From Pseudomonadota bacterium (GTDB lineage: Bacteria; Pseudomonadota; Gammaproteobacteria; Burkholderiales; Gallionellaceae): a stretch of 64,000 nt of DNA. This document shows positions 1-64,000 of the stretch, piece after piece. Where the stretch lies: contig JAJXVB010000001.1 in assembly GCA_021782365.1 (NCBI GenBank), forward strand, positions 124,001-188,000. The letters run 5' to 3'. Both the position numbers and the translations under genes were made by a program. Under the pieces are notes generated by a model. The model saw nothing but the letters and a program-made list of their open reading frames with translations. It was not told the origin of the DNA and ran no database searches. How positions within the stretch are numbered: position 1 is the first letter of the stretch; every line of letters begins with the position of its first letter.

Positions 1-1683
1 ACAGCCAGCTAGACGTTCGGCAACCTGCTGCAACAGCACGTTGCCAATGGCATACCCCAAGGTGTCATTGAGCGTCTTGAAATGGTCCAGATCAATAAGC
101 AATAAAGCACCCTTCCTGTCAGTCCGTGCGCTTAACGCCAATGCCTGATGCAATCTGTCCATCAGGAGCTGCCTATTGGGCAGATGTGTAAGCTGATCGA
201 AAAAGGCCAGGTGCCTGATTTCTTCCTCTGCCTTTTTGCGTTGCGTGATGTCAATCAGGAATGCAAAAGTCAACGGTCCGTCATTTAAATCAATCCGCTT
301 GGCGGAAATATATACCGGAAACTGTGACCCATCCTTGCGCAGCCCGATTGTTTCATAGGATGTCTCAACCTGTTCACCCTGCGCGCGGCGCCTGACTCGC
401 TCACTCACTTCGGGCCGGCATTGCGGGGCAATCTGGCTGATCAAAGGCTCCCCCCGCACTTGATCCACACTGTCATAGCCAAACATGTCCAGATAGACTT
501 TATTGACATCGATGGTAATGCCGTCACGCCCAAATGCCATTCCAATGGGAGACTCCTCGATGATAGTGCGGAATCGTTTCTCGCTCTCCTGCAATGCAAT
601 TTCGACTTGCCTGCGCTGTGTTACATCTATGATGCTGATGATATAATGCAGCACTTTTCCATTTTTGTCTTTGAGGGCTGAAATAGAGGAATTCCCGATA
701 AAACTGCTGCCGTCCTTTCTGAGATAGCGTTTTTCATCGCTCAGGTTATTCAATAAACCCTTTGATATCTGATCAAGGCTTTGCTGATATTTCCCGCAAT
801 CAAAATCATCAGGGTGTATCAGTTGGGCTTCATGCATCGCCAGGATTTCCTGTGCGCTGAAACCGGTCATTTTTAAAGCCATTTCATTGGCCTGCAGAAT
901 GCGGTGATCATCTGCATCAACAGCAAGCAATCCTGAAGGTGAGTTTTCAAACAAGGATCGGAAGTGAAGCTCTGAATTGCGCATTCTTTTCCGGATTTCA
1001 CTGGACAACGTCAAACTCATGACAATGACCATTGCTAAGCTTATAAACGGCCCAGGCTCGATAAAATTGATGACGGAGAGTCGCGCAAGTATTCCCAGAA
1101 TTGCACCAATAAAAATCAACCCGACTGCGATCAGCATGGACAGATCAGTGAACTGACGCGATGACTGGTATTTTCTGAGTAATGCAAAGACAGCCTGTGC
1201 AAAAACGATGGCGACACATGCGCCTATGTAGTATATCCAGAATCCGTGGTGCCCATCCCCCCTTGTGATGGATTCGCCCCAAGGGAGCAACAACCTGTGT
1301 ATCCCTTCAAAACGGTCATACTGCACGCTAAATGGCTGCGCCAGATTTGCCACCAGCGATATGGTTAGCAGCGCGCTCATGACAAACTGGAAAAGCCCGG
1401 CCCGCCTGCCCGTGTGCAGTGCAATAAACCAGGGAAACAAAAGAATTAATAAAAGCGCCGAGGTTATAGACCACTTGAGCGCTTTGATGAACTCGGCTGC
1501 ATTCGTCGTCTGCAGCGCCTTCGCCTGAAAAAAGGCAAACAGCATCACGCACAGACACATGACACCAAACAGCATTTGTAGCTTATCGCGAGGTGGGTAG
1601 AGTACGCTTGTAAGATGCAAAAACATGGCATAAGCCATGAATCCGGTCAATAAATACAAGCCAGGGATCAACATTCCGTCCAT
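1..1683 (-). CDS. Membrane-anchored PAS-PAS-GGDEF protein, 3' part beyond the window edge
   Basis: Reading the minus strand from the ATG at 1683 gives a frame open for 561 codons to the left edge. The first 200 or so residues hold about six hydrophobic membrane segments. Two PAS modules follow (around 243-355 and 371-480), each starting with an FR..(F/I)E.SP pattern. A GGDEF domain begins near residue 493 (LTHLPNRQLLMDRL, then LLLIDLDHFKTLND). The GGDEF signature itself lies outside the window, so cyclase activity cannot be judged and a trailing EAL domain cannot be excluded. Likely role: a membrane sensor that makes cyclic di-GMP. The family assignment is secure; the ligand is unknown. Confidence 0.85.
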   Translation of the reverse strand, partial: MDGMLIPGLYLLTGFMAYAMFLHLTSVLYPPRDKLQMLFGVMCLCVMLFAFFQAKALQTTNAAEFIKALKWSITSALLLILLFPWFIALHTGRRAGLFQFVMSALLTISLVANLAQPFSVQYDRFEGIHRLLLPWGESITRGDGHHGFWIYYIGACVAIVFAQAVFALLRKYQSSRQFTDLSMLIAVGLIFIGAILGILARLSVINFIEPGPFISLAMVIVMSLTLSSEIRKRMRNSELHFRSLFENSPSGLLAVDADDHRILQANEMALKMTGFSAQEILAMHEAQLIHPDDFDCGKYQQSLDQISKGLLNNLSDEKRYLRKDGSSFIGNSSISALKDKNGKVLHYIISIIDVTQRRQVEIALQESEKRFRTIIEESPIGMAFGRDGITIDVNKVYLDMFGYDSVDQVRGEPLISQIAPQCRPEVSERVRRRAQGEQVETSYETIGLRKDGSQFPVYISAKRIDLNDGPLTFAFLIDITQRKKAEEEIRHLAFFDQLTHLPNRQLLMDRLHQALALSARTDRKGALLLIDLDHFKTLNDTLGYAIGNVLLQQVAERLAGC

Positions 1684-1736
1684 CACATTTTCCGCAATTC
1701 AAACGCCTATAGTTCGAATATGCGGATCGTAACATG

Positions 1737-1763
1737 ATTATATTTTGTTAAGGATTCTCACAA
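1737..1763 (-). promoter_or_regulatory. Possible promoter of the PAS-GGDEF gene
   Basis: On the minus strand TTGTGA (1758-1763) lies 15 nt from a perfect TATAAT (1737-1742), about 54 nt upstream of the ATG at 1683. The spacer is shorter than the usual 16-18 nt, so the -10 element is the stronger half of the evidence. Confidence 0.3.
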
Positions 1764-1774
1764 TAACTTTAGGC

Positions 1775-2218
1775 TCACTGGCGGAACATGGCGTGACATG
1801 AGACACAGTATTGCATCGTATTGTGAAGCGCAGAAAGCGATTTCCCTTGATCCCCGGTTTCCAGCGCATCGCCAAGCTCGTCGCCGCTCTTGTGAAAGGC
1901 AAGCCCGAGTTCGGTGGCTTTCTCGTTTCCCAGCATGCCGCACATCCTCTGCATTTGTGGCGTCAGGCCAAGTTTTTCATGCGCGATCCTGGCTGCTTCC
2001 TGAAACCTGTTTGCGGCCATCAGGCCGACTATACTGTCGATCGCCTCAAGATGCTCCCGCATGTCGGCAAGCTGGTGCTGCTTCATCTTCTCGGAGAGCC
2101 CGAGGGATATTCGAGTATCCGTCATTCGATGATGTTCCATGGGCATGATTTCATCCACGGCAAAAGCCGCATTCAAACACAACATTCCGATGAATACACC
2201 CATCAAAGACTTGATCAT
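1775..2218 (-). CDS. Cytochrome c'-like periplasmic haem protein
   Basis: 147 residues with a signal peptide (MIKSLMGVFIGMLCLNAAFA, cut after about 20) and one haem motif, CVSCH, at 138-142, only five residues from the C terminus. A single C-terminal CxxCH after a helical body is the layout of class II cytochromes c (cytochrome c'), which bind NO or carry electrons in the periplasm. The start codon overlaps the stop of the upstream RNA methylase (ATGA), so it is the last gene of the cyanophycin operon. The class is inferred from the haem position; a specific function cannot be read. No terminator was seen behind it. Confidence 0.7.
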   Translation of the reverse strand: MIKSLMGVFIGMLCLNAAFAVDEIMPMEHHRMTDTRISLGLSEKMKQHQLADMREHLEAIDSIVGLMAANRFQEAARIAHEKLGLTPQMQRMCGMLGNEKATELGLAFHKSGDELGDALETGDQGKSLSALHNTMQYCVSCHAMFRQ

Positions 2219-3000
2219 TTTGACCTCCCAGTCATCAAGCGCTGTCGCACCGTTTCAAAAAGACAGACCGCCGCGGCAGCCGCGACATTCAGCGACTCGA
2301 CGCCCCCCGGCATCGGAATTTTGACTTCATGAGTCGCAAGCTTCAACAGCCCTTCGGATAATCCCGCGCCCTCGTTACCCAACATGAATGCGAGGTTACC
2401 TGAAAGATCGCATTCGTATAGGGAAGCTCTGGCATGAAGGCTGGTCGCAAGCTTCATCCCCTGAAATGAAGCAGCGACTTTAGAAAGATCCTGTGCTTCG
2501 TATATCCTGGTGAAGAAATGTCCGCCCATCGCCGCGCGCAGCACCTTGGGAGACCATGCATCCGCACACCCCCGCGAGAGAAAGACCGCATCGCAGCCTG
2601 CTGCAGCGCCAGAACGCAGTATCGAACCCAGGTTTCCCGGATCCTGTATGTCCTCGAGCAGCAATCCGAACCTGAACGCTGCGGGCTCCGGTCTTTGCAC
2701 TTCGATCAGCGCAAGCATTTCCGTTGAGGTTTTCAATTCCGAAAGCTCTGAAAAAAGCTTCCCGTCGAGCACCGTGACGGGTACTCCCTGAAGGCGATCC
2801 TTAAGACCTTCCATCTCCTCGCCTTCTGATGAGACATTCAGCAAAACATGCAAAGGCTTGCATCCCGCGTCGAGAAAAGATGCGATCAGATGCGTGCCGT
2901 CCAGCAGGGTCTTCCCGGTTTTCTTGCGGTTGCGCGCGGACGCCGCAATCTTCAAAAGCTCCTTGAAAAAGGGATTCTCTCTGGACTGGATCAGCTTCAT
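2215..3000 (-). CDS. SpoU/TrmH-family RNA 2'-O-methyltransferase
   Basis: 261 residues. An N-terminal RNA-binding-like part (1-100) is followed by a SpoU SAM-binding knot domain with its three motifs: NLGSILRSGAAAGCDAVFL (around 122-140), LGNEGAGLS, and IPMPGGVESLNVAAAAAV near the C terminus. Members methylate the ribose of rRNA or tRNA using S-adenosylmethionine; which nucleotide is modified cannot be told. Its ATG overlaps the cphA stop by four bases (ATGA), and its own stop overlaps the next start, so all are translated as one operon. It has no obvious link to cyanophycin, and the linkage may simply be operon packing. Confidence 0.88.
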   Translation of the reverse strand: MKLIQSRENPFFKELLKIAASARNRKKTGKTLLDGTHLIASFLDAGCKPLHVLLNVSSEGEEMEGLKDRLQGVPVTVLDGKLFSELSELKTSTEMLALIEVQRPEPAAFRFGLLLEDIQDPGNLGSILRSGAAAGCDAVFLSRGCADAWSPKVLRAAMGGHFFTRIYEAQDLSKVAASFQGMKLATSLHARASLYECDLSGNLAFMLGNEGAGLSEGLLKLATHEVKIPMPGGVESLNVAAAAAVCLFETVRQRLMTGRSK

Positions 3001-5570
3001 CCGGCTTCGGCCACCCTCTTTGAGATATGTGCCAGCGCTTCATCGACCTGATCTATCAGGATCAGACAAAGGTCCCCAGGCTCCAGGCGCTCGAACGCCA
3101 GATCTATCGCAAGGAATTCGCCCGTGATCTCGTCCACTCTCTTTGCACGCTTGGCGTGAACGAGCCCCTGCCTCAATAGCCCCAGCACCTCCCCGTCGGA
3201 GCGGCCTCTCTGGCACTGATCCTGATACAGGATGAGTTCGTCGAAAACATCGCCCAGCAATTCCGTCTGCATGCGGATGTCTTCGTCCCTCCTGTCCCCC
3301 GCGCCGCTGATCACGACCAGTCGCCTATTCGCCTTCATGCTTTCTATCGCGGGTATCAGCGCCTGTATCGCATCCGGGTTGTGGCCATAGTCGGCGATCA
3401 CGACGGCGCCCTTGTAATCGAAGAGATTGAAGCGCCCGGGTGCTGTCGCAGCATCGTTCACGAAGCTGGAAAGTCCCCTGCATATCGTCTCCCAGTCAAC
3501 CTTGAGCGCCCAGGCAGCCGCGACGACAGCCATCGCATTTTCGACCTGAAAGCCTATCGTGCCGTCTCTCGTGATCGGGATCTGGGAAAGCGGAATGCGC
3601 AGCTCGCGGTTCTTCTCGCATGCAACGATCTGGCCATGCTCCACATAGACGATGCGCCTGCCCTGTGCGCGATGCGCCGCCATCAAGGGATGATGGCGAT
3701 CGCGGGCGAAGAAGGTGACCGATCCCGGACACATGTCCGCCATTCCGGCCACCATGCTGTCTTCGGCATTCAGGACCGCGACGCCATCAGGCGCGACATT
3801 CTGAACCACGACCCTTTTTACGACGGCCAGGTCTTCGACCGTGCTGATATAGTTCAGCCCCAGATGGTCGCCCATGCCGATATTGGTCACGACGGCCACA
3901 TCGCACCGATCGAACGCCAGACCTTCGCGCAGGATGCCGCCGCGCGCCGTCTCGAAAACGGCCGCATCGACATCGGGGTGCATCAGCACGTTGCGCGCGC
4001 TCTTGGGGCCGCTGCAGTCGCCCGTATCTATGCGCTTTCCCTGTATGTACACCCCATCGGAATTGGTCATGCCGACGCGCAATCCCTGGCAGCCCAGGAT
4101 ATGCGCGATCAGGCGCACCGTGGTCGTCTTGCCGTTGGTGCCGGCGACCGCGACCAGCGGTATGCGGCCATCATCGCCGTTTGCAAACATGGAAGACACG
4201 ATGAACCTTCCCACCATGCGACCCTTGCCGAAAGAGGGCTTGAGATGCATGCGCAGACCGGGTGCGGCATTGACTTCGACGATGCCCCCTCCCTGCTCCT
4301 CCAATGGTTTTAGCACCGAATCGCAGACGACGTCAACGCCGCAGACATCGAGCCCCACCATCTGTGCGGCAGCAACCGCGCTCGCAGCCAGATCCGGATG
4401 CACGTCTTCCGTGACATCGGTAGCGGATCCTCCGGTGCTCAGGTTCGCATTGTTGCGAAGCACGACGCACGCGCCCTTCTTGGGGATGGAGTCGACCGTA
4501 TAGCCTTGCAACTCGAGGCGCGCGATCGCGATGCTGTCTATGCGCATCTTGGTAAGAGAAGTCGCATGTCCTTCCCCGCGCCTCGGATCCCTGTTCACCT
4601 GCTCGACGAGTTCGGCTACGGTATGCACGCCGTCTCCTATTACCATGGGAGGCTCGCGGCGGGCTGCAGCGACCACCTGATTACCCACCACCAGCATGCG
4701 AAAATCGCTGCCGGGCATGAAGCGCTCTATCATCACATCATCGCTGATCTTTCTTGCTGCCGCATAGGCAATTTCCAGATGTTCGCGTGTCAGCACGTTG
4801 ACCGTGACCCCCTTGCCCTGGTTCCCGTCAACCGGCTTCACCACGACGGGCCCTGCAATTTCGTTCATCGCGTTCCATGCGTCCTCGATATCGGCAACCG
4901 ACCTGCCCTGGGGCACCGGCACGCCCGCCGCCTCGAGCAGCTTCTTGGTCAATTCCTTGTCTTGGGCGATCGACTCGCCTATCGCGCTGCTCCGATCGGT
5001 TTCTGCGGCCTGTATGCGCCTTTGCTTGCTGCCCCATCCGAACTGCACCAGGCTTCCTTCCGTGAGCCTCCGATAGGGAATGCCGCGCCTGACGGCGGCC
5101 TCGACGATGGCCGCAGTGCTGGGGCCAAGGCGCACATCCTCGTCCAGCTCGCGCAGCTGATGGAGCGCGTCGGCAAGATCGAACGGCGCATCTTCCATCG
5201 ACGCAGCGCAAAGCTTCTGAGCCAATTCGAATGCCAGTCTTCCAACCGCCTCTTCGCTGAATTCGAAGACCACCTGATATACGCCGCGGTCCACCGTGGA
5301 GGCGGTGCGGCTGAAACTGACAGGGCAACCTGCCTGGGCCTGGAGATTGAGCGCCGCCATTTCCAGAATATGCGCCATCGCGATGGCCTCTGTATGCCCC
5401 GGAACCTGCAGCATGCCGATCTCCGGGAAACGCGCGCGCAGCCTGGATTCGAAGCCAGGCAGCCCATCGATATCGCACTCCGCATCGGTGCACGACACGA
5501 TCGCTTCGATGGCCGTATGCCGGCTCCACAGGTTGGGCCCGCGCAGTGCGCGTATACGTGACACTTCCAT
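2997..5570 (-). CDS. cphA: Cyanophycin synthetase
   Basis: 857 residues, the usual length for CphA1 (about 870). It polymerises aspartate and arginine into cyanophycin granules using ATP, in the cytoplasm. Order: N-terminal domain (1-200), ATP-grasp domain with KPVDGNQGKG at 245-254 and the Mg-ligand end VEVNAAPG at 431-438, then a Mur-ligase-like half with an intact P-loop AGTNGKTTT (476-484) and the later Mur segment FDYKGAVVIADYGHNPDAI. Both ATP sites therefore look functional. It starts 18 nt after the cphA' stop, with AAGGA upstream, and ends inside the RNA methylase start. No cyanophycinase (cphB) is in the window. Confidence 0.95.
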   Translation of the reverse strand: MEVSRIRALRGPNLWSRHTAIEAIVSCTDAECDIDGLPGFESRLRARFPEIGMLQVPGHTEAIAMAHILEMAALNLQAQAGCPVSFSRTASTVDRGVYQVVFEFSEEAVGRLAFELAQKLCAASMEDAPFDLADALHQLRELDEDVRLGPSTAAIVEAAVRRGIPYRRLTEGSLVQFGWGSKQRRIQAAETDRSSAIGESIAQDKELTKKLLEAAGVPVPQGRSVADIEDAWNAMNEIAGPVVVKPVDGNQGKGVTVNVLTREHLEIAYAAARKISDDVMIERFMPGSDFRMLVVGNQVVAAARREPPMVIGDGVHTVAELVEQVNRDPRRGEGHATSLTKMRIDSIAIARLELQGYTVDSIPKKGACVVLRNNANLSTGGSATDVTEDVHPDLAASAVAAAQMVGLDVCGVDVVCDSVLKPLEEQGGGIVEVNAAPGLRMHLKPSFGKGRMVGRFIVSSMFANGDDGRIPLVAVAGTNGKTTTVRLIAHILGCQGLRVGMTNSDGVYIQGKRIDTGDCSGPKSARNVLMHPDVDAAVFETARGGILREGLAFDRCDVAVVTNIGMGDHLGLNYISTVEDLAVVKRVVVQNVAPDGVAVLNAEDSMVAGMADMCPGSVTFFARDRHHPLMAAHRAQGRRIVYVEHGQIVACEKNRELRIPLSQIPITRDGTIGFQVENAMAVVAAAWALKVDWETICRGLSSFVNDAATAPGRFNLFDYKGAVVIADYGHNPDAIQALIPAIESMKANRRLVVISGAGDRRDEDIRMQTELLGDVFDELILYQDQCQRGRSDGEVLGLLRQGLVHAKRAKRVDEITGEFLAIDLAFERLEPGDLCLILIDQVDEALAHISKRVAEAG

Positions 5571-5588
5571 TAGAAAGCTTTCCTTTGA

Positions 5589-7745
5589 TTATTTGAGCAA
5601 GACATCAGTCGTTTCAGAAGCCGAGATCCCGGCGCGCAAAAGATCGAGCTGAATTCCGAGCGACCAGGCTGCAGCGACTGCGGCCAGCATGTATTCAAGC
5701 CGGGAGTGTTTTTCATCCTCCGCCAGCCTCTCCGGCAGTTTCAGCAGCAAGGTTTCCTTGGTCGCGAAGCAAAGCACGATGTTCCCATCCCTCACCAGCA
5801 CCGCGCGCCCGCCCTTTTCAAGGTGAGTCTGGACCAAAGGCAATGCATCCTTTGCTGCGAAATAGATCACCTCGCCGTCGCTGTATTTTGCAAGATCTGC
5901 AACCAGCTGATTCGAACCATTGAGTATGGAAACACCATCAGACAGCACCACGTCGATCTGGGTTCTAACCACATTGCAAACCTGGTCTGCGGTCTCGATG
6001 TAATACTCGCCGAAATGGCGATCAGGTTCGAGATTGGTGACGATGCCGATCTGGCACCGGTCATAACCAAGCCCCTCGGAGAGTATCGTCTCCATGCTGT
6101 TCTCAATGACAGCGACATTCACCGAGCGGTTAAGCAGCACTTTCTGCGCGGATGCCCAATTCGCGCAGTCCTTCCTGTCCACCATGCGCTTGTCGAAATA
6201 CAGCCCTTCGCTGCTCGCGCAACCGACATGAAAGCCCGAAAGCTTCAAGAGACGCGAGACTAAGCGCGCGACCTTGGCCATGCCGTGCGTGCCGCAGATG
6301 CCGATCACGGGGATGCGGCCGTTCTCATTCTGAGAAAAAAGGCTGTCGACGATCGCGCGTCCCACCGGTTGCGGCTTTCCGGATGCCGGCTTCAAGTGCA
6401 TCAGGAGACCCGGCCCCGCGTTGATTTCGACGATCGCGCCGCGCTGCTCTTCGAGAGGTCTTGAAATATCGGATGCGACGAGGTCTATGCCCGCGATATC
6501 GAGCCCTACCACGCGCGCTGCGAGCTCTGCCGTTGCCGCCACTTCGGGATGCACCTCATCGGTCACATCGAACGCGACATTGCCGTTGCGCTGTATCAGC
6601 ACACGTGCACCCACAGGCGGCACCGACTCTGCCGTATAGCCCTGGCGCTCGAGCTCGAAGCGGGCTGCCGGATTGGTGTCTATATCGATCACATCGAGAG
6701 GAAACTCCTCCGCTTCGCCGCGTCGAGGATCGCTGTTGATCTGCTCTTCGATCAGTTTCCCAACGGTCGTCTTCCCGTCCGCTACGAGCCAGACTGACTC
6801 GCCCCTGACTGCTGCGGCAAGCTTCCCTCCGACGACGAGCAGCCTGTGCTCGTTGCCTTGCACGAAGCGCTCGACGATGACTTCGCTGCCTTCAACTTCG
6901 GCAAGCCTGAATGCGGCCTCGACCTCATCTTTCGTCATGAGCTCGGTCGAAACGCCGCGTCCATGATTGGCGTCCGAAGGCTTGACCACGACCGGAAGCC
7001 CGATGTCTTCAGCCGCTTCCCATGCATCGGAGGGGCTATCGACGATGCGACCCTCCGGCACCGGAACCCCGCAAGCATGAAGCAGAGACTTGGTGAGATC
7101 CTTGTCCTTCGATATGCTCTCGGCGATCGCGCCGGTCTTGTCCGTCTCTGCAGTCCAGATGCGGTGCTGGTTTGCGCCATATCCAAGCTGAACCAGATTG
7201 CCTTCGGTCAGGCGGATGAACGGGATGCCCCTGTCTGTTGCGGCATCCACGATGCAGGCAGTGCTGGGGCCTAAGCAGTTATCGTCTACCATCTCGTGAA
7301 GCTTCGCCACGACGGATGCGACGTCAAACGGCTTGTCATGTATCGCGCACAGGACAAGATCGCGTGCTGCATGTATGGCCTCGCGGCTCACTGCTTCGTT
7401 GCGTGAGCGCACCACGACCTTGTATACCCCGCGCTTCGAGGTCTCGCGGGCCTTGCCGAATCCGCTTTGCATGCCGGCCAAGTTCTGCAATTCGATCGCA
7501 ACATGCTCGAGTATGTGGCCTGGCCATGTTCCCTCGCGCAAACGCTTCAAAAACCCTCCGCGCTCACCCACGCTGCAGCGGTGCTCGATCAGCGTGGGCA
7601 GCCAGCCTGTGAGGCGTTCGTAGAAGCCGGGTATCGTATTGGAGGGGGAGTCTTCGAGCTCCCCGATGTCCAGCCAAACCTCAAGCACGGGACGATAGGT
7701 CCAGATATTCGGGCCGCGGAGCGGCAAAAATTTTAAAAACTCCAT
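5589..7745 (-). CDS. cphA': Second, shorter cyanophycin synthetase paralogue with a degenerate Mur site
   Basis: 718 residues, homologous to the downstream cphA over its whole length but about 140 residues shorter at the C terminus. The ATP-grasp half is intact (KPSDANHGRG at 255-264, IVEINAGPG). The Mur half has GTHGMAK (485-491) where CphA has GTNGKTT: the P-loop Lys and Thr are gone, and the C-terminal Mur domain is largely missing. So one of the two ligase sites should be dead. Betaproteobacteria are known to pair cphA with cphA'. Cyanobacterial CphA2 also has one working site and joins beta-Asp-Arg dipeptides; by analogy this protein may recycle dipeptides or assist CphA. That role is inference. 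First gene of the operon. Confidence 0.88.
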   Translation of the reverse strand: MEFLKFLPLRGPNIWTYRPVLEVWLDIGELEDSPSNTIPGFYERLTGWLPTLIEHRCSVGERGGFLKRLREGTWPGHILEHVAIELQNLAGMQSGFGKARETSKRGVYKVVVRSRNEAVSREAIHAARDLVLCAIHDKPFDVASVVAKLHEMVDDNCLGPSTACIVDAATDRGIPFIRLTEGNLVQLGYGANQHRIWTAETDKTGAIAESISKDKDLTKSLLHACGVPVPEGRIVDSPSDAWEAAEDIGLPVVVKPSDANHGRGVSTELMTKDEVEAAFRLAEVEGSEVIVERFVQGNEHRLLVVGGKLAAAVRGESVWLVADGKTTVGKLIEEQINSDPRRGEAEEFPLDVIDIDTNPAARFELERQGYTAESVPPVGARVLIQRNGNVAFDVTDEVHPEVAATAELAARVVGLDIAGIDLVASDISRPLEEQRGAIVEINAGPGLLMHLKPASGKPQPVGRAIVDSLFSQNENGRIPVIGICGTHGMAKVARLVSRLLKLSGFHVGCASSEGLYFDKRMVDRKDCANWASAQKVLLNRSVNVAVIENSMETILSEGLGYDRCQIGIVTNLEPDRHFGEYYIETADQVCNVVRTQIDVVLSDGVSILNGSNQLVADLAKYSDGEVIYFAAKDALPLVQTHLEKGGRAVLVRDGNIVLCFATKETLLLKLPERLAEDEKHSRLEYMLAAVAAAWSLGIQLDLLRAGISASETTDVLLK

Positions 7746-7852
7746 CAGGTCTTCCAGGTGAGTTATGCGGTTTTCAGCATTTAACGCAGCGCATGCGTTT
7801 TGGTTTACCCGCTTTTTTCCGTCAAGTTTACCAGAGCGTGCGGCAAAACTGT

Positions 7853-7880
7853 TTGTTCGGGCGTTTTATTGTAGTAAAAT
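7853..7880 (+). promoter_or_regulatory. Possible promoter of the cyanophycin ABC transporter operon
   Basis: TTGTTC (7853-7858), 16-nt spacer, TAAAAT (7875-7880). It lies in the divergent gap between cphA' and the exporter. A start site near 7887 would leave almost no leader before the GTG at 7889, so either that start or this promoter may be wrong. Confidence 0.35.
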
Positions 7881-7888
7881 TCGAAAAA

Positions 7889-10156
7889 GTGAACACCTCT
7901 TCCCCTTTGTCATCCATTGCCCAGGACGCGCTGCGCGCCGCTCCAGGGCCGCGCCTTGGAAATAATGAAGCCATCCTGGCCAGACTCGAGATCAACCTTG
8001 ACAGCAAGCTCGATTTTTCTGACAGCCTGCTGATCGCGACCAACCAGCGCCTGCTCCATCTCATCGGGCAGGAGATGCATGAATTCCCCTATCGATCCGG
8101 CATGGCTTTCAAGCGTCACGACCATGGCGGAGTGGGAAGGATAGAGCTCTTCGAAGATAGACGGCTCACGGCCCGCTGGTTCTATACGCTTTCATGCAAT
8201 GTCCAGGCGATCGGCTTTGTCAAGCAACTGGAACAGCAGTTAAACCAGTTTCTCACGGGAATCGCAATCGCCGAGGAAGCGCCCGAGCTCTGTCCGGAAT
8301 GCTCGACGCCCATGGTTCATGGCGAATGCCCAAACTGCAGCGCAACCATCAACGCACCGCCCTCGACCTGGACGCTGTTTCGCCTCTGGCGTTTTGCCAG
8401 CCCCTACCGTTGGCAGCTTCTATCCGGATTCCTCCTGATGCTGGCATCCACCGCAGCGACGCTGGTGCCCCCGTATCTCACGATGCCGCTGATGGACAAG
8501 GTGCTGATCCCCTATCAGAATGGAAAGCCGATCGACTTCATCATAGTGTCCTGGCTCCTGGCCGGCCTTCTGGGTTCCGCTCTTCTTGCATGGGGGCTGG
8601 GCTGGGCCAAGACCTATATCCTGGCGCTGGTGAGCGAAAGGATAGGCGCAGACCTTCGCACCGTGACCTATGAGCATCTGCTTCGCCTCTCCCTCGAATA
8701 CTTCGGTGGCAAACGGACCGGCGACCTGATGTCCAGGATAGGCTCGGAGTCAGACAGGATATGCGTCTTTCTTTCTCTGCATCTGCTCGATTTCGCAACC
8801 GACGTGCTGATGATCGTGATGACGGCTGTCATCCTCTTCTCGATCAACCCGTGGCTTGCGCTGGTGACCCTGCTGCCGCTTCCCTTCATCGGCTGGATGA
8901 TCCATTTTGTCAGGGACAGGCTGCGCACGGGCTTCGAAAAGATAGACCGAGTCTGGTCAGAGGTCAGCAACGTTCTGGCCGACACGATACCCGGCATCCG
9001 CGTGGTCAAGGCCTTCGCGCAGGAAAAGCGGGAAGCCGAACGCTTCCGCATCGCCAACGCGCACAATCTGCAGGTGAACGACCGCATCAACAGGATATGG
9101 TCCCTGTTCACGCCCAGCGTATCGCTGCTGACCGAGATCGGCCTGCTCGTGGTCTGGGCCTTCGGCATCTGGCAGGTATCTAAAAACGAGATCACCGTCG
9201 GCGTTCTGACCGCTTTCTTAGCCTACATCAGCCGATTCTATTCCCGCCTCGATTCGATGAGCCGCATTGTCTCCGTTACCCAGAAGGCCGCGGCAGGGGC
9301 GAAGCGCATCTTCGACATACTCGATCACGTCTCAAGCGTGCCAGAGCCCTTGAATCCTGTTCACATCGAGAAGATCGACGGGCGGGTCGAATTCAACAAC
9401 GCCGGATTCCGCTACGGGAGCCGTTCAGTGATCCGGAATCTGAACCTCAAAATCGAGCCCGGAGAGATGATAGGGCTGGTGGGACACAGCGGTTCAGGAA
9501 AGAGCACGCTGGTCAACCTGATGTGTCGTTTCTACGATGTCACCGAAGGTGCCATCAGCGTGGACAACGTCAACATCCGCTCCCTGCCGATCCCCGAATA
9601 CAGGCGCCACATCGGCCTGGTCCTTCAGGAGCCTTTCCTGTTCTTCGGCAGCATCGCTGAAAACATTGCCTACGGAAAGCCCGATGCGACGCGCGCCGAG
9701 ATCGTCGCAGCCGCGCGAGCCGCGCATGCGCACGAATTCATACTGCGCCTGCCCCATGGCTACGACTCCCTGGTCGGAGAACGCGGGCATGGGCTTTCGG
9801 GCGGGGAACGGCAGCGCATCTCGATCGCAAGAGCGCTCCTGATCGACCCTAGGATACTGATACTCGACGAAGCGACCGCATCGGTCGACACGGAGACCGA
9901 GAAGGAGATCCAGAAGGCGCTGGATAACCTCGTTCAGGGCAGGACCACGATCGCGATCGCCCATCGTCTTTCCACGCTCCACAAGGCGAACCGTCTCGTC
10001 GTCCTGGACAAGGGCGAGATCGTCGAGATAGGAAACCATCAGGAACTCATGGAGAAAAACGGCGCCTACTACCGGCTCTATCAGGCTCAGGCGCGCAACG
10101 TGGATACCGAGATGGACCAGAGGCGCATACCGATGGAAGGCAAGGTGAGCCCATGA
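7889..10156 (+). CDS. Cyanophycin-associated ABC exporter (fused permease-ATPase) with zinc-ribbon N-terminal extension
   Basis: 755 residues from the GTG at 7889; an in-frame ATG at 7793 would add 32 atypical residues. An unusual N-terminal region of about 150 residues comes first, ending in a four-cysteine knuckle CPEC...CPNC, 12 residues apart. Six membrane helices (about 170-450) and a C-terminal ATPase follow: Walker A GHSGSGKST, signature LSGGERQRIS, Walker B ILILDEATASVD. This is the type IV exporter fold. Exporters of this kind next to cphA are a recognised cyanophycin-associated family; the substrate is unknown. The stop overlaps the DUF1854 start (ATGA), so the two proteins probably act together. 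It is divergent from cphA'. Confidence 0.85.
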   Translation: MNTSSPLSSIAQDALRAAPGPRLGNNEAILARLEINLDSKLDFSDSLLIATNQRLLHLIGQEMHEFPYRSGMAFKRHDHGGVGRIELFEDRRLTARWFYTLSCNVQAIGFVKQLEQQLNQFLTGIAIAEEAPELCPECSTPMVHGECPNCSATINAPPSTWTLFRLWRFASPYRWQLLSGFLLMLASTAATLVPPYLTMPLMDKVLIPYQNGKPIDFIIVSWLLAGLLGSALLAWGLGWAKTYILALVSERIGADLRTVTYEHLLRLSLEYFGGKRTGDLMSRIGSESDRICVFLSLHLLDFATDVLMIVMTAVILFSINPWLALVTLLPLPFIGWMIHFVRDRLRTGFEKIDRVWSEVSNVLADTIPGIRVVKAFAQEKREAERFRIANAHNLQVNDRINRIWSLFTPSVSLLTEIGLLVVWAFGIWQVSKNEITVGVLTAFLAYISRFYSRLDSMSRIVSVTQKAAAGAKRIFDILDHVSSVPEPLNPVHIEKIDGRVEFNNAGFRYGSRSVIRNLNLKIEPGEMIGLVGHSGSGKSTLVNLMCRFYDVTEGAISVDNVNIRSLPIPEYRRHIGLVLQEPFLFFGSIAENIAYGKPDATRAEIVAAARAAHAHEFILRLPHGYDSLVGERGHGLSGGERQRISIARALLIDPRILILDEATASVDTETEKEIQKALDNLVQGRTTIAIAHRLSTLHKANRLVVLDKGEIVEIGNHQELMEKNGAYYRLYQAQARNVDTEMDQRRIPMEGKVSP

Positions 10157-10650
10157 GTTTCAATCAGACCGAGAGAAGGCTATCCAACCGCTCTATTGAT
10201 TTCACATTGTCGCGCGATGAAGAAGGCCGCCTGATGCATCAATGCAACGGCATCACCCACTACGTGTTCCCCGTGCGCGCCTTCCCCATCGCCGCCCCTG
10301 ACGAATGCGTCTCCATGGTCGATTCGAACGGCCACGAAGTCGCATGGATAGAGTCCCTCGAAAGCCTGTCTCAAGAGATCCGCTCCCTGATTCTTGAGGA
10401 CCTCGCCTACCGCGAATTCACCCCGGAGATACGCCGCATCGTCAAGGTCTCGAGCTTTGCAACGCCCAGCACCTGGAATGTCGTGACAGACAGGGGAAAT
10501 GCGGAGCTCTTGCTCAAGGCCGAGGAGCACATCCGCCGCCTTTCCCATACCGCATTGCTCATCACGGACGGCCACGGCATCTCCTTCCTGCTGCGCAACA
10601 TCGAAGATCTCGACACGCACAGCCGCAGGCTGCTCGACAGATTCCTTTAG
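10153..10650 (+). CDS. DUF1854 protein, cyanophycin-associated
   Basis: 165 residues without signal peptide or membrane segment. Its sequence (YVFPVRAFPIAAPDECVSMVD near the start, then an alternating beta-rich body) matches my memory of DUF1854, a family that recurs beside cphA/cphA' and this ABC exporter in betaproteobacteria. No catalytic motif is visible. The start overlaps the exporter stop by four bases. It may regulate or bind the exporter; this is context only. Confidence 0.8.
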   Translation: MSFNQTERRLSNRSIDFTLSRDEEGRLMHQCNGITHYVFPVRAFPIAAPDECVSMVDSNGHEVAWIESLESLSQEIRSLILEDLAYREFTPEIRRIVKVSSFATPSTWNVVTDRGNAELLLKAEEHIRRLSHTALLITDGHGISFLLRNIEDLDTHSRRLLDRFL

Positions 10651-10687
10651 GCGAAGTCGACAAGACAGCGTTTTTTCGCGATAATTG

Positions 10688-10699
10688 TTAGTATACTAA
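10688..10699. promoter_or_regulatory. Candidate MarR operator overlapping a -10 element
   Basis: TTAGTATACTAA is a perfect 12-bp palindrome ending 20 nt before the marR ATG. It contains TATACT (10692-10697), a good -10 hexamer, so a dimeric repressor bound here would block transcription of its own operon, as is usual for MarR regulators. Function is inferred from position and symmetry. Confidence 0.5.
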
Positions 10700-10719
10700 T
10701 CATTAGCATGAAAACTTAA

Positions 10720-11151
10720 ATGAAGTCGCTGAACGAACGATTCGCCGAATCGATGTTTCTAACCACCCACGCGTGGCGCATCGCGCTGGATCGCCAGCTG
10801 AGGCCGCGCGGATTCACCCTTTCCCGCTGGACCTTGCTTCTGCATCTTTCTCGAAACGATGGATGCACGCACAAGGAGCTCGCTCAGAGCATGGGGATAG
10901 AGGCAGCAACGCTGGTGAGGCTGGTGGACAGCATGGAAAAGGACGGCATGTTGAAGCGAAGCGGCAGCAAGACCGACCGCCGGGTCAAGCATCTGCACCT
11001 CTCCGAAACCGGCCTTGCCAGCGTCGAGGAGATACGCGCATGCGCCGCCGATCTTCGCAACCAGCTTCTGTCCGGTTTGAGCCACGACGAGATCGAAAAT
11101 GCGCTGCACGTGATGAATGCGATCCGCGAAAAACTCGGGGGAATCTCATGA
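10720..11151 (+). CDS. MarR-family transcriptional regulator of the efflux operon
   Basis: 143 residues with the MarR winged helix: SRWTLLLHLSRNDGCTHKELAQSM, recognition helix region AATLVRLVDSMEKDGML, and wing with DRRVKHLHLSETG (residues 35-105), flanked by dimerisation helices. MarR proteins repress drug-efflux genes and release DNA when they bind phenolic or other ligands. The ATG has no clear Shine-Dalgarno sequence. The stop overlaps the EmrA-like start (ATGA), so regulator and pump form one operon, probably autorepressed through the palindrome at 10688. Confidence 0.88.
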   Translation: MKSLNERFAESMFLTTHAWRIALDRQLRPRGFTLSRWTLLLHLSRNDGCTHKELAQSMGIEAATLVRLVDSMEKDGMLKRSGSKTDRRVKHLHLSETGLASVEEIRACAADLRNQLLSGLSHDEIENALHVMNAIREKLGGIS

Positions 11152-12122
11152 AGGTCGCCAATGCGAAATTCCTGGCTCTGGCTCTAGTGATGGCTCTCGT
11201 TCTCGGATGGCTTGCCTATCAGCACTACCACGAAATAGAGCGCAGCACCGAGAACGCCTATATCGGCGCTGATGTGGTGAATGTCGCGCCCCAGGTATCG
11301 GGACGCGTGATCAGGGTGTATGTTCTGGAAAACCAGTTCGTGAAGAAAGGCGATCCGCTTTTCGACATAGACCCCGAGCCGTACAGGATCGCGCTCGAGC
11401 ATGCCAAGGCGGATCTTGCCGAAGCCCTTCAGAGCGCGCGCCGCGACAGTGCAGACATAGCGCTTGCAAAGGCCGGCATCGCAAAAACCGAGAGCGATCT
11501 TGCGAATGCCAGGAGCATCGAAGCGCGAGACAGACAGCTCGTCGCCAGACATTTTCTTTCCCAGCAGGCCCTGGACGACGCGAAGACGAGGGTGAAGAGC
11601 CTGGAAGCCGCGCTGAATGAGTCGCGCGCGAAGCTTCAAAGCGCGCTTTCGGCCCCCAAAAATACTGCGGATCGCGGTGACTACATGAAGGCTCAGGCCG
11701 CGCTCGATCAGGCCAACCTGGATCTACAGCGCACTCATGTCATTGCAGAGCAGGATGGGCAGATCAGCAATCTCACGCTCACCGCAGGCTCCACGGTAGC
11801 CATAGGCGCCCCGCTTTTCGCCTTGATCGACAAGAACAGCTTCCATGTGGATGCGAACTTCAAGGAGACCGAGCTTCCAGGAATACGAATCGGACAAAAG
11901 GTTGATATCGAATTCGACATGTACCCTGGCGAGCATTTCAAGGGCACTGTGGAGAGCATAGGCGGAAGCACCGGCACCGCATTCTCCCTCCTGCCGCCTC
12001 AGAACGCGACGGGGAACTGGGTCAAGATCACGCAGCGCATACCAGTGCGCATCAGGCTGGACAATATCGAGCGCGCGCTTCGCATCGGAGCGACCGCGAC
12101 CGTGACCGTGCACCTCAAGTAA
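11148..12122 (+). CDS. emrA: EmrA/HlyD-family membrane fusion protein
   Basis: 324 residues from the ATG at 11148, which follows GGGGGAA and overlaps the marR stop; the open frame further upstream is only a shadow of marR. A single N-terminal anchor (about 7-25) is followed by the barrel-sandwich half VAPQVSGRVIRVYVLENQFV, a coiled-coil hairpin (about 90-190) and the second barrel half with a typical EmrA end. It links the inner-membrane pump to an outer-membrane channel across the periplasm. The next gene is the EmrB-type pump. No TolC-like gene is in this operon; the channel would come from elsewhere. Confidence 0.88.
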   Translation: MKVANAKFLALALVMALVLGWLAYQHYHEIERSTENAYIGADVVNVAPQVSGRVIRVYVLENQFVKKGDPLFDIDPEPYRIALEHAKADLAEALQSARRDSADIALAKAGIAKTESDLANARSIEARDRQLVARHFLSQQALDDAKTRVKSLEAALNESRAKLQSALSAPKNTADRGDYMKAQAALDQANLDLQRTHVIAEQDGQISNLTLTAGSTVAIGAPLFALIDKNSFHVDANFKETELPGIRIGQKVDIEFDMYPGEHFKGTVESIGGSTGTAFSLLPPQNATGNWVKITQRIPVRIRLDNIERALRIGATATVTVHLK

Positions 12123-12126
12123 TGCA

Positions 12127-13641
12127 ATGGAGGCCAAGCGGATACTGATCAGCGTAGCCGTGATGGCGGCGACCATCATGCAGGTGCTCGACACCACCAT
12201 CGTGAATGTCGCCCTGCCCAACATGGCAGGAGAGCTCGATGCAACACCGGACAACATAAGCTGGGTGCTGACCTCCTACCTGATCGCCTCTGCGATCCTG
12301 ATGCCGCTGACGGGTTATCTGACAGACCGCATGGGGCTGCGGCGCTATCTTCTGATCAGCATCGCAGGCTTCGTCATCACTTCCGCGCTCTGCGGCATGG
12401 CCGAATCGCTCTTCCAGATGGTGCTGTTCCGCCTCCTTCAGGGACTGTTCGGCGCATCCCTCGTTCCCCTGTCGCAGTCGGTGATGCTGCAGGTATTTCC
12501 CGGCGAGCAGCGCGGCAAGGCGATGGCGATCTGGAGCATGGGGGTGATGGTCGCTCCGATACTGGGGCCGACGCTAGGAGGTTGGCTCACCGAATCCGTC
12601 AGCTGGCGCTGGAATTTCTACATCAACCTGCCCGTCGGCATCCTCTCCTTCCTGCTCTCGATGCGCCATGTTCCGGACACGGAGGTGAAAGACAGGCGCA
12701 TGGACTGGCTGGGATTTTCCTCGCTTGCGATCGCGATCGGCGCGCTTCAGCTCGTGCTGGATCGCGGCAACCAGGACGACTGGTTCAGCTCCAGGATGCT
12801 GACCGTCGCCGCACTGATAGGTGCGCTCTCCATCCTCTTCTTCTTCGTCTATACGCTGACCGGGAAGCATCATCCGCTGTTCGACCTGCGCATCTTCAAG
12901 GACAGGAATTTTCTGTTCGCAAGCCTCATCATGACGACGATAGGCATAGGATTCTTCGGCGGCATGCTTTTAAATTCGATCTTCCTTCAGGAATTTCTGG
13001 ACTATCCGACCTTCGAGGCGGGGCTATACATGGCGCCTAGAGGAGTCGCATCCTTCCTCGTGATGATCGTGGTCGGCAAGTATTCGGGGAAAATATCCCC
13101 GCGCATCTTCATCTTCACAGGCATCGTCGCCAGCATTTTCGGAAACTATCTGATGACGAGATTCACCGGACAGATCACGGCCCACGACCTGATCCTTCCG
13201 ATGATGCTGCAGGGGCTCGGCATGGGGCTCATCTTCGTTCCGATCTCGACACTTGCCTTCACGACGCTGCCCAAGACCATCGCCGCAGAGGCGGCCGGCA
13301 TCTACAGCCTGATCCGCGCGCTGGGCTCGGCGATCGGCATCTCGATACTCACGACCTTTTATTCGCGCGAGGCAGAAAAGGCCTGGAGCCAGCTGAGGGG
13401 AAACGTGAACATCTACAACGATGCGCTGCACGCCTATCTGGCGCCTCTGCATTTTAACGCGCAGACGCACCAGGGCGTTGCGATCGCGGCCAACGCGGTG
13501 TTCCACGAGGCGCAGAACATCGGCTTCATCGCCGGCTTCTGGTTTGCCACGCTCAATTTCATCTGCATGCTCCCCCTGCTCTTCCTCGTGAAGAAAACGC
13601 AGGCAGGAATCGCGCAGGCAATGCAGGCAAGCCCAGAATAG
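12127..13641 (+). CDS. emrB: DHA2-family (EmrB-type) proton-driven multidrug transporter
   Basis: 504 residues with 14 predicted membrane helices, the DHA2 count. Helix 1 carries LDTTIVNVALPNMAGEL, the DHA2 motif with the proton-coupling Asp, and loop 2-3 carries GYLTDRMGLRR, the major-facilitator motif A. It starts four bases after the EmrA stop. With EmrA and an outer-membrane channel it should export hydrophobic toxins or uncouplers. It ends three bases before the convergent RND pump gene, so transcription of the two operons collides there. Confidence 0.92.
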   Translation: MEAKRILISVAVMAATIMQVLDTTIVNVALPNMAGELDATPDNISWVLTSYLIASAILMPLTGYLTDRMGLRRYLLISIAGFVITSALCGMAESLFQMVLFRLLQGLFGASLVPLSQSVMLQVFPGEQRGKAMAIWSMGVMVAPILGPTLGGWLTESVSWRWNFYINLPVGILSFLLSMRHVPDTEVKDRRMDWLGFSSLAIAIGALQLVLDRGNQDDWFSSRMLTVAALIGALSILFFFVYTLTGKHHPLFDLRIFKDRNFLFASLIMTTIGIGFFGGMLLNSIFLQEFLDYPTFEAGLYMAPRGVASFLVMIVVGKYSGKISPRIFIFTGIVASIFGNYLMTRFTGQITAHDLILPMMLQGLGMGLIFVPISTLAFTTLPKTIAAEAAGIYSLIRALGSAIGISILTTFYSREAEKAWSQLRGNVNIYNDALHAYLAPLHFNAQTHQGVAIAANAVFHEAQNIGFIAGFWFATLNFICMLPLLFLVKKTQAGIAQAMQASPE

Positions 13642-13644
13642 AAA

Positions 13645-16600
13645 TCAAGTGTCCAGGAAGTCGTCGCGCTCCTGAGACCTTGCATTCTGGGGCCCCCTCT
13701 CCTTCTTGCCGAGGAAGACGAGCTGCAATGCGGGCGCGACGACGAGCAGCATCACGGGACCTAGCAGCATGCCGCCCACGACCACGGTGGCCAATGGTCT
13801 TTGCACCTGGCTTCCTATCCCGGTCGATACTGCCGCGGGCAGGAGACCTATGCAGGCCGAAAGCGCTGTCATCAGCATGGGGCGCATGCGCTGCTCGGCC
13901 GCGCTGAACATCGCCTCCACGGGTTTCACGCCGAGCTCGGTCAACTGGTTGAAGAAGGTGATCACGAGGATGCCGTTCATCACGGAAACGCCGAACAGGG
14001 ATATGAAACCGATGGCCGCGGAGATGCTGAAATCAAGCCCCGTCACGTAGAGCGCGATGATGCCACCCGCGATCGAGAAAGGGATGGAGGAAAGCACCAA
14101 AAGGCTGTCGCGCAAGGAGTTGAAGAGCGCATAGAGCAGCGCCAGGATCAGGAGTATCGCGACGGGCACGACGACAGCCAGACGCTTCTTGGCCTGCTGC
14201 AATTCCTCGAACTCGCCCGCCCACTCTATCCGGTATCCCTGAGGCAGCTTCACCTTTTCGGCGATGCGCTTCTGCGCCTCTGCAACGGTGCTGCCCAGAT
14301 CGCGACCTCGCACGCTGAACTTGATCGGGATGAAGCGCTGGTTGCGCTCGTGATAGATGTAGGAAGCGCCGGTATTCAAAGACACCGTCGCGAGCTCGCC
14401 GAGCGGTATGTATGCATTCTGACCGCCTGGCGTCTGGTATCCCACCTTGATGTTGCGGATCGCGTCGATGTTGTCCCTGTATTCAGGGGCAAGGCGGACA
14501 GTCAGCGCGAATTGCCGATCCCCTTCCATAACCGTGGTCGCCTGGGTTCCGCCGAGCGCTGCCTGCACGACCGTGTTCACATCCCCCGAATTGAGCCCGT
14601 ATCTCGCCGCCTTGGTCCTGTCGACAGAGATGTTGAGGTTGGGCTGGCCGAGCACCCAGAACACGCCAAGGTCGCTCACGCCGTTGATTTTCGCCATCTC
14701 CTTCTGCACCTCTTTGGCCAGGCGCTCGAGTGTAGGCAGGTCAGGGCCTATGATCTTGACCGAATTTGCCCCCTTCACGCCGGACAGCCCTTCCTCGATG
14801 TTGTCCTGTATGTACTGGGAGAAGTTGAATTCGATCCCGGTGAATTCGTTGGACAGCTCCTGCTGCAATTCCCCGATCAGCTTCTCCTTGGTCATGCCCT
14901 TTGGCCAGTCATCGAAAGGCTTCAGGGGCACGAAGAATTCGGCATTGCCGAAGCTCGATGCATCGCTGCCGTTATCAGGGCGCCCGTGCTGCGACACGAC
15001 AGTCACCACCTCCGGATGCTTCTCGATGATCTGCCTGATCCTGCTGACCGTCGGCATTCCGGCTTCGAGAGATATGGTCGGGGGAAGCGAGGCGCGTATC
15101 CAGAGGTTGCCTTCTTCAAGGGCGGGAAGAAACTCCGTGCCCACCCTCGTAAACAAAAGCAGCGACAACGCGAGGAATGCAACGCCTATCGAGACTGTTC
15201 TCCTCTGGTTGGCCAGGGCCCATGTGAGCACGGGCGTATACCAGTCCCTCAGTTTCTTGACGACGATGGTTTCGACTTCCTTTGGGTGCCTGGGCAGAAG
15301 ATAGGAAGACAGAACCGGCGTGATCGTGAAAGTGGCGAGCAAGGCGCCGGCCAGCGCATAGCCATAGGTCCTCGCCATCGGGCCGAAGATCTGCCCTTCC
15401 ACGCCTTCCATCGTGAAGAGAGGCAGGAAGGCGGCGACCGTGATGATGGTCGAAAACAGGATGGCCTTGTCGATCTGCATCGCGCTGATGAAGATCATCC
15501 TCAGGCGATTGTTCCAGGTGCTCCCCGCAGTCAGATCCTTGTCCTTGGTCGTCGCGTGATATTCGAGGATGGAGCGGCGCTCGTCCGAATGCAACTGGAA
15601 ATTGCGGAATATGTTCTCGACCATGATCACCGCCGAATCGACGATGATGCCGAAGTCGACAGCACCGAGCGAGAGCAGGTTTGCCGATTCCCCGCTCAGC
15701 ACCAGCAATATGATGCTGAAGAACAGCGCGAAGGGAATGTTCGCACCCACGATGATCGCGCTTCTGAGATCCCCCAGAAACACCCACTGGATCAGGAAGA
15801 CCAGAAGGCAGCCGAATATCAGGCTGTGCAAGACGGTATGCGTCGTCACCGCAACCAGGGCTGACCTGTCGTAGATGGGAACGACCTTGACCCCGGGCGG
15901 CAGCGTGCCGTCCTTGTTGATCTTGTCTATCTCGTCCTTGATGCGCTTGACCACATCGTTGGTGTGCAGCGTCCGGTTCATCACGACGATGCCCTCGACC
16001 ACATCGTCCTCGTCATCCCTGCCCGCCTTGCTCAGCCTCGGAACTTTGCCTACGCTGACCTTCGCGACATCCTTCACGAGAACCGGCGTTCCATTGGACT
16101 GCGACAGGACGATGTTCTGGATATCGTCTATACGATTTCCCTTGGTCAGATCGAGCGCTCCCCCGTCGTCGATCAGGCCCAAGCCCCGGATATTGACCGA
16201 CTGCTGGCCGAAGCTGATGGTTCTGCCGCCGACATTGACGTTCGCATTGCCGATCGCGTTGATGATCTGCGGCAGCGTGATGTTGTAGGCATCGAGCTTG
16301 TGCAGATCCGCCTCGACATCGAACTCCTTGGTCGTCCCGCCCCAGCTGTTCACCTGGACGACACCGGGAACGGTCAGCAACCGACGCTGCAATATCCAGT
16401 CCTGTATGGTGCGCAGATTGGTCAGGCTGTAGCCCGGCGGACCCGAGACCTGGTAGCGGTACACTTCGCCGACAAGGCTCGAAGCCTGTATCTGCGGCTG
16501 GACGTTGTTGGGCAGCGAGACGTTCTGCTGCAGGCTTAGCGCCGCCTGAGTATAGGCGGAATAGAAATCGACTCCATACTTGAAGGTCACGCGAACGAAA

Positions 16601-16872
16601 GACAGGCCATAGAATGAAGTGGAGCGGATGTTGTCCACACCCGGCGTCGCGGCAAGCCCCACTTCCATCGGCACCGTGTAATAGCGCTCCATCTCCTCGG
16701 CAGACTGGCCTGCCGCCTGTGCGGTGATCTCGAGAATCACGGGTGCAGGATTCGGATAGGCCTCGATGTTGAGCCTGAGGTATGCGACGATGCCGCCGCC
16801 TATGAACACAAGAAGGCAAAGCAGGATGATGGGTCTGCGGCTTAACGCAAAAGACAGTAAGTGTTTCAGCAT
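13645..16872 (-). CDS. RND efflux pump, heavy-metal-efflux (CzcA-like) type
   Basis: 1075 residues, normal length. Twelve membrane helices in two sets with two large periplasmic loops. Helix 4 carries GAVDFGIIVDSAVIMVEN (around 403-420), the heavy-metal RND pattern DFGxxxDxxxxxxEN whose acidic residues relay protons; the usual Gly after the second Asp is Ser here. Pumps of this class extrude metal ions or, in some groups, other small molecules, driven by protons. It lies 17 nt behind the adaptor gene and is third in an OMF-adaptor-pump operon. Metal specificity cannot be read. Confidence 0.88.
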   Translation of the reverse strand: MLKHLLSFALSRRPIILLCLLVFIGGGIVAYLRLNIEAYPNPAPVILEITAQAAGQSAEEMERYYTVPMEVGLAATPGVDNIRSTSFYGLSFVRVTFKYGVDFYSAYTQAALSLQQNVSLPNNVQPQIQASSLVGEVYRYQVSGPPGYSLTNLRTIQDWILQRRLLTVPGVVQVNSWGGTTKEFDVEADLHKLDAYNITLPQIINAIGNANVNVGGRTISFGQQSVNIRGLGLIDDGGALDLTKGNRIDDIQNIVLSQSNGTPVLVKDVAKVSVGKVPRLSKAGRDDEDDVVEGIVVMNRTLHTNDVVKRIKDEIDKINKDGTLPPGVKVVPIYDRSALVAVTTHTVLHSLIFGCLLVFLIQWVFLGDLRSAIIVGANIPFALFFSIILLVLSGESANLLSLGAVDFGIIVDSAVIMVENIFRNFQLHSDERRSILEYHATTKDKDLTAGSTWNNRLRMIFISAMQIDKAILFSTIITVAAFLPLFTMEGVEGQIFGPMARTYGYALAGALLATFTITPVLSSYLLPRHPKEVETIVVKKLRDWYTPVLTWALANQRRTVSIGVAFLALSLLLFTRVGTEFLPALEEGNLWIRASLPPTISLEAGMPTVSRIRQIIEKHPEVVTVVSQHGRPDNGSDASSFGNAEFFVPLKPFDDWPKGMTKEKLIGELQQELSNEFTGIEFNFSQYIQDNIEEGLSGVKGANSVKIIGPDLPTLERLAKEVQKEMAKINGVSDLGVFWVLGQPNLNISVDRTKAARYGLNSGDVNTVVQAALGGTQATTVMEGDRQFALTVRLAPEYRDNIDAIRNIKVGYQTPGGQNAYIPLGELATVSLNTGASYIYHERNQRFIPIKFSVRGRDLGSTVAEAQKRIAEKVKLPQGYRIEWAGEFEELQQAKKRLAVVVPVAILLILALLYALFNSLRDSLLVLSSIPFSIAGGIIALYVTGLDFSISAAIGFISLFGVSVMNGILVITFFNQLTELGVKPVEAMFSAAEQRMRPMLMTALSACIGLLPAAVSTGIGSQVQRPLATVVVGGMLLGPVMLLVVAPALQLVFLGKKERGPQNARSQERDDFLDT

Positions 16873-16889
16873 CTTTTCTCAGCCGCCTC

Positions 16890-18044
16890 TCAACGCGCTT
16901 CAGTGGTCAGGGTATTGCTCAGGAAGATCGCCCCTTCCGTTGCGACGAGTTCGCCTGGCTGCAATCCCTCCGTGATCTGGAACCATCCGCCCTCCTGCTG
17001 CCCTATCTTCACGGTGCGCTTGCTGAAGTGGCGGCGATCCTTGGTCACCCAGACGCTCATCGTCCCGTCGCTTTCTCTTGTCACGCTGTCTAGCGGCACG
17101 CCCGGATACTTGGACTCCTTGCCCAAATGGACGCTGAAGGTCGCAAACATCCCGGCCTTGAATTCGTGATTGGTATCCTTCACCTCGGATCTCACCTGGA
17201 TCCTGTGCGTATTGGGATCCACCGCGGCGCCTATATTAGTGATCCTTCCCTTGAAGACGCGCCCCGGAAATGCCATGACCTTGACATCGACCTCCTGCCC
17301 GAGGCTGATCAGCGGGATGTCGCTTTCCGCGATGTTGGCGACCATCCACATGGTCGCCACGTCAGACACCGCAAAGGGAGCGGGAGGATTTCCAGGCTCA
17401 ACCACAAGGCCTATGGCGGCGTTGCGCGCGGTCACTCGTCCTTTTATCGGACTCTTGATCGTGTACACGGGATTTGCCGCGCGGGTTTCGATGATGCGGC
17501 TTATCTCGGAGTCCTTTATGTCGAAGATGCGCAGGGCGTTTTTTGCCGCATTGAATGCGCCTTCGGCCGCCTGCTGGTCTGAGACCGCCTGCTGGTAATC
17601 CTTCTGGGATATCCCCTGAACTGCAAGCAGTTGCTTCGCGCGCTCAAGCGCATGAGCAGTCAGGTCGCGAACGCCAGAAGCGGAGATCAATGCGGACTCT
17701 GCCTGCACGAGGTCAGGGCTGTTGATCGCAAAAAGCGGAGCGCCCTTCTCGACGTCATCCCCGGCCTTTGCAAAGACTTCGGTGATCTTCCCCTGATACG
17801 GAGAATAGACCTGGACCGTCTTCTCGTCGTTGAATGCGATGTTCCCGACCGCCTCGCGTTCGGCCACAAATACGCGCTCCGCGACGCTTGCGACCTTGAC
17901 GGACTTCAGTTGCAGATCGGTCAGATCGATTCCTTCCTTGGGCGTTTTTACCTGGTGCGCAGGCTCGCTCGCGTGCCCCAACAATCCCAAACCGATCAGT
18001 GCGATGGCGCCGGCAATCGATGCAGCCAACTTCAAATTCTTCAT
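16890..18044 (-). CDS. RND periplasmic adaptor (CzcB/HlyD-like membrane fusion protein)
   Basis: 384 residues. A signal or anchor segment (about 7-25) is followed by the lipoyl half VQVYSPYQGKITEVFAKAGD, a helical hairpin (about 120-190) with the KDYQQA pattern, the second lipoyl half YTIKSPIKGRVTARNA, and a beta-barrel and membrane-proximal part. It bridges the inner-membrane pump and the outer-membrane channel. No His-rich metal-binding extension is present, unlike CzcB or ZneB. Its start overlaps the stop of the OMF gene by four bases. Confidence 0.88.
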   Translation of the reverse strand: MKNLKLAASIAGAIALIGLGLLGHASEPAHQVKTPKEGIDLTDLQLKSVKVASVAERVFVAEREAVGNIAFNDEKTVQVYSPYQGKITEVFAKAGDDVEKGAPLFAINSPDLVQAESALISASGVRDLTAHALERAKQLLAVQGISQKDYQQAVSDQQAAEGAFNAAKNALRIFDIKDSEISRIIETRAANPVYTIKSPIKGRVTARNAAIGLVVEPGNPPAPFAVSDVATMWMVANIAESDIPLISLGQEVDVKVMAFPGRVFKGRITNIGAAVDPNTHRIQVRSEVKDTNHEFKAGMFATFSVHLGKESKYPGVPLDSVTRESDGTMSVWVTKDRRHFSKRTVKIGQQEGGWFQITEGLQPGELVATEGAIFLSNTLTTEAR

Positions 18045-19621
18045 TGCTTGTCTCCTGTGCTGCCCTTGTTTCCTGCATCAGCCATCTTGTCGCGATTCCA
18101 CCAGCCTCCTCCGAGCGCCTGATAGAGCGCTGCCGTATCGCCGAAGCGGTTGGTCTGCGCCTGGATCAGCGCGATCACGGACTGCTGGTAGTTCTGTTCG
18201 GAAGTCAGAAGCTGCTGGTAGTTCACATATCCCGTCTCGTACTGCTTCTTCGTGAGATCCCGGGTCAGCCGCATCGCATTCTCGGACCTGGCCGCGGCGG
18301 CGAGGGACTTTGCATCGTACTGGATCGCATAGAGGGTATCGGCCACATTCTGAATCGCGGTGATCACCGTGCTGCGGTATTCTGCACCCGCCTGGACCAA
18401 TGCCTGCTGCGCGGCTTTTGATCTCGCCTTCAGCGTGCCGCCGTCGAAGATGGTCTGCCCGACGTTGGCCGCGAGATTGAAGAACCCGCCTCCCGTCTTG
18501 AACATCATGCCTATCGTGTCGGCATTGCCGCCCCATGCGCCCGTGATCGCGAACTGGGGAAGCCTGTTTGCGATCGCGACTCCATACTGGGCGCTAGCCG
18601 CATGCATCTGCTCTTCCGCCATCCGCACATCGGGCCGCTGTTCGACGAGCTTCGAGGGAAGGCTCAAAGGAAGGTCTTCCGGCAGATGCAGGGATGCGAG
18701 CGTGAAAGTCTCAGGAACATCCTGATCCGCACGGTTTCCGGCCAGCGCGCGGATCAGGTCTCTGGTCTGGTCGAGCTGTTTCGAAAGCGAGATGAGAGAC
18801 AGCTCGGCCTGCGCGAGCTGGGACTCCTGGGATGCGACGTCCAGTGCCGAGATTGCCCCCAGATCCTTTTGCTTTTGCATAATCGCAAGCGCATCCCTGT
18901 TCGATCCGACTATGCTTTCAGTGGCTGCAATCTGCGCGCGCAGGGAGGCCTCCTGCAACGCCGCAGCCACGATGTTGGATGCGAGCGTGATGTAGGTAGC
19001 CTCCAGCTGATAGCGCTGAAAATTCGCCTGAGCCTCGAGCGATTCGACCTGTCTTCTGTTCGCGCCGAACACGTCCGGCACATAGCCCACGTTCACCTGC
19101 GCGGTATAAAAGTTGTAGTAAACAGGCGCATTGAAAGGAGCCGGCCCCCCGGGATTGGAATAGGTCTGGATGATGTCGCCATTGCCCTGAACGCCTGGGG
19201 AATTTCCTCCCATGTTGCCGGCAAGCTTGGTGCGCGAAGGGGTAAAGTTTGCGCCGACGGTGGGATAGAAATATCCCCTCTGCGCGTTCACATATTCCTG
19301 TGCCTGCTGCAATGCGGCCTGGGCCGACTCTATCGTCGGATTCGCCTTGAATGCGCGTTCGATCAAGGAATTCAATTCGGGCGACTGAAAGAGCGTCCAC
19401 CAGTCGTAGGGAATATTCCTTGAAGGATCGAACTTCTGCAAGGCTCCCGCCGCGACATCCGATTTTGCGGTCTCATCTGGCATGGCTTTGGGCGCATAAG
19501 TCTTGGCATTTGGCGCTTCAGGGCGCTTGAAATCCGGGCCTGCCGCACAGCCGCAAAGCAGGACTGCCAGCACTGCCGTGCGAGAAAATGCCGCACCGAA
19601 TCCTGACTTCAGGTTGACCAT
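18041..19621 (-). CDS. Outer-membrane efflux lipoprotein, NodT/TolC family
   Basis: 526 residues from the ATG at 19621, chosen over the upstream ATG at 19684 because it follows AGAGG and gives a clean lipoprotein signal (lipobox LLCGC, about residue 25). The rest is the OEP fold: two repeats of long helices (QAALQQAQEYVNAQRG early; QALVQAGAEYRSTVITAIQN late) with strands between. It forms the trimeric exit duct of the RND pump encoded downstream. It is the first gene of the operon and is transcribed away from the two-component genes. Confidence 0.9.
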   Translation of the reverse strand: MVNLKSGFGAAFSRTAVLAVLLCGCAAGPDFKRPEAPNAKTYAPKAMPDETAKSDVAAGALQKFDPSRNIPYDWWTLFQSPELNSLIERAFKANPTIESAQAALQQAQEYVNAQRGYFYPTVGANFTPSRTKLAGNMGGNSPGVQGNGDIIQTYSNPGGPAPFNAPVYYNFYTAQVNVGYVPDVFGANRRQVESLEAQANFQRYQLEATYITLASNIVAAALQEASLRAQIAATESIVGSNRDALAIMQKQKDLGAISALDVASQESQLAQAELSLISLSKQLDQTRDLIRALAGNRADQDVPETFTLASLHLPEDLPLSLPSKLVEQRPDVRMAEEQMHAASAQYGVAIANRLPQFAITGAWGGNADTIGMMFKTGGGFFNLAANVGQTIFDGGTLKARSKAAQQALVQAGAEYRSTVITAIQNVADTLYAIQYDAKSLAAAARSENAMRLTRDLTKKQYETGYVNYQQLLTSEQNYQQSVIALIQAQTNRFGDTAALYQALGGGWWNRDKMADAGNKGSTGDKQ

Positions 19622-19744
19622 AAAAATTCCTCTAAATCCCGGCATGGTCGAAAGGAGCATGCCGTCGCCCAAAAATCCAGACATATTCTCTAAGCGAAGT
19701 TACAGTTTCTTTAACTGCAGCACGCGCGCAATTCGGCTAACATT

Positions 19745-19761
19745 GCCGCTTCGAAAGCGGC
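19745..19761. promoter_or_regulatory. Inverted repeat in the divergent efflux/two-component gap
   Basis: GCCGCTT-CGA-AAGCGGC, a perfect 7-bp inverted repeat, midway in the 177-nt gap between the efflux lipoprotein gene and the response regulator. A regulator site serving both operons is plausible but unproven. Confidence 0.35.
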
Positions 19762-19779
19762 GCATGTTGCACCGGCTTT

Positions 19780-19796
19780 CTGACATGAAACTGACA
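19780..19796 (+). promoter_or_regulatory. Candidate response-regulator direct repeat
   Basis: CTGACA-TGAAA-CTGACA: two 6-bp half-sites with an 11-bp period directly before the response-regulator ATG at 19799. OmpR-type regulators often bind tandem half-sites one helical turn apart. The site replaces the expected Shine-Dalgarno position, so binding could control the gene itself. Confidence 0.4.
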
Positions 19797-19798
19797 AC

Positions 19799-20467
19799 AT
19801 GCGGATACTGATCGTTGAAGACGATGCGACCCTGGGCAATGCGATGGCCCAGTCGCTGATGAATGATGGCTATGCCTGCGACGTGGTCGACAAGGTCGCC
19901 CATGCGTTGCACGCGTTGTCAGTCGAAAACTTCGATGCGATCGTGCTGGACCTGGGACTTCCCGACGGCGACGGCTACGAGGTCGTGCGCCATCTGCGGC
20001 AGAGAAGCATGCTGATGCCGGTTTTGATCCTGACCGCGCGCGACGCGGTAGAAGACCGCGTCCAGGGGCTGGATCTCGGGGCGGATGATTATCTCGTCAA
20101 GCCGGTCGCGATGCCGGAACTGCACGCAAGGCTGCGCGCACTGATACGCCGCACGACCGGAATCGGCACCCCCCGCTTCAGGATAGGCGGGCTCGAACTC
20201 GACACCGTGGGCAAGCAGGCGTATCTCGAAGGAAAGAGCCTCGACCTTTCCAGCCGCGAGTGGACTGTTCTGGAATATCTCGCCACCCACTCCCGGCGCA
20301 TCATCTCCAAGGAACAGCTGATCCAGGCCACGACAGGATGGGATCAGGATCTGAGCGCCAATGCGATCGAGGCCTATGTGCACCGGATACGCGGCAAGAT
20401 AGATGGATCCGGAATCGTCATCCGCACGGTGCGCGGCCTGGGCTACATGCTCGAGGAGAACGGCTGA
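19799..20467 (+). CDS. OmpR-family response regulator (QseB/PmrA-like)
   Basis: 222 residues. Receiver domain (1-115) with the acidic pocket E7-D8-D9, phospho-acceptor D51 in IVLDLGLPDGDGY and the conserved Lys in DYLVKP. C-terminal winged helix (about 125-220) with LDLSSREWTVLEYLATH and the wing IRTVRGLGYML. It activates or represses transcription when phosphorylated by the kinase encoded next, whose ATG overlaps this stop. Its position beside the divergent RND operon suggests that operon is a target. No clear Shine-Dalgarno sequence precedes the ATG. Confidence 0.92.
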   Translation: MRILIVEDDATLGNAMAQSLMNDGYACDVVDKVAHALHALSVENFDAIVLDLGLPDGDGYEVVRHLRQRSMLMPVLILTARDAVEDRVQGLDLGADDYLVKPVAMPELHARLRALIRRTTGIGTPRFRIGGLELDTVGKQAYLEGKSLDLSSREWTVLEYLATHSRRIISKEQLIQATTGWDQDLSANAIEAYVHRIRGKIDGSGIVIRTVRGLGYMLEENG

Positions 20468-21858
20468 TGCGCCGCATCTATACATTGAGGAGACGGCTTT
20501 TCAGGCAGCTCGGCTGGCCGCTCATCGCGATCCTGATCCTGGGCGGAATCTTCGCCTATCTTTTCGCATTGCATGCCGCGATGTCCGCCTATGACCTGGG
20601 GCTTCTCAACGACGCGCTTGATCTCTCCCAGCAGGTTGAAATACAGGAGGGAAAATTTTCCATCGATCTGCCTCCGGCCGCTCAGCAGATGCTGCAGGCT
20701 AACAACCAGGACCGCGAGTCTTATGCCGCATGGGATGAGGACGGGAAGCTGTTCTCAGGCAATCCGAAGCTGCTGAGGCTGCACGACACGCTTGCCACTG
20801 CCGAACATCGCTTCGACGACCTGGTCCTGGATGGCGAGATGAACAGGGCCGTCATCCTAAGGCAGCAGGCAAAGGACAGGACCTACTACATCGCGGTCTC
20901 GCAAACCATGCGGGGCAGGAATCTTTTGACCGACAGGACCTTCGCGGAGATACTGTTTCCTGAAGCGCTGCTTGCCTTCATCTCCATCGGAGTCATCCTC
21001 TGGGGTGTGCGGCGCGGCCTAACGCCTATCGAAACGCTGCGCGACGAAATCGTGAGCCGCTCATCGAACGATCTTCGCCCTATCGATGAGGCGTCTGCCC
21101 CGGCCGAACTGACTCCGATCATACACGGCATCAATGAGCTCTTTGGCCACCTGACCAGCTCGTTTGCAAGCCACCGCAGATTCATCGCGGACGCGGCGCA
21201 TCAATTGAGGACCCCGCTTGCATCCTTGAGCAGCCAGATCGAAGTCGGTCTGCAAAAGACGCCGAATGACATCAACAAATTCCTGCGCCAGCTTCTTGCC
21301 ACCACCCAGCGCACGACCCATCTCTCGAACCAGCTTCTGTCGCTTGCAAGACTTGAGCACACGGAGACCGCGATGCACGAAGTCATGACGGTCGACCTGC
21401 GCCAGATTTTTCTCGAGACATCGGCAGATTTCGTATCGCTTGCCGCAAGAAAAAACGTGGAGATCGATTTCGACCTGCAAATCTCGAAGGTCAGGGGCAG
21501 CCCCCTGATGCTGCGCGAGCTCATATCGAACCTTCTGGACAATGCGGTGCGCTACACGCCGGCAAACGGCAAGGCTGAAGTCAGCCTGAAAAATGATGAA
21601 GAGGGTTCGATCCTTCTCGTCATGCAAAACGACGGGCCGATCATCCCCAGCGCAGAGCTCACAAAACTCGGAACACCCTTCCACCGCCCCCCTTCGAGTC
21701 AGCCGGAGGGCTGCGGCCTGGGGCTTGCAATCGTGAGGGAGATCGCCCGCATACATGGCGCCATTGTCTCCTTCGGCCACGGTCCCAATGGCGGCGGGTT
21801 GCAGGTCAGGGTCCTGTTCCAGTCATCCGAGAAACAGGCAGGCCATCAAAACTGGTAG
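20467..21858 (+). CDS. Sensor histidine kinase (TctE/QseC type)
   Basis: 463 residues from the ATG at 20467, which shares a base with the regulator stop; the longer open frame upstream is a shadow. Two membrane helices (about 18-40 and 160-180) enclose a periplasmic sensor of about 120 residues. Then come a HAMP-like linker, the dimerisation helix with phospho-acceptor H245 in AHQLRTPLASL, and the ATPase with N box LLDNAVRYTP and G2 region GCGLGLAIV. It phosphorylates the preceding regulator. Its last 13 bases overlap the convergent porin gene. Confidence 0.92.
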   Translation: MRRIYTLRRRLFRQLGWPLIAILILGGIFAYLFALHAAMSAYDLGLLNDALDLSQQVEIQEGKFSIDLPPAAQQMLQANNQDRESYAAWDEDGKLFSGNPKLLRLHDTLATAEHRFDDLVLDGEMNRAVILRQQAKDRTYYIAVSQTMRGRNLLTDRTFAEILFPEALLAFISIGVILWGVRRGLTPIETLRDEIVSRSSNDLRPIDEASAPAELTPIIHGINELFGHLTSSFASHRRFIADAAHQLRTPLASLSSQIEVGLQKTPNDINKFLRQLLATTQRTTHLSNQLLSLARLEHTETAMHEVMTVDLRQIFLETSADFVSLAARKNVEIDFDLQISKVRGSPLMLRELISNLLDNAVRYTPANGKAEVSLKNDEEGSILLVMQNDGPIIPSAELTKLGTPFHRPPSSQPEGCGLGLAIVREIARIHGAIVSFGHGPNGGGLQVRVLFQSSEKQAGHQNW

Positions 21859-23081
21859 ATCGCCTCCATTGCATAGGTCATCTGGGTACTCTTTCCCGTG
21901 CCATCTGCATTCAGAAAATTATCCCCGCTCGACTTGTCCTGACGGATTTCGGCTCTAAGCTCCGTGTTTTTGACCGGCGCAAATCCGAGCGTGAGGGTAT
22001 TCGACATCAGCCTTTGCGAAATGCCGGAACGGAACCCCTGAGGATCGTCGAAATTTTCGTTGCGGTAGGCAACTCGCCATAGATCGTCGATGTGGTAATT
22101 CGCATAGAGCGCGAGCGAATGCCATTTCGCATTCACCGAAGTATTGGCTGAGAGAATCTGCCCGTTCAGGATGTTGCTGCCCGCCAACGCCCCGGTCCCT
22201 GTCAGCAGCGCATCGTCCTGCCTGGCATTCGCATAATCGGCAACAAACGTCAGCTTTGGCGTTGCATTGAAAGTGCCTATCATGTCCAAATAGCTTCCCG
22301 TTCCTGGCATGGCCGACATCATTCCTTTGCCACGATAGTAACTCGTATCCAGCGAGAACATGCTGTTCGGCGCGAGATCGATCGCAAATTCGCCCGTCTT
22401 TCCGTTCGTCTGCGAACTCACCTGATCGAAACCATTGTTGACGCCTGCAACCAAGGTGACCAAACCGTTCACGACATAGGTCGCGCGCACTCCGGTATGC
22501 GTATAAGGGCCCCAGCCAAACATCCATGCACGAGTGTAATTGAAGTTGGACGGACTGGTGATGAGCTCCTCTCCGGCAAGCGTTGCGAATTTTCCAGCAA
22601 TGACGGTAAGCCCGCCCTGCGCATAGCTGCCATAGGCCTGGGTCAGATCGGCATTGTGCGAACTGTCGTTGACCGTGCTCGGCGCGCCTAGACCCATCGA
22701 GGCAATGGTCGCCGCATCCTGCCCGGCGGTCATGTTCACGTATCCGCCAAATCCTTCCTTCGGCTGTTTGGCGAGGATCACTGCGAACTGCTGCATGTTG
22801 AATTCGCCGTAGTTCCTGCCTTGCGTTGCGCCAGCCGTATCGAATATATGGGTATTGCCTGCCGCCCCGCCCACGATGGGCCCTGGCGCCGCATTGACAA
22901 ACAGCCCGGTGCTGTTCATGTCGTTGTAAGCTGCGTCGACATATCCCGTAAGGGATATCCCTGAAGCATCGAGAACCTGGGATAACGTTGAGGCCGGAGC
23001 GCCATTGGAAGTTCCATTGTCTGCCATGGCCGGTATCGATATGAAACAGGAAAAAGCGAGATAACAGGTCATTTTTTTCAA
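21846..23081 (-). CDS. Outer-membrane beta-barrel porin
   Basis: 411 residues with a signal peptide (about 20 residues, ending AMA). The mature part is rich in alternating beta strands, Gly, Asn and aromatics and ends in Tyr-Gln-Phe, a typical outer-membrane insertion end. It opens with ISLTGYVDAAYNDM, a pattern I associate with BBP2/OmpL-like putative porins. The start is read as TTG at 23081: it has AAGGA eight bases upstream, whereas the in-frame ATG three codons later is too far from it. The substrate is unknown. The 3' end overlaps the histidine kinase gene tail to tail. Confidence 0.78.
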   Translation of the reverse strand: MKKMTCYLAFSCFISIPAMADNGTSNGAPASTLSQVLDASGISLTGYVDAAYNDMNSTGLFVNAAPGPIVGGAAGNTHIFDTAGATQGRNYGEFNMQQFAVILAKQPKEGFGGYVNMTAGQDAATIASMGLGAPSTVNDSSHNADLTQAYGSYAQGGLTVIAGKFATLAGEELITSPSNFNYTRAWMFGWGPYTHTGVRATYVVNGLVTLVAGVNNGFDQVSSQTNGKTGEFAIDLAPNSMFSLDTSYYRGKGMMSAMPGTGSYLDMIGTFNATPKLTFVADYANARQDDALLTGTGALAGSNILNGQILSANTSVNAKWHSLALYANYHIDDLWRVAYRNENFDDPQGFRSGISQRLMSNTLTLGFAPVKNTELRAEIRQDKSSGDNFLNADGTGKSTQMTYAMEAIYQF

Positions 23082-23353
23082 AATTTAATTCCTTCGAAAT
23101 TTAACAAACCGAATCCCACAAGATTCAGATCCGGCACATAGACCGGAATTTTCAGGAAAGGTGCGCTCGAACTTGATGGCGGGAATCTGAATTGAGATAA
23201 TGCCAATAAGCAACGCACTCTTTCAGCCTTCAATCGCGGCCTCGACCTGAAAGCCCACGCACCGATTCCTTGAAGTGGCAGCGATTGCTCCACAAAAATC
23301 ACCTCCGCTTCAGCATGCGCTAAGCTGGAACTCGTTAAACTCAGGACTCATTC

Positions 23354-25606
23354 ATGTCTCACGTAACACGGTATCTCACATTTTGGGTAATGGTGACTGC
23401 ATCGATGTTTGCGGTCGTCGTAGCCAGCTTTGCAATCTATGTCGACATGGAAATGAATGCAGACCATGCGCAGAGCCAGCGGTACGACTCATTGTTGCTG
23501 GCGAACGAGCTCTGGCACTCATCGGAAAGCCTGACGAAAATGGCGCGCAGCTACATAGTCACCGGCGACCCGCGCTACAAGCAGCTCTTCCATGAAGTTC
23601 TCGACATAAGGGATGGCAAGAAGCCCTGGACCCGGAGCAGCCTTTATTCATGGGACCTGGCCGTATATGGCGACAAATTGCCGCAAGACCAGGACGGCGC
23701 AGCGGTACCCCTGCTCGAACTCGTACGCAAAGCCGCATTCGGCGAGAGCGAGACGCGCTTATTGGAGATTGCCAAGAAGAAATCCGACGAGCTTGCCAAA
23801 ACGGAAATGGAAGCCATGCGGCTTTTCGACAGCGCAGGCCCCAATGCGCCTGAAATTCGCCAGAAGGCGAAGGACATGCTGTTAAACCCATCCTACAACC
23901 AGGCCAAGCTCGCGATACTGCAACCGATCAGCCAATTCAACAGCTCCATGGATGCCCGCACTGCTGCCGCCGTGAAACACTCGCTGGATATGGCCTTCCT
24001 GTTCCGACTGATCTTTATTGCTGTCGGTCTCATCTGGCTATACATGCTGTGGCGCAGTTACCAGTCTTTGCGCACCCTGCTCGGCGCCTCTCCTGCGGTA
24101 GTCCATGACCAAATCTCACGGCTCGGCCGGGGTGATTTCACGCATCCGCCACAACAGATGAACACTCATGACGACACCGTCATCGCCTGGATTTGCCAGA
24201 CCCGCAGGAAGCTGAATGAAATGAGCCAGGCTCAAGCCAACATCGAACAGCAAATCAGGCAGCGCTCTGAAGAACTGGAAAGGAGCGAGGCGCATCTCAA
24301 ATCCATCATCGACCTCTCCCCAGTTCCCAAGATGCTCTTCGACTCTCGGGGCCAAATCACGGGCATCAACGCAGCGTTTACCCGATGCTTCGGCTATACG
24401 CTGGATGACCTGCCGACATTGGACGCATGGCAATCCAAAGCCTATCCGGACGCGGCCTATCGCAAATGGGTTATGGATACATGCCAAAAGCACCATTCGG
24501 AATCCTTGCGCAATGACGACCCATTCCAGCCGATCGAATTTCGGATAGTTTCAAAGGATGGCAGCATCCGGATTGCCATAGCCGAAGCCGTTTCGATTGT
24601 TCATGACACCGATGGAAACATCACGCTTGCCGTATTCCACGACATCACCGATCTTAGAAATGCCGAAGTGCAGTTGCGGGAAGCAAAAGAGCGTCTCGAG
24701 GCGGCAGCTTCAGCCGGTATCGTGGGGATATGGGACTGGGATGTCGTGAACAACAGACTCGTCTGGGACAAGGTCATGTACCAGCTTTATGGCACGCGCG
24801 AAGAAGACTTCGGCGGCGCCGCCTACGAAACATGGTCAAGCGCGCTTCATCCCGAAGACAGGGAATTTGCAGAAGACGAGATTCAGGCAGCGCTCAAGGG
24901 CGAACGGGAATACGCCCCGGAATTTCGCGTCATATGGCCGGATGGGTCAGTCCACTATCTCAAGGCGATGTCTCATACGACATTCGATCCAGATGGCAAA
25001 CCGCTGCGCATCGTCGGAGTGAATTACGACCTGACAGAGCAGAAACAGATCCAGCAGGAACTCGACAAGATGGCCTTCTACGACAGGCTCACCAATCTGC
25101 CCAATCGCAGGCTGTTTGAAGACCGCCTGTATCAAACTATTGCGCTGGCGCAACGAGAGCAGCGCAAGGTGTCTCTGCTCTTCATCGACCTGGATAAATT
25201 CAAGCAGGTGAACGACGAAAAGGGACATGAGGCCGGCGACTGGCTGCTGCAGCAGGTCGCAAAGAGAATCGTGCAGTGCCTGCGTGTATCGGATACCGCC
25301 GCCCGTCTTGGCGGGGATGAATTCGTCGTCCTGTTGCCGGACATCAAGGTTATTGAGGACGCAACCAGCATTGCCGAAAAAATCCGGTTACGCCTGGAAA
25401 AACCATTCGAGTACAAAGAGGATCAGCTGCTGGAGATTTCTTCGAGCATAGGCGTAAGCGTATATCCCGATCATGCCGACAATCCTCAGGATCTCTTGCG
25501 CTTTGGCGATGAAGCCATGTATCGCGCCAAGAAGGCCGGACGCAATGCCGTTCATGTTTTTGAAGCAGCAAATACGGCCACTGCGCGAATCAGCGCAGCA
25601 AACTAG
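23354..25606 (+). CDS. Membrane PAS-PAS-GGDEF diguanylate cyclase
   Basis: 750 residues. Helix 1 (about 8-30), an extracytoplasmic sensor of about 180 residues, helix 2 (about 213-233), a coiled coil (about 285-310), PAS 1 (about 312-430), PAS 2 (about 445-570) and GGDEF (about 585-745). The active site is intact (RLGGDEFVVL, GGDEF at 653-657). An inhibitory I-site RVSD lies five residues before it, so product feedback by cyclic di-GMP is expected. No EAL domain. The ATG follows AGGA by eight bases. It is a single gene with no partner nearby. Confidence 0.93.
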   Translation: MSHVTRYLTFWVMVTASMFAVVVASFAIYVDMEMNADHAQSQRYDSLLLANELWHSSESLTKMARSYIVTGDPRYKQLFHEVLDIRDGKKPWTRSSLYSWDLAVYGDKLPQDQDGAAVPLLELVRKAAFGESETRLLEIAKKKSDELAKTEMEAMRLFDSAGPNAPEIRQKAKDMLLNPSYNQAKLAILQPISQFNSSMDARTAAAVKHSLDMAFLFRLIFIAVGLIWLYMLWRSYQSLRTLLGASPAVVHDQISRLGRGDFTHPPQQMNTHDDTVIAWICQTRRKLNEMSQAQANIEQQIRQRSEELERSEAHLKSIIDLSPVPKMLFDSRGQITGINAAFTRCFGYTLDDLPTLDAWQSKAYPDAAYRKWVMDTCQKHHSESLRNDDPFQPIEFRIVSKDGSIRIAIAEAVSIVHDTDGNITLAVFHDITDLRNAEVQLREAKERLEAAASAGIVGIWDWDVVNNRLVWDKVMYQLYGTREEDFGGAAYETWSSALHPEDREFAEDEIQAALKGEREYAPEFRVIWPDGSVHYLKAMSHTTFDPDGKPLRIVGVNYDLTEQKQIQQELDKMAFYDRLTNLPNRRLFEDRLYQTIALAQREQRKVSLLFIDLDKFKQVNDEKGHEAGDWLLQQVAKRIVQCLRVSDTAARLGGDEFVVLLPDIKVIEDATSIAEKIRLRLEKPFEYKEDQLLEISSSIGVSVYPDHADNPQDLLRFGDEAMYRAKKAGRNAVHVFEAANTATARISAAN

Positions 25607-25750
25607 CGCACTGTCGATTTTTGTATAATAAAAACCCGTTCCAAATTTTTATCCCCTCAGCCTTCCCCCATTCTGGTTAGACATGGCGACTGAACCAGTG
25701 CTGATTTTTCACATATGGATGGTTACGATTTGGCTTCGTCAGCCGAAAGT

Positions 25751-25780
25751 AAAAAAGCTTGCATTGCTGCAAGCCTTTTT
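25751..25780 (-). terminator. Rho-independent terminator of tRNA-Lys
   Basis: On the minus strand GCTTGC-AGCAAT-GCAAGC followed by TTTTTT, starting six bases after the CCA end of the tRNA. The other strand also has a short T run after the stem, so it may stop transcripts from the diguanylate cyclase side too. Confidence 0.8.
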
Positions 25781-25785
25781 GATTA

Positions 25786-25861
25786 TGGTGGGTCGTGCGG
25801 GGATCGAACCTGCGACAAACGGATTAAGAGTCCGCTGCTCTACCAGCTGAGCTAACGACCC
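25786..25861 (-). tRNA. tRNA-Lys (anticodon CTT)
   Basis: 76 nt with CCA encoded. The acceptor stem GGGTCGT/ACGACCC pairs fully, the D arm is GCTC...GAGC, and the anticodon loop CTCTTAA gives CTT (Lys, codon AAG). The T arm GCAGG-TTCGATC-CCCGC has an A-C mismatch at its third pair, where many tRNA-Lys genes have A-T. Its own promoter (25880-25908) and terminator flank it, so it is a single-gene unit. Confidence 0.95.
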
Positions 25862-25879
25862 GGTGTGGTCAAGGCGCGC

Positions 25880-25908
25880 ATTATCGCCTGTCAGGAGCTG
25901 CCTGTCAA
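25880..25908 (-). promoter_or_regulatory. Strong sigma70 promoter of tRNA-Lys
   Basis: On the minus strand TTGACA (25903-25908), 17-nt spacer, GATAAT (25880-25885). Transcription would start around 25873, about 12 nt before the tRNA 5' end. Confidence 0.8.
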
Positions 25909-25948
25909 AAAGATAATACAGTATGCGCGATCCATGGGAAGATCGGCA

Positions 25949-26551
25949 TCAAGCCTGGGTGCTGACAATCGCCCCGCTGACGTTCTGCCCGTTGCCCACA
26001 TCCTGCATCAGGTTCTGCAGAAAAGCCTGCAGCGTGGGCTGTGCCGCAGTAGCTCCCTGGCCCTGAGCACTGTTGATGGACGAGACCAGATTCTGGAAGC
26101 TGGAATCAAGATGGCTTAGCGATGAAGAACCGCCGGATGACGAGGAACCGCTCGCCGAGGAAAGCTGCTGCATCAGGTTCTGCAGCTCGGACGCGAGGTG
26201 TGAACCGTGGTGGCTGGCCACACTCGACACGCCCTGATCGGCAGGCTTGCTGTCCGAAACCTGGGAAAGCGACGAATACAGATTCTGCAGAAATCCCTGA
26301 AGGGCGACCTGCGGGTCCTGGGTTGTTGTCGTGCTTGTTGAAGGCTTGTGCGTGGAATGCGTGCTGCCCGAACTCCCCGAGCTGCCGGACAGGGTCTGGT
26401 CCAGCGCGTTGATCACCGCATTCATGAAATTCGATTTTCCGGCACTCTCCTTGCCGCGATCCCCGTCCGAGTCGCCCGAGACGCGCTGCGCGCCGGAAGA
26501 AAGCAAGGATGGCAGGCTGGCTAGCATCGACAAACCGCTGATAACATTCAT
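25949..26551 (-). CDS. Ser/Thr/Gly-rich protein with repeated LQNL helices, function unknown
   Basis: 200 residues from the ATG at 26551, the second of two tandem ATGs after GGAGGT. Low-complexity Ser, Gly and Thr stretches separate short amphipathic helices that repeat imperfectly: LQGFLQNLYSSLSQ, LASELQNLMQQLSSAS, SSFQNLVSSINSAQ and LQAFLQNLMQDVGN. There is no signal peptide, although residues 2-20 are hydrophobic (NVISGLSMLASLPSLLSSG) and could be a membrane anchor. I do not recognise the family. It sits alone between tRNA-Lys and the glycine-zipper gene, all on the minus strand. Confidence 0.7.
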   Translation of the reverse strand: MNVISGLSMLASLPSLLSSGAQRVSGDSDGDRGKESAGKSNFMNAVINALDQTLSGSSGSSGSTHSTHKPSTSTTTTQDPQVALQGFLQNLYSSLSQVSDSKPADQGVSSVASHHGSHLASELQNLMQQLSSASGSSSSGGSSSLSHLDSSFQNLVSSINSAQGQGATAAQPTLQAFLQNLMQDVGNGQNVSGAIVSTQA

Positions 26552-26671
26552 CATGACCTCCGATATGGGATTTCCTGCGGGTGCAGGCTCATGTAAGCAC
26601 TGTACCCGCAAGGAAAGATCATGGATGCATCGAACAGCGATTGAAAAACCGCCCTTTTCAGGCCTATGAGT

Positions 26672-27013
26672 TCAGTCGTCGCCGCCTTCGCGACGCCAGC
26701 GCCCATGACCTTCTCCGTGGTCGCGGAATCCGTGGTCCTCACGATAGCCTTCACCGCGATATCCCTCGCGGTAGCCTTCTCCTTCCCGGTAGCCCTCGCC
26801 TCCGCGATATCCATCGCTCTGACTGCCGATCGCAGCTCCCGCTCCACCGCCGATTGCGGCGCCTATGATCGCTCCTTCCCTGCCGCCCAGGTTTTGCCCA
26901 ACCGCAGCGCCTGCCGCGCCGCCTAGGACGCCACCCAGCAGGGTTTCGCCATCGACCGCGAATGCGCTAGCGCTGACAGACAACAAAAGAGCGATTGCCA
27001 AGGTTTGTTTCAT
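26672..27013 (-). CDS. Exported glycine-zipper protein with Gly-Tyr-Arg-Glu repeats
   Basis: 113 residues. Signal peptide (first 19, ending AFA), then a glycine zipper (GGVLGGAAGAAVGQNLGG and GAIIGAAIGGGAGAAIG, about 26-63) as found in outer-membrane or periplasmic small proteins. A charged tail repeats GYREGEGYREG-like units (about 67-105). The zipper family is clear; the function is not. The tail is likely disordered and the repeat number could vary between strains. Confidence 0.8.
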   Translation of the reverse strand: MKQTLAIALLLSVSASAFAVDGETLLGGVLGGAAGAAVGQNLGGREGAIIGAAIGGGAGAAIGSQSDGYRGGEGYREGEGYREGYRGEGYREDHGFRDHGEGHGRWRREGGDD

Positions 27014-27069
27014 GTTTTCTCCTGATCAAAATATGCAGCGCAGGCCGACAGAATGTCCAGCCTCGCTTG

Positions 27070-28551
27070 CTACAGTTTATCCGAATCGCTTCCTGATTCA
27101 ATACCGAGCGCCTTGAGGTATACGCCGAGATAGGCCCTGGCGCTGGTCTCCCAGGAAAAATCCTTGATCATGCAAAGCTTGCGGAGGCGCTTCCATTGGA
27201 CAGGCTTGCGGTAAAGTTCGACCGCCCTCAGGACCGATGCGTAAAGGTTGTCTGCCGTCATTCCGCTGAACACGAACCCGCTTGCCGTACCGTCTTTCAG
27301 GGTTTGCGATGTGCAGTCCGTCACGGAATCCGCGAGTCCGCCCGTGCTGTGGACGATGGGAGGCGTGCCATAGCGCTGGCTGTAGAACTGGTTGAGGCCG
27401 CAGGGCTCGAAGCGTGAAGGCATCGCGAACATGTCAGCGGCCGCCTCGATCTGATGCGAGAGCCCCTCGTCGAAGCCTATCATCGCGGCGAATTTTCCGG
27501 GATAGCGCGCAGCCAGAGAGAGTGCCTGGTCCTGCATCGCCTTCTCTCCGGTCCCCAGCATCACGATCTGGACGGGAAGCTCTAGCAGCCTGGGCGAAAT
27601 CTCAATCAGAAGATCGAGCCCCTTCTGATGCGTCATGCGGCTCACCGCAGCCAGAAGCGGGATGTCTTCATTCACCTGCAAGCCCAGCAATTCCTGAAGT
27701 GCGCGCTTGTTTTTCGCCTTGCCGGTCATGTTTCTCGTCGAGAAATGAAAAGGCAGATATTTGTCCGCAGCGGGATTCCATTCATCTGTATCGATGCCGT
27801 TCAAAATGCCCGAGACGTCTTTCGTTCGAACCTGCAGCAGGCCCTGCATGCCGAACCCCAGCTCGTCTCCCTGGATCTCGCGCGCATAGTTGGGGCTGAC
27901 CGTGGTGATGTGCTTTCCATAATAGATTCCGGCCTTCAGAAAGGACATCCTGCCGTAGAACTCGAGGCCGTCGATCGCATAAAAATGCTCAGGAAGATGC
28001 AGGCGCGCGACGTATTCCGGCTCGAAATTCCCCTGGAATGCAAGATTGTGTATGGTGAAGATGCTGGGAGCGGCGTCCTGCGCCACATCGAGATATGCGC
28101 CGGTCAATCCCGCCTGCCAGTCGTTTCCGTGCACGACATCGGGATGCCAGGAAAGCGGCGTGCCGCCGCATCCCAGTATCGCGGATATCCTGCAAAGCAG
28201 GCCGAAGCGCAGCGGATTGTCAGACCAGTCATGCCCCTGCGCATCCAGATAAGGACCTCCGTCGCGCTGGTACAAGGCCGGACAGTCTATCGCCATCAGC
28301 GGCACGCCGCTTTCCATGGTGGAACCCAGCAGCCTGCACGGAGGAAATCCTGCCAGATCGGGGAAGTTGGCGAGCTCTTCCCAGGACTCCATCTGTGCCA
28401 AGATCTGCGGATAGCCGGGAACGATCACGCGCACGTCGACGCCGATTTTACGAAGCGCGGCGGGCAAGGCTCCGCTGACATCCGCAAGACCGCCTGTCTT
28501 GATGAGAGGAGCGATCTCGGACGTGACAAACAAGACTTTCAATTCAGCCAT
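27070..28551 (-). CDS. glgA: Glycogen synthase (ADP-glucose)
   Basis: 493 residues, GT5 family, the usual length. It extends alpha-1,4 glucan chains from ADP-glucose. The N-terminal substrate loop KTGGLADVSGALP (Lys 18) and the C-terminal RFEPCGLNQFYSQRYGT and VHSTGGLADSV segments mark bacterial GlgA. It is the last gene of the carbohydrate operon, 76 nt after glgP. No glgC (ADP-glucose supply) or glgB (branching) is in the window. Confidence 0.95.
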   Translation of the reverse strand: MAELKVLFVTSEIAPLIKTGGLADVSGALPAALRKIGVDVRVIVPGYPQILAQMESWEELANFPDLAGFPPCRLLGSTMESGVPLMAIDCPALYQRDGGPYLDAQGHDWSDNPLRFGLLCRISAILGCGGTPLSWHPDVVHGNDWQAGLTGAYLDVAQDAAPSIFTIHNLAFQGNFEPEYVARLHLPEHFYAIDGLEFYGRMSFLKAGIYYGKHITTVSPNYAREIQGDELGFGMQGLLQVRTKDVSGILNGIDTDEWNPAADKYLPFHFSTRNMTGKAKNKRALQELLGLQVNEDIPLLAAVSRMTHQKGLDLLIEISPRLLELPVQIVMLGTGEKAMQDQALSLAARYPGKFAAMIGFDEGLSHQIEAAADMFAMPSRFEPCGLNQFYSQRYGTPPIVHSTGGLADSVTDCTSQTLKDGTASGFVFSGMTADNLYASVLRAVELYRKPVQWKRLRKLCMIKDFSWETSARAYLGVYLKALGIESGSDSDKL

Positions 28552-28627
28552 CGATAAACCCGGGTGGTATGGAAATGCGCGATTATCTCATCATACCCGG
28601 ATCAAATGGGAATACACATGTCATCAC

Positions 28628-31090
28628 TCAGCCGATCGACACTCGTCCTATGTCCCAAATCTTCTCGGCATATTCCATGATCGTGCGATCGCTCGAGAAT
28701 TTGCCCATGTTCGCCACGTTCAGGATCGCCCGCCTGCTCCATTCCTCCTTGTCCTGATAGAGCAGACCGACCATGTCCTGTGTCGCGACATAGCTTGAAT
28801 AGTCGGCAAGCAGCAGATAGTGGTCATTGTGCTGCGTCAGGCTGTCGAAAATCTGGCGGTAGCGGTCAGGCTCGTCCACGGAGAAGAATCCCGAGTTTAT
28901 CATGTCGAGCACCTGCTTCAGCCCCTCGTTCCCGTGATAGTAGTCCCATGCGCTATAGCCCTGTTTGCGCAGGTGGGCGACCTGGGCTGTGGTGAGCCCG
29001 AAGATGAAGATGTTCTCCTCTCCCACTTCCTCCCTTATCTCGACGTTCGCGCCGTCCAGCGTGCCTATCGTCAGCGCGCCGTTCAATGCCATCTTCATGT
29101 TTCCCGTACCGGATGCCTCGGTGCCAGCCGTCGATATCTGCTCGGACAGATCGCTCGCCGGAAATAGCTTCTCGGCAGACGAAACATCGTAATTGGGAAG
29201 AAAAACGACCTTGAGCAGACCGTGGACGGCTGGATCCTCGTTGACGATGCTTGCCACGTCGTTGATGAGGCGTATGATCAGCTTGGCCATCCTGTATCCG
29301 GGTGCCGCCTTGCCAGCGAAGATCACCGTGCGCGGCGTGATCGTATGGCCTGCTCGTATGCGGTTGTACAGGGTCACCACGTGAAGCACGTTCAAAAGCT
29401 GGCGCTTGTATTCGTGTATACGCTTTATCTGCACGTCGAACATCGAATTCGTGTCCACCTCTATGCCCGCCACCCTCTCGATGTACCTGGCAAGACGTTC
29501 CTTGTTCGCGAGCTTCACCGCACGGAACTGGCTGCGGAATTCCGCATCCTCCGCATAGACATCAAGCTTCTTGAGCTCTCCCAGTTCGCGCACGAAGTTT
29601 TCCCCTATGCGCGATGCGATGAGCTCGGCAAGGCCCCGGTTGCACTGGTTGAGCCAGCGGCGCGGGGTGATGCCGTTGGTGACGTTGACGAACTTGTCCG
29701 GGTATATGCGGTGGAAGTCGGCAAACAGCGTGGTCTTCAGCAACTCGCTGTGGATCGCCGCGACGCCGTTCACCGTGTGGCTTCCTATGATCGCCAGATG
29801 GGCCATGCGCACGCGCCTTCCGTGTTCCTCGTCTATGATGGATACGCGGCGCAGAAGATCGGTTTCTCCCGGGAAGCGGTGATTCACATTTTCCAGGAAA
29901 TGCTGGTTGATCCCGTAGATGATCTCGAGGTGCCGAGGCAGGACGCGCTCGAACTTCGCGACATCCCAGGTCTCGAGCGCCTCTGGCATCAGCGTGTGGT
30001 TGGTGTACGCGAATATCCTGGTCACCAGCGACCAGGCCATGTCCCACTTCAGATGATGCACGTCCATCAGCTGGTACATCATCTCGGCCACCGCGATCGC
30101 GGGATGCGTGTCGTTGAGCTGTATCGCGACCTTGTCAGGCAACTGGTTCCAGTCAGAGTGGTCGCACAAAAAATGCGAAAGAATGTCCTGAATGGACGCG
30201 GAGACGAAAAAGTATTCCTGCCTCAGGCGCAATTCCTTGCCGACCGCAGAGCTGTCGTTGGGGTAGAGCACCTTGGAGAGGCTCTCGGAGATGTTCTTGT
30301 CGTAAACCGCGCTCAGGTAATCGCCGGCATTGAATGATTCGAGATTGAACTCGCGCGCGGCCTTCGCGGCCCACAGGCGCAGGTTGTTCACCGTATCGGT
30401 CTTGTATCCGGGGATGGGCACATCGTAGGCCATCGCCATCACGGTCTCGCCGTCCACCCAGTGATGCTCGACGTTTCCCTTCTCGTCCGGGAAATGCACG
30501 ACATGGCCGAAGAATCTCACCGCATACATGTGCTCGGGACGCTGGAATTCCCAGGGATTGCCGAAGCGCAGCCAGTTGTCGGGTCGCTCGACCTGTTCTC
30601 CCTTCTTGATGCGCTGGTTGAACATGCCATATTCATAGCGTATGCCATAGCCTTGGCCTGGAAGATCCAGCGTTGCGAGCGAATCCAGGAAACACGCGGC
30701 GAGCCTGCCCAAGCCGCCGTTTCCAAGCGCCGCATCGATCTCGGTTTCCTCGACGACCTCCATGTTCTGCCCAAGCGCATCCAGGCTTTGCTTCAAGGGC
30801 TGCTCCATGCCGAGATTGAGCGCGGCATTGGAAAGGCTGCGGCCGATCAGAAATTCAAGCGACAGGTAGTACAGGCGCTTGGGATCCTGCTCCATGCAGG
30901 CTTCGGCTCTCTTGACCTGCTTCTCGATCAGCTGATCGCGCACCGTATGCGCCGAGGCCTCGAACCAGTCCCGATGGGTCGCCGTCTTGAGCGACTTGCC
31001 TTCGGTGAAGATCAGGTGGTTGGTCATCACCCGCTGAAAAACGGCGGGATCGGAGCGGTCCAAAGGTTCGTGGTTTTTTGAAGAACTCAT
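28628..31090 (-). CDS. glgP: Glycogen phosphorylase
   Basis: 820 residues from the ATG at 31090; an in-frame start at 31189 would overlap gnd and add an unrelated leader. GT35 family: it releases glucose-1-phosphate from glycogen using phosphate and pyridoxal phosphate. The PLP-binding segment EASGTGNMKMALNGALTIGT near residue 640 and the early GNGGLGRLAACFLDS segment are intact. Placed between gnd and glgA, it couples glycogen breakdown to the pentose phosphate enzymes upstream. Confidence 0.95.
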   Translation of the reverse strand: MSSSKNHEPLDRSDPAVFQRVMTNHLIFTEGKSLKTATHRDWFEASAHTVRDQLIEKQVKRAEACMEQDPKRLYYLSLEFLIGRSLSNAALNLGMEQPLKQSLDALGQNMEVVEETEIDAALGNGGLGRLAACFLDSLATLDLPGQGYGIRYEYGMFNQRIKKGEQVERPDNWLRFGNPWEFQRPEHMYAVRFFGHVVHFPDEKGNVEHHWVDGETVMAMAYDVPIPGYKTDTVNNLRLWAAKAAREFNLESFNAGDYLSAVYDKNISESLSKVLYPNDSSAVGKELRLRQEYFFVSASIQDILSHFLCDHSDWNQLPDKVAIQLNDTHPAIAVAEMMYQLMDVHHLKWDMAWSLVTRIFAYTNHTLMPEALETWDVAKFERVLPRHLEIIYGINQHFLENVNHRFPGETDLLRRVSIIDEEHGRRVRMAHLAIIGSHTVNGVAAIHSELLKTTLFADFHRIYPDKFVNVTNGITPRRWLNQCNRGLAELIASRIGENFVRELGELKKLDVYAEDAEFRSQFRAVKLANKERLARYIERVAGIEVDTNSMFDVQIKRIHEYKRQLLNVLHVVTLYNRIRAGHTITPRTVIFAGKAAPGYRMAKLIIRLINDVASIVNEDPAVHGLLKVVFLPNYDVSSAEKLFPASDLSEQISTAGTEASGTGNMKMALNGALTIGTLDGANVEIREEVGEENIFIFGLTTAQVAHLRKQGYSAWDYYHGNEGLKQVLDMINSGFFSVDEPDRYRQIFDSLTQHNDHYLLLADYSSYVATQDMVGLLYQDKEEWSRRAILNVANMGKFSSDRTIMEYAEKIWDIGRVSIG

Positions 31091-31124
31091 GATCAGGCTT
31101 CCAAGGTTGAATAGTGTTTTGCGA

Positions 31125-32138
31125 TCAGCCATGCTGCTCGCGGTGTCCGCCGAATTCGAAGCGCATCGCTGACAGGAGCTTGTCCGCATAGTCCGCCTCG
31201 CCCCTCGATGAGAATCTGCTGAAAAGGGCCGCGGTCAGCACGGGGGCTGGCGTACCGGACTCGATTGCTGCGATGCTGGTCCAGCGACCTTCCCCCGAAT
31301 CCGACACCCTTCCGCCGAAACCAGAAAGGTCCGCATCGTCCTTTAACGCATGCGCGGTCAGATCGAGCAGCCATGAGCCGACAACGCTGCCGCGCCGCCA
31401 AAGCTCTGCGACCTTTGCCACGTCGATGTCAAAGCGCAGCGCATCCGGTTCGCGAAGAGGCGCGTTTTCCGCGTCGATCAGGCGATTTTCAGCGCCTACA
31501 TTGGCGTGGCGCAGCAGATTGAACCCTTCGGCATAGGCCGCCATCAGGCCGTACTCGATGCCATTATGCACCATTTTCACGAAATGTCCTGCACCGGAAG
31601 GGCCGCAGTGCAGGTATCCCTTTTCCGCGCTTCCCGGCTCGCCGCTCATTCCTTCTGTGCGAGGCGCCGCCCCGATTCCGGGTGCAAGCGATTCGAAGAC
31701 AGGCTCCAGGCGCTCGAATGCCGCATCGTCCCCGCCTATCATCTGGCAGTATCCGCGCTCAAGCCCCCATACACCACCGCTCACCCCGACGTCCACATAG
31801 TGGATCGATTTTTCCTTCAGCGCCCTGGCCCTTGAGATGTCGTCCTTGTAGTAGGAGTTGCCGCCGTCTATCAGCACGTCGTCGGGGGAAAGCAGCGCCG
31901 AGACTTCCGCAATGCTCGCATCCACTGCGGCGGCGGGCAGCATCAGCCAGACAGCCCGCGGCGCCTTGAGCCTGGCCACGAGATCCTCGAGGCTTGACGC
32001 GCCTGTCGCACCCTCATCGACCAGGCTTTGCACCGCATCTCGGCTCCTGTCATACACCACGCACTGATGTCCTCTTTGCTGAAGCCTGCGAACCATGTTC
32101 GCCCCCATGCGCCCCAGGCCTATCATCCCTATCTGCAT
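31125..32138 (-). CDS. gnd: 6-phosphogluconate dehydrogenase, decarboxylating (short, GndA-type)
   Basis: 337 residues, the short form rather than the 470-residue enterobacterial enzyme. Rossmann start [15 protein letters not shown], the substrate segment [11 protein letters not shown] and the signature [15 protein letters not shown]. It oxidises 6-phosphogluconate to ribulose-5-phosphate and CO2, making NAD(P)H. It starts 12 nt after pgl, whose product chain feeds it. Cofactor preference cannot be decided by eye. Confidence 0.92.
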
Positions 32139-32150
32139 TTCCAGCTCCTC

Positions 32151-32810
32151 TCAAGTGATTGGCAAAGCCGCGCGATCGACATGCCACTCCGCACCAACAA
32201 CCCGTGCGGCAGGCAGCATTTCCCCACGCAATATTCGTTCCAGCGCACTACGCTTTCCTGCTCCAGACACCATGAAAATCTTCTCTCGCGCCTCATTGAT
32301 CGTGCTCATCCCGAGAGACACGCGATCCTTCGGAGGCTTGGGCGCGTCGTGTACAGAGACGACGGCCTCTTCACCGAATGCGCCTCCGGGAAACAGGCTC
32401 GCCGTATGTCCGTCCTCGCCCATGCCGAGCAGAATCAGGTCTAGCCTCATGCCCTTTAGCACCAGCATGTAGCGCGAAGCCGCCTCCTCTGCACCAAATT
32501 CGGCCATGATCGAATGCACGTTCTCATCGGGAATCCCGACATGCCTTAGCAGCGCATCGAAGGCCATGCTGTCGTTGCGGCCGGGATCATTCAGCGGCAA
32601 ACAGCGCTCATCGCCGAAATAGACATGCACATGCTCCCAGTCGACATCCATCTTTGCGAGCTCCCGATAGCAGAGCCTGGGCGTCTCCCCTCCCGCCAGA
32701 GCGAGCCTGAAAATGCCCCGCTCCGCTATCGACCTCGCTGCGAGAGAGGCTACCCTTTTCGCCACGACATGGGCCATTTCTCCGGCGTCTTCATGGATAT
32801 ACGGAATCAT
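32151..32810 (-). CDS. pgl: 6-phosphogluconolactonase
   Basis: 219 residues from the ATG at 32810, which overlaps the glk stop (ATGA); the longer frame upstream is a shadow of glk. NagB/DevB fold: LALAGGETPRLCYRELA, HVYFGDERCLP and DLILLGMGEDGHTASLFPG are all present. It hydrolyses 6-phosphogluconolactone, the step between Zwf and Gnd, whose genes flank this pair in the operon. Confidence 0.93.
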   Translation of the reverse strand: MIPYIHEDAGEMAHVVAKRVASLAARSIAERGIFRLALAGGETPRLCYRELAKMDVDWEHVHVYFGDERCLPLNDPGRNDSMAFDALLRHVGIPDENVHSIMAEFGAEEAASRYMLVLKGMRLDLILLGMGEDGHTASLFPGGAFGEEAVVSVHDAPKPPKDRVSLGMSTINEAREKIFMVSGAGKRSALERILRGEMLPAARVVGAEWHVDRAALPIT

Positions 32811-33757
32811 GGTGCCCCCGCCGCGCGCAATGCCGCCCCGTAAAGCGCGGCCCTGTCGTCCAGTATCACCCTGACCGGCATATTTTCCAGGAGATGGCGC
32901 ATCCTGCCCTTGTTCAGGAAAGCCTCGAGAAATGCGCCGTTCTTGAGAAATGGCAGGATCCTGGGCGGAATCCCTCCGCCCATGTATATTCCGGCCCGGC
33001 TCATGACCTTGAGCGCGAGATTGCCCGCCTCGGCGCCCAGCAATTTCACGAAGCATTCGAGTGCCTTAACGCATGTCGCATCGTTCCCTTCGAGTGCGGC
33101 CTGGCTGATGGCCGCCGCATCGCGCATGGGGCTGCCCGGAAGATTCATGCGCAAAAAATCGTAGATGTTGACAAGCCCCTCGCCCGAGACCAAACGCTCC
33201 CAACTCACATGAGCATATCGCGCCTTGAGATGCTTCAATAGATACATTTCGAGTTCGTTTTCAGGGCTGAAGCTCGCATGCCCTCCCTCCGTCGCGAAAG
33301 GCCTGTGAGCCTTTCCGTCCCAGAAGAGCCCTGCCTCTCCCAGCCCGGTACCCGGCGCGATCACCGCGGCATTGCCGACGGCATCGGCAATGCCATCCTG
33401 CAGCGTCAGAAGATCGTCCTCGCGCAAAGCCGGCAAGCCGCAGGCCGTCGCTTCGAGATCGTTGAGCAGCGTGCAGCTTGCAAATCCATATCGCCTCACC
33501 AGCTCATCGGCATGAATGCGCCATGGAAGATTGGTCACATCGACGATCCTCCCCTCGACTGGCCCTGCGACTCCGAAGGCGGCGCTGAAAGGCGCCTTCT
33601 TTCCCGAAAGAAACTCTCCCAACAGGGAATCGAAAGAAGAAAAATCCCGGCTTTGAAAACTTCCCTCGGATAACAGATTAACCCGGCTACCCGAAACCTC
33701 GGCTATCGCAAGCCTGGTCTTGGTTCCTCCTATGTCCCCCGCCAAAACGGTATGCAT
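32807..33757 (-). CDS. glk: Glucokinase
   Basis: 316 residues of the bacterial glucokinase family (not ROK): the phosphate loop AGDIGGTKTRLAIAE at the start, LPWRIHAD and LLNDLEATACGLP in the sugar site, and APGTGLGEAGLFW. It phosphorylates free glucose to glucose-6-phosphate, the Zwf substrate. It starts two bases after the zwf stop. Within this operon it probably uses glucose set free from glycogen or imported. Confidence 0.93.
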   Translation of the reverse strand: MHTVLAGDIGGTKTRLAIAEVSGSRVNLLSEGSFQSRDFSSFDSLLGEFLSGKKAPFSAAFGVAGPVEGRIVDVTNLPWRIHADELVRRYGFASCTLLNDLEATACGLPALREDDLLTLQDGIADAVGNAAVIAPGTGLGEAGLFWDGKAHRPFATEGGHASFSPENELEMYLLKHLKARYAHVSWERLVSGEGLVNIYDFLRMNLPGSPMRDAAAISQAALEGNDATCVKALECFVKLLGAEAGNLALKVMSRAGIYMGGGIPPRILPFLKNGAFLEAFLNKGRMRHLLENMPVRVILDDRAALYGAALRAAGAP

Positions 33758-33759
33758 GG

Positions 33760-35265
33760 TTAATAAGCCTGCAGGTCTGCGCCGTCAAGGTTCAGCGAGT
33801 GGCGCCAGAACTGGTCTTCCCTGTCGAAGAGCCTGTATGTGCCGCGAGGCCCCCAGCTTCCTGCCTGATAGGTGTTGATGAAATCGCGCTCCATCGACCA
33901 GACCTTGATGATGGGATCGACCACGCGCCATGCGGCTTCCACCTCGTCCATGCGCAGGAAAAGGGAATGATCGCCCAGCATCACGTCGATCAGCAGGCTC
34001 TCGTAGGCGCCGAAGTCCTCTTCGCTGTTTTTTCTGTAGGTCGCATCCAGGCTGATGCTGCGCGTATGAAGATCAAGGCCCGGCTCCTTCACCTGCATCT
34101 CGACTTTCAGACATTCGTCAGGCTGTATGCCGAGCATGATCCAGTTGGGCTGCGCAGGCCCCTGGCGCGTGAAACGCATCAGGTCCTGGGGCGGCTTCTT
34201 GAAGCGTATGCTGATCGCCGAGCTGTTCTCCTGCAGACGCTTTCCGGTGCGCAGATAAAAAGGCACGCCAGCCCAGCGCCAGTTGTCTATGAATAGCTTC
34301 AGGGCGGCATAGGTCTCCGTGGTGCTGCTTTCGGAAACGCCGGGCTCATCGAGATATCCGGGCACCGCCTTGCCGTCCACGCTGCCGCTCGCATACTGGC
34401 CGCGAAACGCATGGGCGTGAACCGCATTCTGGGGAATAGGACGTATCGCCTTCAGCACCTTCACCTTCTCGTCCCTGAGATGCTCCGCATCCATCGTCAC
34501 CGGCGGCTCCATCGCCACCAGCGTGAGCAGTTGCAAAAGATGGCTCTGTATCATGTCCCGCAGTGCGCCTGCACCTTCATAGTAGTCGGCCCGCCCTTCG
34601 ATGCCAAGCGTCTCGGAATGCGTGATCTGCACGTGGTCTATGTAGTGGTGGTTCCACAATGGCTCGAGCAGGAGGTTCGCGAAGCGGAACACCATCACGT
34701 TCTGCACCGTGCCTTTTCCCAGGTAATGGTCTATGCGGTAGATCTGGGGTTCATCCAGGTGCTTGTAGAGATTCCTCTGCAGTGTCTGCGCGCTGAGCAG
34801 GTCATAGCCGAAGGGCTTTTCGATCACGAGCCTTCGCCATCCGCTGTTTTCCTTCAGCAGTCCGACATGACTCAGGTTTTCGATGATCGCGTTGAACTCG
34901 GAAGGCCTGACCGCCATGTAGAAGGCCATGTTGGGGGGAAAGCGATCGCTGCTCTCAAGCAGTTCCTGTAGTCTCGCATAGGCCGCATCGTCGCCGGGGG
35001 GAATCGCATGGTAATGCATGCGCGCAAGAAACCTCTTCTTCGCATCCTCGTCAACGCCTTGAGGATAGGAATGCTGCAACATTTCGGCTACCGTGCTTTT
35101 CCACTCCTCCTGTTCAACCCGCTCTATGCCGCAGCCGATTATGGTCAGGCGATCCTGGAGACGCTTTGATGTTTCGAGACGGAAAAGAGAGGGGATCAGT
35201 TTGCGCCGGCTCAGATTTCCGGCGGCGCCGAAGATGACCAGAGTACAGGGTTCAAGCACTTTCAT
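33760..35265 (-). CDS. zwf: Glucose-6-phosphate 1-dehydrogenase
   Basis: 501 residues from the ATG at 35265, preceded by AAAGGA. Cofactor motif GAAGNLSRRKLIPSLF near the start, active-site RIDHYLGKGTVQNVMVFRFAN (His as base), and the typical C-terminal GTYRLFDRED. It is the entry enzyme of the oxidative pentose phosphate pathway. First gene of zwf-glk-pgl-gnd-glgP-glgA; all spacings are short, so one transcript is likely. The 61-nt gap to rmuC shows no clear promoter hexamers. Confidence 0.95.
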   Translation of the reverse strand: MKVLEPCTLVIFGAAGNLSRRKLIPSLFRLETSKRLQDRLTIIGCGIERVEQEEWKSTVAEMLQHSYPQGVDEDAKKRFLARMHYHAIPPGDDAAYARLQELLESSDRFPPNMAFYMAVRPSEFNAIIENLSHVGLLKENSGWRRLVIEKPFGYDLLSAQTLQRNLYKHLDEPQIYRIDHYLGKGTVQNVMVFRFANLLLEPLWNHHYIDHVQITHSETLGIEGRADYYEGAGALRDMIQSHLLQLLTLVAMEPPVTMDAEHLRDEKVKVLKAIRPIPQNAVHAHAFRGQYASGSVDGKAVPGYLDEPGVSESSTTETYAALKLFIDNWRWAGVPFYLRTGKRLQENSSAISIRFKKPPQDLMRFTRQGPAQPNWIMLGIQPDECLKVEMQVKEPGLDLHTRSISLDATYRKNSEEDFGAYESLLIDVMLGDHSLFLRMDEVEAAWRVVDPIIKVWSMERDFINTYQAGSWGPRGTYRLFDREDQFWRHSLNLDGADLQAY

Positions 35266-35326
35266 GTCGATCCTTTCAGATGTCAGGGGTGCATCATACG
35301 GAGCCAATGTGACAGTTTGACGGCCC

Positions 35327-36685
35327 TCACAGTTCCATCTTCACCTCCAAAACCTCGACGGCCTCGATCTTGGAAAAATGATCGCTGATCTTGCGGCTGG
35401 ATATCTCGACCTGCCCCGCCTCTTCATGCGCCTTCCTTATGTTGTCGGCAAGGCGCTTCATGCGTTCGTCAAAGCGCTTGAAGTCCGCGCTCAGCTTGCC
35501 AAGCTCTCTCTGGATGATATGCACCTGCTCGCGCATCTGCACATCCTTCATCACCGCGCGCGCCGTGTTCAGAACCGCCATCAGCGTGGTCGGAGAGACG
35601 ATCCACACATGTTTGTTCATCGCGTATTCGACGAGATCCGCATGATACGCATGGATCTCGGCGAACACCGCCTCTGCCGGCACGAACATCACCGCCCCAT
35701 CCGAGGTCTCGTTCTTGATCAGGTATTTTCCGGCGATATCGTCTATGTGCTTCTTGATGTCGGCCTTGAACTGCCGGCGCGCTGCCAGCCTGTCGGATTC
35801 AGGCAGGTCGGATGCCAGCATGCGGTGATAATTCTCCAGCGGGAACTTTGCATCGACAGGAACGCGGCCTGTGGGTGCCGGTAAAATCAGCAGACAGTCC
35901 ACGCGGTTGCCGTTGGAAAGTTTCTCCTGGAATGCATAGGCATTCGGCGGCAGTATGTTGCGCACCAGTCCTTCGAGCTGCACCTCGCCGAATGCGCCTC
36001 TGGAACGCTTGTCGCCCAAAAGGTTCTGCAGGCTCACCACATTGGAAGTCAGGCTGTCTATCTTCTTCTGCGCCTCGTCTATGGTGGCCAGTCTCGTCAT
36101 CACATTGGTGAAGGTCTCGTTGGTCTTCTTGAATCCTTCGTCGAGCCGCTCAGCGACCTTTCCGGAAATCTGCTCTAGCCTTGCGTCCACGCTCTTGGTC
36201 AGATTCTCAATGCTGGATGCGAGCATCTCGCTGCTTCTCTTCAGCGCGGACTGTATCAGTTCCTGGTCGGCCCTTCCCTGGTCGGCCATGGTCTGCAGGG
36301 TCTTGGTAAGCAGCTCCGCGCGCAGCGCCTCCTGTTTTGCCTGAAGCTCTGAAGACAGGGATGAGAGCTGACGCAGGAGGTCTTCTCTCGTGCTCGAAAG
36401 GCCGTCCCGCTGCGCCAGCTGCAGATTCTGCATCGCCTCGCGGGTTGCTTTCAGTTCCAGCGCCACACTCTCCCTCAGACGCTCCGCGCTGTCTGTGGTC
36501 ACTTGTGCCATGCGGTCGCCCTGCCTGTTCAGCCCATCGTGCAGGTCGCCTATCATCAGCCTGTGTTTCTCCTCGAGCAGGCGCGCCATGAATTCCGGCA
36601 ATTCGCGCTGCGGCCCTCTGAATGCAAGCCAGAGCAAGGCGACCAGTACCAGAAGCAGCAATGCAAGATTGACTATTTCAAACAT
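35327..36685 (-). CDS. rmuC: RmuC-family DNA recombination protein
   Basis: 452 residues from the ATG at 36685 (GGTGAG upstream); earlier in-frame ATGs at 36697 and 36721 are less likely. One N-terminal membrane anchor (about 3-22), a long coiled coil (about 35-210) and the RmuC nuclease-like domain (about 215-420) with the DCLLILP and VPVDAKFPLENY core. RmuC limits inversions at short inverted repeats in E. coli. It lies between typA and zwf on the same strand, separated from typA by a terminator. Confidence 0.9.
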   Translation of the reverse strand: MFEIVNLALLLLVLVALLWLAFRGPQRELPEFMARLLEEKHRLMIGDLHDGLNRQGDRMAQVTTDSAERLRESVALELKATREAMQNLQLAQRDGLSSTREDLLRQLSSLSSELQAKQEALRAELLTKTLQTMADQGRADQELIQSALKRSSEMLASSIENLTKSVDARLEQISGKVAERLDEGFKKTNETFTNVMTRLATIDEAQKKIDSLTSNVVSLQNLLGDKRSRGAFGEVQLEGLVRNILPPNAYAFQEKLSNGNRVDCLLILPAPTGRVPVDAKFPLENYHRMLASDLPESDRLAARRQFKADIKKHIDDIAGKYLIKNETSDGAVMFVPAEAVFAEIHAYHADLVEYAMNKHVWIVSPTTLMAVLNTARAVMKDVQMREQVHIIQRELGKLSADFKRFDERMKRLADNIRKAHEEAGQVEISSRKISDHFSKIEAVEVLEVKMEL

Positions 36686-36698
36686 AACTCTCACCATG

Positions 36699-36730
36699 AA
36701 AAACGCCGCCCAGTATAGCACCGGGCGGCG
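36699..36730 (-). terminator. Rho-independent terminator of typA
   Basis: On the minus strand CGCCGCCC, 11-nt loop, GGGCGGCG, then TTTTT. It starts 25 nt after the typA stop, and its T run abuts the rmuC leader. Confidence 0.85.
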
Positions 36731-36754
36731 TCATTCCATGCAGCAGCTTGCGGA

Positions 36755-38566
36755 TTACAGGCCGCGCGCCTGGCGCTTGCGTTCGTTTTCCGTCAGGTAA
36801 CGTTTGCGCACGCGTATGGATTGCGGCGTGATTTCGACAAGTTCGTCGTCGGCGATGAATTCAACCGCGGATTCCAGCGTCAGACGCACAGGCGGTGTAA
36901 GCCTCACCGCCTCGTCGGTGCCCGATGCGCGCACGTTGGTGAGTTGCTTGCCCTTGATCGGGTTGACGACCAGGTCGTTGTCGCGGCTGTGTATGCCGAT
37001 GATCATGCCTTCATACAGTTTGTCGCCAGGCGACACGATCATGCGTCCGCGGTCTTCAAGCTTCCACAGCGCATAGGCCACCGCCTCTCCCTGTTCTGCC
37101 GAAATCAGCACGCCGTTTCTGCGGCCGGGCATGTCAGCCTTGGCCGGCGCATAGTCGTCGAACACATGCGCCATGATGCCTGTGCCGCGCGTCAGCGTCA
37201 TGAATTCCGACTGGAATCCGATCAGGCCGCGCGCAGGTATGCGGTATTCCAGACGCACGCGACCATGTCCGTCAGGCTGCATGTCCTGCAGGTCCCCGCG
37301 GCGGCGGCCCAGCTCTTCCATGACCGCGCCCTGATTGGCGTCCTCGACATCCACCGTCAGCACTTCGAACGGCTCGCATTTTTCGCCGTTGATCTCGCGG
37401 AACACCACGCGCGGCTTTCCGACTCCCATCTCGAATCCCTCACGGCGCATGGTTTCGAGCAATATGGTCAGGTGCAGCTCGCCGCGTCCTGCCAGCAGGA
37501 AGACATCCGCTTCGTCAGTATCTTCCACGCGCAGCGCCACGTTGACCAGGAGTTCCTTGTTGAGCCTGTCCCTGATCTGGCGGCTGGTGACAAACTTTCC
37601 CTCCTGACCTGCCAGCGGCGACGTGTTCACCATCAGGTTCATCGTCAGCGTGGGTTCGTCTATCTTGGGCAGGGGAAGCGCCTCGGGCTTCGCGACATCG
37701 GCAATCGTAACTCCAATGCCGATCTCGTCTATGCCGTTGATCAGAACGATGTCGCCCGCCATCGCCTCGTCCAGCAGCACGCGCTCGATTCCGCGGAATC
37801 CCAGCACCTGATTGACGCGCGCCTTCTTGGAAGACTTGTCTCCATTCATCACCATCACTTCCTGGCCTGGCTTCAAACGCCCTCTCGTGATGCGCCCGAC
37901 GCCTATGCGGCCGACGAAGCTCGAATAGTCGAGCGCCGATATCTGAAGCTGCAGCGGCTGATCGGCCGTATCGGCGGGTGCTGGAACATTTTCAAGAACC
38001 GCATCCAAAAGGGGCAGCATGTTCTTGTTTTCGCCACTCAGTTCGAGCTTCGCGTAGCCGTTGAGCGCTGAAGCATAGACGACCGGAAAGTCCAGCTGTT
38101 CGTCGGTAGCACCCAGCTTGTCGAACAGATCAAAAGTCTGGTTCATGACCCAGTCGGGGCGCGCGCCGGGACGGTCCACCTTGTTGATCACGACGATGGG
38201 GCGCAGACCCAAAGCCAGCGCCTTCTTGGTGACGAAACGGGTCTGCGGCATCGGGCCTTCCACCGCATCCACCAGCAGCAGCACGCCGTCGACCATGCCC
38301 AGCACGCGCTCGACTTCGCCGCCGAAGTCTGCATGGCCGGGTGTGTCCACGATATTGATGTGCACGCCCTGATATTCCACCGCACAGTTCTTCGCCAGGA
38401 TGGTGATGCCTCGCTCCTTTTCCAGGTCGTTGTTGTCCATGACGCGCTCGGCGACCTGTTGATGCGCGGAAAAGGAACCTGCCTGGGAGAGCAGCTTGTC
38501 GACCAGCGTGGTCTTTCCGTGATCGACGTGGGCGATGATGGCGATGTTGCGAAGTTGGCGTGACAT
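36755..38566 (-). CDS. typA: Ribosome-associated GTPase TypA/BipA
   Basis: 603 residues from the ATG at 38566 (AGGA upstream); the upstream in-frame ATG at 38632 adds an unrelated leader. EF-G-like GTPase: G1 [13 protein letters not shown]3 [16 protein letters not shown]4 [10 protein letters not shown], then domains II, III, V and the BipA-specific C-terminal domain. It binds ribosomes and supports large-subunit assembly and growth under stress. Single gene with its own terminator; TAGAAT in the leader on the minus strand could be a -10 element. Confidence 0.96.
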
Positions 38567-38677
38567 GAAAACGGTCCTGCTAAATGTAAAGGGCGCGAAT
38601 TCTACCACGATTCGCACCGGATGATTTTCCAATGCAACGGTTTGATGTTACTGTCTCCTTTTTTTTGGCAGACCACC

Positions 38678-39064
38678 ATGCGCAGACTCCCGTACATCCT
38701 GATCCTGGCGCTGTTTTGCAGCGAGGCCTTAGCCGAATGGCAGAGCATAGGCGAAAGTAACGCGGAGACGGCCTATGTCGATGCGACAGGCATCAAGAGA
38801 TATCCGAATGGCCTGGCTACGATGTGGGCCCTTTTCGACCTGAAACAGCCTCGCGCGATAGGCGACATGGATTACCTTTCGATGAAGATAGAACGCGAGT
38901 ATGCCTGCCGCAGCAAAAGATCGAGGATCATCGCAAAGGCCGCCTATGCCGGCCACATGGCGCAGGGGGAAACCATCTACACCAGCAACGTCAAGGAAAG
39001 GTGGGGGATCATCGCGAAGGACAGCGCAGAGGAAGCGCTGTGGGAGATCGCCTGCAAAAAGTGA
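38678..39064 (+). CDS. Surface-adhesin E-like exported protein
   Basis: 128 residues from the ATG at 38678; the in-frame ATG at 38621 would place residues before the signal peptide. The first 19 residues form a signal peptide ending in Ala-Leu-Ala. The mature part has YVDATGIKRYPNGLATMWAL, two Cys (about 75 and 126) and the end EALWEIACKK, which fits the adhesin E domain family (PF16747 by memory). Members are small envelope proteins of mostly unknown role. Divergent from typA, convergent with the small lipoprotein gene, with two bases between stops. Confidence 0.75.
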   Translation: MRRLPYILILALFCSEALAEWQSIGESNAETAYVDATGIKRYPNGLATMWALFDLKQPRAIGDMDYLSMKIEREYACRSKRSRIIAKAAYAGHMAQGETIYTSNVKERWGIIAKDSAEEALWEIACKK

Positions 39065-39065
39065 A

Positions 39066-39275
39066 TCAGTCCTCCTCTATGGGATTCCCCTGAGGACTGG
39101 AAACAGCAGGTTGCTCCTTGGGCTGTTCCTGAGGCTTTGGCGGACGGTGCTTCTGCTCATGCGTCGCCTGACGGGCAGGCTGTGTTGCTTGCTGGGAAGG
39201 CTTCTTGGGCGCTTCCACGACATCTGCGAGATGCGCGCAGGCGGACAAAAGAAAAACCAGAAACAGGATTCTCAC
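39066..39275 (-). CDS. Small Pro/Gln-rich lipoprotein
   Basis: 69 residues from a GTG that overlaps the stop of the hybrid kinase (GTGA). Short hydrophobic leader with a lipobox (LLSAC, Cys 13), then a mature part almost entirely of Pro, Gln, Lys and Ala without predicted structure. Translational coupling to the kinase is the best sign that it is real. Function unknown. Confidence 0.6.
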   Translation of the reverse strand: MRILFLVFLLSACAHLADVVEAPKKPSQQATQPARQATHEQKHRPPKPQEQPKEQPAVSSPQGNPIEED

Positions 39276-42200
39276 GCCTCATCTCCTTCAGATTGCGCAT
39301 CGAGATGAATCCTGATCCCGGAAAGCGCCCGGTTCAGCTCCTGCTCCAGCATGTCGACCAGTCTCGCATAAGCCTCCCGTTCGTTTGAACGTATCGCCTG
39401 CTCCACCTGCATCGCGGATTCCGAAAGCCTGATCGCACCCACGCTCGCGGCAATACCCTTCAACGAGTGCGCCAGTCTTTCTGCGCAAGCCTCGTCATGC
39501 TTATCAAGCGCGTCCCTTATCGCGGCAACGGAATCCCCCTGGCTTGAAGCGAACTCATTCAGCATCATGAGATAGAGCCTCCTGTCTCCCATCCTGGCCA
39601 TCGCATCCTCGGCATCCAGGACACTCTCATCCTGAATCCTGGTCCAGCGCGCGAGCGCATCGAAAAGGTCCTTGTAGTGCAGCGGCTTTGAAAGATAATC
39701 GTTCATGCCTGCGGCAAGGCAGATATCCCTGTCTCCCCTCATCGCATTCGCGGTCATCGCGATGATGGGGAGATCGGCCCAAGCGGAATTTTCCCTGACC
39801 CTGACTGTCGCCTCGAGGCCGTCCATCACCGGCATCTGCATGTCCATCAGCACCGCATCGAAAGATTCCTCTTCAAGCGCGCATAGCGCATCCATCCCGT
39901 TTTCTGCGATGCGCACGATGACGCCCGCATCGATCAACAGCGCCTTCGCGAGCTGCTGGTTGAAAGCATTGTCCTCGACCAGAAGCACGCGCAACCCTTT
40001 GAGGTCCGATGGCATATCCGAAGGCTGCTTCACCTGTAAAGGCGCAATGCCGCCAGATATGCATGCAGTTATCGCGGAAACCAGATCCGAATGCAGTACG
40101 GGCTTGTTGATCACCACGTCCAGCAGCCTGGCGTCCCTGGAAGCGTTGACCGTCTCCATGTGCTTGTGGCCGGAAAGATAGATGATCCCTGGACACTTCC
40201 CGTCGGTGCATGACTGCTTGATCAAGCCTGCGAATTCAAACCCGTCCATGTCGGGCATGCTCCAGTCCAGTATCACGCAGCTGAAAGGTCCCTCCATCTC
40301 GAGAACAGTCATCGCCTCAGAGCCGCTCGAGACTCCGATTGCCTCGACGCCCAAATCCATTAGCATCGAGAGCATGAGCCTGCGCGAAGCTTCGTTGTCG
40401 TCGACGACCAGCATCCTAAGCCCTGCAATTTCCGGCGACCTTGCGGCATCAACATGCATGCAGTCGAAAGGTATCACGAAGGTGAAGACGCTGCCCTTGC
40501 CCGGCATGCTCTCCACCCATATGCGCCCACCCATCAATTCCACGAGGCGCTTCGAAATCGCAAGACCCAGGCCCGTGCCGCCATACTTGCGCGTGGTCGA
40601 CACATCCGCCTGACTGAAAGACTGGAAGAGTTTTCCGATCTGCTCTGCCGTCATGCCTATGCCGGTATCGATGATCGAAAATCTGAGCGTAGTCCGCCCC
40701 TGATCATCCTCTCTGGACACCCTGATCACCACCTCGCCTGATTCCGTGAATTTCACCGCATTGTTCGCGAGGTTGCTCAGCACCTGTCCGAGACGCAGCG
40801 AATCGCCTACCAGCATGTCAGGCAAGCCTCTTTCCTGTTCGATCAAAAATTCAAGATGCTTTTCCTCAGCGCGTATGCTGGTGACTGCAGCCACCCCCTT
40901 GAGAACGGACTCAAGGTTGAAGGGCACATGTTCCAAGTCCATCTTGCCGGACTCGATCTTGGAGAAATCCAGGATGTCATTGATGACGCCGAGCAGCGAA
41001 TTGGCCGAGAGATGCACTTTCTCGAGATAGTCACGCTGCACGCGCGTCAGGCGTGTCTCGAGGCACAGATGCGTGAAGCCTATGATCGCATTCATCGGCG
41101 TGCGGATCTCGTGGCTCATGTTCGCAAGAAAATAACTCTTCGCCTGATTGGCGAGCTCTGCCTCCTGTTTTGCCGCGATCAGCTCCTGCTGGTTGCGCTT
41201 GCGCCTCGTGATATCCCTCACCATGCAGGTGTAATGGCGCTGCCCGCCCAGCATCATCTCGCTCACCGCAAGCTCGAGCGGAAAGGTGTTGCCGTTCTTG
41301 TGGCGCCCCGAAGTCTCGCGCTCGCTCCCTGCCGTGCTGCGGACCTTCATCGGCTCCGTCATGACGTAATCAGGCATCAGCATGCATATGGGCTGCCCTA
41401 TCACCTCGGCCGAAGCATAGCCAAACATGCGTTCCGCATTCGCAGAAAACTCCTCTATGGTTCCGCTCTCGCTGAAAGAGATGATGCCGTCGGCGATCGT
41501 GTGCAAAATCGCATAGATGCGCGCCTCCGAATCGCGCACCGCAAGCTGCTTGTCGTATTCGAGCGCTGCAGCGCTCAAATCCTGCTGCGCCTTGAGCCTG
41601 GAGAAGCGCATCCTGACGTAATACCAGCAACCCACGAACAAAAGCGCCAGCATGCCGGTCGAATAAAGCGCAGTCGACCACATCACCTTCGAGTTCAGCG
41701 CCCATATCTCTTTCTTGGGCACGTAGGAGACAACCTTCCAGAAATACTTGTCCGGATCGACGCTGGTCCTTGCGTGAAACACGGTCGCCATCTCCTTCGG
41801 CGACTTCAGGGGATAGACCGTCCCGAAGCTCCATATCCCGCTCTCCTCCTCGAACTGGCCTTTGTCCTTCTCCGCTATCTTCTTCCATACCTTTGGGTAT
41901 TTCCTGCCCAGCGTGTTCGACTTTCCGAACATGAAGCCCCATGCATCCTTTTCATCGCTGCCCTTGAGCCAGTAGCCGTCGCTGTTGAGCAGCATGTTGC
42001 GGCTTCTCGAAACGCTGTTGCTTGAACCAATGCGTGCGAGCAGGTCCTTTGCTGAGACGGTGATCACGAGCACGCCCTGATGTCTATTCTTCCCGTCAAA
42101 CACCGGAGTCGCGATGCGTATGATGGGGCGATACGGAAGAACAACTTTTCTCTTTTCGATCTCGAGCTGCATGGGAGAGACATAGAGCGTGCCTCGATCA

Positions 42201-42637
42201 AGCTTCACGCTCTCCCTGAAGTAGAAACGGTCCGCCTTGCTCTCGAGGCTGCTCACATCGGTGGCCTCTACATGCCCGTCCACATTGTTTATCCTGAACA
42301 TCTCGCGGCCGCTCTTGTCTATCCAGCGCAGCCGCAGATAGTTCGAATGAGTGAGGCAGAATGTGGCGAAATCCTTGTTGAGCATGCGGGCGCGATCATC
42401 TGAAGACTCCGACGACCATCCTGGAATGCTCGCGAGATAGAGCGCATCTTCGACCGTATCGCCCAGAGATCGCTCTATCGCCCTGACGCCCGAGACCACG
42501 TCCATAAGAGCGTCTGCCTGAAGCAGCGCCTTCTGCTCATCGACTTCCTGCTTGAAGAGATAGATCGCCGCCAATACGAGCAGCAGTGCGAGCGGCATGA
42601 ATAGCGCGAGAAAGCTTTTCCGAAACTGATCGCTCAT
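39272..42637 (-). CDS. BarA-like hybrid sensor kinase (Cache-PAS-HisKA-ATPase-REC-REC-HPt)
   Basis: 1121 residues. Helix 1 (about 10-30), a large extracytoplasmic Cache-type sensor, helix 2 (about 332-352), a coiled coil, a PAS domain (about 375-490), and HisKA with the phospho-acceptor His around 508 in MSHEIRTPMNAII. An ATPase follows, then receiver 1 (from about 739, Asp in LDWSMPDMDGFE), receiver 2 (from about 882, Asp in LMDMQMPVMDGLE) and HPt (about 1030-1110, His around 1057 in HSLKGIAASVG). This is a complete multistep phosphorelay in one protein. The lone receiver encoded upstream may be a partner. Signal and output are unknown. Confidence 0.93.
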   Translation of the reverse strand: MSDQFRKSFLALFMPLALLLVLAAIYLFKQEVDEQKALLQADALMDVVSGVRAIERSLGDTVEDALYLASIPGWSSESSDDRARMLNKDFATFCLTHSNYLRLRWIDKSGREMFRINNVDGHVEATDVSSLESKADRFYFRESVKLDRGTLYVSPMQLEIEKRKVVLPYRPIIRIATPVFDGKNRHQGVLVITVSAKDLLARIGSSNSVSRSRNMLLNSDGYWLKGSDEKDAWGFMFGKSNTLGRKYPKVWKKIAEKDKGQFEEESGIWSFGTVYPLKSPKEMATVFHARTSVDPDKYFWKVVSYVPKKEIWALNSKVMWSTALYSTGMLALLFVGCWYYVRMRFSRLKAQQDLSAAALEYDKQLAVRDSEARIYAILHTIADGIISFSESGTIEEFSANAERMFGYASAEVIGQPICMLMPDYVMTEPMKVRSTAGSERETSGRHKNGNTFPLELAVSEMMLGGQRHYTCMVRDITRRKRNQQELIAAKQEAELANQAKSYFLANMSHEIRTPMNAIIGFTHLCLETRLTRVQRDYLEKVHLSANSLLGVINDILDFSKIESGKMDLEHVPFNLESVLKGVAAVTSIRAEEKHLEFLIEQERGLPDMLVGDSLRLGQVLSNLANNAVKFTESGEVVIRVSREDDQGRTTLRFSIIDTGIGMTAEQIGKLFQSFSQADVSTTRKYGGTGLGLAISKRLVELMGGRIWVESMPGKGSVFTFVIPFDCMHVDAARSPEIAGLRMLVVDDNEASRRLMLSMLMDLGVEAIGVSSGSEAMTVLEMEGPFSCVILDWSMPDMDGFEFAGLIKQSCTDGKCPGIIYLSGHKHMETVNASRDARLLDVVINKPVLHSDLVSAITACISGGIAPLQVKQPSDMPSDLKGLRVLLVEDNAFNQQLAKALLIDAGVIVRIAENGMDALCALEEESFDAVLMDMQMPVMDGLEATVRVRENSAWADLPIIAMTANAMRGDRDICLAAGMNDYLSKPLHYKDLFDALARWTRIQDESVLDAEDAMARMGDRRLYLMMLNEFASSQGDSVAAIRDALDKHDEACAERLAHSLKGIAASVGAIRLSESAMQVEQAIRSNEREAYARLVDMLEQELNRALSGIRIHLDAQSEGDEA

Positions 42638-42673
42638 ATTCAGAGGCCTCCAGCCGCATTCAGACTGGGCGGA

Positions 42674-43177
42674 TCAACGTCTTGAAAAAGGTGTGGTGCG
42701 CCACATGAAGTCCTTAAGCTGCTGCAATTCGGCAGCCTTTTCGCTCGCATTGGCGATCAGCCTCATATTTTCGTCGCGCAAGAAATCCTGCATGAATTTC
42801 ACCTTCAGATGCGTCCTTACCCTTGCCGCAACGATGGGTGCGCTGATGGGCTTGTGGATGAAATCCGATGCGCCCAGGTTGAACCCAAGCTCCTCGTCCT
42901 TGATTTCGTTCTTTGCGGTGACGAAGATCACGGGCACATGCATGGTCGCAGGATTTTCCTTCAGGCGGCGGCAGACCTCGAAGCCATCCATCACGGGCAT
43001 CATCACGTCGACCAGGATCAGGTCGGGGGGGTTGGCGAAAGCCAGTTCCAGCGCCTGGGGGCCGTTGGTGGCTTTCTGCACATTGTAGCCGCTGCCCAGC
43101 ACGCCTTCCATCAGGCTAAGGTTGAATGGCTCGTCATCTATCACCAGTATCGACGGGCGCTCAGAATTGATCAGCAT
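42674..43177 (-). CDS. Stand-alone response regulator receiver
   Basis: 167 residues. Receiver (about 9-125): acidic pair in LVIDDEPFN, phospho-acceptor in LILVDVMMPVMDGFE, switch Thr-Ala-Lys in VIFVTAKN and the conserved Lys in DFIHKP. A helical tail of about 40 residues follows with no DNA-binding or enzyme domain. The kinase gene follows 36 nt downstream on the same strand. It probably signals by protein contact or acts as a phosphate sink. Confidence 0.88.
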   Translation of the reverse strand: MLINSERPSILVIDDEPFNLSLMEGVLGSGYNVQKATNGPQALELAFANPPDLILVDVMMPVMDGFEVCRRLKENPATMHVPVIFVTAKNEIKDEELGFNLGASDFIHKPISAPIVAARVRTHLKVKFMQDFLRDENMRLIANASEKAAELQQLKDFMWRTTPFSRR

Positions 43178-43226
43178 TGCATTTTCCTTTTAGACTATCG
43201 AATCCTTCGGGAACTCGATTGAAAAG

Positions 43227-43255
43227 ATTGTATAGATGAAGTCTGGGCAGCACAA
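43227..43255 (-). promoter_or_regulatory. Possible promoter of the receiver-kinase operon
   Basis: On the minus strand TTGTGC (43250-43255), 17-nt spacer, TACAAT (43227-43232), 49 nt before the receiver ATG. Confidence 0.4.
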
Positions 43256-43288
43256 TCTCACATCATGTATGCGATGATGGAAGAATTT

Positions 43289-43297
43289 TGCTAGAAT
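43289..43297 (+). promoter_or_regulatory. Extended -10 promoter of tRNA-Thr
   Basis: TGC-TAGAAT fits the extended -10 pattern TGnTAnAAT, 17 nt before the tRNA 5' end. No good -35 element is seen, which an extended -10 can tolerate. Confidence 0.5.
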
Positions 43298-43314
43298 ATG
43301 CGACTGCAGGAATT

Positions 43315-43390
43315 GCTGGAGTAGCTCAGTCGGTAGAGCAACGCACTCGTAACGCGTAGGTCGGAGGTTCGATTCCTCTCTCCAGCACCA
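43315..43390 (+). tRNA. tRNA-Thr (anticodon CGT)
   Basis: 76 nt with CCA encoded. Acceptor GCTGGAG/CTCCAGC, D arm GCTC...GAGC, anticodon stem ACGCA/TGCGT-like with loop CTCGTAA giving CGT (Thr, codon ACG), T arm GGAGG-TTCGATT-CCTCT. The exporter operon starts 38 nt downstream without an obvious terminator, so the tRNA may be cut from a longer transcript. Confidence 0.94.
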
Positions 43391-43428
43391 GTTTGAAGCA
43401 AGCCAAGCTTCGAAATCAGGAACTCTTC

Positions 43429-44577
43429 ATGAAGGCTGCTCTGCACAAAAGAACATGGCTCGCCATCCTGCTTGCAGCACTGATCGCAGCCGTCCTCTGG
43501 CACTACACCCGCCCCGCTCCTCCTATTGTCGAACTGGTCAGCGCACAACGCGGCAAGGTTGAGGCAACCGTCAACAACACCCGTTCGGGAACCATCAAGG
43601 CATGCCGCCGCGCGAAACTTTCGGCGCCCGCGGGGGGCCAGATCGTAAGGCTCAAGGTCAAGAAGGGCGAGCGAGTGAAAAAGGGACAGGTGCTGCTCGA
43701 GCTCTGGAACAAGGATATACAGGCCCAGGAAAGCGTGGCGAGAGAGGCTTTTTCCACCGCCCGGGACCAGGAGAAACAGTCATGCCTGCAGGCAGATCTC
43801 GCAGAGAGGGAAGCTGCGCGCGCGGAAAAGCTCGAGCAGAAGGGCTTCATATCGCACGAGGGAATGGATCAGAAGAATGCGGCAGCCCGCATCGCACGCG
43901 CGGGATGCGATGCCGCAAGAAATGCGACAGAGCAGAGCAGATCGCGCATCAAGGCAGCAAGAGCGGATCTGGACCGCCTGGTTCTGAAAGCCCCATTCGA
44001 CGGGGTGGTGGCCGACATCAGCGGTGAGCTCGGCGAATACGCGACACCTTCCCCTCCCGGCATACCCACACCTCCCTCCATCGACCTGATAGACGACAGC
44101 TGTCTCTATGTCAGCGCGCCGATAGACGAGGTCGATGCATCCCGCGTCAAGCTGGGCCAGGCGGTGAGGATCACGCTCGATGCGATCAAGGGAAAATCCT
44201 TCAAGGGCCATGTCAGGCGCATCGCCCCCTATGTGCTTGAACTCGAAAAGCAAGCTCGCACAGTCGAGGTCGAAGTGGACTTCGACGAGCCGCCGACCTC
44301 GGACAAGCTTCTGGTCGGCTACAGCGCCGATGTCGAGATCGTTTACGCCACGCACGACAACGTGCTGCGCATCCCGACCCAGGCGCTGCTCGACGGAAAG
44401 CATGTGCTCTACTACGGGCCAGAGGGATTGCTCGAAGACCGCATGGTCGGCACAGGCCTTGCGAACTGGGACGAGACGGAAATCACCGAGGGGCTCAAGG
44501 AAGGCGACCGCGTCGTGCTGAACCTGGACCAGGCGGGCGCGAAGGCGGGAGCCCGGGTGCAGCCCGAAAAGAAATGA
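43429..44577 (+). CDS. MacA-like periplasmic adaptor (HlyD family)
   Basis: 382 residues from the ATG at 43429 (AGGA upstream). One N-terminal anchor (about 8-25), lipoyl half APAGGQIVRLKVKKGERVKKG, a helical hairpin (about 100-185) with unusual Cys residues, lipoyl half VLKAPFDGVVADISGELGEY, then barrel and membrane-proximal domains. It links an ABC transporter to an outer-membrane duct, like MacA. The stop overlaps the ATPase start (ATGA). Confidence 0.88.
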   Translation: MKAALHKRTWLAILLAALIAAVLWHYTRPAPPIVELVSAQRGKVEATVNNTRSGTIKACRRAKLSAPAGGQIVRLKVKKGERVKKGQVLLELWNKDIQAQESVAREAFSTARDQEKQSCLQADLAEREAARAEKLEQKGFISHEGMDQKNAAARIARAGCDAARNATEQSRSRIKAARADLDRLVLKAPFDGVVADISGELGEYATPSPPGIPTPPSIDLIDDSCLYVSAPIDEVDASRVKLGQAVRITLDAIKGKSFKGHVRRIAPYVLELEKQARTVEVEVDFDEPPTSDKLLVGYSADVEIVYATHDNVLRIPTQALLDGKHVLYYGPEGLLEDRMVGTGLANWDETEITEGLKEGDRVVLNLDQAGAKAGARVQPEKK

Positions 44578-45236
44578 TCTCCCTCGAACATGTTTCGCGC
44601 AGCTTCGCGGTCGGAGATCAGCAGGTATACGCATTGCGCGACATCAGCCTGGATATCGCGGCGGGTGACTATGTATCCCTCATGGGGCCTTCCGGTTCCG
44701 GAAAGTCCACGCTTTTAAACCTGATCGGACTGCTGGACAGGCCCAGCTCGGGGACATACAGTCTCGACGGAAAGGACGTCACCGCACTCAACGACGAAGA
44801 GCAGGCAAGAGTGAGAAGCGAGAAGATAGGCTTCGTCTTCCAGTCCTTCAATCTCGTTCCCCGCTTGACCGCCGCGATGAACATCGAACTTCCGCTTATC
44901 CTCGCAGGCATACCTTCAGGAAAGCGCAAGGCGCGCGTCGAAGGACTGCTCAAGGATTACGGGCTTTCAGACCGGGCAGACCACAGGCCGGACCAGCTCT
45001 CAGGAGGGCAGCGCCAGCGCGTCGCGATCGCGCGCGCGACCAGCATGCATCCATCCATACTGCTTGCCGACGAGCCGACTGGAAATCTCGACCAGTCAAC
45101 GGGACGGGAAGTGATAGACCTTCTTGAAATTCTGACAGAACAGAACGTCGCGCTGATACTCGTCACCCACGATCCGGCGATAGGCGGCAGGGCAAGACGC
45201 CAGCTGCACATGCTGGACGGGCGAGTCATTGGCTAG
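44574..45236 (+). CDS. MacB/LolD-type ABC transporter ATPase
   Basis: 220 residues, one nucleotide-binding domain: Walker A GPSGSGKST, signature LSGGQRQRVAIARA, Walker B ILLADEPTGNLD, switch His in VTHDP. The DEPTGNLD box and overall length are those of the LolD/MacB/FtsE group that drives FtsX-fold permeases by mechanotransmission. It is encoded between the adaptor and two permeases. Confidence 0.92.
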   Translation: MISLEHVSRSFAVGDQQVYALRDISLDIAAGDYVSLMGPSGSGKSTLLNLIGLLDRPSSGTYSLDGKDVTALNDEEQARVRSEKIGFVFQSFNLVPRLTAAMNIELPLILAGIPSGKRKARVEGLLKDYGLSDRADHRPDQLSGGQRQRVAIARATSMHPSILLADEPTGNLDQSTGREVIDLLEILTEQNVALILVTHDPAIGGRARRQLHMLDGRVIG

Positions 45237-45245
45237 GGGAAAACG

Positions 45246-46445
45246 GTGAGGCCAATCGATATCGCATCCTTCGCCTCGCACAGCCTGCAATCCAGCCGGA
45301 CACGAACGCTCCTGATGATGCTTGCGATGTCGATAGGCGTGGGCGCCGTTGTCGTGCTGACCGCGCTCGGCGAAGGTGCGAGGCTCTATGTCGTCAACCA
45401 GTTCTCATCCCTGGGCAGCAACCTCGTGCTGGTCTTCCCCGGACGCACCGAGACGGCCGGCATCAGCCCCGGCATGCTGCTGGGCCAGATCCCCAGGGAG
45501 CTCACGATGGAGGATGCAAGAGCGCTCCTGAAGAGCCGCGCCGTCTCGCGCATCGCGCCGATGACCATAGGCTCATCCGAGATCTCCTACGGGCCGCTCA
45601 ACCGCGAGGTCGTGGTGCTAGGCTCCACCTCCGATCTTCTCGAGGTCCGCCACATGGAGCTTGCGCTTGGGCAGTTCCTGCCATCGACCCATGAGGGTGA
45701 GCCGGTCTGCGTCTTGGGCGCGAAGATCAGGCATGAGCTCTTCGGCAATGCATCACCGATAGGAAAATGGGTGAGGCTGGGAGACAGGCGCTTTCGCGTG
45801 ATCGGCGTCATGGGCAGCCAGGGGGAATCCATGGGCTACAACACGGACGAGCTCGTCATCGTGCCCGTCTCAGCGGCCCACATGCTGTTCAACAATTCTG
45901 GCCTGCTGCGCATCCTGGTCGAGGCGAAGAGCCGGGATTCGATACCGAGGGCAAAGCAGGACGCGGAATCCATCCTGCTCGCGCGCCACGGGGAGCGGGA
46001 CGTCACCGTGATCACTCAGGACGCGGTTCTTGCGACCTTCGACAGGATACTGCGCGCGCTGACATTGGCGGTCGGCGGAATCGCCGCAATCAGCCTCTCG
46101 GTCGCGGGCGTTCTGATCATGAACGTGATGCTGATCGCGGTATCCCAGCGCGTGAAGGAGATCGGCCTTTTGAAGGCGCTGGGGGCATCCTCATCCGGCA
46201 TACGCACGCTCTTCTTCACAGAGGCCGCCCTCCTCTCCATCGCAGGAAGCATCGCCGGGCTGGCCCTTGGCGAGGCGGGCGTTTTAACGATCGCAAAGGC
46301 CTATCCTTCCCTGCCCGTGACGGCGCCCTGGTGGGCGGTGCTCGCCGCGATGGGTACGGCGCTCGCGACCGGCATCCTTTTCAGCGTATGGCCTGCAAGG
46401 CGCGCGGCAAGACTCGATCCGGTCGCAGCGCTCTCCGGGAGATGA
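45246..46445 (+). CDS. MacB-type (FtsX-fold) ABC permease 1
   Basis: 399 residues from a GTG at 45246 (AGGGG upstream). Helix 1 (about 20-42), a periplasmic MacB_PCD-like domain of about 210 residues (FSSLGSNLVLVFPGRTE, then the paired VLGAKIRHELFG and RFRVIGVMGSQG segments), then three helices in the FtsX domain (VKEIGLLKALGASSSGIRTLFF). In classic MacB, ATPase and permease are fused; here they are separate. Forms a pair with the next gene. Confidence 0.88.
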   Translation: MRPIDIASFASHSLQSSRTRTLLMMLAMSIGVGAVVVLTALGEGARLYVVNQFSSLGSNLVLVFPGRTETAGISPGMLLGQIPRELTMEDARALLKSRAVSRIAPMTIGSSEISYGPLNREVVVLGSTSDLLEVRHMELALGQFLPSTHEGEPVCVLGAKIRHELFGNASPIGKWVRLGDRRFRVIGVMGSQGESMGYNTDELVIVPVSAAHMLFNNSGLLRILVEAKSRDSIPRAKQDAESILLARHGERDVTVITQDAVLATFDRILRALTLAVGGIAAISLSVAGVLIMNVMLIAVSQRVKEIGLLKALGASSSGIRTLFFTEAALLSIAGSIAGLALGEAGVLTIAKAYPSLPVTAPWWAVLAAMGTALATGILFSVWPARRAARLDPVAALSGR

Positions 46446-46446
46446 C

Positions 46447-47646
46447 ATGCTGACCGCAGACCTGATCCGCCTATCGACCTCCAGCCCGCTGACCTACAGG
46501 ATGCGCAGCTTCCTCACGGGATCGGGCATCGCGATCGGCATCACCGCGGTGATCCTGCTCACCTCGATAGGCGAGGGCCTGCACCAGTTCGTGCTTTCCG
46601 AATTCTCGCAGTTCGGCACCAACCTGATCAGCATACAGCCCGGCAAGACCCAGGTTCAGGGTGCGAACGTCGGCATCTTCGGCTCGGTGAGGCCGCTTTC
46701 CATAGAGGACGCGATGGCGCTGCGCCAGCTTCCCAACGTCGAATACGTCGACCCAAGCTTGACGGGCAATGCGGAGCTGCGTTTCAGCGGCAAGACGCGC
46801 CGCACCATGGTGATCGGCGGCGGACACAATCTTCCAAGGGTGATGGCAAGCCGCGTGCAGATGGGCAGCTTCCTGCCTGACGAGGATCCGACAAGCGCCC
46901 GGGCATTCGTCGTTCTTGGCTCCAAGGTCAGAGAGGAACTGTACGGAGGGATGAACCCCCTGGGAAGCTATCTCAAGGTGGGCGGGCAGCGCTACAGGGT
47001 GATAGGCGTGATGGCGCCCAAGGGACAGATACTCGGCTTCGACATGGACGACACGGTCTTCATCCCCGCCGCGCGCGCGATGGAGCTTTTCAACAGGCCC
47101 GGACTGATGGAGATTCATCTGAGCTACAAGGCGAGCGCGGATGTGGAAGGCGTGCTGCACTCGATCACCGAGCTTCTCAAGAAGCGCCACGGCAGGGATG
47201 ATTTCACGCTGGTATCCCAGCAGAAATCCCTCGAGGTTCTGGGCTCCGTTCTTGACGTGATCACCTTCGCGGTCGGCGCGCTGGGCGGAATCTCCTTGCT
47301 CGTCGGAGGGGTCGGCATACTGACCATCATGACGATGGCGGTGACCGAGCGCACGAGCGAAATCGGTCTTCTGCGCGCCCTGGGCGCAAGGCAAAATCAG
47401 GTTCTTCTGCTATTCCTGATCGAGGCGATGCTGCTCTCGTCAATCGGCGGCATCGCGGGCCTCGCTCTGGGCTTCGGCATCGCGCAAGGTTTGCATGAAT
47501 TCATCCCCTCCCTTCCGGTTCACACGCCATGGCAATTCGCCGTCCTGGCGGAATCTGTCGCAGTATTCATAGGGCTTGCCGCAGGCGTCTCGCCAGCCAT
47601 GCGCGCAGCAGGGTTAAACCCTGTGGATGCGCTGCGTTCGGAGTAA
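46447..47646 (+). CDS. MacB-type (FtsX-fold) ABC permease 2
   Basis: 399 residues, the same length and layout as permease 1 and clearly its paralogue: helix 1, MacB_PCD-like domain (FSQFGTNLISIQPGKTQ, VLGSKVREELYGG, RYRVIGVMAPKG), then FtsX helices with TSEIGLLRALGARQNQVLLLFL. One base separates it from the first permease. A heterodimer with permease 1 is the simplest reading. The substrate is unknown; this class exports peptides, siderophores or toxins. Confidence 0.88.
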   Translation: MLTADLIRLSTSSPLTYRMRSFLTGSGIAIGITAVILLTSIGEGLHQFVLSEFSQFGTNLISIQPGKTQVQGANVGIFGSVRPLSIEDAMALRQLPNVEYVDPSLTGNAELRFSGKTRRTMVIGGGHNLPRVMASRVQMGSFLPDEDPTSARAFVVLGSKVREELYGGMNPLGSYLKVGGQRYRVIGVMAPKGQILGFDMDDTVFIPAARAMELFNRPGLMEIHLSYKASADVEGVLHSITELLKKRHGRDDFTLVSQQKSLEVLGSVLDVITFAVGALGGISLLVGGVGILTIMTMAVTERTSEIGLLRALGARQNQVLLLFLIEAMLLSSIGGIAGLALGFGIAQGLHEFIPSLPVHTPWQFAVLAESVAVFIGLAAGVSPAMRAAGLNPVDALRSE

Positions 47647-47677
47647 ATTTGGCGCGCAAACGGCGAGTTTCCGGGTG

Positions 47678-47683
47678 TATAAT
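47678..47683 (+). promoter_or_regulatory. -10 element upstream of the aminotransferase
   Basis: Perfect TATAAT preceded directly by TG, 30 nt before the GTG start at 47714. No matching -35 element was found. Confidence 0.4.
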
Positions 47684-47713
47684 TCGCGCCATTTCAACCT
47701 CCAAGGAAACATC

Positions 47714-48907
47714 GTGCCCCTTTCCCGCCGCGTCCAAGCCATCAAGCCCTCACCTACCCTGGCGATCACCGCGCGAGCGGCGAAGCTCAAGGCAGAAGGG
47801 CAGGACATCATAGGCCTTGGTGCGGGCGAACCGGATTTCGATACCCCTCAGCACATCAAGGATGCGGCGATCAAGGCGATCAATTCGGGTTTCACCAAGT
47901 ACACCGCAGTGGGCGGCACGCCTAGTCTGAAATCCGCGGTCATCTCGAAACTGAAGCGCGACAACGGGCTTGAGTACAACGCAAAGCAGATACTCGTCTC
48001 CTGCGGCGGCAAGCAGAGCCTCTTCAACCTGGCTCTGGCCGTGATCAATCCCGGCGACGAGGTGATCGTCCCTGCACCCTACTGGGTCTCCTATCCCGAC
48101 ATCGTGATCATCGCGGAAGGAAAACCCGTGATCGTCGAGGCGGGCATAGAACAGGGATTCAAGATGACGCCGGAGCAGTTGAAGGCCGCGATCACGCCCA
48201 AGACCAGGATGGTCGTGATCAATAGCCCGAGTAACCCTTCGGGCGCGGTGTATACGATGGCAGAACTGAAAGCCCTGGGTGAAGTGCTGCGCGCGCACCC
48301 TGACGTGCTGATCGCAACCGACGACATGTACGAGCACATCGCGCTGACCGACGAGAAATTCGTCAACATCCTGAACGCCTGCCCCGACCTTTATCCCCGC
48401 ACACTGGTGCTGAACGGCATCTCCAAGGCCTATGCGATGACGGGATGGCGCATCGGTTATGCAGCGGGACCCGAACACATCATCACCGCGATGGAGAACG
48501 TGCAGTCGCAAAGCACCTCCAACCCGACTTCGATCTCGCAAGTCGCGGCCGAAGCCGCGCTGAACGGCGACCAGGGATGCATCGCGCCCATGTTGAAAGC
48601 TTTCCGCGAGCGCCATGTATTCGTGGTGAATGCGCTCAACAGGATTCCAGGATTGAAATGCCTCATGGCAGGCGGCGCATTCTATGCTTTCCCCGATGCG
48701 AGGGAGGCGATCGATACGCTGCACAAGAAGGGCGTCATTGCGGAGGCGACCGACGTCGCGCTCTCCGAATATCTGCTGGTCAAGGGCGGCGTCGCAGTCG
48801 TGCCGGGTTCCGCGTTTGGCCTCTCAGGCTACATCCGCCTTTCCTTCGCGACCTCGATGGAAAACCTCACGAAGGCCCTTGATCGAATCGCAAAAGCTCT
48901 TTCATGA
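47714..48907 (+). CDS. PLP-dependent aspartate-type aminotransferase (class I)
   Basis: 397 residues from the GTG at 47714 (AAGGA upstream); the longer frame upstream would extend into the permease gene. Class I fold: GLGAGEPDFDTP near the start, VINSPSNPSGAVY, and the PLP-binding Lys in NGISKAYAMTGWRIGY. The Ib-subfamily look suggests aspartate or prephenate as substrate. A second copy of the last 15 codons follows the stop (48925-48972). It is a single gene, convergent with the cyclic-nucleotide-binding protein gene. Confidence 0.9.
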   Translation: MPLSRRVQAIKPSPTLAITARAAKLKAEGQDIIGLGAGEPDFDTPQHIKDAAIKAINSGFTKYTAVGGTPSLKSAVISKLKRDNGLEYNAKQILVSCGGKQSLFNLALAVINPGDEVIVPAPYWVSYPDIVIIAEGKPVIVEAGIEQGFKMTPEQLKAAITPKTRMVVINSPSNPSGAVYTMAELKALGEVLRAHPDVLIATDDMYEHIALTDEKFVNILNACPDLYPRTLVLNGISKAYAMTGWRIGYAAGPEHIITAMENVQSQSTSNPTSISQVAAEAALNGDQGCIAPMLKAFRERHVFVVNALNRIPGLKCLMAGGAFYAFPDAREAIDTLHKKGVIAEATDVALSEYLLVKGGVAVVPGSAFGLSGYIRLSFATSMENLTKALDRIAKALS

Positions 48908-48924
48908 GGTTTCGGCGACTGAGC

Positions 48925-48972
48925 CAAAACCTCACCAAGGCATTGGACCGCATTTCAAAGGCGCTAAGCTGA
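48925..48972 (+). pseudogene. Relic duplicate of the aminotransferase 3' end
   Basis: Sixteen codons reading QNLTKALDRISKALS-stop. The aminotransferase ends ENLTKALDRIAKALS-stop 18 bases earlier. The peptides differ at two positions, but most codons differ at the third base, so this is not a recent tandem copy. It looks like the last scrap of a diverged paralogue or of an older allele left behind by recombination. It is in a different frame from the intact gene and has no start. Confidence 0.7.
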
Positions 48973-49003
48973 ACCGCGAAATCGCAATTCACAGAAGCCA
49001 AAG

Positions 49004-49021
49004 CTGACCGAAACCGGTCAG
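49004..49021. terminator. Small hairpin between convergent genes
   Basis: CTGACC-GAAACC-GGTCAG, a perfect 6-bp stem ending just before the stop of the minus-strand gene. No T run on either side, so termination is uncertain. Confidence 0.25.
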
Positions 49022-49022
49022 G

Positions 49023-49640
49023 TCAGGTTACCACCCCATAGGGCAAGGAGACTTGGGCATAGCGCGAGAGTGCACGGACAATAAAGAAACCGAAACGAGG
49101 GTCCTGATAAAACAGCTCGATGACCTTCTTGCCCGTGATGGTGAAGAACTCACAGTCTTCCTCGCAAACGACTGTGGCTGTTCGCACGCCTTCATCTGAA
49201 AATATTCCCACCTCCCCGAAGAAATCGCCCGGCTTGAGCAGCTTGTCATAGTCGTAAATCCATACCGAGCCCTTCTGCAGCAGAAACACCTTGTCCGCTG
49301 CATCACCCTTGCTGAAAAGCGTCTGCCCCTTGCTTGCCGATTCCCGGGTCATGAAAGGTATCAGGAACTCGATCGTCTTGTTGCCGGAAACTGTCTGGAT
49401 TTGCCGAATCGTCTTCTGCAATTGCCTGAGACGAAGAATATTGAGGAAAAGCAGCGCCACATGCAGCACCAGGATCGGGATCACCTTGTCGAATAGGCCG
49501 TAATGAATGCCAAGAATGCCATAGGAAATAAAAGCTACATTGCTGGCAATCGCGATCATGCGCAGCGGCATCATCGTCTTCATGAAAAATGAACTGAAGA
49601 CCAGTGCTGCGGCAATCCAGGCAACCAACTGCATGTCCAT
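49023..49640 (-). CDS. Membrane-anchored cyclic-nucleotide-binding protein
   Basis: 205 residues. Three hydrophobic helices (about 5-22, 28-46, 50-75), a short basic linker (LRLRQLQKTIRQI), then a cNMP-binding domain (about 90-200) with KGDAADKVFLLQKGSVWIY and the phosphate-cassette region PGDFFGEVGIFSDEGVRTAT. There is no HTH, kinase or channel pore. It resembles membrane proteins whose only cytoplasmic part is a cAMP/cGMP sensor. Output is unknown. Single gene. Confidence 0.82.
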   Translation of the reverse strand: MDMQLVAWIAAALVFSSFFMKTMMPLRMIAIASNVAFISYGILGIHYGLFDKVIPILVLHVALLFLNILRLRQLQKTIRQIQTVSGNKTIEFLIPFMTRESASKGQTLFSKGDAADKVFLLQKGSVWIYDYDKLLKPGDFFGEVGIFSDEGVRTATVVCEEDCEFFTITGKKVIELFYQDPRFGFFIVRALSRYAQVSLPYGVVT

Positions 49641-49841
49641 GATAATCCCTTTATCTGTCAGTAAGGCGATGCCGGAAAATCGAAGAATTTCCTCAAGGCT
49701 ATTTGGCTGTGGTGCAACTTTGCCATGTCGAGCATATCTTCGACACTCGGTTTTGCCAACTGCTGCCGTTCATCTGCTGCCGTTCATCCAAAGTGAAGAA
49801 CCGACATCCGAATGAGCGGGGTAGCCACGCATCAGCGTAGG

Positions 49842-51167
49842 TCACACCAATGCGCTCTTGGCGACTTTCTGCAGCGCCTCGAAGCAGGTCCTGTCGATTG
49901 CAGTGTCGAGTTCACGCGACATGATCGCCAGCGCCTCGTTCACGGGGATCGCACCCCGGTAAGGACGTTCTGCAGTGATCGCATCGAAGATGTCGGCGAC
50001 GGTGATGATCCTGGTCTCAAGCGCAATCTCGTCGCCCTTCAATCCAAGCGGATAACCTTTCCCGTCCAGGCGCTCGTGGTGCGCGCTGGAGACTCGGGCC
50101 AATTCCTCGAAGATGCCGATTCTTCCGAGTATCGCGCCGGTATGCTGGGCGTGCAGTCTGACCGCCTCCCATTCATCCTGATCCAGTTTTCCCGGCTTGT
50201 CGAGCACCGCATTGCTGACGCCGAGTTTTCCAACATCGTGAAGCAAGGCGCCGCGCCTCAACCATCGCCTTCTCGATTCCGAAATGCCGAGTTCGGTTGC
50301 GACGAGATCCGTGTAGAGCGCGACCCTGACGCTGTGGCCCTGGGTGTAGGGGCTCTTTGCGTCGACGATAAGGCCGAATGCAGCGGCAATCTCGTCGAGG
50401 TAATCGTCCTCCAGCGTTACCTCGAACTGCCCTGGCTCAAGATCGAAAACCGCCTGGTGCAACCCTTCCGATTTCAGCATCGCCCAGAATTTTGGATCGA
50501 CTGAAATCTTCTCAAGTGCGGAAACGAGTTCAGGATCGAACCATGAGCCCGAACGATTCCGCACTTCCTTCATCGCAGCCTCGCTGTCGCCCACGGTATG
50601 GAATACGTCGACCACCTGGGATAGCAGGGCGATGCGCGCATAGGCCGGGATGGATACGCCTGCCAGCCTGTCCGGTCGCCCTCCTCCGTCCCAATGCTCG
50701 TCGAGCGCATGGATGCCTGCCGCGACCGGTTCACCGAACCTCAGCTGGCGCGCGATGTCTGCTCCGCGCTGGCATCTCGTCTGTATCAGCTCCTGGGCAT
50801 ATTCTTCGCCGTGCCTGAAAACGGTGAGCAGTTTATTGAAGCGCTCCGCAAGCCCGGCATTGAGTCCGGTGTGGCCCATCACGAAGTGCAGAACCTGGTT
50901 CAGACTGCCGTTCACCCATTTGAAATCGCGCTTGAAGGAGAGGTCGTCCGTCAGGTAGAGCTCGCAGATGCGCGCAGCATTGCTGCTGCAACCGAGGTCC
51001 TTCAGCAGCAGCGTGTAGTAGAGCTCCCAGAGCTGCTTGTCGTCCAACCCGATTTCACGGCCCAGATGCATGCCTATCCAGCAACACCTGACGCAATGGC
51101 CTTCAGGCTGTCCCTCGGTCATGTCGAGCGCATGGCTAAGAGAGCCGATGAGTTCGGAAAGTTTCAA
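49842..51167 (-). CDS. HD-GYP phosphodiesterase with a degenerate N-terminal HD domain
   Basis: 441 residues. The C-terminal half (about 265-435) is a complete HD-GYP domain: HSVRVALYTD, LLHDVGKLGVSN and HHERLDGKGYPLGLKGDEI, then DIFDAITAERPYR. It should hydrolyse cyclic di-GMP. The N-terminal half (1-250) looks like a second HD-type domain with eroded metal ligands (LLLKDLGCSS for the HD pair) that keeps an HWDGGGRPDRLAG loop. It lacks membrane helices. It would oppose the GGDEF proteins in this window. Single gene. Confidence 0.87.
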   Translation of the reverse strand: MKLSELIGSLSHALDMTEGQPEGHCVRCCWIGMHLGREIGLDDKQLWELYYTLLLKDLGCSSNAARICELYLTDDLSFKRDFKWVNGSLNQVLHFVMGHTGLNAGLAERFNKLLTVFRHGEEYAQELIQTRCQRGADIARQLRFGEPVAAGIHALDEHWDGGGRPDRLAGVSIPAYARIALLSQVVDVFHTVGDSEAAMKEVRNRSGSWFDPELVSALEKISVDPKFWAMLKSEGLHQAVFDLEPGQFEVTLEDDYLDEIAAAFGLIVDAKSPYTQGHSVRVALYTDLVATELGISESRRRWLRRGALLHDVGKLGVSNAVLDKPGKLDQDEWEAVRLHAQHTGAILGRIGIFEELARVSSAHHERLDGKGYPLGLKGDEIALETRIITVADIFDAITAERPYRGAIPVNEALAIMSRELDTAIDRTCFEALQKVAKSALV

Positions 51168-51363
51168 GTGCCGCGTCTCCGCTATATCGGCCAGCCTTCA
51201 AGTTAAACGGTTCTGAAAATGCCGTCAACCCTGACCGGACAAGGGAGTTAGCGTTGGGCAAGCAGAATTCTTGCGAAAGGCTTTTGATGCAGCTTCAAGG
51301 CCGGGAGCATGTCGATCCACTCAATTTCTGTTGTCGGCAGTTTTGAACTGCCCGGTGTTGCAG

Positions 51364-51711
51364 CTAGTTGCCGCGACCAAGAATGCCCAGCAGCACAAGC
51401 GCATGGCTGTGATTCTCGTCTTTGGCGGCATAAATCAGGGTCACTTTTTCCTTGCGGGATAGCTTCTGCAACTCTGCCAATGCAGGATTGCCCTCGAGTT
51501 CAAATCGATATCGCTCTTGGAACTCCGGCCACTTTTCCGGGTCATGCCCATACCACTTGCGCAACTCAGTGGACGGCGCAACGTCTTTCATCCACAAATC
51601 GATGCTTGCCTCATCCTTCGTTACTCCGCGAGGCCAGAGGCGATCCACGAGAACACGCATGCCGTCCGTAGATTCTGGCGTTTCGTAAATCCGCTTGATC
51701 GATACGCTCAT
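51364..51711 (-). CDS. DUF488 (YeaO-like) protein
   Basis: 115 residues from the ATG at 51711 (GGTGGGC upstream); an ATG at 51723 is an alternative. VSIKRIYETPESTDGMRVLV, DRLWPRGVTK and the LRKWYGHDP box are typical of the short DUF488 family (YeaO-like), cytoplasmic proteins of unknown role. First of a run of small accessory genes on the minus strand. Confidence 0.85.
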   Translation of the reverse strand: MSVSIKRIYETPESTDGMRVLVDRLWPRGVTKDEASIDLWMKDVAPSTELRKWYGHDPEKWPEFQERYRFELEGNPALAELQKLSRKEKVTLIYAAKDENHSHALVLLGILGRGN

Positions 51712-51868
51712 GACGCCCACCATATGTTTGCAGGAAAATTCGCAATTCGCGCATCGTGCACCGGACGAAATATCAAGTCAAACCGCAAGTCAGGGAAATC
51801 CAGCGAATCATGTCCAGCCTTGCATCCGTCGAAGCTGCCAGCCATGCAGCTGAATTTTTTGTTTGCGA

Positions 51869-52375
51869 CTAGGGCAACACCATAGCCGATTTGAACCCGC
51901 CGTGGTGCATCACCTCGCGCAACAAGACGAGGCCCAACACGAAAGATGCAGTCATCGGGGACCGGCTCAGCTTTTCGGGCAAGCCGCTTGCGACATCCGC
52001 CAATTCATTGAACAGGCGCTCAACAGCCTCGATTGAAAAGTCGCCGCCGCTCGCATCAGCGACTTCTTTCAAGACACAGACCAATTCCGAATCTCCCACT
52101 CCGAGCCTGGCGCCCCCGGGAAGACCGCGGATGGACGGCATGATCAGATCTTCGATTCCGGCGATCACACCTTCCAGCATTGCACCGGTCACACGGCCAC
52201 GGGCAAGCATGTCCCGGATGCCAGCAACCGAACCGACGCGAATCTCGCGAGCTGCGCCCTCCTCCACTGGCACGAAGAGACTTAAAGCGTCTCCGTCGAG
52301 TTGCAATCGCACGATGTCGCCGCTGCCGGTTTTTGTGTTATCGATCATCGACCATTCGCGCGCCTTCTTTTGCAT
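51869..52375 (-). CDS. Hypothetical protein, unrecognised
   Basis: 168 residues from the first ATG; a start at residue 10 is possible. Acidic, without signal peptide or membrane segment. An N-terminal beta-rich part (IVRLQLDGDALSLFVPVEEG) precedes a helical body; a Gly-rich loop (RGLPGGARLGVGDSE) lies in the middle. I do not recognise the family. It stops 146 nt before the DUF488 start; the cupin gene upstream ends 22 nt before its start, so the two may be co-transcribed. Confidence 0.6.
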   Translation of the reverse strand: MQKKAREWSMIDNTKTGSGDIVRLQLDGDALSLFVPVEEGAAREIRVGSVAGIRDMLARGRVTGAMLEGVIAGIEDLIMPSIRGLPGGARLGVGDSELVCVLKEVADASGGDFSIEAVERLFNELADVASGLPEKLSRSPMTASFVLGLVLLREVMHHGGFKSAMVLP

Positions 52376-52396
52376 CTTCAGAAACGCCTTTTAGCG

Positions 52397-52828
52397 TCAC
52401 TTCGGAGCGCTCGGTACAAGCCCATAGCGGCCCATCACTTGTGCAAGCAACGCCTTGTCGGGCGGGCCTCCGGCGCCGACCACAGCGGCGACATCCCTGA
52501 AGAATTGTGCGCCAATGTCAGGGGAGTTGAAGATCAACGCACGCGTTGGTTTCTCAAATGGATTGGCGAAAGCGTGAACGGTTCCTTTGGGTGTATACAT
52601 CGTTTCTCCGGGCTTCAGATCCCGGGTCTCGGCGCCTACCGTATAGCGCAGCATACCCTCCATGACGTAAATGATCTCTTCATTGTCTGTGTGGCTATGC
52701 GGAGGAGGGACATTGGAGCCGGGAGGAACGGTCAGTTCAAAAACACCGGCCGATCCGGTTTTTGATCCGTCGATCAGGTAGCGAATGGTGAGTTGGCCGA
52801 CATGGATTTCAGAGGCATTCATGGACAA
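52397..52828 (-). CDS. Cupin-fold protein
   Basis: 143 residues in one cupin domain. Motif 1 PPHSHTDNEEIIYVMEG (two His and Glu as metal ligands), then PKGTVHAFANP for motif 2 with the last His. Many such proteins are small dioxygenases, isomerases or sensors; no specific function can be named. It lies upstream of the 168-residue unknown gene on the same strand. Confidence 0.85.
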   Translation of the reverse strand: MSMNASEIHVGQLTIRYLIDGSKTGSAGVFELTVPPGSNVPPPHSHTDNEEIIYVMEGMLRYTVGAETRDLKPGETMYTPKGTVHAFANPFEKPTRALIFNSPDIGAQFFRDVAAVVGAGGPPDKALLAQVMGRYGLVPSAPK

Positions 52829-52921
52829 GTCTCCAAAGAAGATGAAGCATTGAAAAAGCCGAACGAGGTTGCAGAAAAATCCCCATCATTCGCGCATCGT
52901 ACATCGGACTATCCGGCGATG

Positions 52922-53542
52922 CTACCGTTCTGGATCCGGCCTAACACAGGGACGCGCATTCCATGATGCGATAACCGGAACGCCAGGGTGATGTGGGTCG
53001 AAGGAAAGGATGCTGAGCGACGCCGTGCCGAGCGAAAAATGCCTAGCCTCGGCAACCGCCAGGCCGATCCAGCGAACGGCTACGGCACTGCCGATCTGGC
53101 CATGCGCGAAAAGCGCGATATTTCCCTTCATCGTTTTCAGCCGAGCAATCAGACGATCCGCGCGCGCAGAAACCTGTTCCGGCATTTCGCCGCCGGGACA
53201 ACCATCCCGGTAAACAGTCCAGTCCGGAAACTGCCTGTGGATCTCCGCAGAACGCTTACCTTCATAATCGCCGTAATCCCATTCGGAAAGCTCGGGAGTT
53301 ATTTCCGGATCTACGCCCAGCCCGGCCAATTCACAGGTTTGCAGCGCGCGTCTGAGCGGGCTGCTCATCACATGCGCAAATTGAATCTCCCTGAGGTGGC
53401 TGGCCAGTTCGCGCGCTTCGTTCTCGCCATGCTGCGTCAATGGAATGTCTGTGCGGCCGGTGTGCTGGCCGGCGAGCGACCACTCGGTTTCTCCATGCCT
53501 GAACAGAAACAGTCGCAGCGGGGTGGCTGGAATTGGTCTCAT
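52922..53542 (-). CDS. Histidine phosphatase (phosphoglycerate-mutase-like) family protein
   Basis: 206 residues. Catalytic FLFRHGETEW near the start, second Arg in SSPLRRALQT, acid Glu in LSEWDYGDYEG, and the late His in ALFAHGQIG. The motif set fits GpmB/CobC-type acid phosphatases acting on small phosphoesters. No cobalamin gene is near, so CobC activity is not supported. It ends 93 nt before the cupin start. Confidence 0.85.
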   Translation of the reverse strand: MRPIPATPLRLFLFRHGETEWSLAGQHTGRTDIPLTQHGENEARELASHLREIQFAHVMSSPLRRALQTCELAGLGVDPEITPELSEWDYGDYEGKRSAEIHRQFPDWTVYRDGCPGGEMPEQVSARADRLIARLKTMKGNIALFAHGQIGSAVAVRWIGLAVAEARHFSLGTASLSILSFDPHHPGVPVIASWNARPCVRPDPER

Positions 53543-53999
53543 GATATGCTCGATTCCTGCTGAGGAGCTGAAGGTTGATTCTGCACATTTCGCAAGGGTT
53601 CTGCAAACATTCGATACCAGACGAAATTCATGGAGTCCAGCGGGTTAAGCGGCGGCTGGATTTTTCCGTGGCACCGCATGAAGGCACCATCCTCCAGGAG
53701 TTAAATGTCGTAATGTGAGACCTGACCCCAGCCCTGCGTGCGGCCACTCAAGAAGCGCATGCGGTGCTGGCGTTGTCGGCATTTGAGCCGACGACATGGA
53801 CCTTGGTGCGCTTTCGCATGTGGCGCGACTCCAGGTCGCTCCCGGATGCCGCCAATGTTCAGGCATACAGCGTGCAGCATGTCTCCAATCCTGCGGGCGG
53901 CTAGTCCACAGTAAACTTGCTTGCCATTCAATGTCCTCGTATCGGTTCAGCATCAGCAACCGGACATGGGCGGGTGGATTGGCACAGACTGATTGAGCA
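53543..53999. other. 457-nt stretch without a confident gene, left part of the island
   Basis: Small open frames exist on both strands (for example 53645-54028 minus, 127 codons), but none resembles a known protein and they overlap each other in different frames. The stretch carries one copy of the GTGAGACCTGACCCC repeat (53687-53735) and a perfect hairpin GTCGGC-ATTTGA-GCCGAC (53778-53795). It looks like debris of mobile or repeated DNA. Confidence 0.5.
53687..53735. repeat. Island repeat, copy 1
   Basis: 49 nt that match copy 2 at 55645-55693 at all but two positions, in the same orientation. The core AATGTGAGACCTGACCCCAG is shared with the repeat end at 56160-56185. Confidence 0.8.
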
Positions 54000-54410
54000 T
54001 CATAGGATAGGCTTGAGAACCATCGCAAACGAAATAACTATGTATATGAGAGTTTTCAGGATCAGCCACAAGCGTAACGATTGAAGTGCAGCGGAAAATC
54101 CATTGGCGAGATCTTCCTCTCGTTTGTCGGCCCAAAAGTGGTCAAAGGCTTGCACGAACAAGTAAATGGCAATCGATATCTGCATCCAAAGTGAATTTAG
54201 GAAGCTGCCATTCTGAACATACAGGATTACACCTCCTGAAATCAGGACCGTCCATCCACCGACAGCAGCCTGGAAGTGGAGATCGCTGAGCATTTTCCTT
54301 CCTGCAGGTTCGCGAGAAAAGACCAACCACCGAGGTGCCAGAAGGAGAGGCCCAATGAGTGCAATTGCCCCGACGATATGAATTGCCTTGGCGATCAGGT
54401 AAGCGTTCAT
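54000..54410 (-). CDS. Small four-helix membrane protein (DUF2269-like)
   Basis: 136 residues with four hydrophobic helices (about 5-25, 48-66, 75-92, 110-130) and the HIVGAIALIGPLLLAPRWLV start seen in DUF2269/CopD-like membrane proteins. Function unknown. It starts 54 nt after the GFA-like gene on the same strand, and could be another cassette gene although no attC follows it. Confidence 0.6.
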   Translation of the reverse strand: MNAYLIAKAIHIVGAIALIGPLLLAPRWLVFSREPAGRKMLSDLHFQAAVGGWTVLISGGVILYVQNGSFLNSLWMQISIAIYLFVQAFDHFWADKREEDLANGFSAALQSLRLWLILKTLIYIVISFAMVLKPIL

Positions 54411-54464
54411 ATGGTTAGAGTACGCAACTCACTGCGAAGCGACATTGGTTGAGCGACATGTTTG

Positions 54465-54863
54465 TTATCTACCCGGTTGCCACTCTGAGTAAGAAGGAAC
54501 GCCCTCACGGTCGGTCAACCACGGAACGTCGTGCGAGCGCCAGATATGCATAGCCGGTCTTTCACCTGGATCATCATTCAAGGTCGCGACGCGCAGAATG
54601 ACATGAGCTTGTGTGGGGTGCTCCGCAAGGACATGCGAGCCGCAGATGGAACAGAAGCGAAGCAGTTTCCCAGGCGTCGGCTCAAACGACGAGAGCTTCT
54701 CTTCGCCCTTTACCCACCGAAAGTGCTCTCGCATCACTCCTGCCGTAGAGACGAATGCGGCCGCATTCGCTTTGCGGCAACTCCGACAATGGCAATGTGC
54801 TATAGGCATATCGAGTTGATCGATCTCGTATTCAACCGCGCCGCATAGGCAACTTCCGTTCAT
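54465..54863 (-). CDS. GFA-family zinc protein (DUF636, glutathione-dependent formaldehyde-activating-like)
   Basis: 132 residues with the full set of GFA zinc ligands: GSCLCGAVEYEI, HCHCRSCRK and FCSICGSHV. Most members have no proven activity despite the name. The start lies 34 nt after an integron R'-like core (GTTGGGC, 54897-54903 minus), and the stop codon lies inside AGATAAC, an R''-like core. Both fit a former cassette gene. No complete attC was found at its 3' end. Confidence 0.85.
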   Translation of the reverse strand: MNGSCLCGAVEYEIDQLDMPIAHCHCRSCRKANAAAFVSTAGVMREHFRWVKGEEKLSSFEPTPGKLLRFCSICGSHVLAEHPTQAHVILRVATLNDDPGERPAMHIWRSHDVPWLTDREGVPSYSEWQPGR

Positions 54864-54908
54864 TCAAAATCCTTTCTGTGCAGGTGAAGGTATGATGCCC
54901 AACGTGCT

Positions 54909-54980
54909 AGCTAACCGGCGCGTTAAATTGCGGACCGCCGCTGGATTGCGACAAGAAAAGTCCAATGAACATAGCTAGCA
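54909..54980 (-). repeat. Decayed integron attC site
   Basis: Minus strand order: TGCTAGC (R'', where AAC has become AGC), GTTCATTGGAC (L''), a 24-nt middle, GTCCGCAATTTAAC (L'), the 6-nt spacer GCGCCG and GTTAGCT (R'). L'' and L' pair with two small bulges. Spacing and orientation match the better sites upstream, but the broken R'' makes it likely inactive. Confidence 0.45.
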
Positions 54981-55063
54981 TGAATACCTCAAAAATCTAG
55001 TGACAAGTGACTAACAGCCTCGTTAGTTCTGAGTTTGGCGTGATGCCGCCATATCAACGTTAA

Positions 55064-55471
55064 TTATGTTGCTGGATAAGTGGAAAACTGATCTGCTACC
55101 GCCCACCATTTTCCTCCTTCCTTTACAAACACGAACATATCGCGGCCACCGAGATTGATTGTTTGGCCGCCCATATTGAACGACATATCGAAGTAATAGG
55201 TGACCACGGCTGTGTTGCCGTAAATCTGGATTCTGGGATCAACTTCCTTCCAGTGGTGAATCTTGGCAGCCTTCGCGAAATTGTTCCATGACTTGAAACA
55301 GGCCTCCCTGCCTTCGAGTCGCTCACGATCCGTTGCCGTAATGGCCACCATGCCTTTGTGAAAGTAGTTGTTCAGGTCTTCAGGCTTTCCTTTTGTCCAG
55401 GCGTCATTCAAGGCGCGCAAGGCCTGCCACACTTCCTGTTTCGCCGGTTCATCGAATTGAATGCTCATGGA
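55064..55471 (-). CDS. NTF2-like (SnoaL/DUF4440-type) small protein in a cassette
   Basis: 135 residues from the ATG at 55471. NTF2-like cone fold: a start helix (EVWQALRALNDAWTKGKPED), YFHKGMVAITATDRERLEG, AVVTYYFDMSF and a final strand set WWAVADQFS. Such proteins are isomerases, dehydratases or binding proteins; this one cannot be assigned. An in-frame ATG at 55504 inside the attC core GTTATGT would add 11 residues. It follows attC at 55501-55560 on the minus strand, so it is the next cassette gene. Confidence 0.75.
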   Translation of the reverse strand, partial: SMSIQFDEPAKQEVWQALRALNDAWTKGKPEDLNNYFHKGMVAITATDRERLEGREACFKSWNNFAKAAKIHHWKEVDPRIQIYGNTAVVTYYFDMSFNMGGQTINLGGRDMFVFVKEGGKWWAVADQFSTYPAT

Positions 55472-55500
55472 TTCATCTTCCCGTGGATTGGTTTTAAGCA

Positions 55501-55560
55501 ACATAACGTTAATTTCAGCGGCGCGAATCTGCGAGCGTCCGCTAAAACGTCTTGTTGGAC
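55501..55560 (-). repeat. Integron attC site
   Basis: 60 nt. Minus strand order: GTCCAAC (R'', exact consensus), AAGAC, GTTTTAGCGG (L''), 17-nt middle, CCGCTGAAAT (L'), TAAC, GTTATGT (R'). L'' and L' pair over 10 bp with two G-T wobbles. It lies between the disrupted cassette (right) and the NTF2-like cassette (left). Confidence 0.7.
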
Positions 55561-55644
55561 GTGGCTTCATTGCAACTCTTTCTCCCAGAATCCCATAATA
55601 CCTCTGGTCTTCCAAAATTTTGAGGGTCAAGTCTCACAATCCAA

Positions 55645-55693
55645 CATCCTCAAGGAGTTAAATGTAGTAATGTGAGACCTGACCCCAGCCCTG
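55645..55693. repeat. Island repeat, copy 2
   Basis: 49 nt, two differences from copy 1 at 53687. Its AATGTGAGACCTGACCC part can pair with the inverted GGGTCAAGTCTCACA at 55624, giving a stem of about 15 bp with a single mismatch. Confidence 0.8.
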
Positions 55694-55740
55694 GTTGGCG
55701 ATGCAATTTTTCCAGGTCCAGAATTCTTTTGACCGGAAAT

Positions 55741-56133
55741 TTAATCATCTGCATGCAAGAAGAGATCGTGTCCGTACGAGTTATCTATTACGCAAAGCCA
55801 GTGACCACTTGGATTCTTCTTGAAAACATAGGTTGCGTTCCTATGGATCGGTGGCACATCAGGCGCAGACACGATTGTCTTCGCCAACACCAAGGCTGTA
55901 TCTTCAGACTCCAAAATTTTCATTCCAGCCTGCTTCACATCCAGCTTATGGTTGAAATGTGCGGCAATGGCTTCAAAGGCTTTTCTGATTTGGGTCTTGC
56001 CTGTGGCATTCATTCCCGGCTTTATGACAAGCACGGCGTCATCGGAATAGATATCGATCAAAGTTTCGAAATCTTCACGGTTGATTGCCAAGTCCGCCTT
56101 TTCGATCTGCAGTTCTATCGGATGTCGATCCAT
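55741..56133 (-). CDS. DUF4440/SgcJ-type NTF2-like protein inside the inverted-repeat element
   Basis: 130 residues, cytoplasmic. The start helix IEKADLAINREDFETLIDIY, then YSDDAVLVIKPGMNATGKTQ and the late WLCVIDNSYGHDLF strand set are typical of the DUF4440/SnoaL-like family of small NTF2-fold proteins. No catalytic function can be named. It is the only gene between the inverted repeats at 55624 and 56181 and thus the apparent cargo. It is related in fold, though not closely in sequence, to the cassette gene at 55064. Confidence 0.75.
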   Translation of the reverse strand: MDRHPIELQIEKADLAINREDFETLIDIYSDDAVLVIKPGMNATGKTQIRKAFEAIAAHFNHKLDVKQAGMKILESEDTALVLAKTIVSAPDVPPIHRNATYVFKKNPSGHWLCVIDNSYGHDLFLHADD

Positions 56134-56137
56134 CGAG

Positions 56138-56281
56138 CTATTCTCTGTTGAGACCTATTGTTAGATTGTGAGACCTGACCCCAGCATTTTCAATTTTATT
56201 TCGTGAATAAAGACCACTAATATCAACAGACTGGCAAAGTGTCATTTTCCACGCTAATAAATTATCTTCGATTTCTCTCAT
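56138..56281 (-). pseudogene. Cassette gene broken by the inverted-repeat element
   Basis: 47 codons from the ATG at 56281, five bases after the attC core GTTAAAC. The first 32 residues (WKMTLCQSVDISGLYSRNKI in the middle) look like real protein and recall the start of a longer cassette-borne hypothetical family with SVDISGLYSRNKxxHKWK. After Asn 32 the frame runs into the repeat end (GVRSHNL...) and stops at 56138. The matching 3' part of such a gene was not found, apart from a short open stretch before the attC at 55560. Confidence 0.55.
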
Positions 56282-56285
56282 TGGC

Positions 56286-56355
56286 GTTTAACGTCTGAGT
56301 TCAGGGGCGCTGCGCAGCCTCATCGCGCAGCGTCCGGTGGACCGTAGGGTTATGC
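56286..56355 (-). repeat. Integron attC site
   Basis: 70 nt. Minus strand order: GCATAAC (R''), L'' including GTCCA, stem CGCTGCGC/GCGCAGCG with a 9-nt loop, L' TGAAC, spacer TCAGAC, GTTAAAC (R', exact consensus). It shares the arm AACGTCTGAGTTCAGGGGCG with the site at 57105. The stop codon of the preceding 252-residue ORF lies in R''. Confidence 0.75.
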
Positions 56356-57108
56356 GTCGGCTTGCAGTACTTCAATTTCGAATGCCTCTTCATAAAGCTC
56401 CTCGCTGGGTAGGAAGGCACTTGCAATGCGATGCATATGTCTGACCTCAATCGCTCCATCGAGCCGAAAATGCTTCTGGTACTCGATGCCCTTAACTTTC
56501 CTGGATTGATTCAGCAATACTTCGAGATCGGCTTCTGAAAATTGGACTGTGGCTCCATCGAGGTGGCACACATGTGTTTTGAAGTCAGGAGACAGGGCGT
56601 GGATGTAGTGGGCATATTTAGCTCCTGGCGTGTACTGCCAGACCTGCAATTGGAGCATTTGTCCTCTGACATCGTCTGTTTTGTGGACATGCACGAGCAA
56701 GGTCTTGTACGTTCCGCCTTCCTGACACTCAGGAAGGTAGTACTTCGACGTCATGTGTCCATTGGCCAATGCGATGGAAACGGCGCGGTCAAATGGAACT
56801 CCAAACGCCGGGGCGGAGCCCCAAATCGACGGCGCAAACGTCACGTGAATGGCTGCACTATTCCAGAGGTCTTGATGGGCAATAAGGTAATCGCAGACGA
56901 CATCGCATTCCGAAACCGGAAAAAGCGCAATGGTCTCCCGGCCTGCTAGAACCAGCTCGTATCCGTCGCTGTTTGACTCAAGGCAAATCTCTGAACAGGG
57001 GAGCAAACCGTCCTTCGTTATTCGCTGCGCGCAATGCGACTCGAATGCGCCTCTGTTCGCCAAGAACTTGCGAACGGCACCACCGGCAAACGGGCTTCTA
57101 CGACGCAT
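56350..57108 (-). CDS. Unrecognised 252-residue cassette protein
   Basis: 252 residues from the ATG at 57108. That ATG is the centre of the attC core GTTATGC, and the stop TAA (56350) is the centre of GCATAAC, so the frame fills the whole 819-bp cassette. There is no Shine-Dalgarno sequence. No signal peptide or membrane helix. The body is mixed alpha/beta with many His and Tyr, for example KTLLVHVHKTDD, YAHYIHALSPDFKTHVCH and a late helix SEADLEVLLNQSRKVKG. I do not recognise it. It is the cassette after the reverse transcriptase, so a partner role is possible but unproven. Confidence 0.7.
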   Translation of the reverse strand: MRRRSPFAGGAVRKFLANRGAFESHCAQRITKDGLLPCSEICLESNSDGYELVLAGRETIALFPVSECDVVCDYLIAHQDLWNSAAIHVTFAPSIWGSAPAFGVPFDRAVSIALANGHMTSKYYLPECQEGGTYKTLLVHVHKTDDVRGQMLQLQVWQYTPGAKYAHYIHALSPDFKTHVCHLDGATVQFSEADLEVLLNQSRKVKGIEYQKHFRLDGAIEVRHMHRIASAFLPSEELYEEAFEIEVLQADA

Positions 57109-57176
57109 AACGTCTGAGTTCAGGGGCGGAGAAAAAGCGCAGCTTTTTCGGAGTCCACTGGAACGATTTGTTCGGC
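57105..57176 (-). repeat. Integron attC site
   Basis: 72 nt. Minus strand order: GCCGAAC (R''), AAATC, GTTCCAG (L''), middle with stem AAAAAGC/GCTTTTT, CTGAAC (L'), TCAGAC, GTTATGC (R'). L'' has one extra base relative to L', the usual extrahelical base that sets strand choice. It lies 31 nt after the reverse transcriptase stop. Confidence 0.78.
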
Positions 57177-57207
57177 GACATCGCCGCTGACTCATCGCTG
57201 TGTGCGA

Positions 57208-58704
57208 CTAATACGCCCATGCATTTTCCTTAAACAATTCCACTTCGTCTGGTTGAATCACTTCCTTCGCGTCACCTGCATCAGCAATAACAATCTTGCT
57301 GGCATCCAAGGCTTGCTTTAATGCCTCGCTTGCAATCCAACTAGAGTCCCAGAGCTGAGATGATGCCCCATTCACGATCTGACAAATTGGTTCTTTGCTC
57401 TCAAACTTGATACCAACGACTTTCGGTTGCGTGACCCGCTGGAGCCATATTTCAAGGTAACTGTTGTACGGGACTCGCGCCATTTTTTCGCGTACTTTGT
57501 GCCATAAGCGCACTTTCTCCTCACTCGGTGCGAGTGAAATAAGATGGCTCAAAATGCCGGCCACAGCCGGAAACGTAGAGGGCGAAACAAACGCTATATC
57601 TGTTGCAATTGCAACCTGCACATCAAGGTCATCGGGAGCCTCAGTCTGCTTTGAAACATTGGTGTGAAGCTCGCCAACTAACCTGCGCAAAGCTCCGCTG
57701 TTTGGAAAACGCTGGCCGAAAGAATGCAGCCTTAAGAGCTGCTTTTGAATTGTCTTTGCGTTAGATGTTCCGAGGTCCTGCAACTCAATGCCGGCCAACT
57801 TATCTGGCTTTATCGACCCTTCCACTACGTTTCTGCATGAAAACGTCTTTGACACTCCGAGCCTCATCCCTACTGCTCGTAATTTATCGCTGACTATTTT
57901 TAGGATCGCTTCTGCACGCTCGTCGTTATTTGCAAATATTCTATAGTCGTCCCTGTACCGAAGTATTCGGATATCGGAGCTTCCCTTGAGTTCAAGATTT
58001 ATCTGCTCATCGACGTATCCAAGGACGATTTCGGCGATGAAGTCCATAAGGACCGACCCTTGTGCAATACCATTGGTCTGGCCATAACGGCTAGATTGGA
58101 TATGGAAATCAATTTTGTTTCCAAGCAGGGATTTATTTGTTTTTTCTTCCTTTGCTTTCGGTAAACCGTGCAACGCCCAAGCAATACTATGGGTATAGAG
58201 AGAGCCATAACAGTCAGTCACATCGGTATGAAGAAGATGGCTAAACTCCAGTGAATAAGTCAGCGACCTTTGCTCAACGTTTTGCCACCAGCTCTTGATT
58301 TGAGTTGCAACATCAGTCTGGTGATCGACTGACATCACCGGTGCGCTACAACAATCAACTACACCGCCCTCAAATTCTTTGAGTCGCGCTCTTATGCTTG
58401 CCCAGTTCGTCTCCTCACAAATCACATTTACTAACGAGACGTAAATGGCTGGATGCATCAATTCATAGGGCCGCCAGGCAAACTTGCCATCTTTGTTTGC
58501 AATGAAGTTGTAGTTTACGTTCGGAAGTTCGTTGGGATTTGCGTTTTTAAACTGAGCAAAGTTTTCGCCCTTAAGAACGGTCGAGACGCCATTTAGTATT
58601 GGCTCGAAACTGACGTATTTGGGTAGGTCCCCGTTGAAGTAGCTGCTGCCCTTCAGGAAATGGGCTCTCGCCTCTTCGTTGGAAAGGTCAATCAATCGTT
58701 TCAT
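57208..58704 (-). CDS. Reverse transcriptase in an integron cassette, Abi/DRT-like defence candidate
   Basis: 498 residues. RT core at about 60-300: motif A TDVTDCYGSLYTH (160-172, Asp 161), GQTNGIAQGSVLMDFIAE (208-225) and the catalytic YRDD (250-253) in ILRYRDDYRIF, then LGVSKT. The THSIAWALHG segment after motif A recalls Abi and other defence-associated (DRT/UG) RTs rather than group II intron or retron enzymes. The last 200 residues are helical, with no maturase, endonuclease or integrase domain. No msr/msd-like RNA was seen nearby. An attC follows its stop by 31 nt, so it is a cassette gene. Anti-phage function is inference. Confidence 0.85.
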   Translation of the reverse strand: MKRLIDLSNEEARAHFLKGSSYFNGDLPKYVSFEPILNGVSTVLKGENFAQFKNANPNELPNVNYNFIANKDGKFAWRPYELMHPAIYVSLVNVICEETNWASIRARLKEFEGGVVDCCSAPVMSVDHQTDVATQIKSWWQNVEQRSLTYSLEFSHLLHTDVTDCYGSLYTHSIAWALHGLPKAKEEKTNKSLLGNKIDFHIQSSRYGQTNGIAQGSVLMDFIAEIVLGYVDEQINLELKGSSDIRILRYRDDYRIFANNDERAEAILKIVSDKLRAVGMRLGVSKTFSCRNVVEGSIKPDKLAGIELQDLGTSNAKTIQKQLLRLHSFGQRFPNSGALRRLVGELHTNVSKQTEAPDDLDVQVAIATDIAFVSPSTFPAVAGILSHLISLAPSEEKVRLWHKVREKMARVPYNSYLEIWLQRVTQPKVVGIKFESKEPICQIVNGASSQLWDSSWIASEALKQALDASKIVIADAGDAKEVIQPDEVELFKENAWAY

Positions 58705-58905
58705 TCGCCCACAAGCCTATTCATGACGCCGAATGTAATGTAGACACCAACAAAAGACATAATCTTTTAGAGGGGCTGGTGCCTAAACGGGTGTAAAAAA
58801 CACAAGCTTGTTCCATATCAGTCATTGGCATTAGCGCGCCTGCTTTGCGAATAATTGGATTAAACGTTATATTCACTTTCATCGCAAGCGATAAGCCGCA
58901 TAGTG

Positions 58906-59469
58906 CTACTTGAATTTCCTCTTGAACCTGTAGCGGCGCCAGGCCCAGACAGCGAATCCCAAAAGCAGCATCGCGGCGAGCAGCACCTCTTCGGCCTTCT
59001 TCAAGTCGTTGAAGATCAGCGTCAGCGCATTGCCGAAGAGATAGCCAGCACTTCCTATCCCAGCCGCCCAGATCACGGCGCCAATAAAGTTGAACAGCAT
59101 GAAGCGCCATGCGAGCACACTGCCCATGCCCATCGCCATCGGCCCCACCGTGCGAAAGCCATACAGGAAACGTATGCCGACGATCAGGAGCTCGTGGTAG
59201 CGCTCGATCAACAGGTCGGCGCGCCTGAACACCGGGAGCAGTCTCGGAAATTCCGACAGCACCCATGAGCCGTGCTTTCTTCCCAGCCAGAAATAGATCT
59301 GATCGCCGAGAAAGCCGCCTACCAGCGCGATCAGGATCACCCAGTGCAGCTCGAGGTATCCCTGGAACGCGGAAAACCCCGCCAGCACCAGCACCGTCTC
59401 GCCTTCGAGCAGCGCGCCTACAAAGAGCGCGAAGTAGCCGTAGTGCTCGATCAACGAGGAATAATTCAT
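58906..59469 (-). CDS. DedA-family membrane protein
   Basis: 187 residues with five or six hydrophobic segments, the SNARE-associated (VTT) fold: EGETVLVLAGFSAFQGYLEL, GGFLGDQIYFWLGRKHG and the Arg motif RFLYGFRTVGPMAMGM. DedA proteins move phospholipids or isoprenoid carriers across the inner membrane and support proton-motive force. The 201-nt gap to the reverse transcriptase gene on its left marks the edge of the accessory island; this gene starts the core block that follows. Confidence 0.9.
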   Translation of the reverse strand: MNYSSLIEHYGYFALFVGALLEGETVLVLAGFSAFQGYLELHWVILIALVGGFLGDQIYFWLGRKHGSWVLSEFPRLLPVFRRADLLIERYHELLIVGIRFLYGFRTVGPMAMGMGSVLAWRFMLFNFIGAVIWAAGIGSAGYLFGNALTLIFNDLKKAEEVLLAAMLLLGFAVWAWRRYRFKRKFK

Positions 59470-59515
59470 CGCCAGGCGATCCTGTCAAAGATGCGCGCTG
59501 GCGGGACTTCAAACA

Positions 59516-60316
59516 TCAGGAAGTCTTCTTCACGAAGATTTCGCGCAGGAACACGACGAGCTGCTGCCATGAATCCTTGTCCGCATTCTCGTTGTAGGAC
59601 AGAGGCAGCTTGAACTCCTTGCCCAGCTTGTCCGCCGCGGGATTGGTGAACGCATGCTGCGCGCCGGGATAGACCACGACGCGGTAATTGGCGCCCGCAT
59701 CGTCCATCTCCTTCCTGAAAGCCTCGACGCTGGAGGCCGGTATCATCGGGTCTTCGGCGCCCGAGAACGAGATGATGCGCGCCTTGATCACGCCGGGCTT
59801 CGCGGGCTCCTTGGTTCCCAGCATGCCGTGGAAACTCGCCACCCCCTTGAGATCCACGCCCTCGCGCGCCATGTTCAGGACGATGCCGCCGCCGAAGCAA
59901 TAGCCGATCGCCGCCATCTCGTCAGGATCGACGGTCGGCTCCTGTTTCAGAAGATTCATGCCCGCCTCGAATCGCGCGCGCGCCATCGGCATATTGTTGT
60001 TCACCTCCGCTGCAAATTTCGCCGCATCGTCAGGATGGTGAGCCTGCTTGCCATTGCCGTACATGTCCACCGCGAGGGCTGTATATCCGAGCTTTGCCAG
60101 CATGTCGGCGCGATGCCTTGCGTACGCGTTGTGCCCCCACCATTCGTGCACAACCAGAACGGCGGGACGCCTGCCCTTGAAACTGTCGTCATAGGCGATG
60201 TAGCCCTTGAGCGTCACCCCATCCGAATGGTAATCCACTTCCTTCCCGATCACCTTGGCCTCCACAGACGCAGTGCCAAGACACATCAAAGCCGCAGCAA
60301 ACAACAGACTCTTCAT
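59516..60316 (-). CDS. Exported dienelactone-hydrolase-family protein
   Basis: 266 residues with a signal peptide (about 20 residues, ending VEA). Alpha/beta hydrolase of the dienelactone hydrolase family: nucleophile Cys in AIGYCFGGGIV, Asp in FSGAEDPMIP, His in YPGAQHAF. It would hydrolyse lactones or esters in the periplasm. No aromatic degradation genes are near, so the true substrate is open. It follows the MBL-fold gene by 16 nt in a leftward run. Confidence 0.88.
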   Translation of the reverse strand: MKSLLFAAALMCLGTASVEAKVIGKEVDYHSDGVTLKGYIAYDDSFKGRRPAVLVVHEWWGHNAYARHRADMLAKLGYTALAVDMYGNGKQAHHPDDAAKFAAEVNNNMPMARARFEAGMNLLKQEPTVDPDEMAAIGYCFGGGIVLNMAREGVDLKGVASFHGMLGTKEPAKPGVIKARIISFSGAEDPMIPASSVEAFRKEMDDAGANYRVVVYPGAQHAFTNPAADKLGKEFKLPLSYNENADKDSWQQLVVFLREIFVKKTS

Positions 60317-60332
60317 GACGCCTCCTCACAGG

Positions 60333-61091
60333 TTAGAAAACAAAACGTTGCCCCTGTTGCATGCGCACAGGGGAAAAACTTCCGCACGCGCTCAGGACTT
60401 CATCCATCACGAGCTCTTCCTTGCCGGGCTCGAGATGCGTGATATAGAGTTCGACATTCCTCTTCAAGCGGTCCAGCCCCTTCGCCAGCAGTCCTGCGCT
60501 CATGTGCCCCGAAGCCATCGACGTGTCGGCATTCCTTAGCGTCACCTCGACCATCAGGTAGCGGAGGTTTTCTATTTCGTTGAGCGCATCCCAGAATGCC
60601 TCGCAATAGGTCGTGTCCGCGCTGAATGCGAAGCTCGCCATTCCGCTGTCCATGCAGTATCCGGCCGCCGGCACTGAATGGCAAACAGGAAGAGGCGTTA
60701 TGCGCCTTTTGCCAAGCTGTACCTGCACGCCATGGATGACCTCCACGAAACGCACATAGGGTTTGTCGATGCTGGGTTTGACCGTATAGTCCGGCCACAG
60801 CACGCCGTTGAACATGTGCGCCTTCAGGGCAGCGATGGTCTCGTCCAAAGCATGGACCAGCAAAGGGCGCTTCCTCATAAAAGCCGCCGCATCCGCAAGC
60901 AGGGGCAAAAACCCGCTGTGGTCGAGATGCGCATGGGTCAGGAAGACGTGGTCCACGCGCGCCATCTCTTCCAGGCCCAGGTCGCCGACCCCGCTTCCCG
61001 CATCGATCAGTATGTCATCGTCGAGCAGGAGCGACGTGGTGCGGCGCGCACCGCCAATACCGGCGCTGCACCCCAGCACGGTGAGCTGCAT
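60333..61091 (-). CDS. MBL-fold phosphodiesterase-like hydrolase
   Basis: 252 residues, metallo-beta-lactamase fold with the zinc motif LTHAHLDHSGFLP, a late Asp (FSADTTYCEAFWD) and His (YITHLEPGKEE). The long middle insert and the IDAGSGVGDL start look like the RNase Z / class II cyclic-nucleotide phosphodiesterase group. A link to cAMP would fit the cAMP-binding protein at 49023 but is speculative. Two bases separate it from the DUF190 gene. Confidence 0.82.
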   Translation of the reverse strand: MQLTVLGCSAGIGGARRTTSLLLDDDILIDAGSGVGDLGLEEMARVDHVFLTHAHLDHSGFLPLLADAAAFMRKRPLLVHALDETIAALKAHMFNGVLWPDYTVKPSIDKPYVRFVEVIHGVQVQLGKRRITPLPVCHSVPAAGYCMDSGMASFAFSADTTYCEAFWDALNEIENLRYLMVEVTLRNADTSMASGHMSAGLLAKGLDRLKRNVELYITHLEPGKEELVMDEVLSACGSFSPVRMQQGQRFVF

Positions 61092-61093
61092 CG

Positions 61094-61402
61094 CTACACC
61101 GTCCCTGCCTGAACCTGGGTGCGCATGTAGAATATCCTCATGTTCCTGTCGCGCAGCACGGCAAGCAGCCTCTCCGCATGTTCGTCGTCGACGATGAATT
61201 CGACCTTGACCGGCAGCTCTCCGGCAAGCTCGAAGAAGCTTTCCTCGTGCATCTTGCCGTGGCGGCCGTAGCCTGCGATCGCGCGGAAGGCGGAACCTCC
61301 CGCGATGCCGAGCGCCTTTGCCTCATCTAGCAGCCATTCGTATAAAAGTTTTCCCGAATGATGCTGCTTTTCGGACACATAGAAATCCAGCATGTTCATC
61401 AT
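61094..61402 (-). CDS. DUF190 protein
   Basis: 102 residues from the first of two tandem ATGs at 61402, after GGGGGGC; the longer frame upstream is a shadow of crcB. The [18 protein letters not shown] and [20 protein letters not shown] segments are the DUF190 signature. This PII-like small protein often sits beside crcB, and the two genes overlap here. It may regulate fluoride export; evidence is context only. Confidence 0.9.
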
Positions 61403-61785
61403 TGCCCCCCGTGCAGATATTTGTATGTCTGTATGCCAAGCACCGTCATCGCAAGCGAACCGCCGAGATGGGCCGCGATGATGGCAGCGCCCCACGCATA
61501 CTGCTCGCGCAGCAACAGCGTCACCGTCTCGGCGGAAAAGGTCGAAAAGGTCGTGAGCCCGCCCAGGAATCCCGTGATGATGAGCAGTCTCCATTCCGGA
61601 GGCAGGCCGGAATGCTGCGTGAAAAAGGAAATCGATATGCCGATCAGGTATCCGCCCAGGAGATTCGCGGCCAGCGTGCCCATCGGCAGCGTCGGAAAAA
61701 CCGGATTCAGCCAGAGCCCGAGCCCCCAGCGCAGCGATGCTCCAAGAGCGGCCCCAAAACTTATGGCCAACAGTGAATTCAGCAT
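61399..61785 (-). CDS. crcB: Fluoride channel CrcB/Fluc
   Basis: 128 residues with four membrane helices: [28 protein letters not shown] (with the channel Asn), and [16 protein letters not shown] (the TTFSTF phenylalanine box). It exports fluoride as a dual-topology dimer. It overlaps DUF190 downstream. The 33-nt gap to the upstream gene is too short for a fluoride riboswitch, so expression must depend on a promoter further upstream. Confidence 0.95.
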
Positions 61786-61818
61786 GAATGCTCTCTCTTG
61801 ATGGATTTGACCCGCATT

Positions 61819-63021
61819 CTACCTGACCACCCTGACCTGTGCGAAGCCGCCATGAGGGGTTCTGAAATTGGTCGCCTGCCCCTGATAGAGGCGCGCCGCG
61901 ACGAGTTGTATCCTTCCCTCGTACACATAGCAGCGCACGTCATATTTCAAGGAAACACCCTCCGCCACGCAGCGCTCTCCAGGCTGAGCGATCCGCTGCG
62001 CGATGTAGTCCGAATCCAGTATCTCGCCGAACACCCGGCGGGTCAGCTTGTCGCCCCGGTATGCGCCTTTGCTTCCATAACCGCTGCAGGGCTTGAAGAA
62101 CAATTCCTTGCGGTGCTCCCACAAGTATTCCTCCGCCTCCTTTTTCACGACGAAGGAATGGGGTATACCCTTTTTCAATATGCCGATATCGGAATCCAGA
62201 AAATTCATGCGCTTGAGCTCCTCCGCATCGGTCAGGCGCACGAGATTGCGCTTGTCCGCATAGCGCGCATAGTGCGATGGATCCGGGGTCAGCACGAGAT
62301 CGTCTTCCTTCCAGGCCTGAAGAATGGCGGGATATCTCTCGAGAGAAAAATCGGTCAGACGATTGTAGACCATGTCGACCTTCTGCTTTCCCACATAAAG
62401 CCCGTCGTCTCGTTTTTGAAGCAGGGAGGGATCGAGGATCAGCGTCCTGATGCCCGCCCTCTCGAAGAGCCGCAGCGCGTAAAGAAATTCCGGATAGAGG
62501 TACTGGCCCTCCGGCTGCTCGTCGACGATGGCGATGCAGGAAAGCGGCTGATAGCCGCGCTTCAGGCGCCATTCGTTTTTGAACATGTCGATGAACACGC
62601 GCTCCAGGTTGGGTTCGGACACCGCGATTCCCGGCAGTTCGCGCTGCTCGGTCTTCACCAGCGCATTCAGGAATGCCCCTCCCGCATTGGTGTTGATCTC
62701 GATCAGATGCGCGCCTTCGCTGTTCAGATGAAAGTCGTAGCCGTAGAAGACGCCGCTGGCATTCCTGAAGCCGGGCCTGATGTCGATCTCTGGAGGCCCT
62801 CCCCATGCTTCGCTTGCCATCACCCGGTTCGCCGCGGCGATCACCTCGGTCATCTGCTGCAAGCCTTCATGGCTCACGTAGACCGGCACCCTCGCGAAAA
62901 GATGCGGGCAGCGCTCCGTGACCAGCGCATACCAGGCATCCCCCTGCGTTCTCAAGTTCGCCTCTATGCCCTGCAGCCTGCCCGAGCGGCAATCCGCATT
63001 GAGCCTTTCCGCCTCTTTCAT
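61819..63021 (-). CDS. ATP-grasp-like protein, possibly circularly permuted
   Basis: 400 residues, no signal peptide. An Mg-ligand-like segment HLIEINTNAGGAFLNAL occurs early (about 104-121), where classical ATP-grasp enzymes have it late. A Lys/Gly-rich loop FFKPCSGYGSKGAYRG (about 318) and DVRCYVYEGRIQLVAARLY come late. That order suggests a permuted ATP-grasp fold, as in some peptide or amide ligases. I do not know the exact family. It follows the thiolase gene by 22 nt and may share its transcript. Confidence 0.65.
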   Translation of the reverse strand: MKEAERLNADCRSGRLQGIEANLRTQGDAWYALVTERCPHLFARVPVYVSHEGLQQMTEVIAAANRVMASEAWGGPPEIDIRPGFRNASGVFYGYDFHLNSEGAHLIEINTNAGGAFLNALVKTEQRELPGIAVSEPNLERVFIDMFKNEWRLKRGYQPLSCIAIVDEQPEGQYLYPEFLYALRLFERAGIRTLILDPSLLQKRDDGLYVGKQKVDMVYNRLTDFSLERYPAILQAWKEDDLVLTPDPSHYARYADKRNLVRLTDAEELKRMNFLDSDIGILKKGIPHSFVVKKEAEEYLWEHRKELFFKPCSGYGSKGAYRGDKLTRRVFGEILDSDYIAQRIAQPGERCVAEGVSLKYDVRCYVYEGRIQLVAARLYQGQATNFRTPHGGFAQVRVVR

Positions 63022-63043
63022 TATTCCCGCCTCGCAAACCGCA

Positions 63044-64000
63044 TCACAATGCCTCGAATATTCCCGCAGCGCCCATGCCCGTGCCTATGCACATCGTCAC
63101 CATGCCGTATCTCTGCTTACGCCTCCTGAGCCCGTGCAGCAATGTTGCTGTGCGTATCGCGCCTGTCGCACCCAAGGGATGGCCAAGCGCGATCGCGCCT
63201 CCCAGCGGGTTCACTATTTCAGGGTCGAGATGCATCTCGCGCATCACCGCAAGCGTCTGCGCCGCGAAGGCTTCGTTGAGTTCTATCCAGCTCATGTCGT
63301 CTAGCCTCAAGCCGGTTTTTTCAAGCGCGCGCTGGATCGCCTCTACAGGCCCTATGCCCATGATCTCGGGAGGAACTCCGACTACGGAATAGCCTAAAAA
63401 TTTTCCGATGGGCTCGAGATTGTAGCGCTTCAACGCATCTTCGGAACAAAGAAGAACCGCGCCCGCGCCGTCCGACATCTGCGAGCTGTTTCCCGCGGTC
63501 ACCGAACCGTTCTGCGCGAACACGGCCTTGAGTTTTCCCAGCGCCTCCATCGAAGTGTCGGAACGCGGTCCTTCGTCCTGGGCTGCGATGCGCTCGCTTG
63601 AAAATATGCCTCTGCCATCCAGGTCTGCGGTCCGCTCGACGATCGCATAGGGCGAGATCTCCTTTTCGAACTCGCCGTTGTTGATGGCTGAAAGCGCGCG
63701 CAGATGGCTTTTGAGCGCATAGGCGTCCTGATCCTCGCGCGACACATTCCATCTCTCGGCAACCCTCTCCGCGGTCAACCCCATGCCATAGGCGATCGCG
63801 CATTCTCGCTCGAATATCTCGGGATTGAATGCGACCTTGTTGCCCATCATCGGCACCATGCTCATGCTCTCGACTCCCGCCGCGAGCACCACATCCGCTT
63901 CGCCCAGACGCACCCTGTCCGCGGCCAGCGCTACCGCCTGGAGGCCGGATGCGCAGAAGCGGTTCACCGTGAAGCCCGGCACGCTTTCCGGAAGCCCGGC
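63044..64000 (-). CDS. Thiolase (acetyl-CoA acyltransferase), 5' end beyond the window edge
   Basis: 318 residues visible; the frame stays open through the right edge (AGLPESVPGFTVNRFCASGL), so the true start is outside. Catalytic Cys in NRFCASGLQAV, His in IALGHPLGATGAIR and the second Cys in MCIGTGMGAAGIF are all present. It either cleaves 3-ketoacyl-CoA or condenses two acetyl-CoA. The ESMSMVPMMG segment fits the FadA/FadI-like group. A fatty-acid oxidation partner (FadB type) may lie further right. Confidence 0.93.
   Translation of the reverse strand, partial: AGLPESVPGFTVNRFCASGLQAVALAADRVRLGEADVVLAAGVESMSMVPMMGNKVAFNPEIFERECAIAYGMGLTAERVAERWNVSREDQDAYALKSHLRALSAINNGEFEKEISPYAIVERTADLDGRGIFSSERIAAQDEGPRSDTSMEALGKLKAVFAQNGSVTAGNSSQMSDGAGAVLLCSEDALKRYNLEPIGKFLGYSVVGVPPEIMGIGPVEAIQRALEKTGLRLDDMSWIELNEAFAAQTLAVMREMHLDPEIVNPLGGAIALGHPLGATGAIRTATLLHGLRRRKQRYGMVTMCIGTGMGAAGIFEAL

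Follow-up and report, generated by a model that had tools for sequence, protein, structure and literature searches.

A reverse transcriptase-like DNA polymerase of the AbiP2 type, a single-gene anti-phage system, is very probably the first cassette of a chromosomal integron in the 64-kb window (the whole stretch of 64,000 nucleotides that we analysed), acquired from outside and probably fixed by now. The array is read in the order attI, AbiP2, attC, ORF, attC, SnoaL-like ORF and probable attC (Table 1). It had originally been predicted that a defence-family reverse transcriptase (RT) is carried here as an integron cassette, and this reading is supported by the assignment to the AbiP2 family, by the presence of both attC and attI and by the matching cassette borders. 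Judging from TypA, whose relatives with an organism name at 90-92% identity were, among the matches listed, in 11 of 13 cases Gallionella sp. and in 2 of 13 Nitrosomonadales (the closest relatives among the matches listed being 94-99% identical), the host is a Gallionella-like bacterium.

Table 1. Features of the integron array and its flank (positions in the window)
Feature	Position	Strand	Basis
VTT-domain (DedA-type) membrane protein, chromosomal flank	58906..59469	-	no integrase between the VTT gene and attI
attI with leader, just before the RT cassette; core ATT, not GTT	58734..58855	-	homology to attI sites of the genus
Integron cassette 1, 1623 nt: TTCGGC start, RT gene, first attC	57111..58733	-	direct reading
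AbiP2-family reverse transcriptase-like DNA polymerase, 498 aa	57208..58704	-	PADLOC PDLC03744, PDB 7r08, invariant residues
First attC, R'' GCCGAAC ... R' GTTATGC	57105..57176	-	covariance model, 27.3 bits
Integron cassette 2, 819 nt	56292..57110	-	span between the R' cores of the first and second attC
Cassette-2 ORF, 252 aa, ATG within the R' core of the first attC	56350..57108	-	ORF reading
Second attC, R'' GCATAAC ... R' GTTAAAC	56286..56355	-	covariance model, 30.1 bits
SnoaL/NTF2-like ORF, probable cassette 3	55741..56133	-	SnoaL_3, 32 bits; between the second and third attC
Probable third attC, weaker	55501..55560	-	covariance model, 19.7 bits

Identity of the polymerase

The gene is open for 498 codons from its ATG, and both the YRDD motif (RYRDD at residues 249-253) and the motif A aspartate (Asp161) are intact, as had been stated at the outset. 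The AbiP2 profile of PADLOC, PDLC03744, gives 637.9 bits over residues 1-495 of 498, a full-length match which bears out the initial impression of an Abi/DRT-type enzyme, whereas the DRT6, DRT4, UG15 and AbiK polymerases reach at most 166 bits in the same collection. The alignment of 69 sequences has Y30, D161, D252 and D253 in every row. Residue 1 of our RT pairs with entry residue 32 of the Abi-P2 structure (PDB 7r08), Tyr61 of the latter corresponding to Y30 and Tyr46 to H15, and by homology to Tyr61 the residue Y30 is the putative priming tyrosine. According to the available part of PMC9508834, the Y61F variant of Abi-P2 lost DNA synthesis and the Y46F variant kept it.

A structure predicted from 69 sequences has a pLDDT of 92.3 and shows helices between residues 300 and 471, and the alignment to 7r08 spans residues 1-491, in agreement with the helical C-terminal domain proposed earlier; a first model from 17 close sequences (pLDDT 49.1) was discarded. 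In its full-length homology, fold, catalytic aspartates and priming tyrosine the protein resembles Abi-P2 of phages P2-EC30 and P2-EC58, to which it is 28.5% and 29.5% identical, respectively; the carrier differs, being a P2-like prophage for Abi-P2 and an integron cassette for our RT. The group II intron profile TIGR04416 gave 38.8 bits (cut-off 300) and the retron St85 profile 27.7 bits (cut-off 235), both far under cut-off, and an Rfam scan returned tRNAs only, with no intron RNA or msr/msd over threshold around the ORF, which places the RT outside these families, as the original prediction supposed.

attC sites and cassette borders

The consensus of the attC boxes is RYYYAAC/GTTRRRY. A strict scan with it missed both the first and the second attC of the window, because their cores are GCCGAAC/GTTATGC and GCATAAC/GTTAAAC. 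An inverted-repeat scanner with matching R boxes was also rejected, the real sites being swamped (89 matches in 850,376 bases, 53 in mono-shuffled sequence). Since the R'' box of an attC stems from one cassette and its R' box from another, the matching-box scanners were replaced by a covariance model. It was trained on attC sites from the surroundings of integron integrases in other genomes of the genus (29 sites, 13 stretches), with no site from the window or its genome; 29 of 30 sites were used, L165:8227 being dropped as one base off. These training sites were picked by pattern and by eye with the half-site of the window already in view, so that the independence of the model is partial and its construction partly post hoc. 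Under a hand-written structure the training sites show a covarying stem: 54 cells are changed on both stem sides, versus 27.3 +/- 3.5 when shuffled, and 85.3% of the stem cells are paired, versus at most 53.4% when the stem is slid.

Run over the 64-kb window with E up to 10, the model returned the three sites of Table 1 and one further match (E 1.3). The first site has an E of 1.5e-4 in the window and 0.006 over the genome, the second 3.2e-5 and 0.001, and the third 0.012 and 0.465. The attC suspected at 57105 is thus real beyond chance by this measure, and the RT does end 31 nt before it, with the stop at 57208 and the R'' box from 57176. Single-strand folding compared with shuffles supports the first site (z -3.0 and -2.6) and finds the second no better than shuffles (z -1.5 and -1.4). 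The R'' box GCCGAAC of cassette 1 is complementary to the cassette's own start TTCGGC, and the R'' box GCATAAC of cassette 2 to its own start GTTATGC.

The product of the cassette-2 ORF matched no Pfam, NCBIfam or PADLOC family over cut-off; its own family counts 66 proteins at E <= 0.001, including its own record. As a partner of the RT it was rejected, having no relative at E <= 1e-4 in the other fetched loci. The sequence GGGGTCAGGTCTCACA occurs in this region four times within two mismatches versus 0.01 expected (window 53714-53729, 55623-55638, 55671-55686 and 56167-56182), with one inverted pair between the SnoaL and DUF4440 ORFs, and looks like a REP- or MITE-type element.

attI and the missing integrase

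On the minus strand the RT is preceded by ...GTGTCTACATTAC-A-TTCGGC, and this stretch aligns with attI sites of the genus at scores above the maximum of 200 shuffles made for each comparison: with the intI-adjacent attI of genome G095 at 94 of 129 positions (score 71, shuffle maximum 23), with a site in G004 at 101 of 124 (132, maximum 29), with one in G010 at 46 of 58 (56, maximum 30), and with the attI-like site before another array of the same genome, on contig C21, at 78 of 89 (123, maximum 27). Among 20 intI-adjacent stretches of the genus the motif CTAC(A/T)TTACGTT is exact in nine and variant in most others, L163 and L164 having neither form. It follows from this homology before the RT that the RT is cassette 1. 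A mutation could account for the A in the core of the window attI, yet ATTCGGC likewise precedes the RT in the Thiocystis locus L079, and a mutated attI in this genome is therefore not required to explain the base. Insertion at attI is most likely, by the homology of the flank, the core being ATT.

In the assembly, which is 93.7% complete in 32 contigs, so that an absent intI could fall in a gap, there are seven intI matches at E <= 0.001, none over the TIGR02249 cut-off; 14 control genomes have such sub-cut-off matches likewise, and we take the seven for other tyrosine recombinases. No credible intI remnant was seen beside the window or the C21 array (best E 0.11). The locus is similar to a CALIN, an attC cluster without integrase in the terms of the available part of PMC7923331, in having attC sites with no intI over cut-off in the assembly, but it differs in having an attI and so resembles an integron minus its integrase. 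Given an attI core other than GTT and an assembly in which no integrase turned up, the RT cassette is probably fixed now. The attI is the position beside the usual cassette promoter; a promoter scan predicted none before the RT on its strand, and one site on the other strand, versus a shuffle mean of 2.6.

Genomic context and origin of the gene

Of the 76 genomes of the genus, 38 match the integrase at E <= 1e-60 and 37 exceed the cut-off; the genome of the window, G004, G010 and G031 have no match at E <= 1e-60. G004, G010 and G031 nevertheless have one, ten and two attC matches at E <= 0.1, respectively. The ten of G010, a 99% complete genome, lie on five contigs (C55, C17, C27, C34, C49), and an attI-like site with a GTT core was seen at C55:139099. 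Relative G031 lacks window 51711-58905 between the flanking genes. The cargo of this segment includes SnoaL, DUF4440 and GFA ORFs, to which inspection by eye alone adds cupin-like and phosphoglycerate-mutase-like ones, cargo of a kind found in cassettes; the covariance model found no attC in it besides the three described. A second attI-led array of the same genome (G000, contig C21:189212-194717, L190), without adjoining integrase and near the contig end, has at least seven attC matches at E up to 0.1 after its attI-like site (150 of 1192 candidates scored).

The GC content of the RT gene is 46.7% versus 57.0% for the window. AbiP2 RTs occur in 2 of 76 genomes of the genus at E <= 1e-30, the other copy being 44% identical, and in 4 of 300 genomes of the order at E <= 1e-40. 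A protein search gave at least 4663 relatives at E <= 1e-20 (8000 candidates scored), and the best match among those 8000 is 92% identical and comes from Aromatoleum petrolei. In a tree of 83 rows, made by a quick method, with 28 of 80 inner branches open and 7 of 26 viral loci taken in, the window RT falls within a 27-row clade (SH-aLRT 95) carrying nine phylum labels, and its nearest neighbour is from Geothrix (Acidobacteriota, 86%). Most of the differences from the Geothrix copy are synonymous (pN 0.079, pS 0.70), and much of this history may predate the insertion in this genome. The RT was acquired from outside, most likely by integrase-mediated insertion at attI.

AbiP2 in cassettes of other bacteria

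From 271 relatives in a genome scan 80 loci were kept. On these loci (850,376 bases) the covariance model, which is tuned to one genus and will miss other attC types, gave nine attC matches at E <= 1, each on the same strand as the RT: six are at most 40 nt from the RT, in 5 of 80 loci (L033, L041, L043, L045, L046), two belong to the array of L033 and one to L090. In 75 of the 80 fetched genome loci no such attC adjoins the RT, and none was found at E <= 1 in 26 viral and three same-order loci. The border test took in 72 of the 80 genome loci, L085-L088, L092-L094 and L110 being left out as partial RT matches (L199 is the row left out of A3). Complementary 8-base borders flank the RT in 6 of 76 rows (L033, L039, L040, L046, L054, L067), where the match of L054 looks like chance, and direct-repeat borders in 1 of 76. 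The two tests combined give cassette signs in 8 of 80 genome loci, whose hosts carry the labels Pseudomonadota, Thermodesulfobacteriota, Abawacabacteria and Eisenbacteria; since MAGs are among them in several cases, an individual contig may bear a wrong phylum label. Four loci (L066, L032, L061, L079) were added by eye only, which makes 12 of 80 and leaves 68 with no cassette sign.

With up to two mismatches allowed, the leader TTCGGCGTCAT occurs in the last 60 nt ahead of the ATG in 5 of 75 loci (L032, L033, L041, L046, L079), with a match rate of 1.3% in random windows; it was chosen after the leaders had been viewed, and the test is post hoc. Counting the window, 13 rows were labelled by us as cassettes, and 11 of these stand in the 27-row clade. 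The cassette label changes nine times on the tree versus a mean of 12.3 when shuffled, a count as low being reached in 3 of 500 shuffles, so the cassettes are clustered but do not form one lineage.

Discussion

An alternative is that the attC-like sequences are unrelated repeats and the RT is an ordinary AbiP2 gene of the chromosome or of a defence island, which would agree with the 75 of 80 loci, and with the viral and same-order loci, where the model finds no attC beside the RT. This explanation is already disfavoured, and we regard it as extremely improbable in view of the two attC sites with E of 3.2e-5 and 1.5e-4, both in the direction of the RT, the attI homology before it, the matching borders and the strand of all nine attC in the AbiP2 loci, six of them no more than 40 nt from the RT. 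That a group II intron, retron or DGR RT has entered an attC or its vicinity, in the manner of group IIC introns, is practically untenable: the RT does adjoin an attC, group IIC introns are linked with integrons in the available part of PMC7923331, and the NCBIfam group II model does respond, but with 38.8 bits against a cut-off of 300, and no intron RNA domains or msr/msd reached threshold.

More serious is the idea of a relic without present function, on the way to loss, with no integrase and perhaps no promoter. It is in line with the lack of an intI over cut-off, the ATT core, the lack of a predicted promoter, the weak third attC, the repeats nearby and the absence of the region from relative G031; we still hold it unlikely, since the frame of the RT is intact with its invariant residues kept, and its differences from the Geothrix copy are for the most part synonymous, though many of them may predate the insertion. 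It might also be imagined that AbiP2 of this clade has a role other than defence, for instance in cassette stability or in handling attC DNA in its single-stranded form, since it recurs in integrons and belongs to a class of enzymes that synthesise single-stranded DNA. What is known of AbiP2, however, is a role in abortive infection, orf570 of P2-EC30 conferring T5 resistance (available part of PMC9508834), and cassette signs appear in only 12 of 80 genome loci, which makes such another role very unlikely.

We favour an externally acquired, putative defence cassette. Its transcription would start from a promoter within or upstream of attI, where none is predicted. By analogy with Abi-P2 and AbiK, which form trimers and hexamers, respectively (available part of PMC9508834), the RT protein would oligomerise, prime on Tyr30 and produce untemplated single-stranded DNA attached to the protein, and upon phage infection it may abort or block phage growth.

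Integrons were reported as carriers of phage defence in 2025 by Darracq, Kieffer and Getz, whose work is described in the citing papers PMC12409362, PMC12444791 and PMC13092281. Compared through these citing descriptions, our case is similar in that the putative defence cassette consists of one gene and has an attC of its own, and differs in that the gene, of about 1.5 kb, codes for an RT-type Abi polymerase. A survey of RTs (PMC8934634) names prophage and CRISPR-associated AbiP2, and the word integron is absent from its main text; our literature search, a partial one and no proof of absence, found no report of AbiP2 in an integron. The present locus links a defence polymerase whose structure is solved with a mobile platform that is being studied for its carriage of phage resistance, and it offers defined loci from several phyla at which cassette-borne and other copies of AbiP2 can be compared. 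It also suggests that defence cassettes can outlast the loss of the integrase in environmental bacteria.

We would suggest, quite tentatively, that the AbiP2 clade of about 498 aa might be an integron-adapted defence gene, going back to one ancestral cassette with the TTCGGCGTCAT leader about 29 nt before the ATG in several loci, spread between phyla via integrons and locked at attI in some hosts by integrase loss.

Two single loci of the survey may be recorded here. In Spirulina sp. CS-785/01 (L090:223-2966) a fragment of an integron integrase stands at the edge, 59.7% identical over 67 aa, and an attC lies about 3 kb before the AbiP2 RT, with none next to the RT. In Aeromonas rivipollensis (L036:8512-8895) a SnoaL-like gene 48% identical to the cassette-3 ORF of the window is found about 1 kb from an AbiP2 RT, a neighbourhood that may be due to chance.
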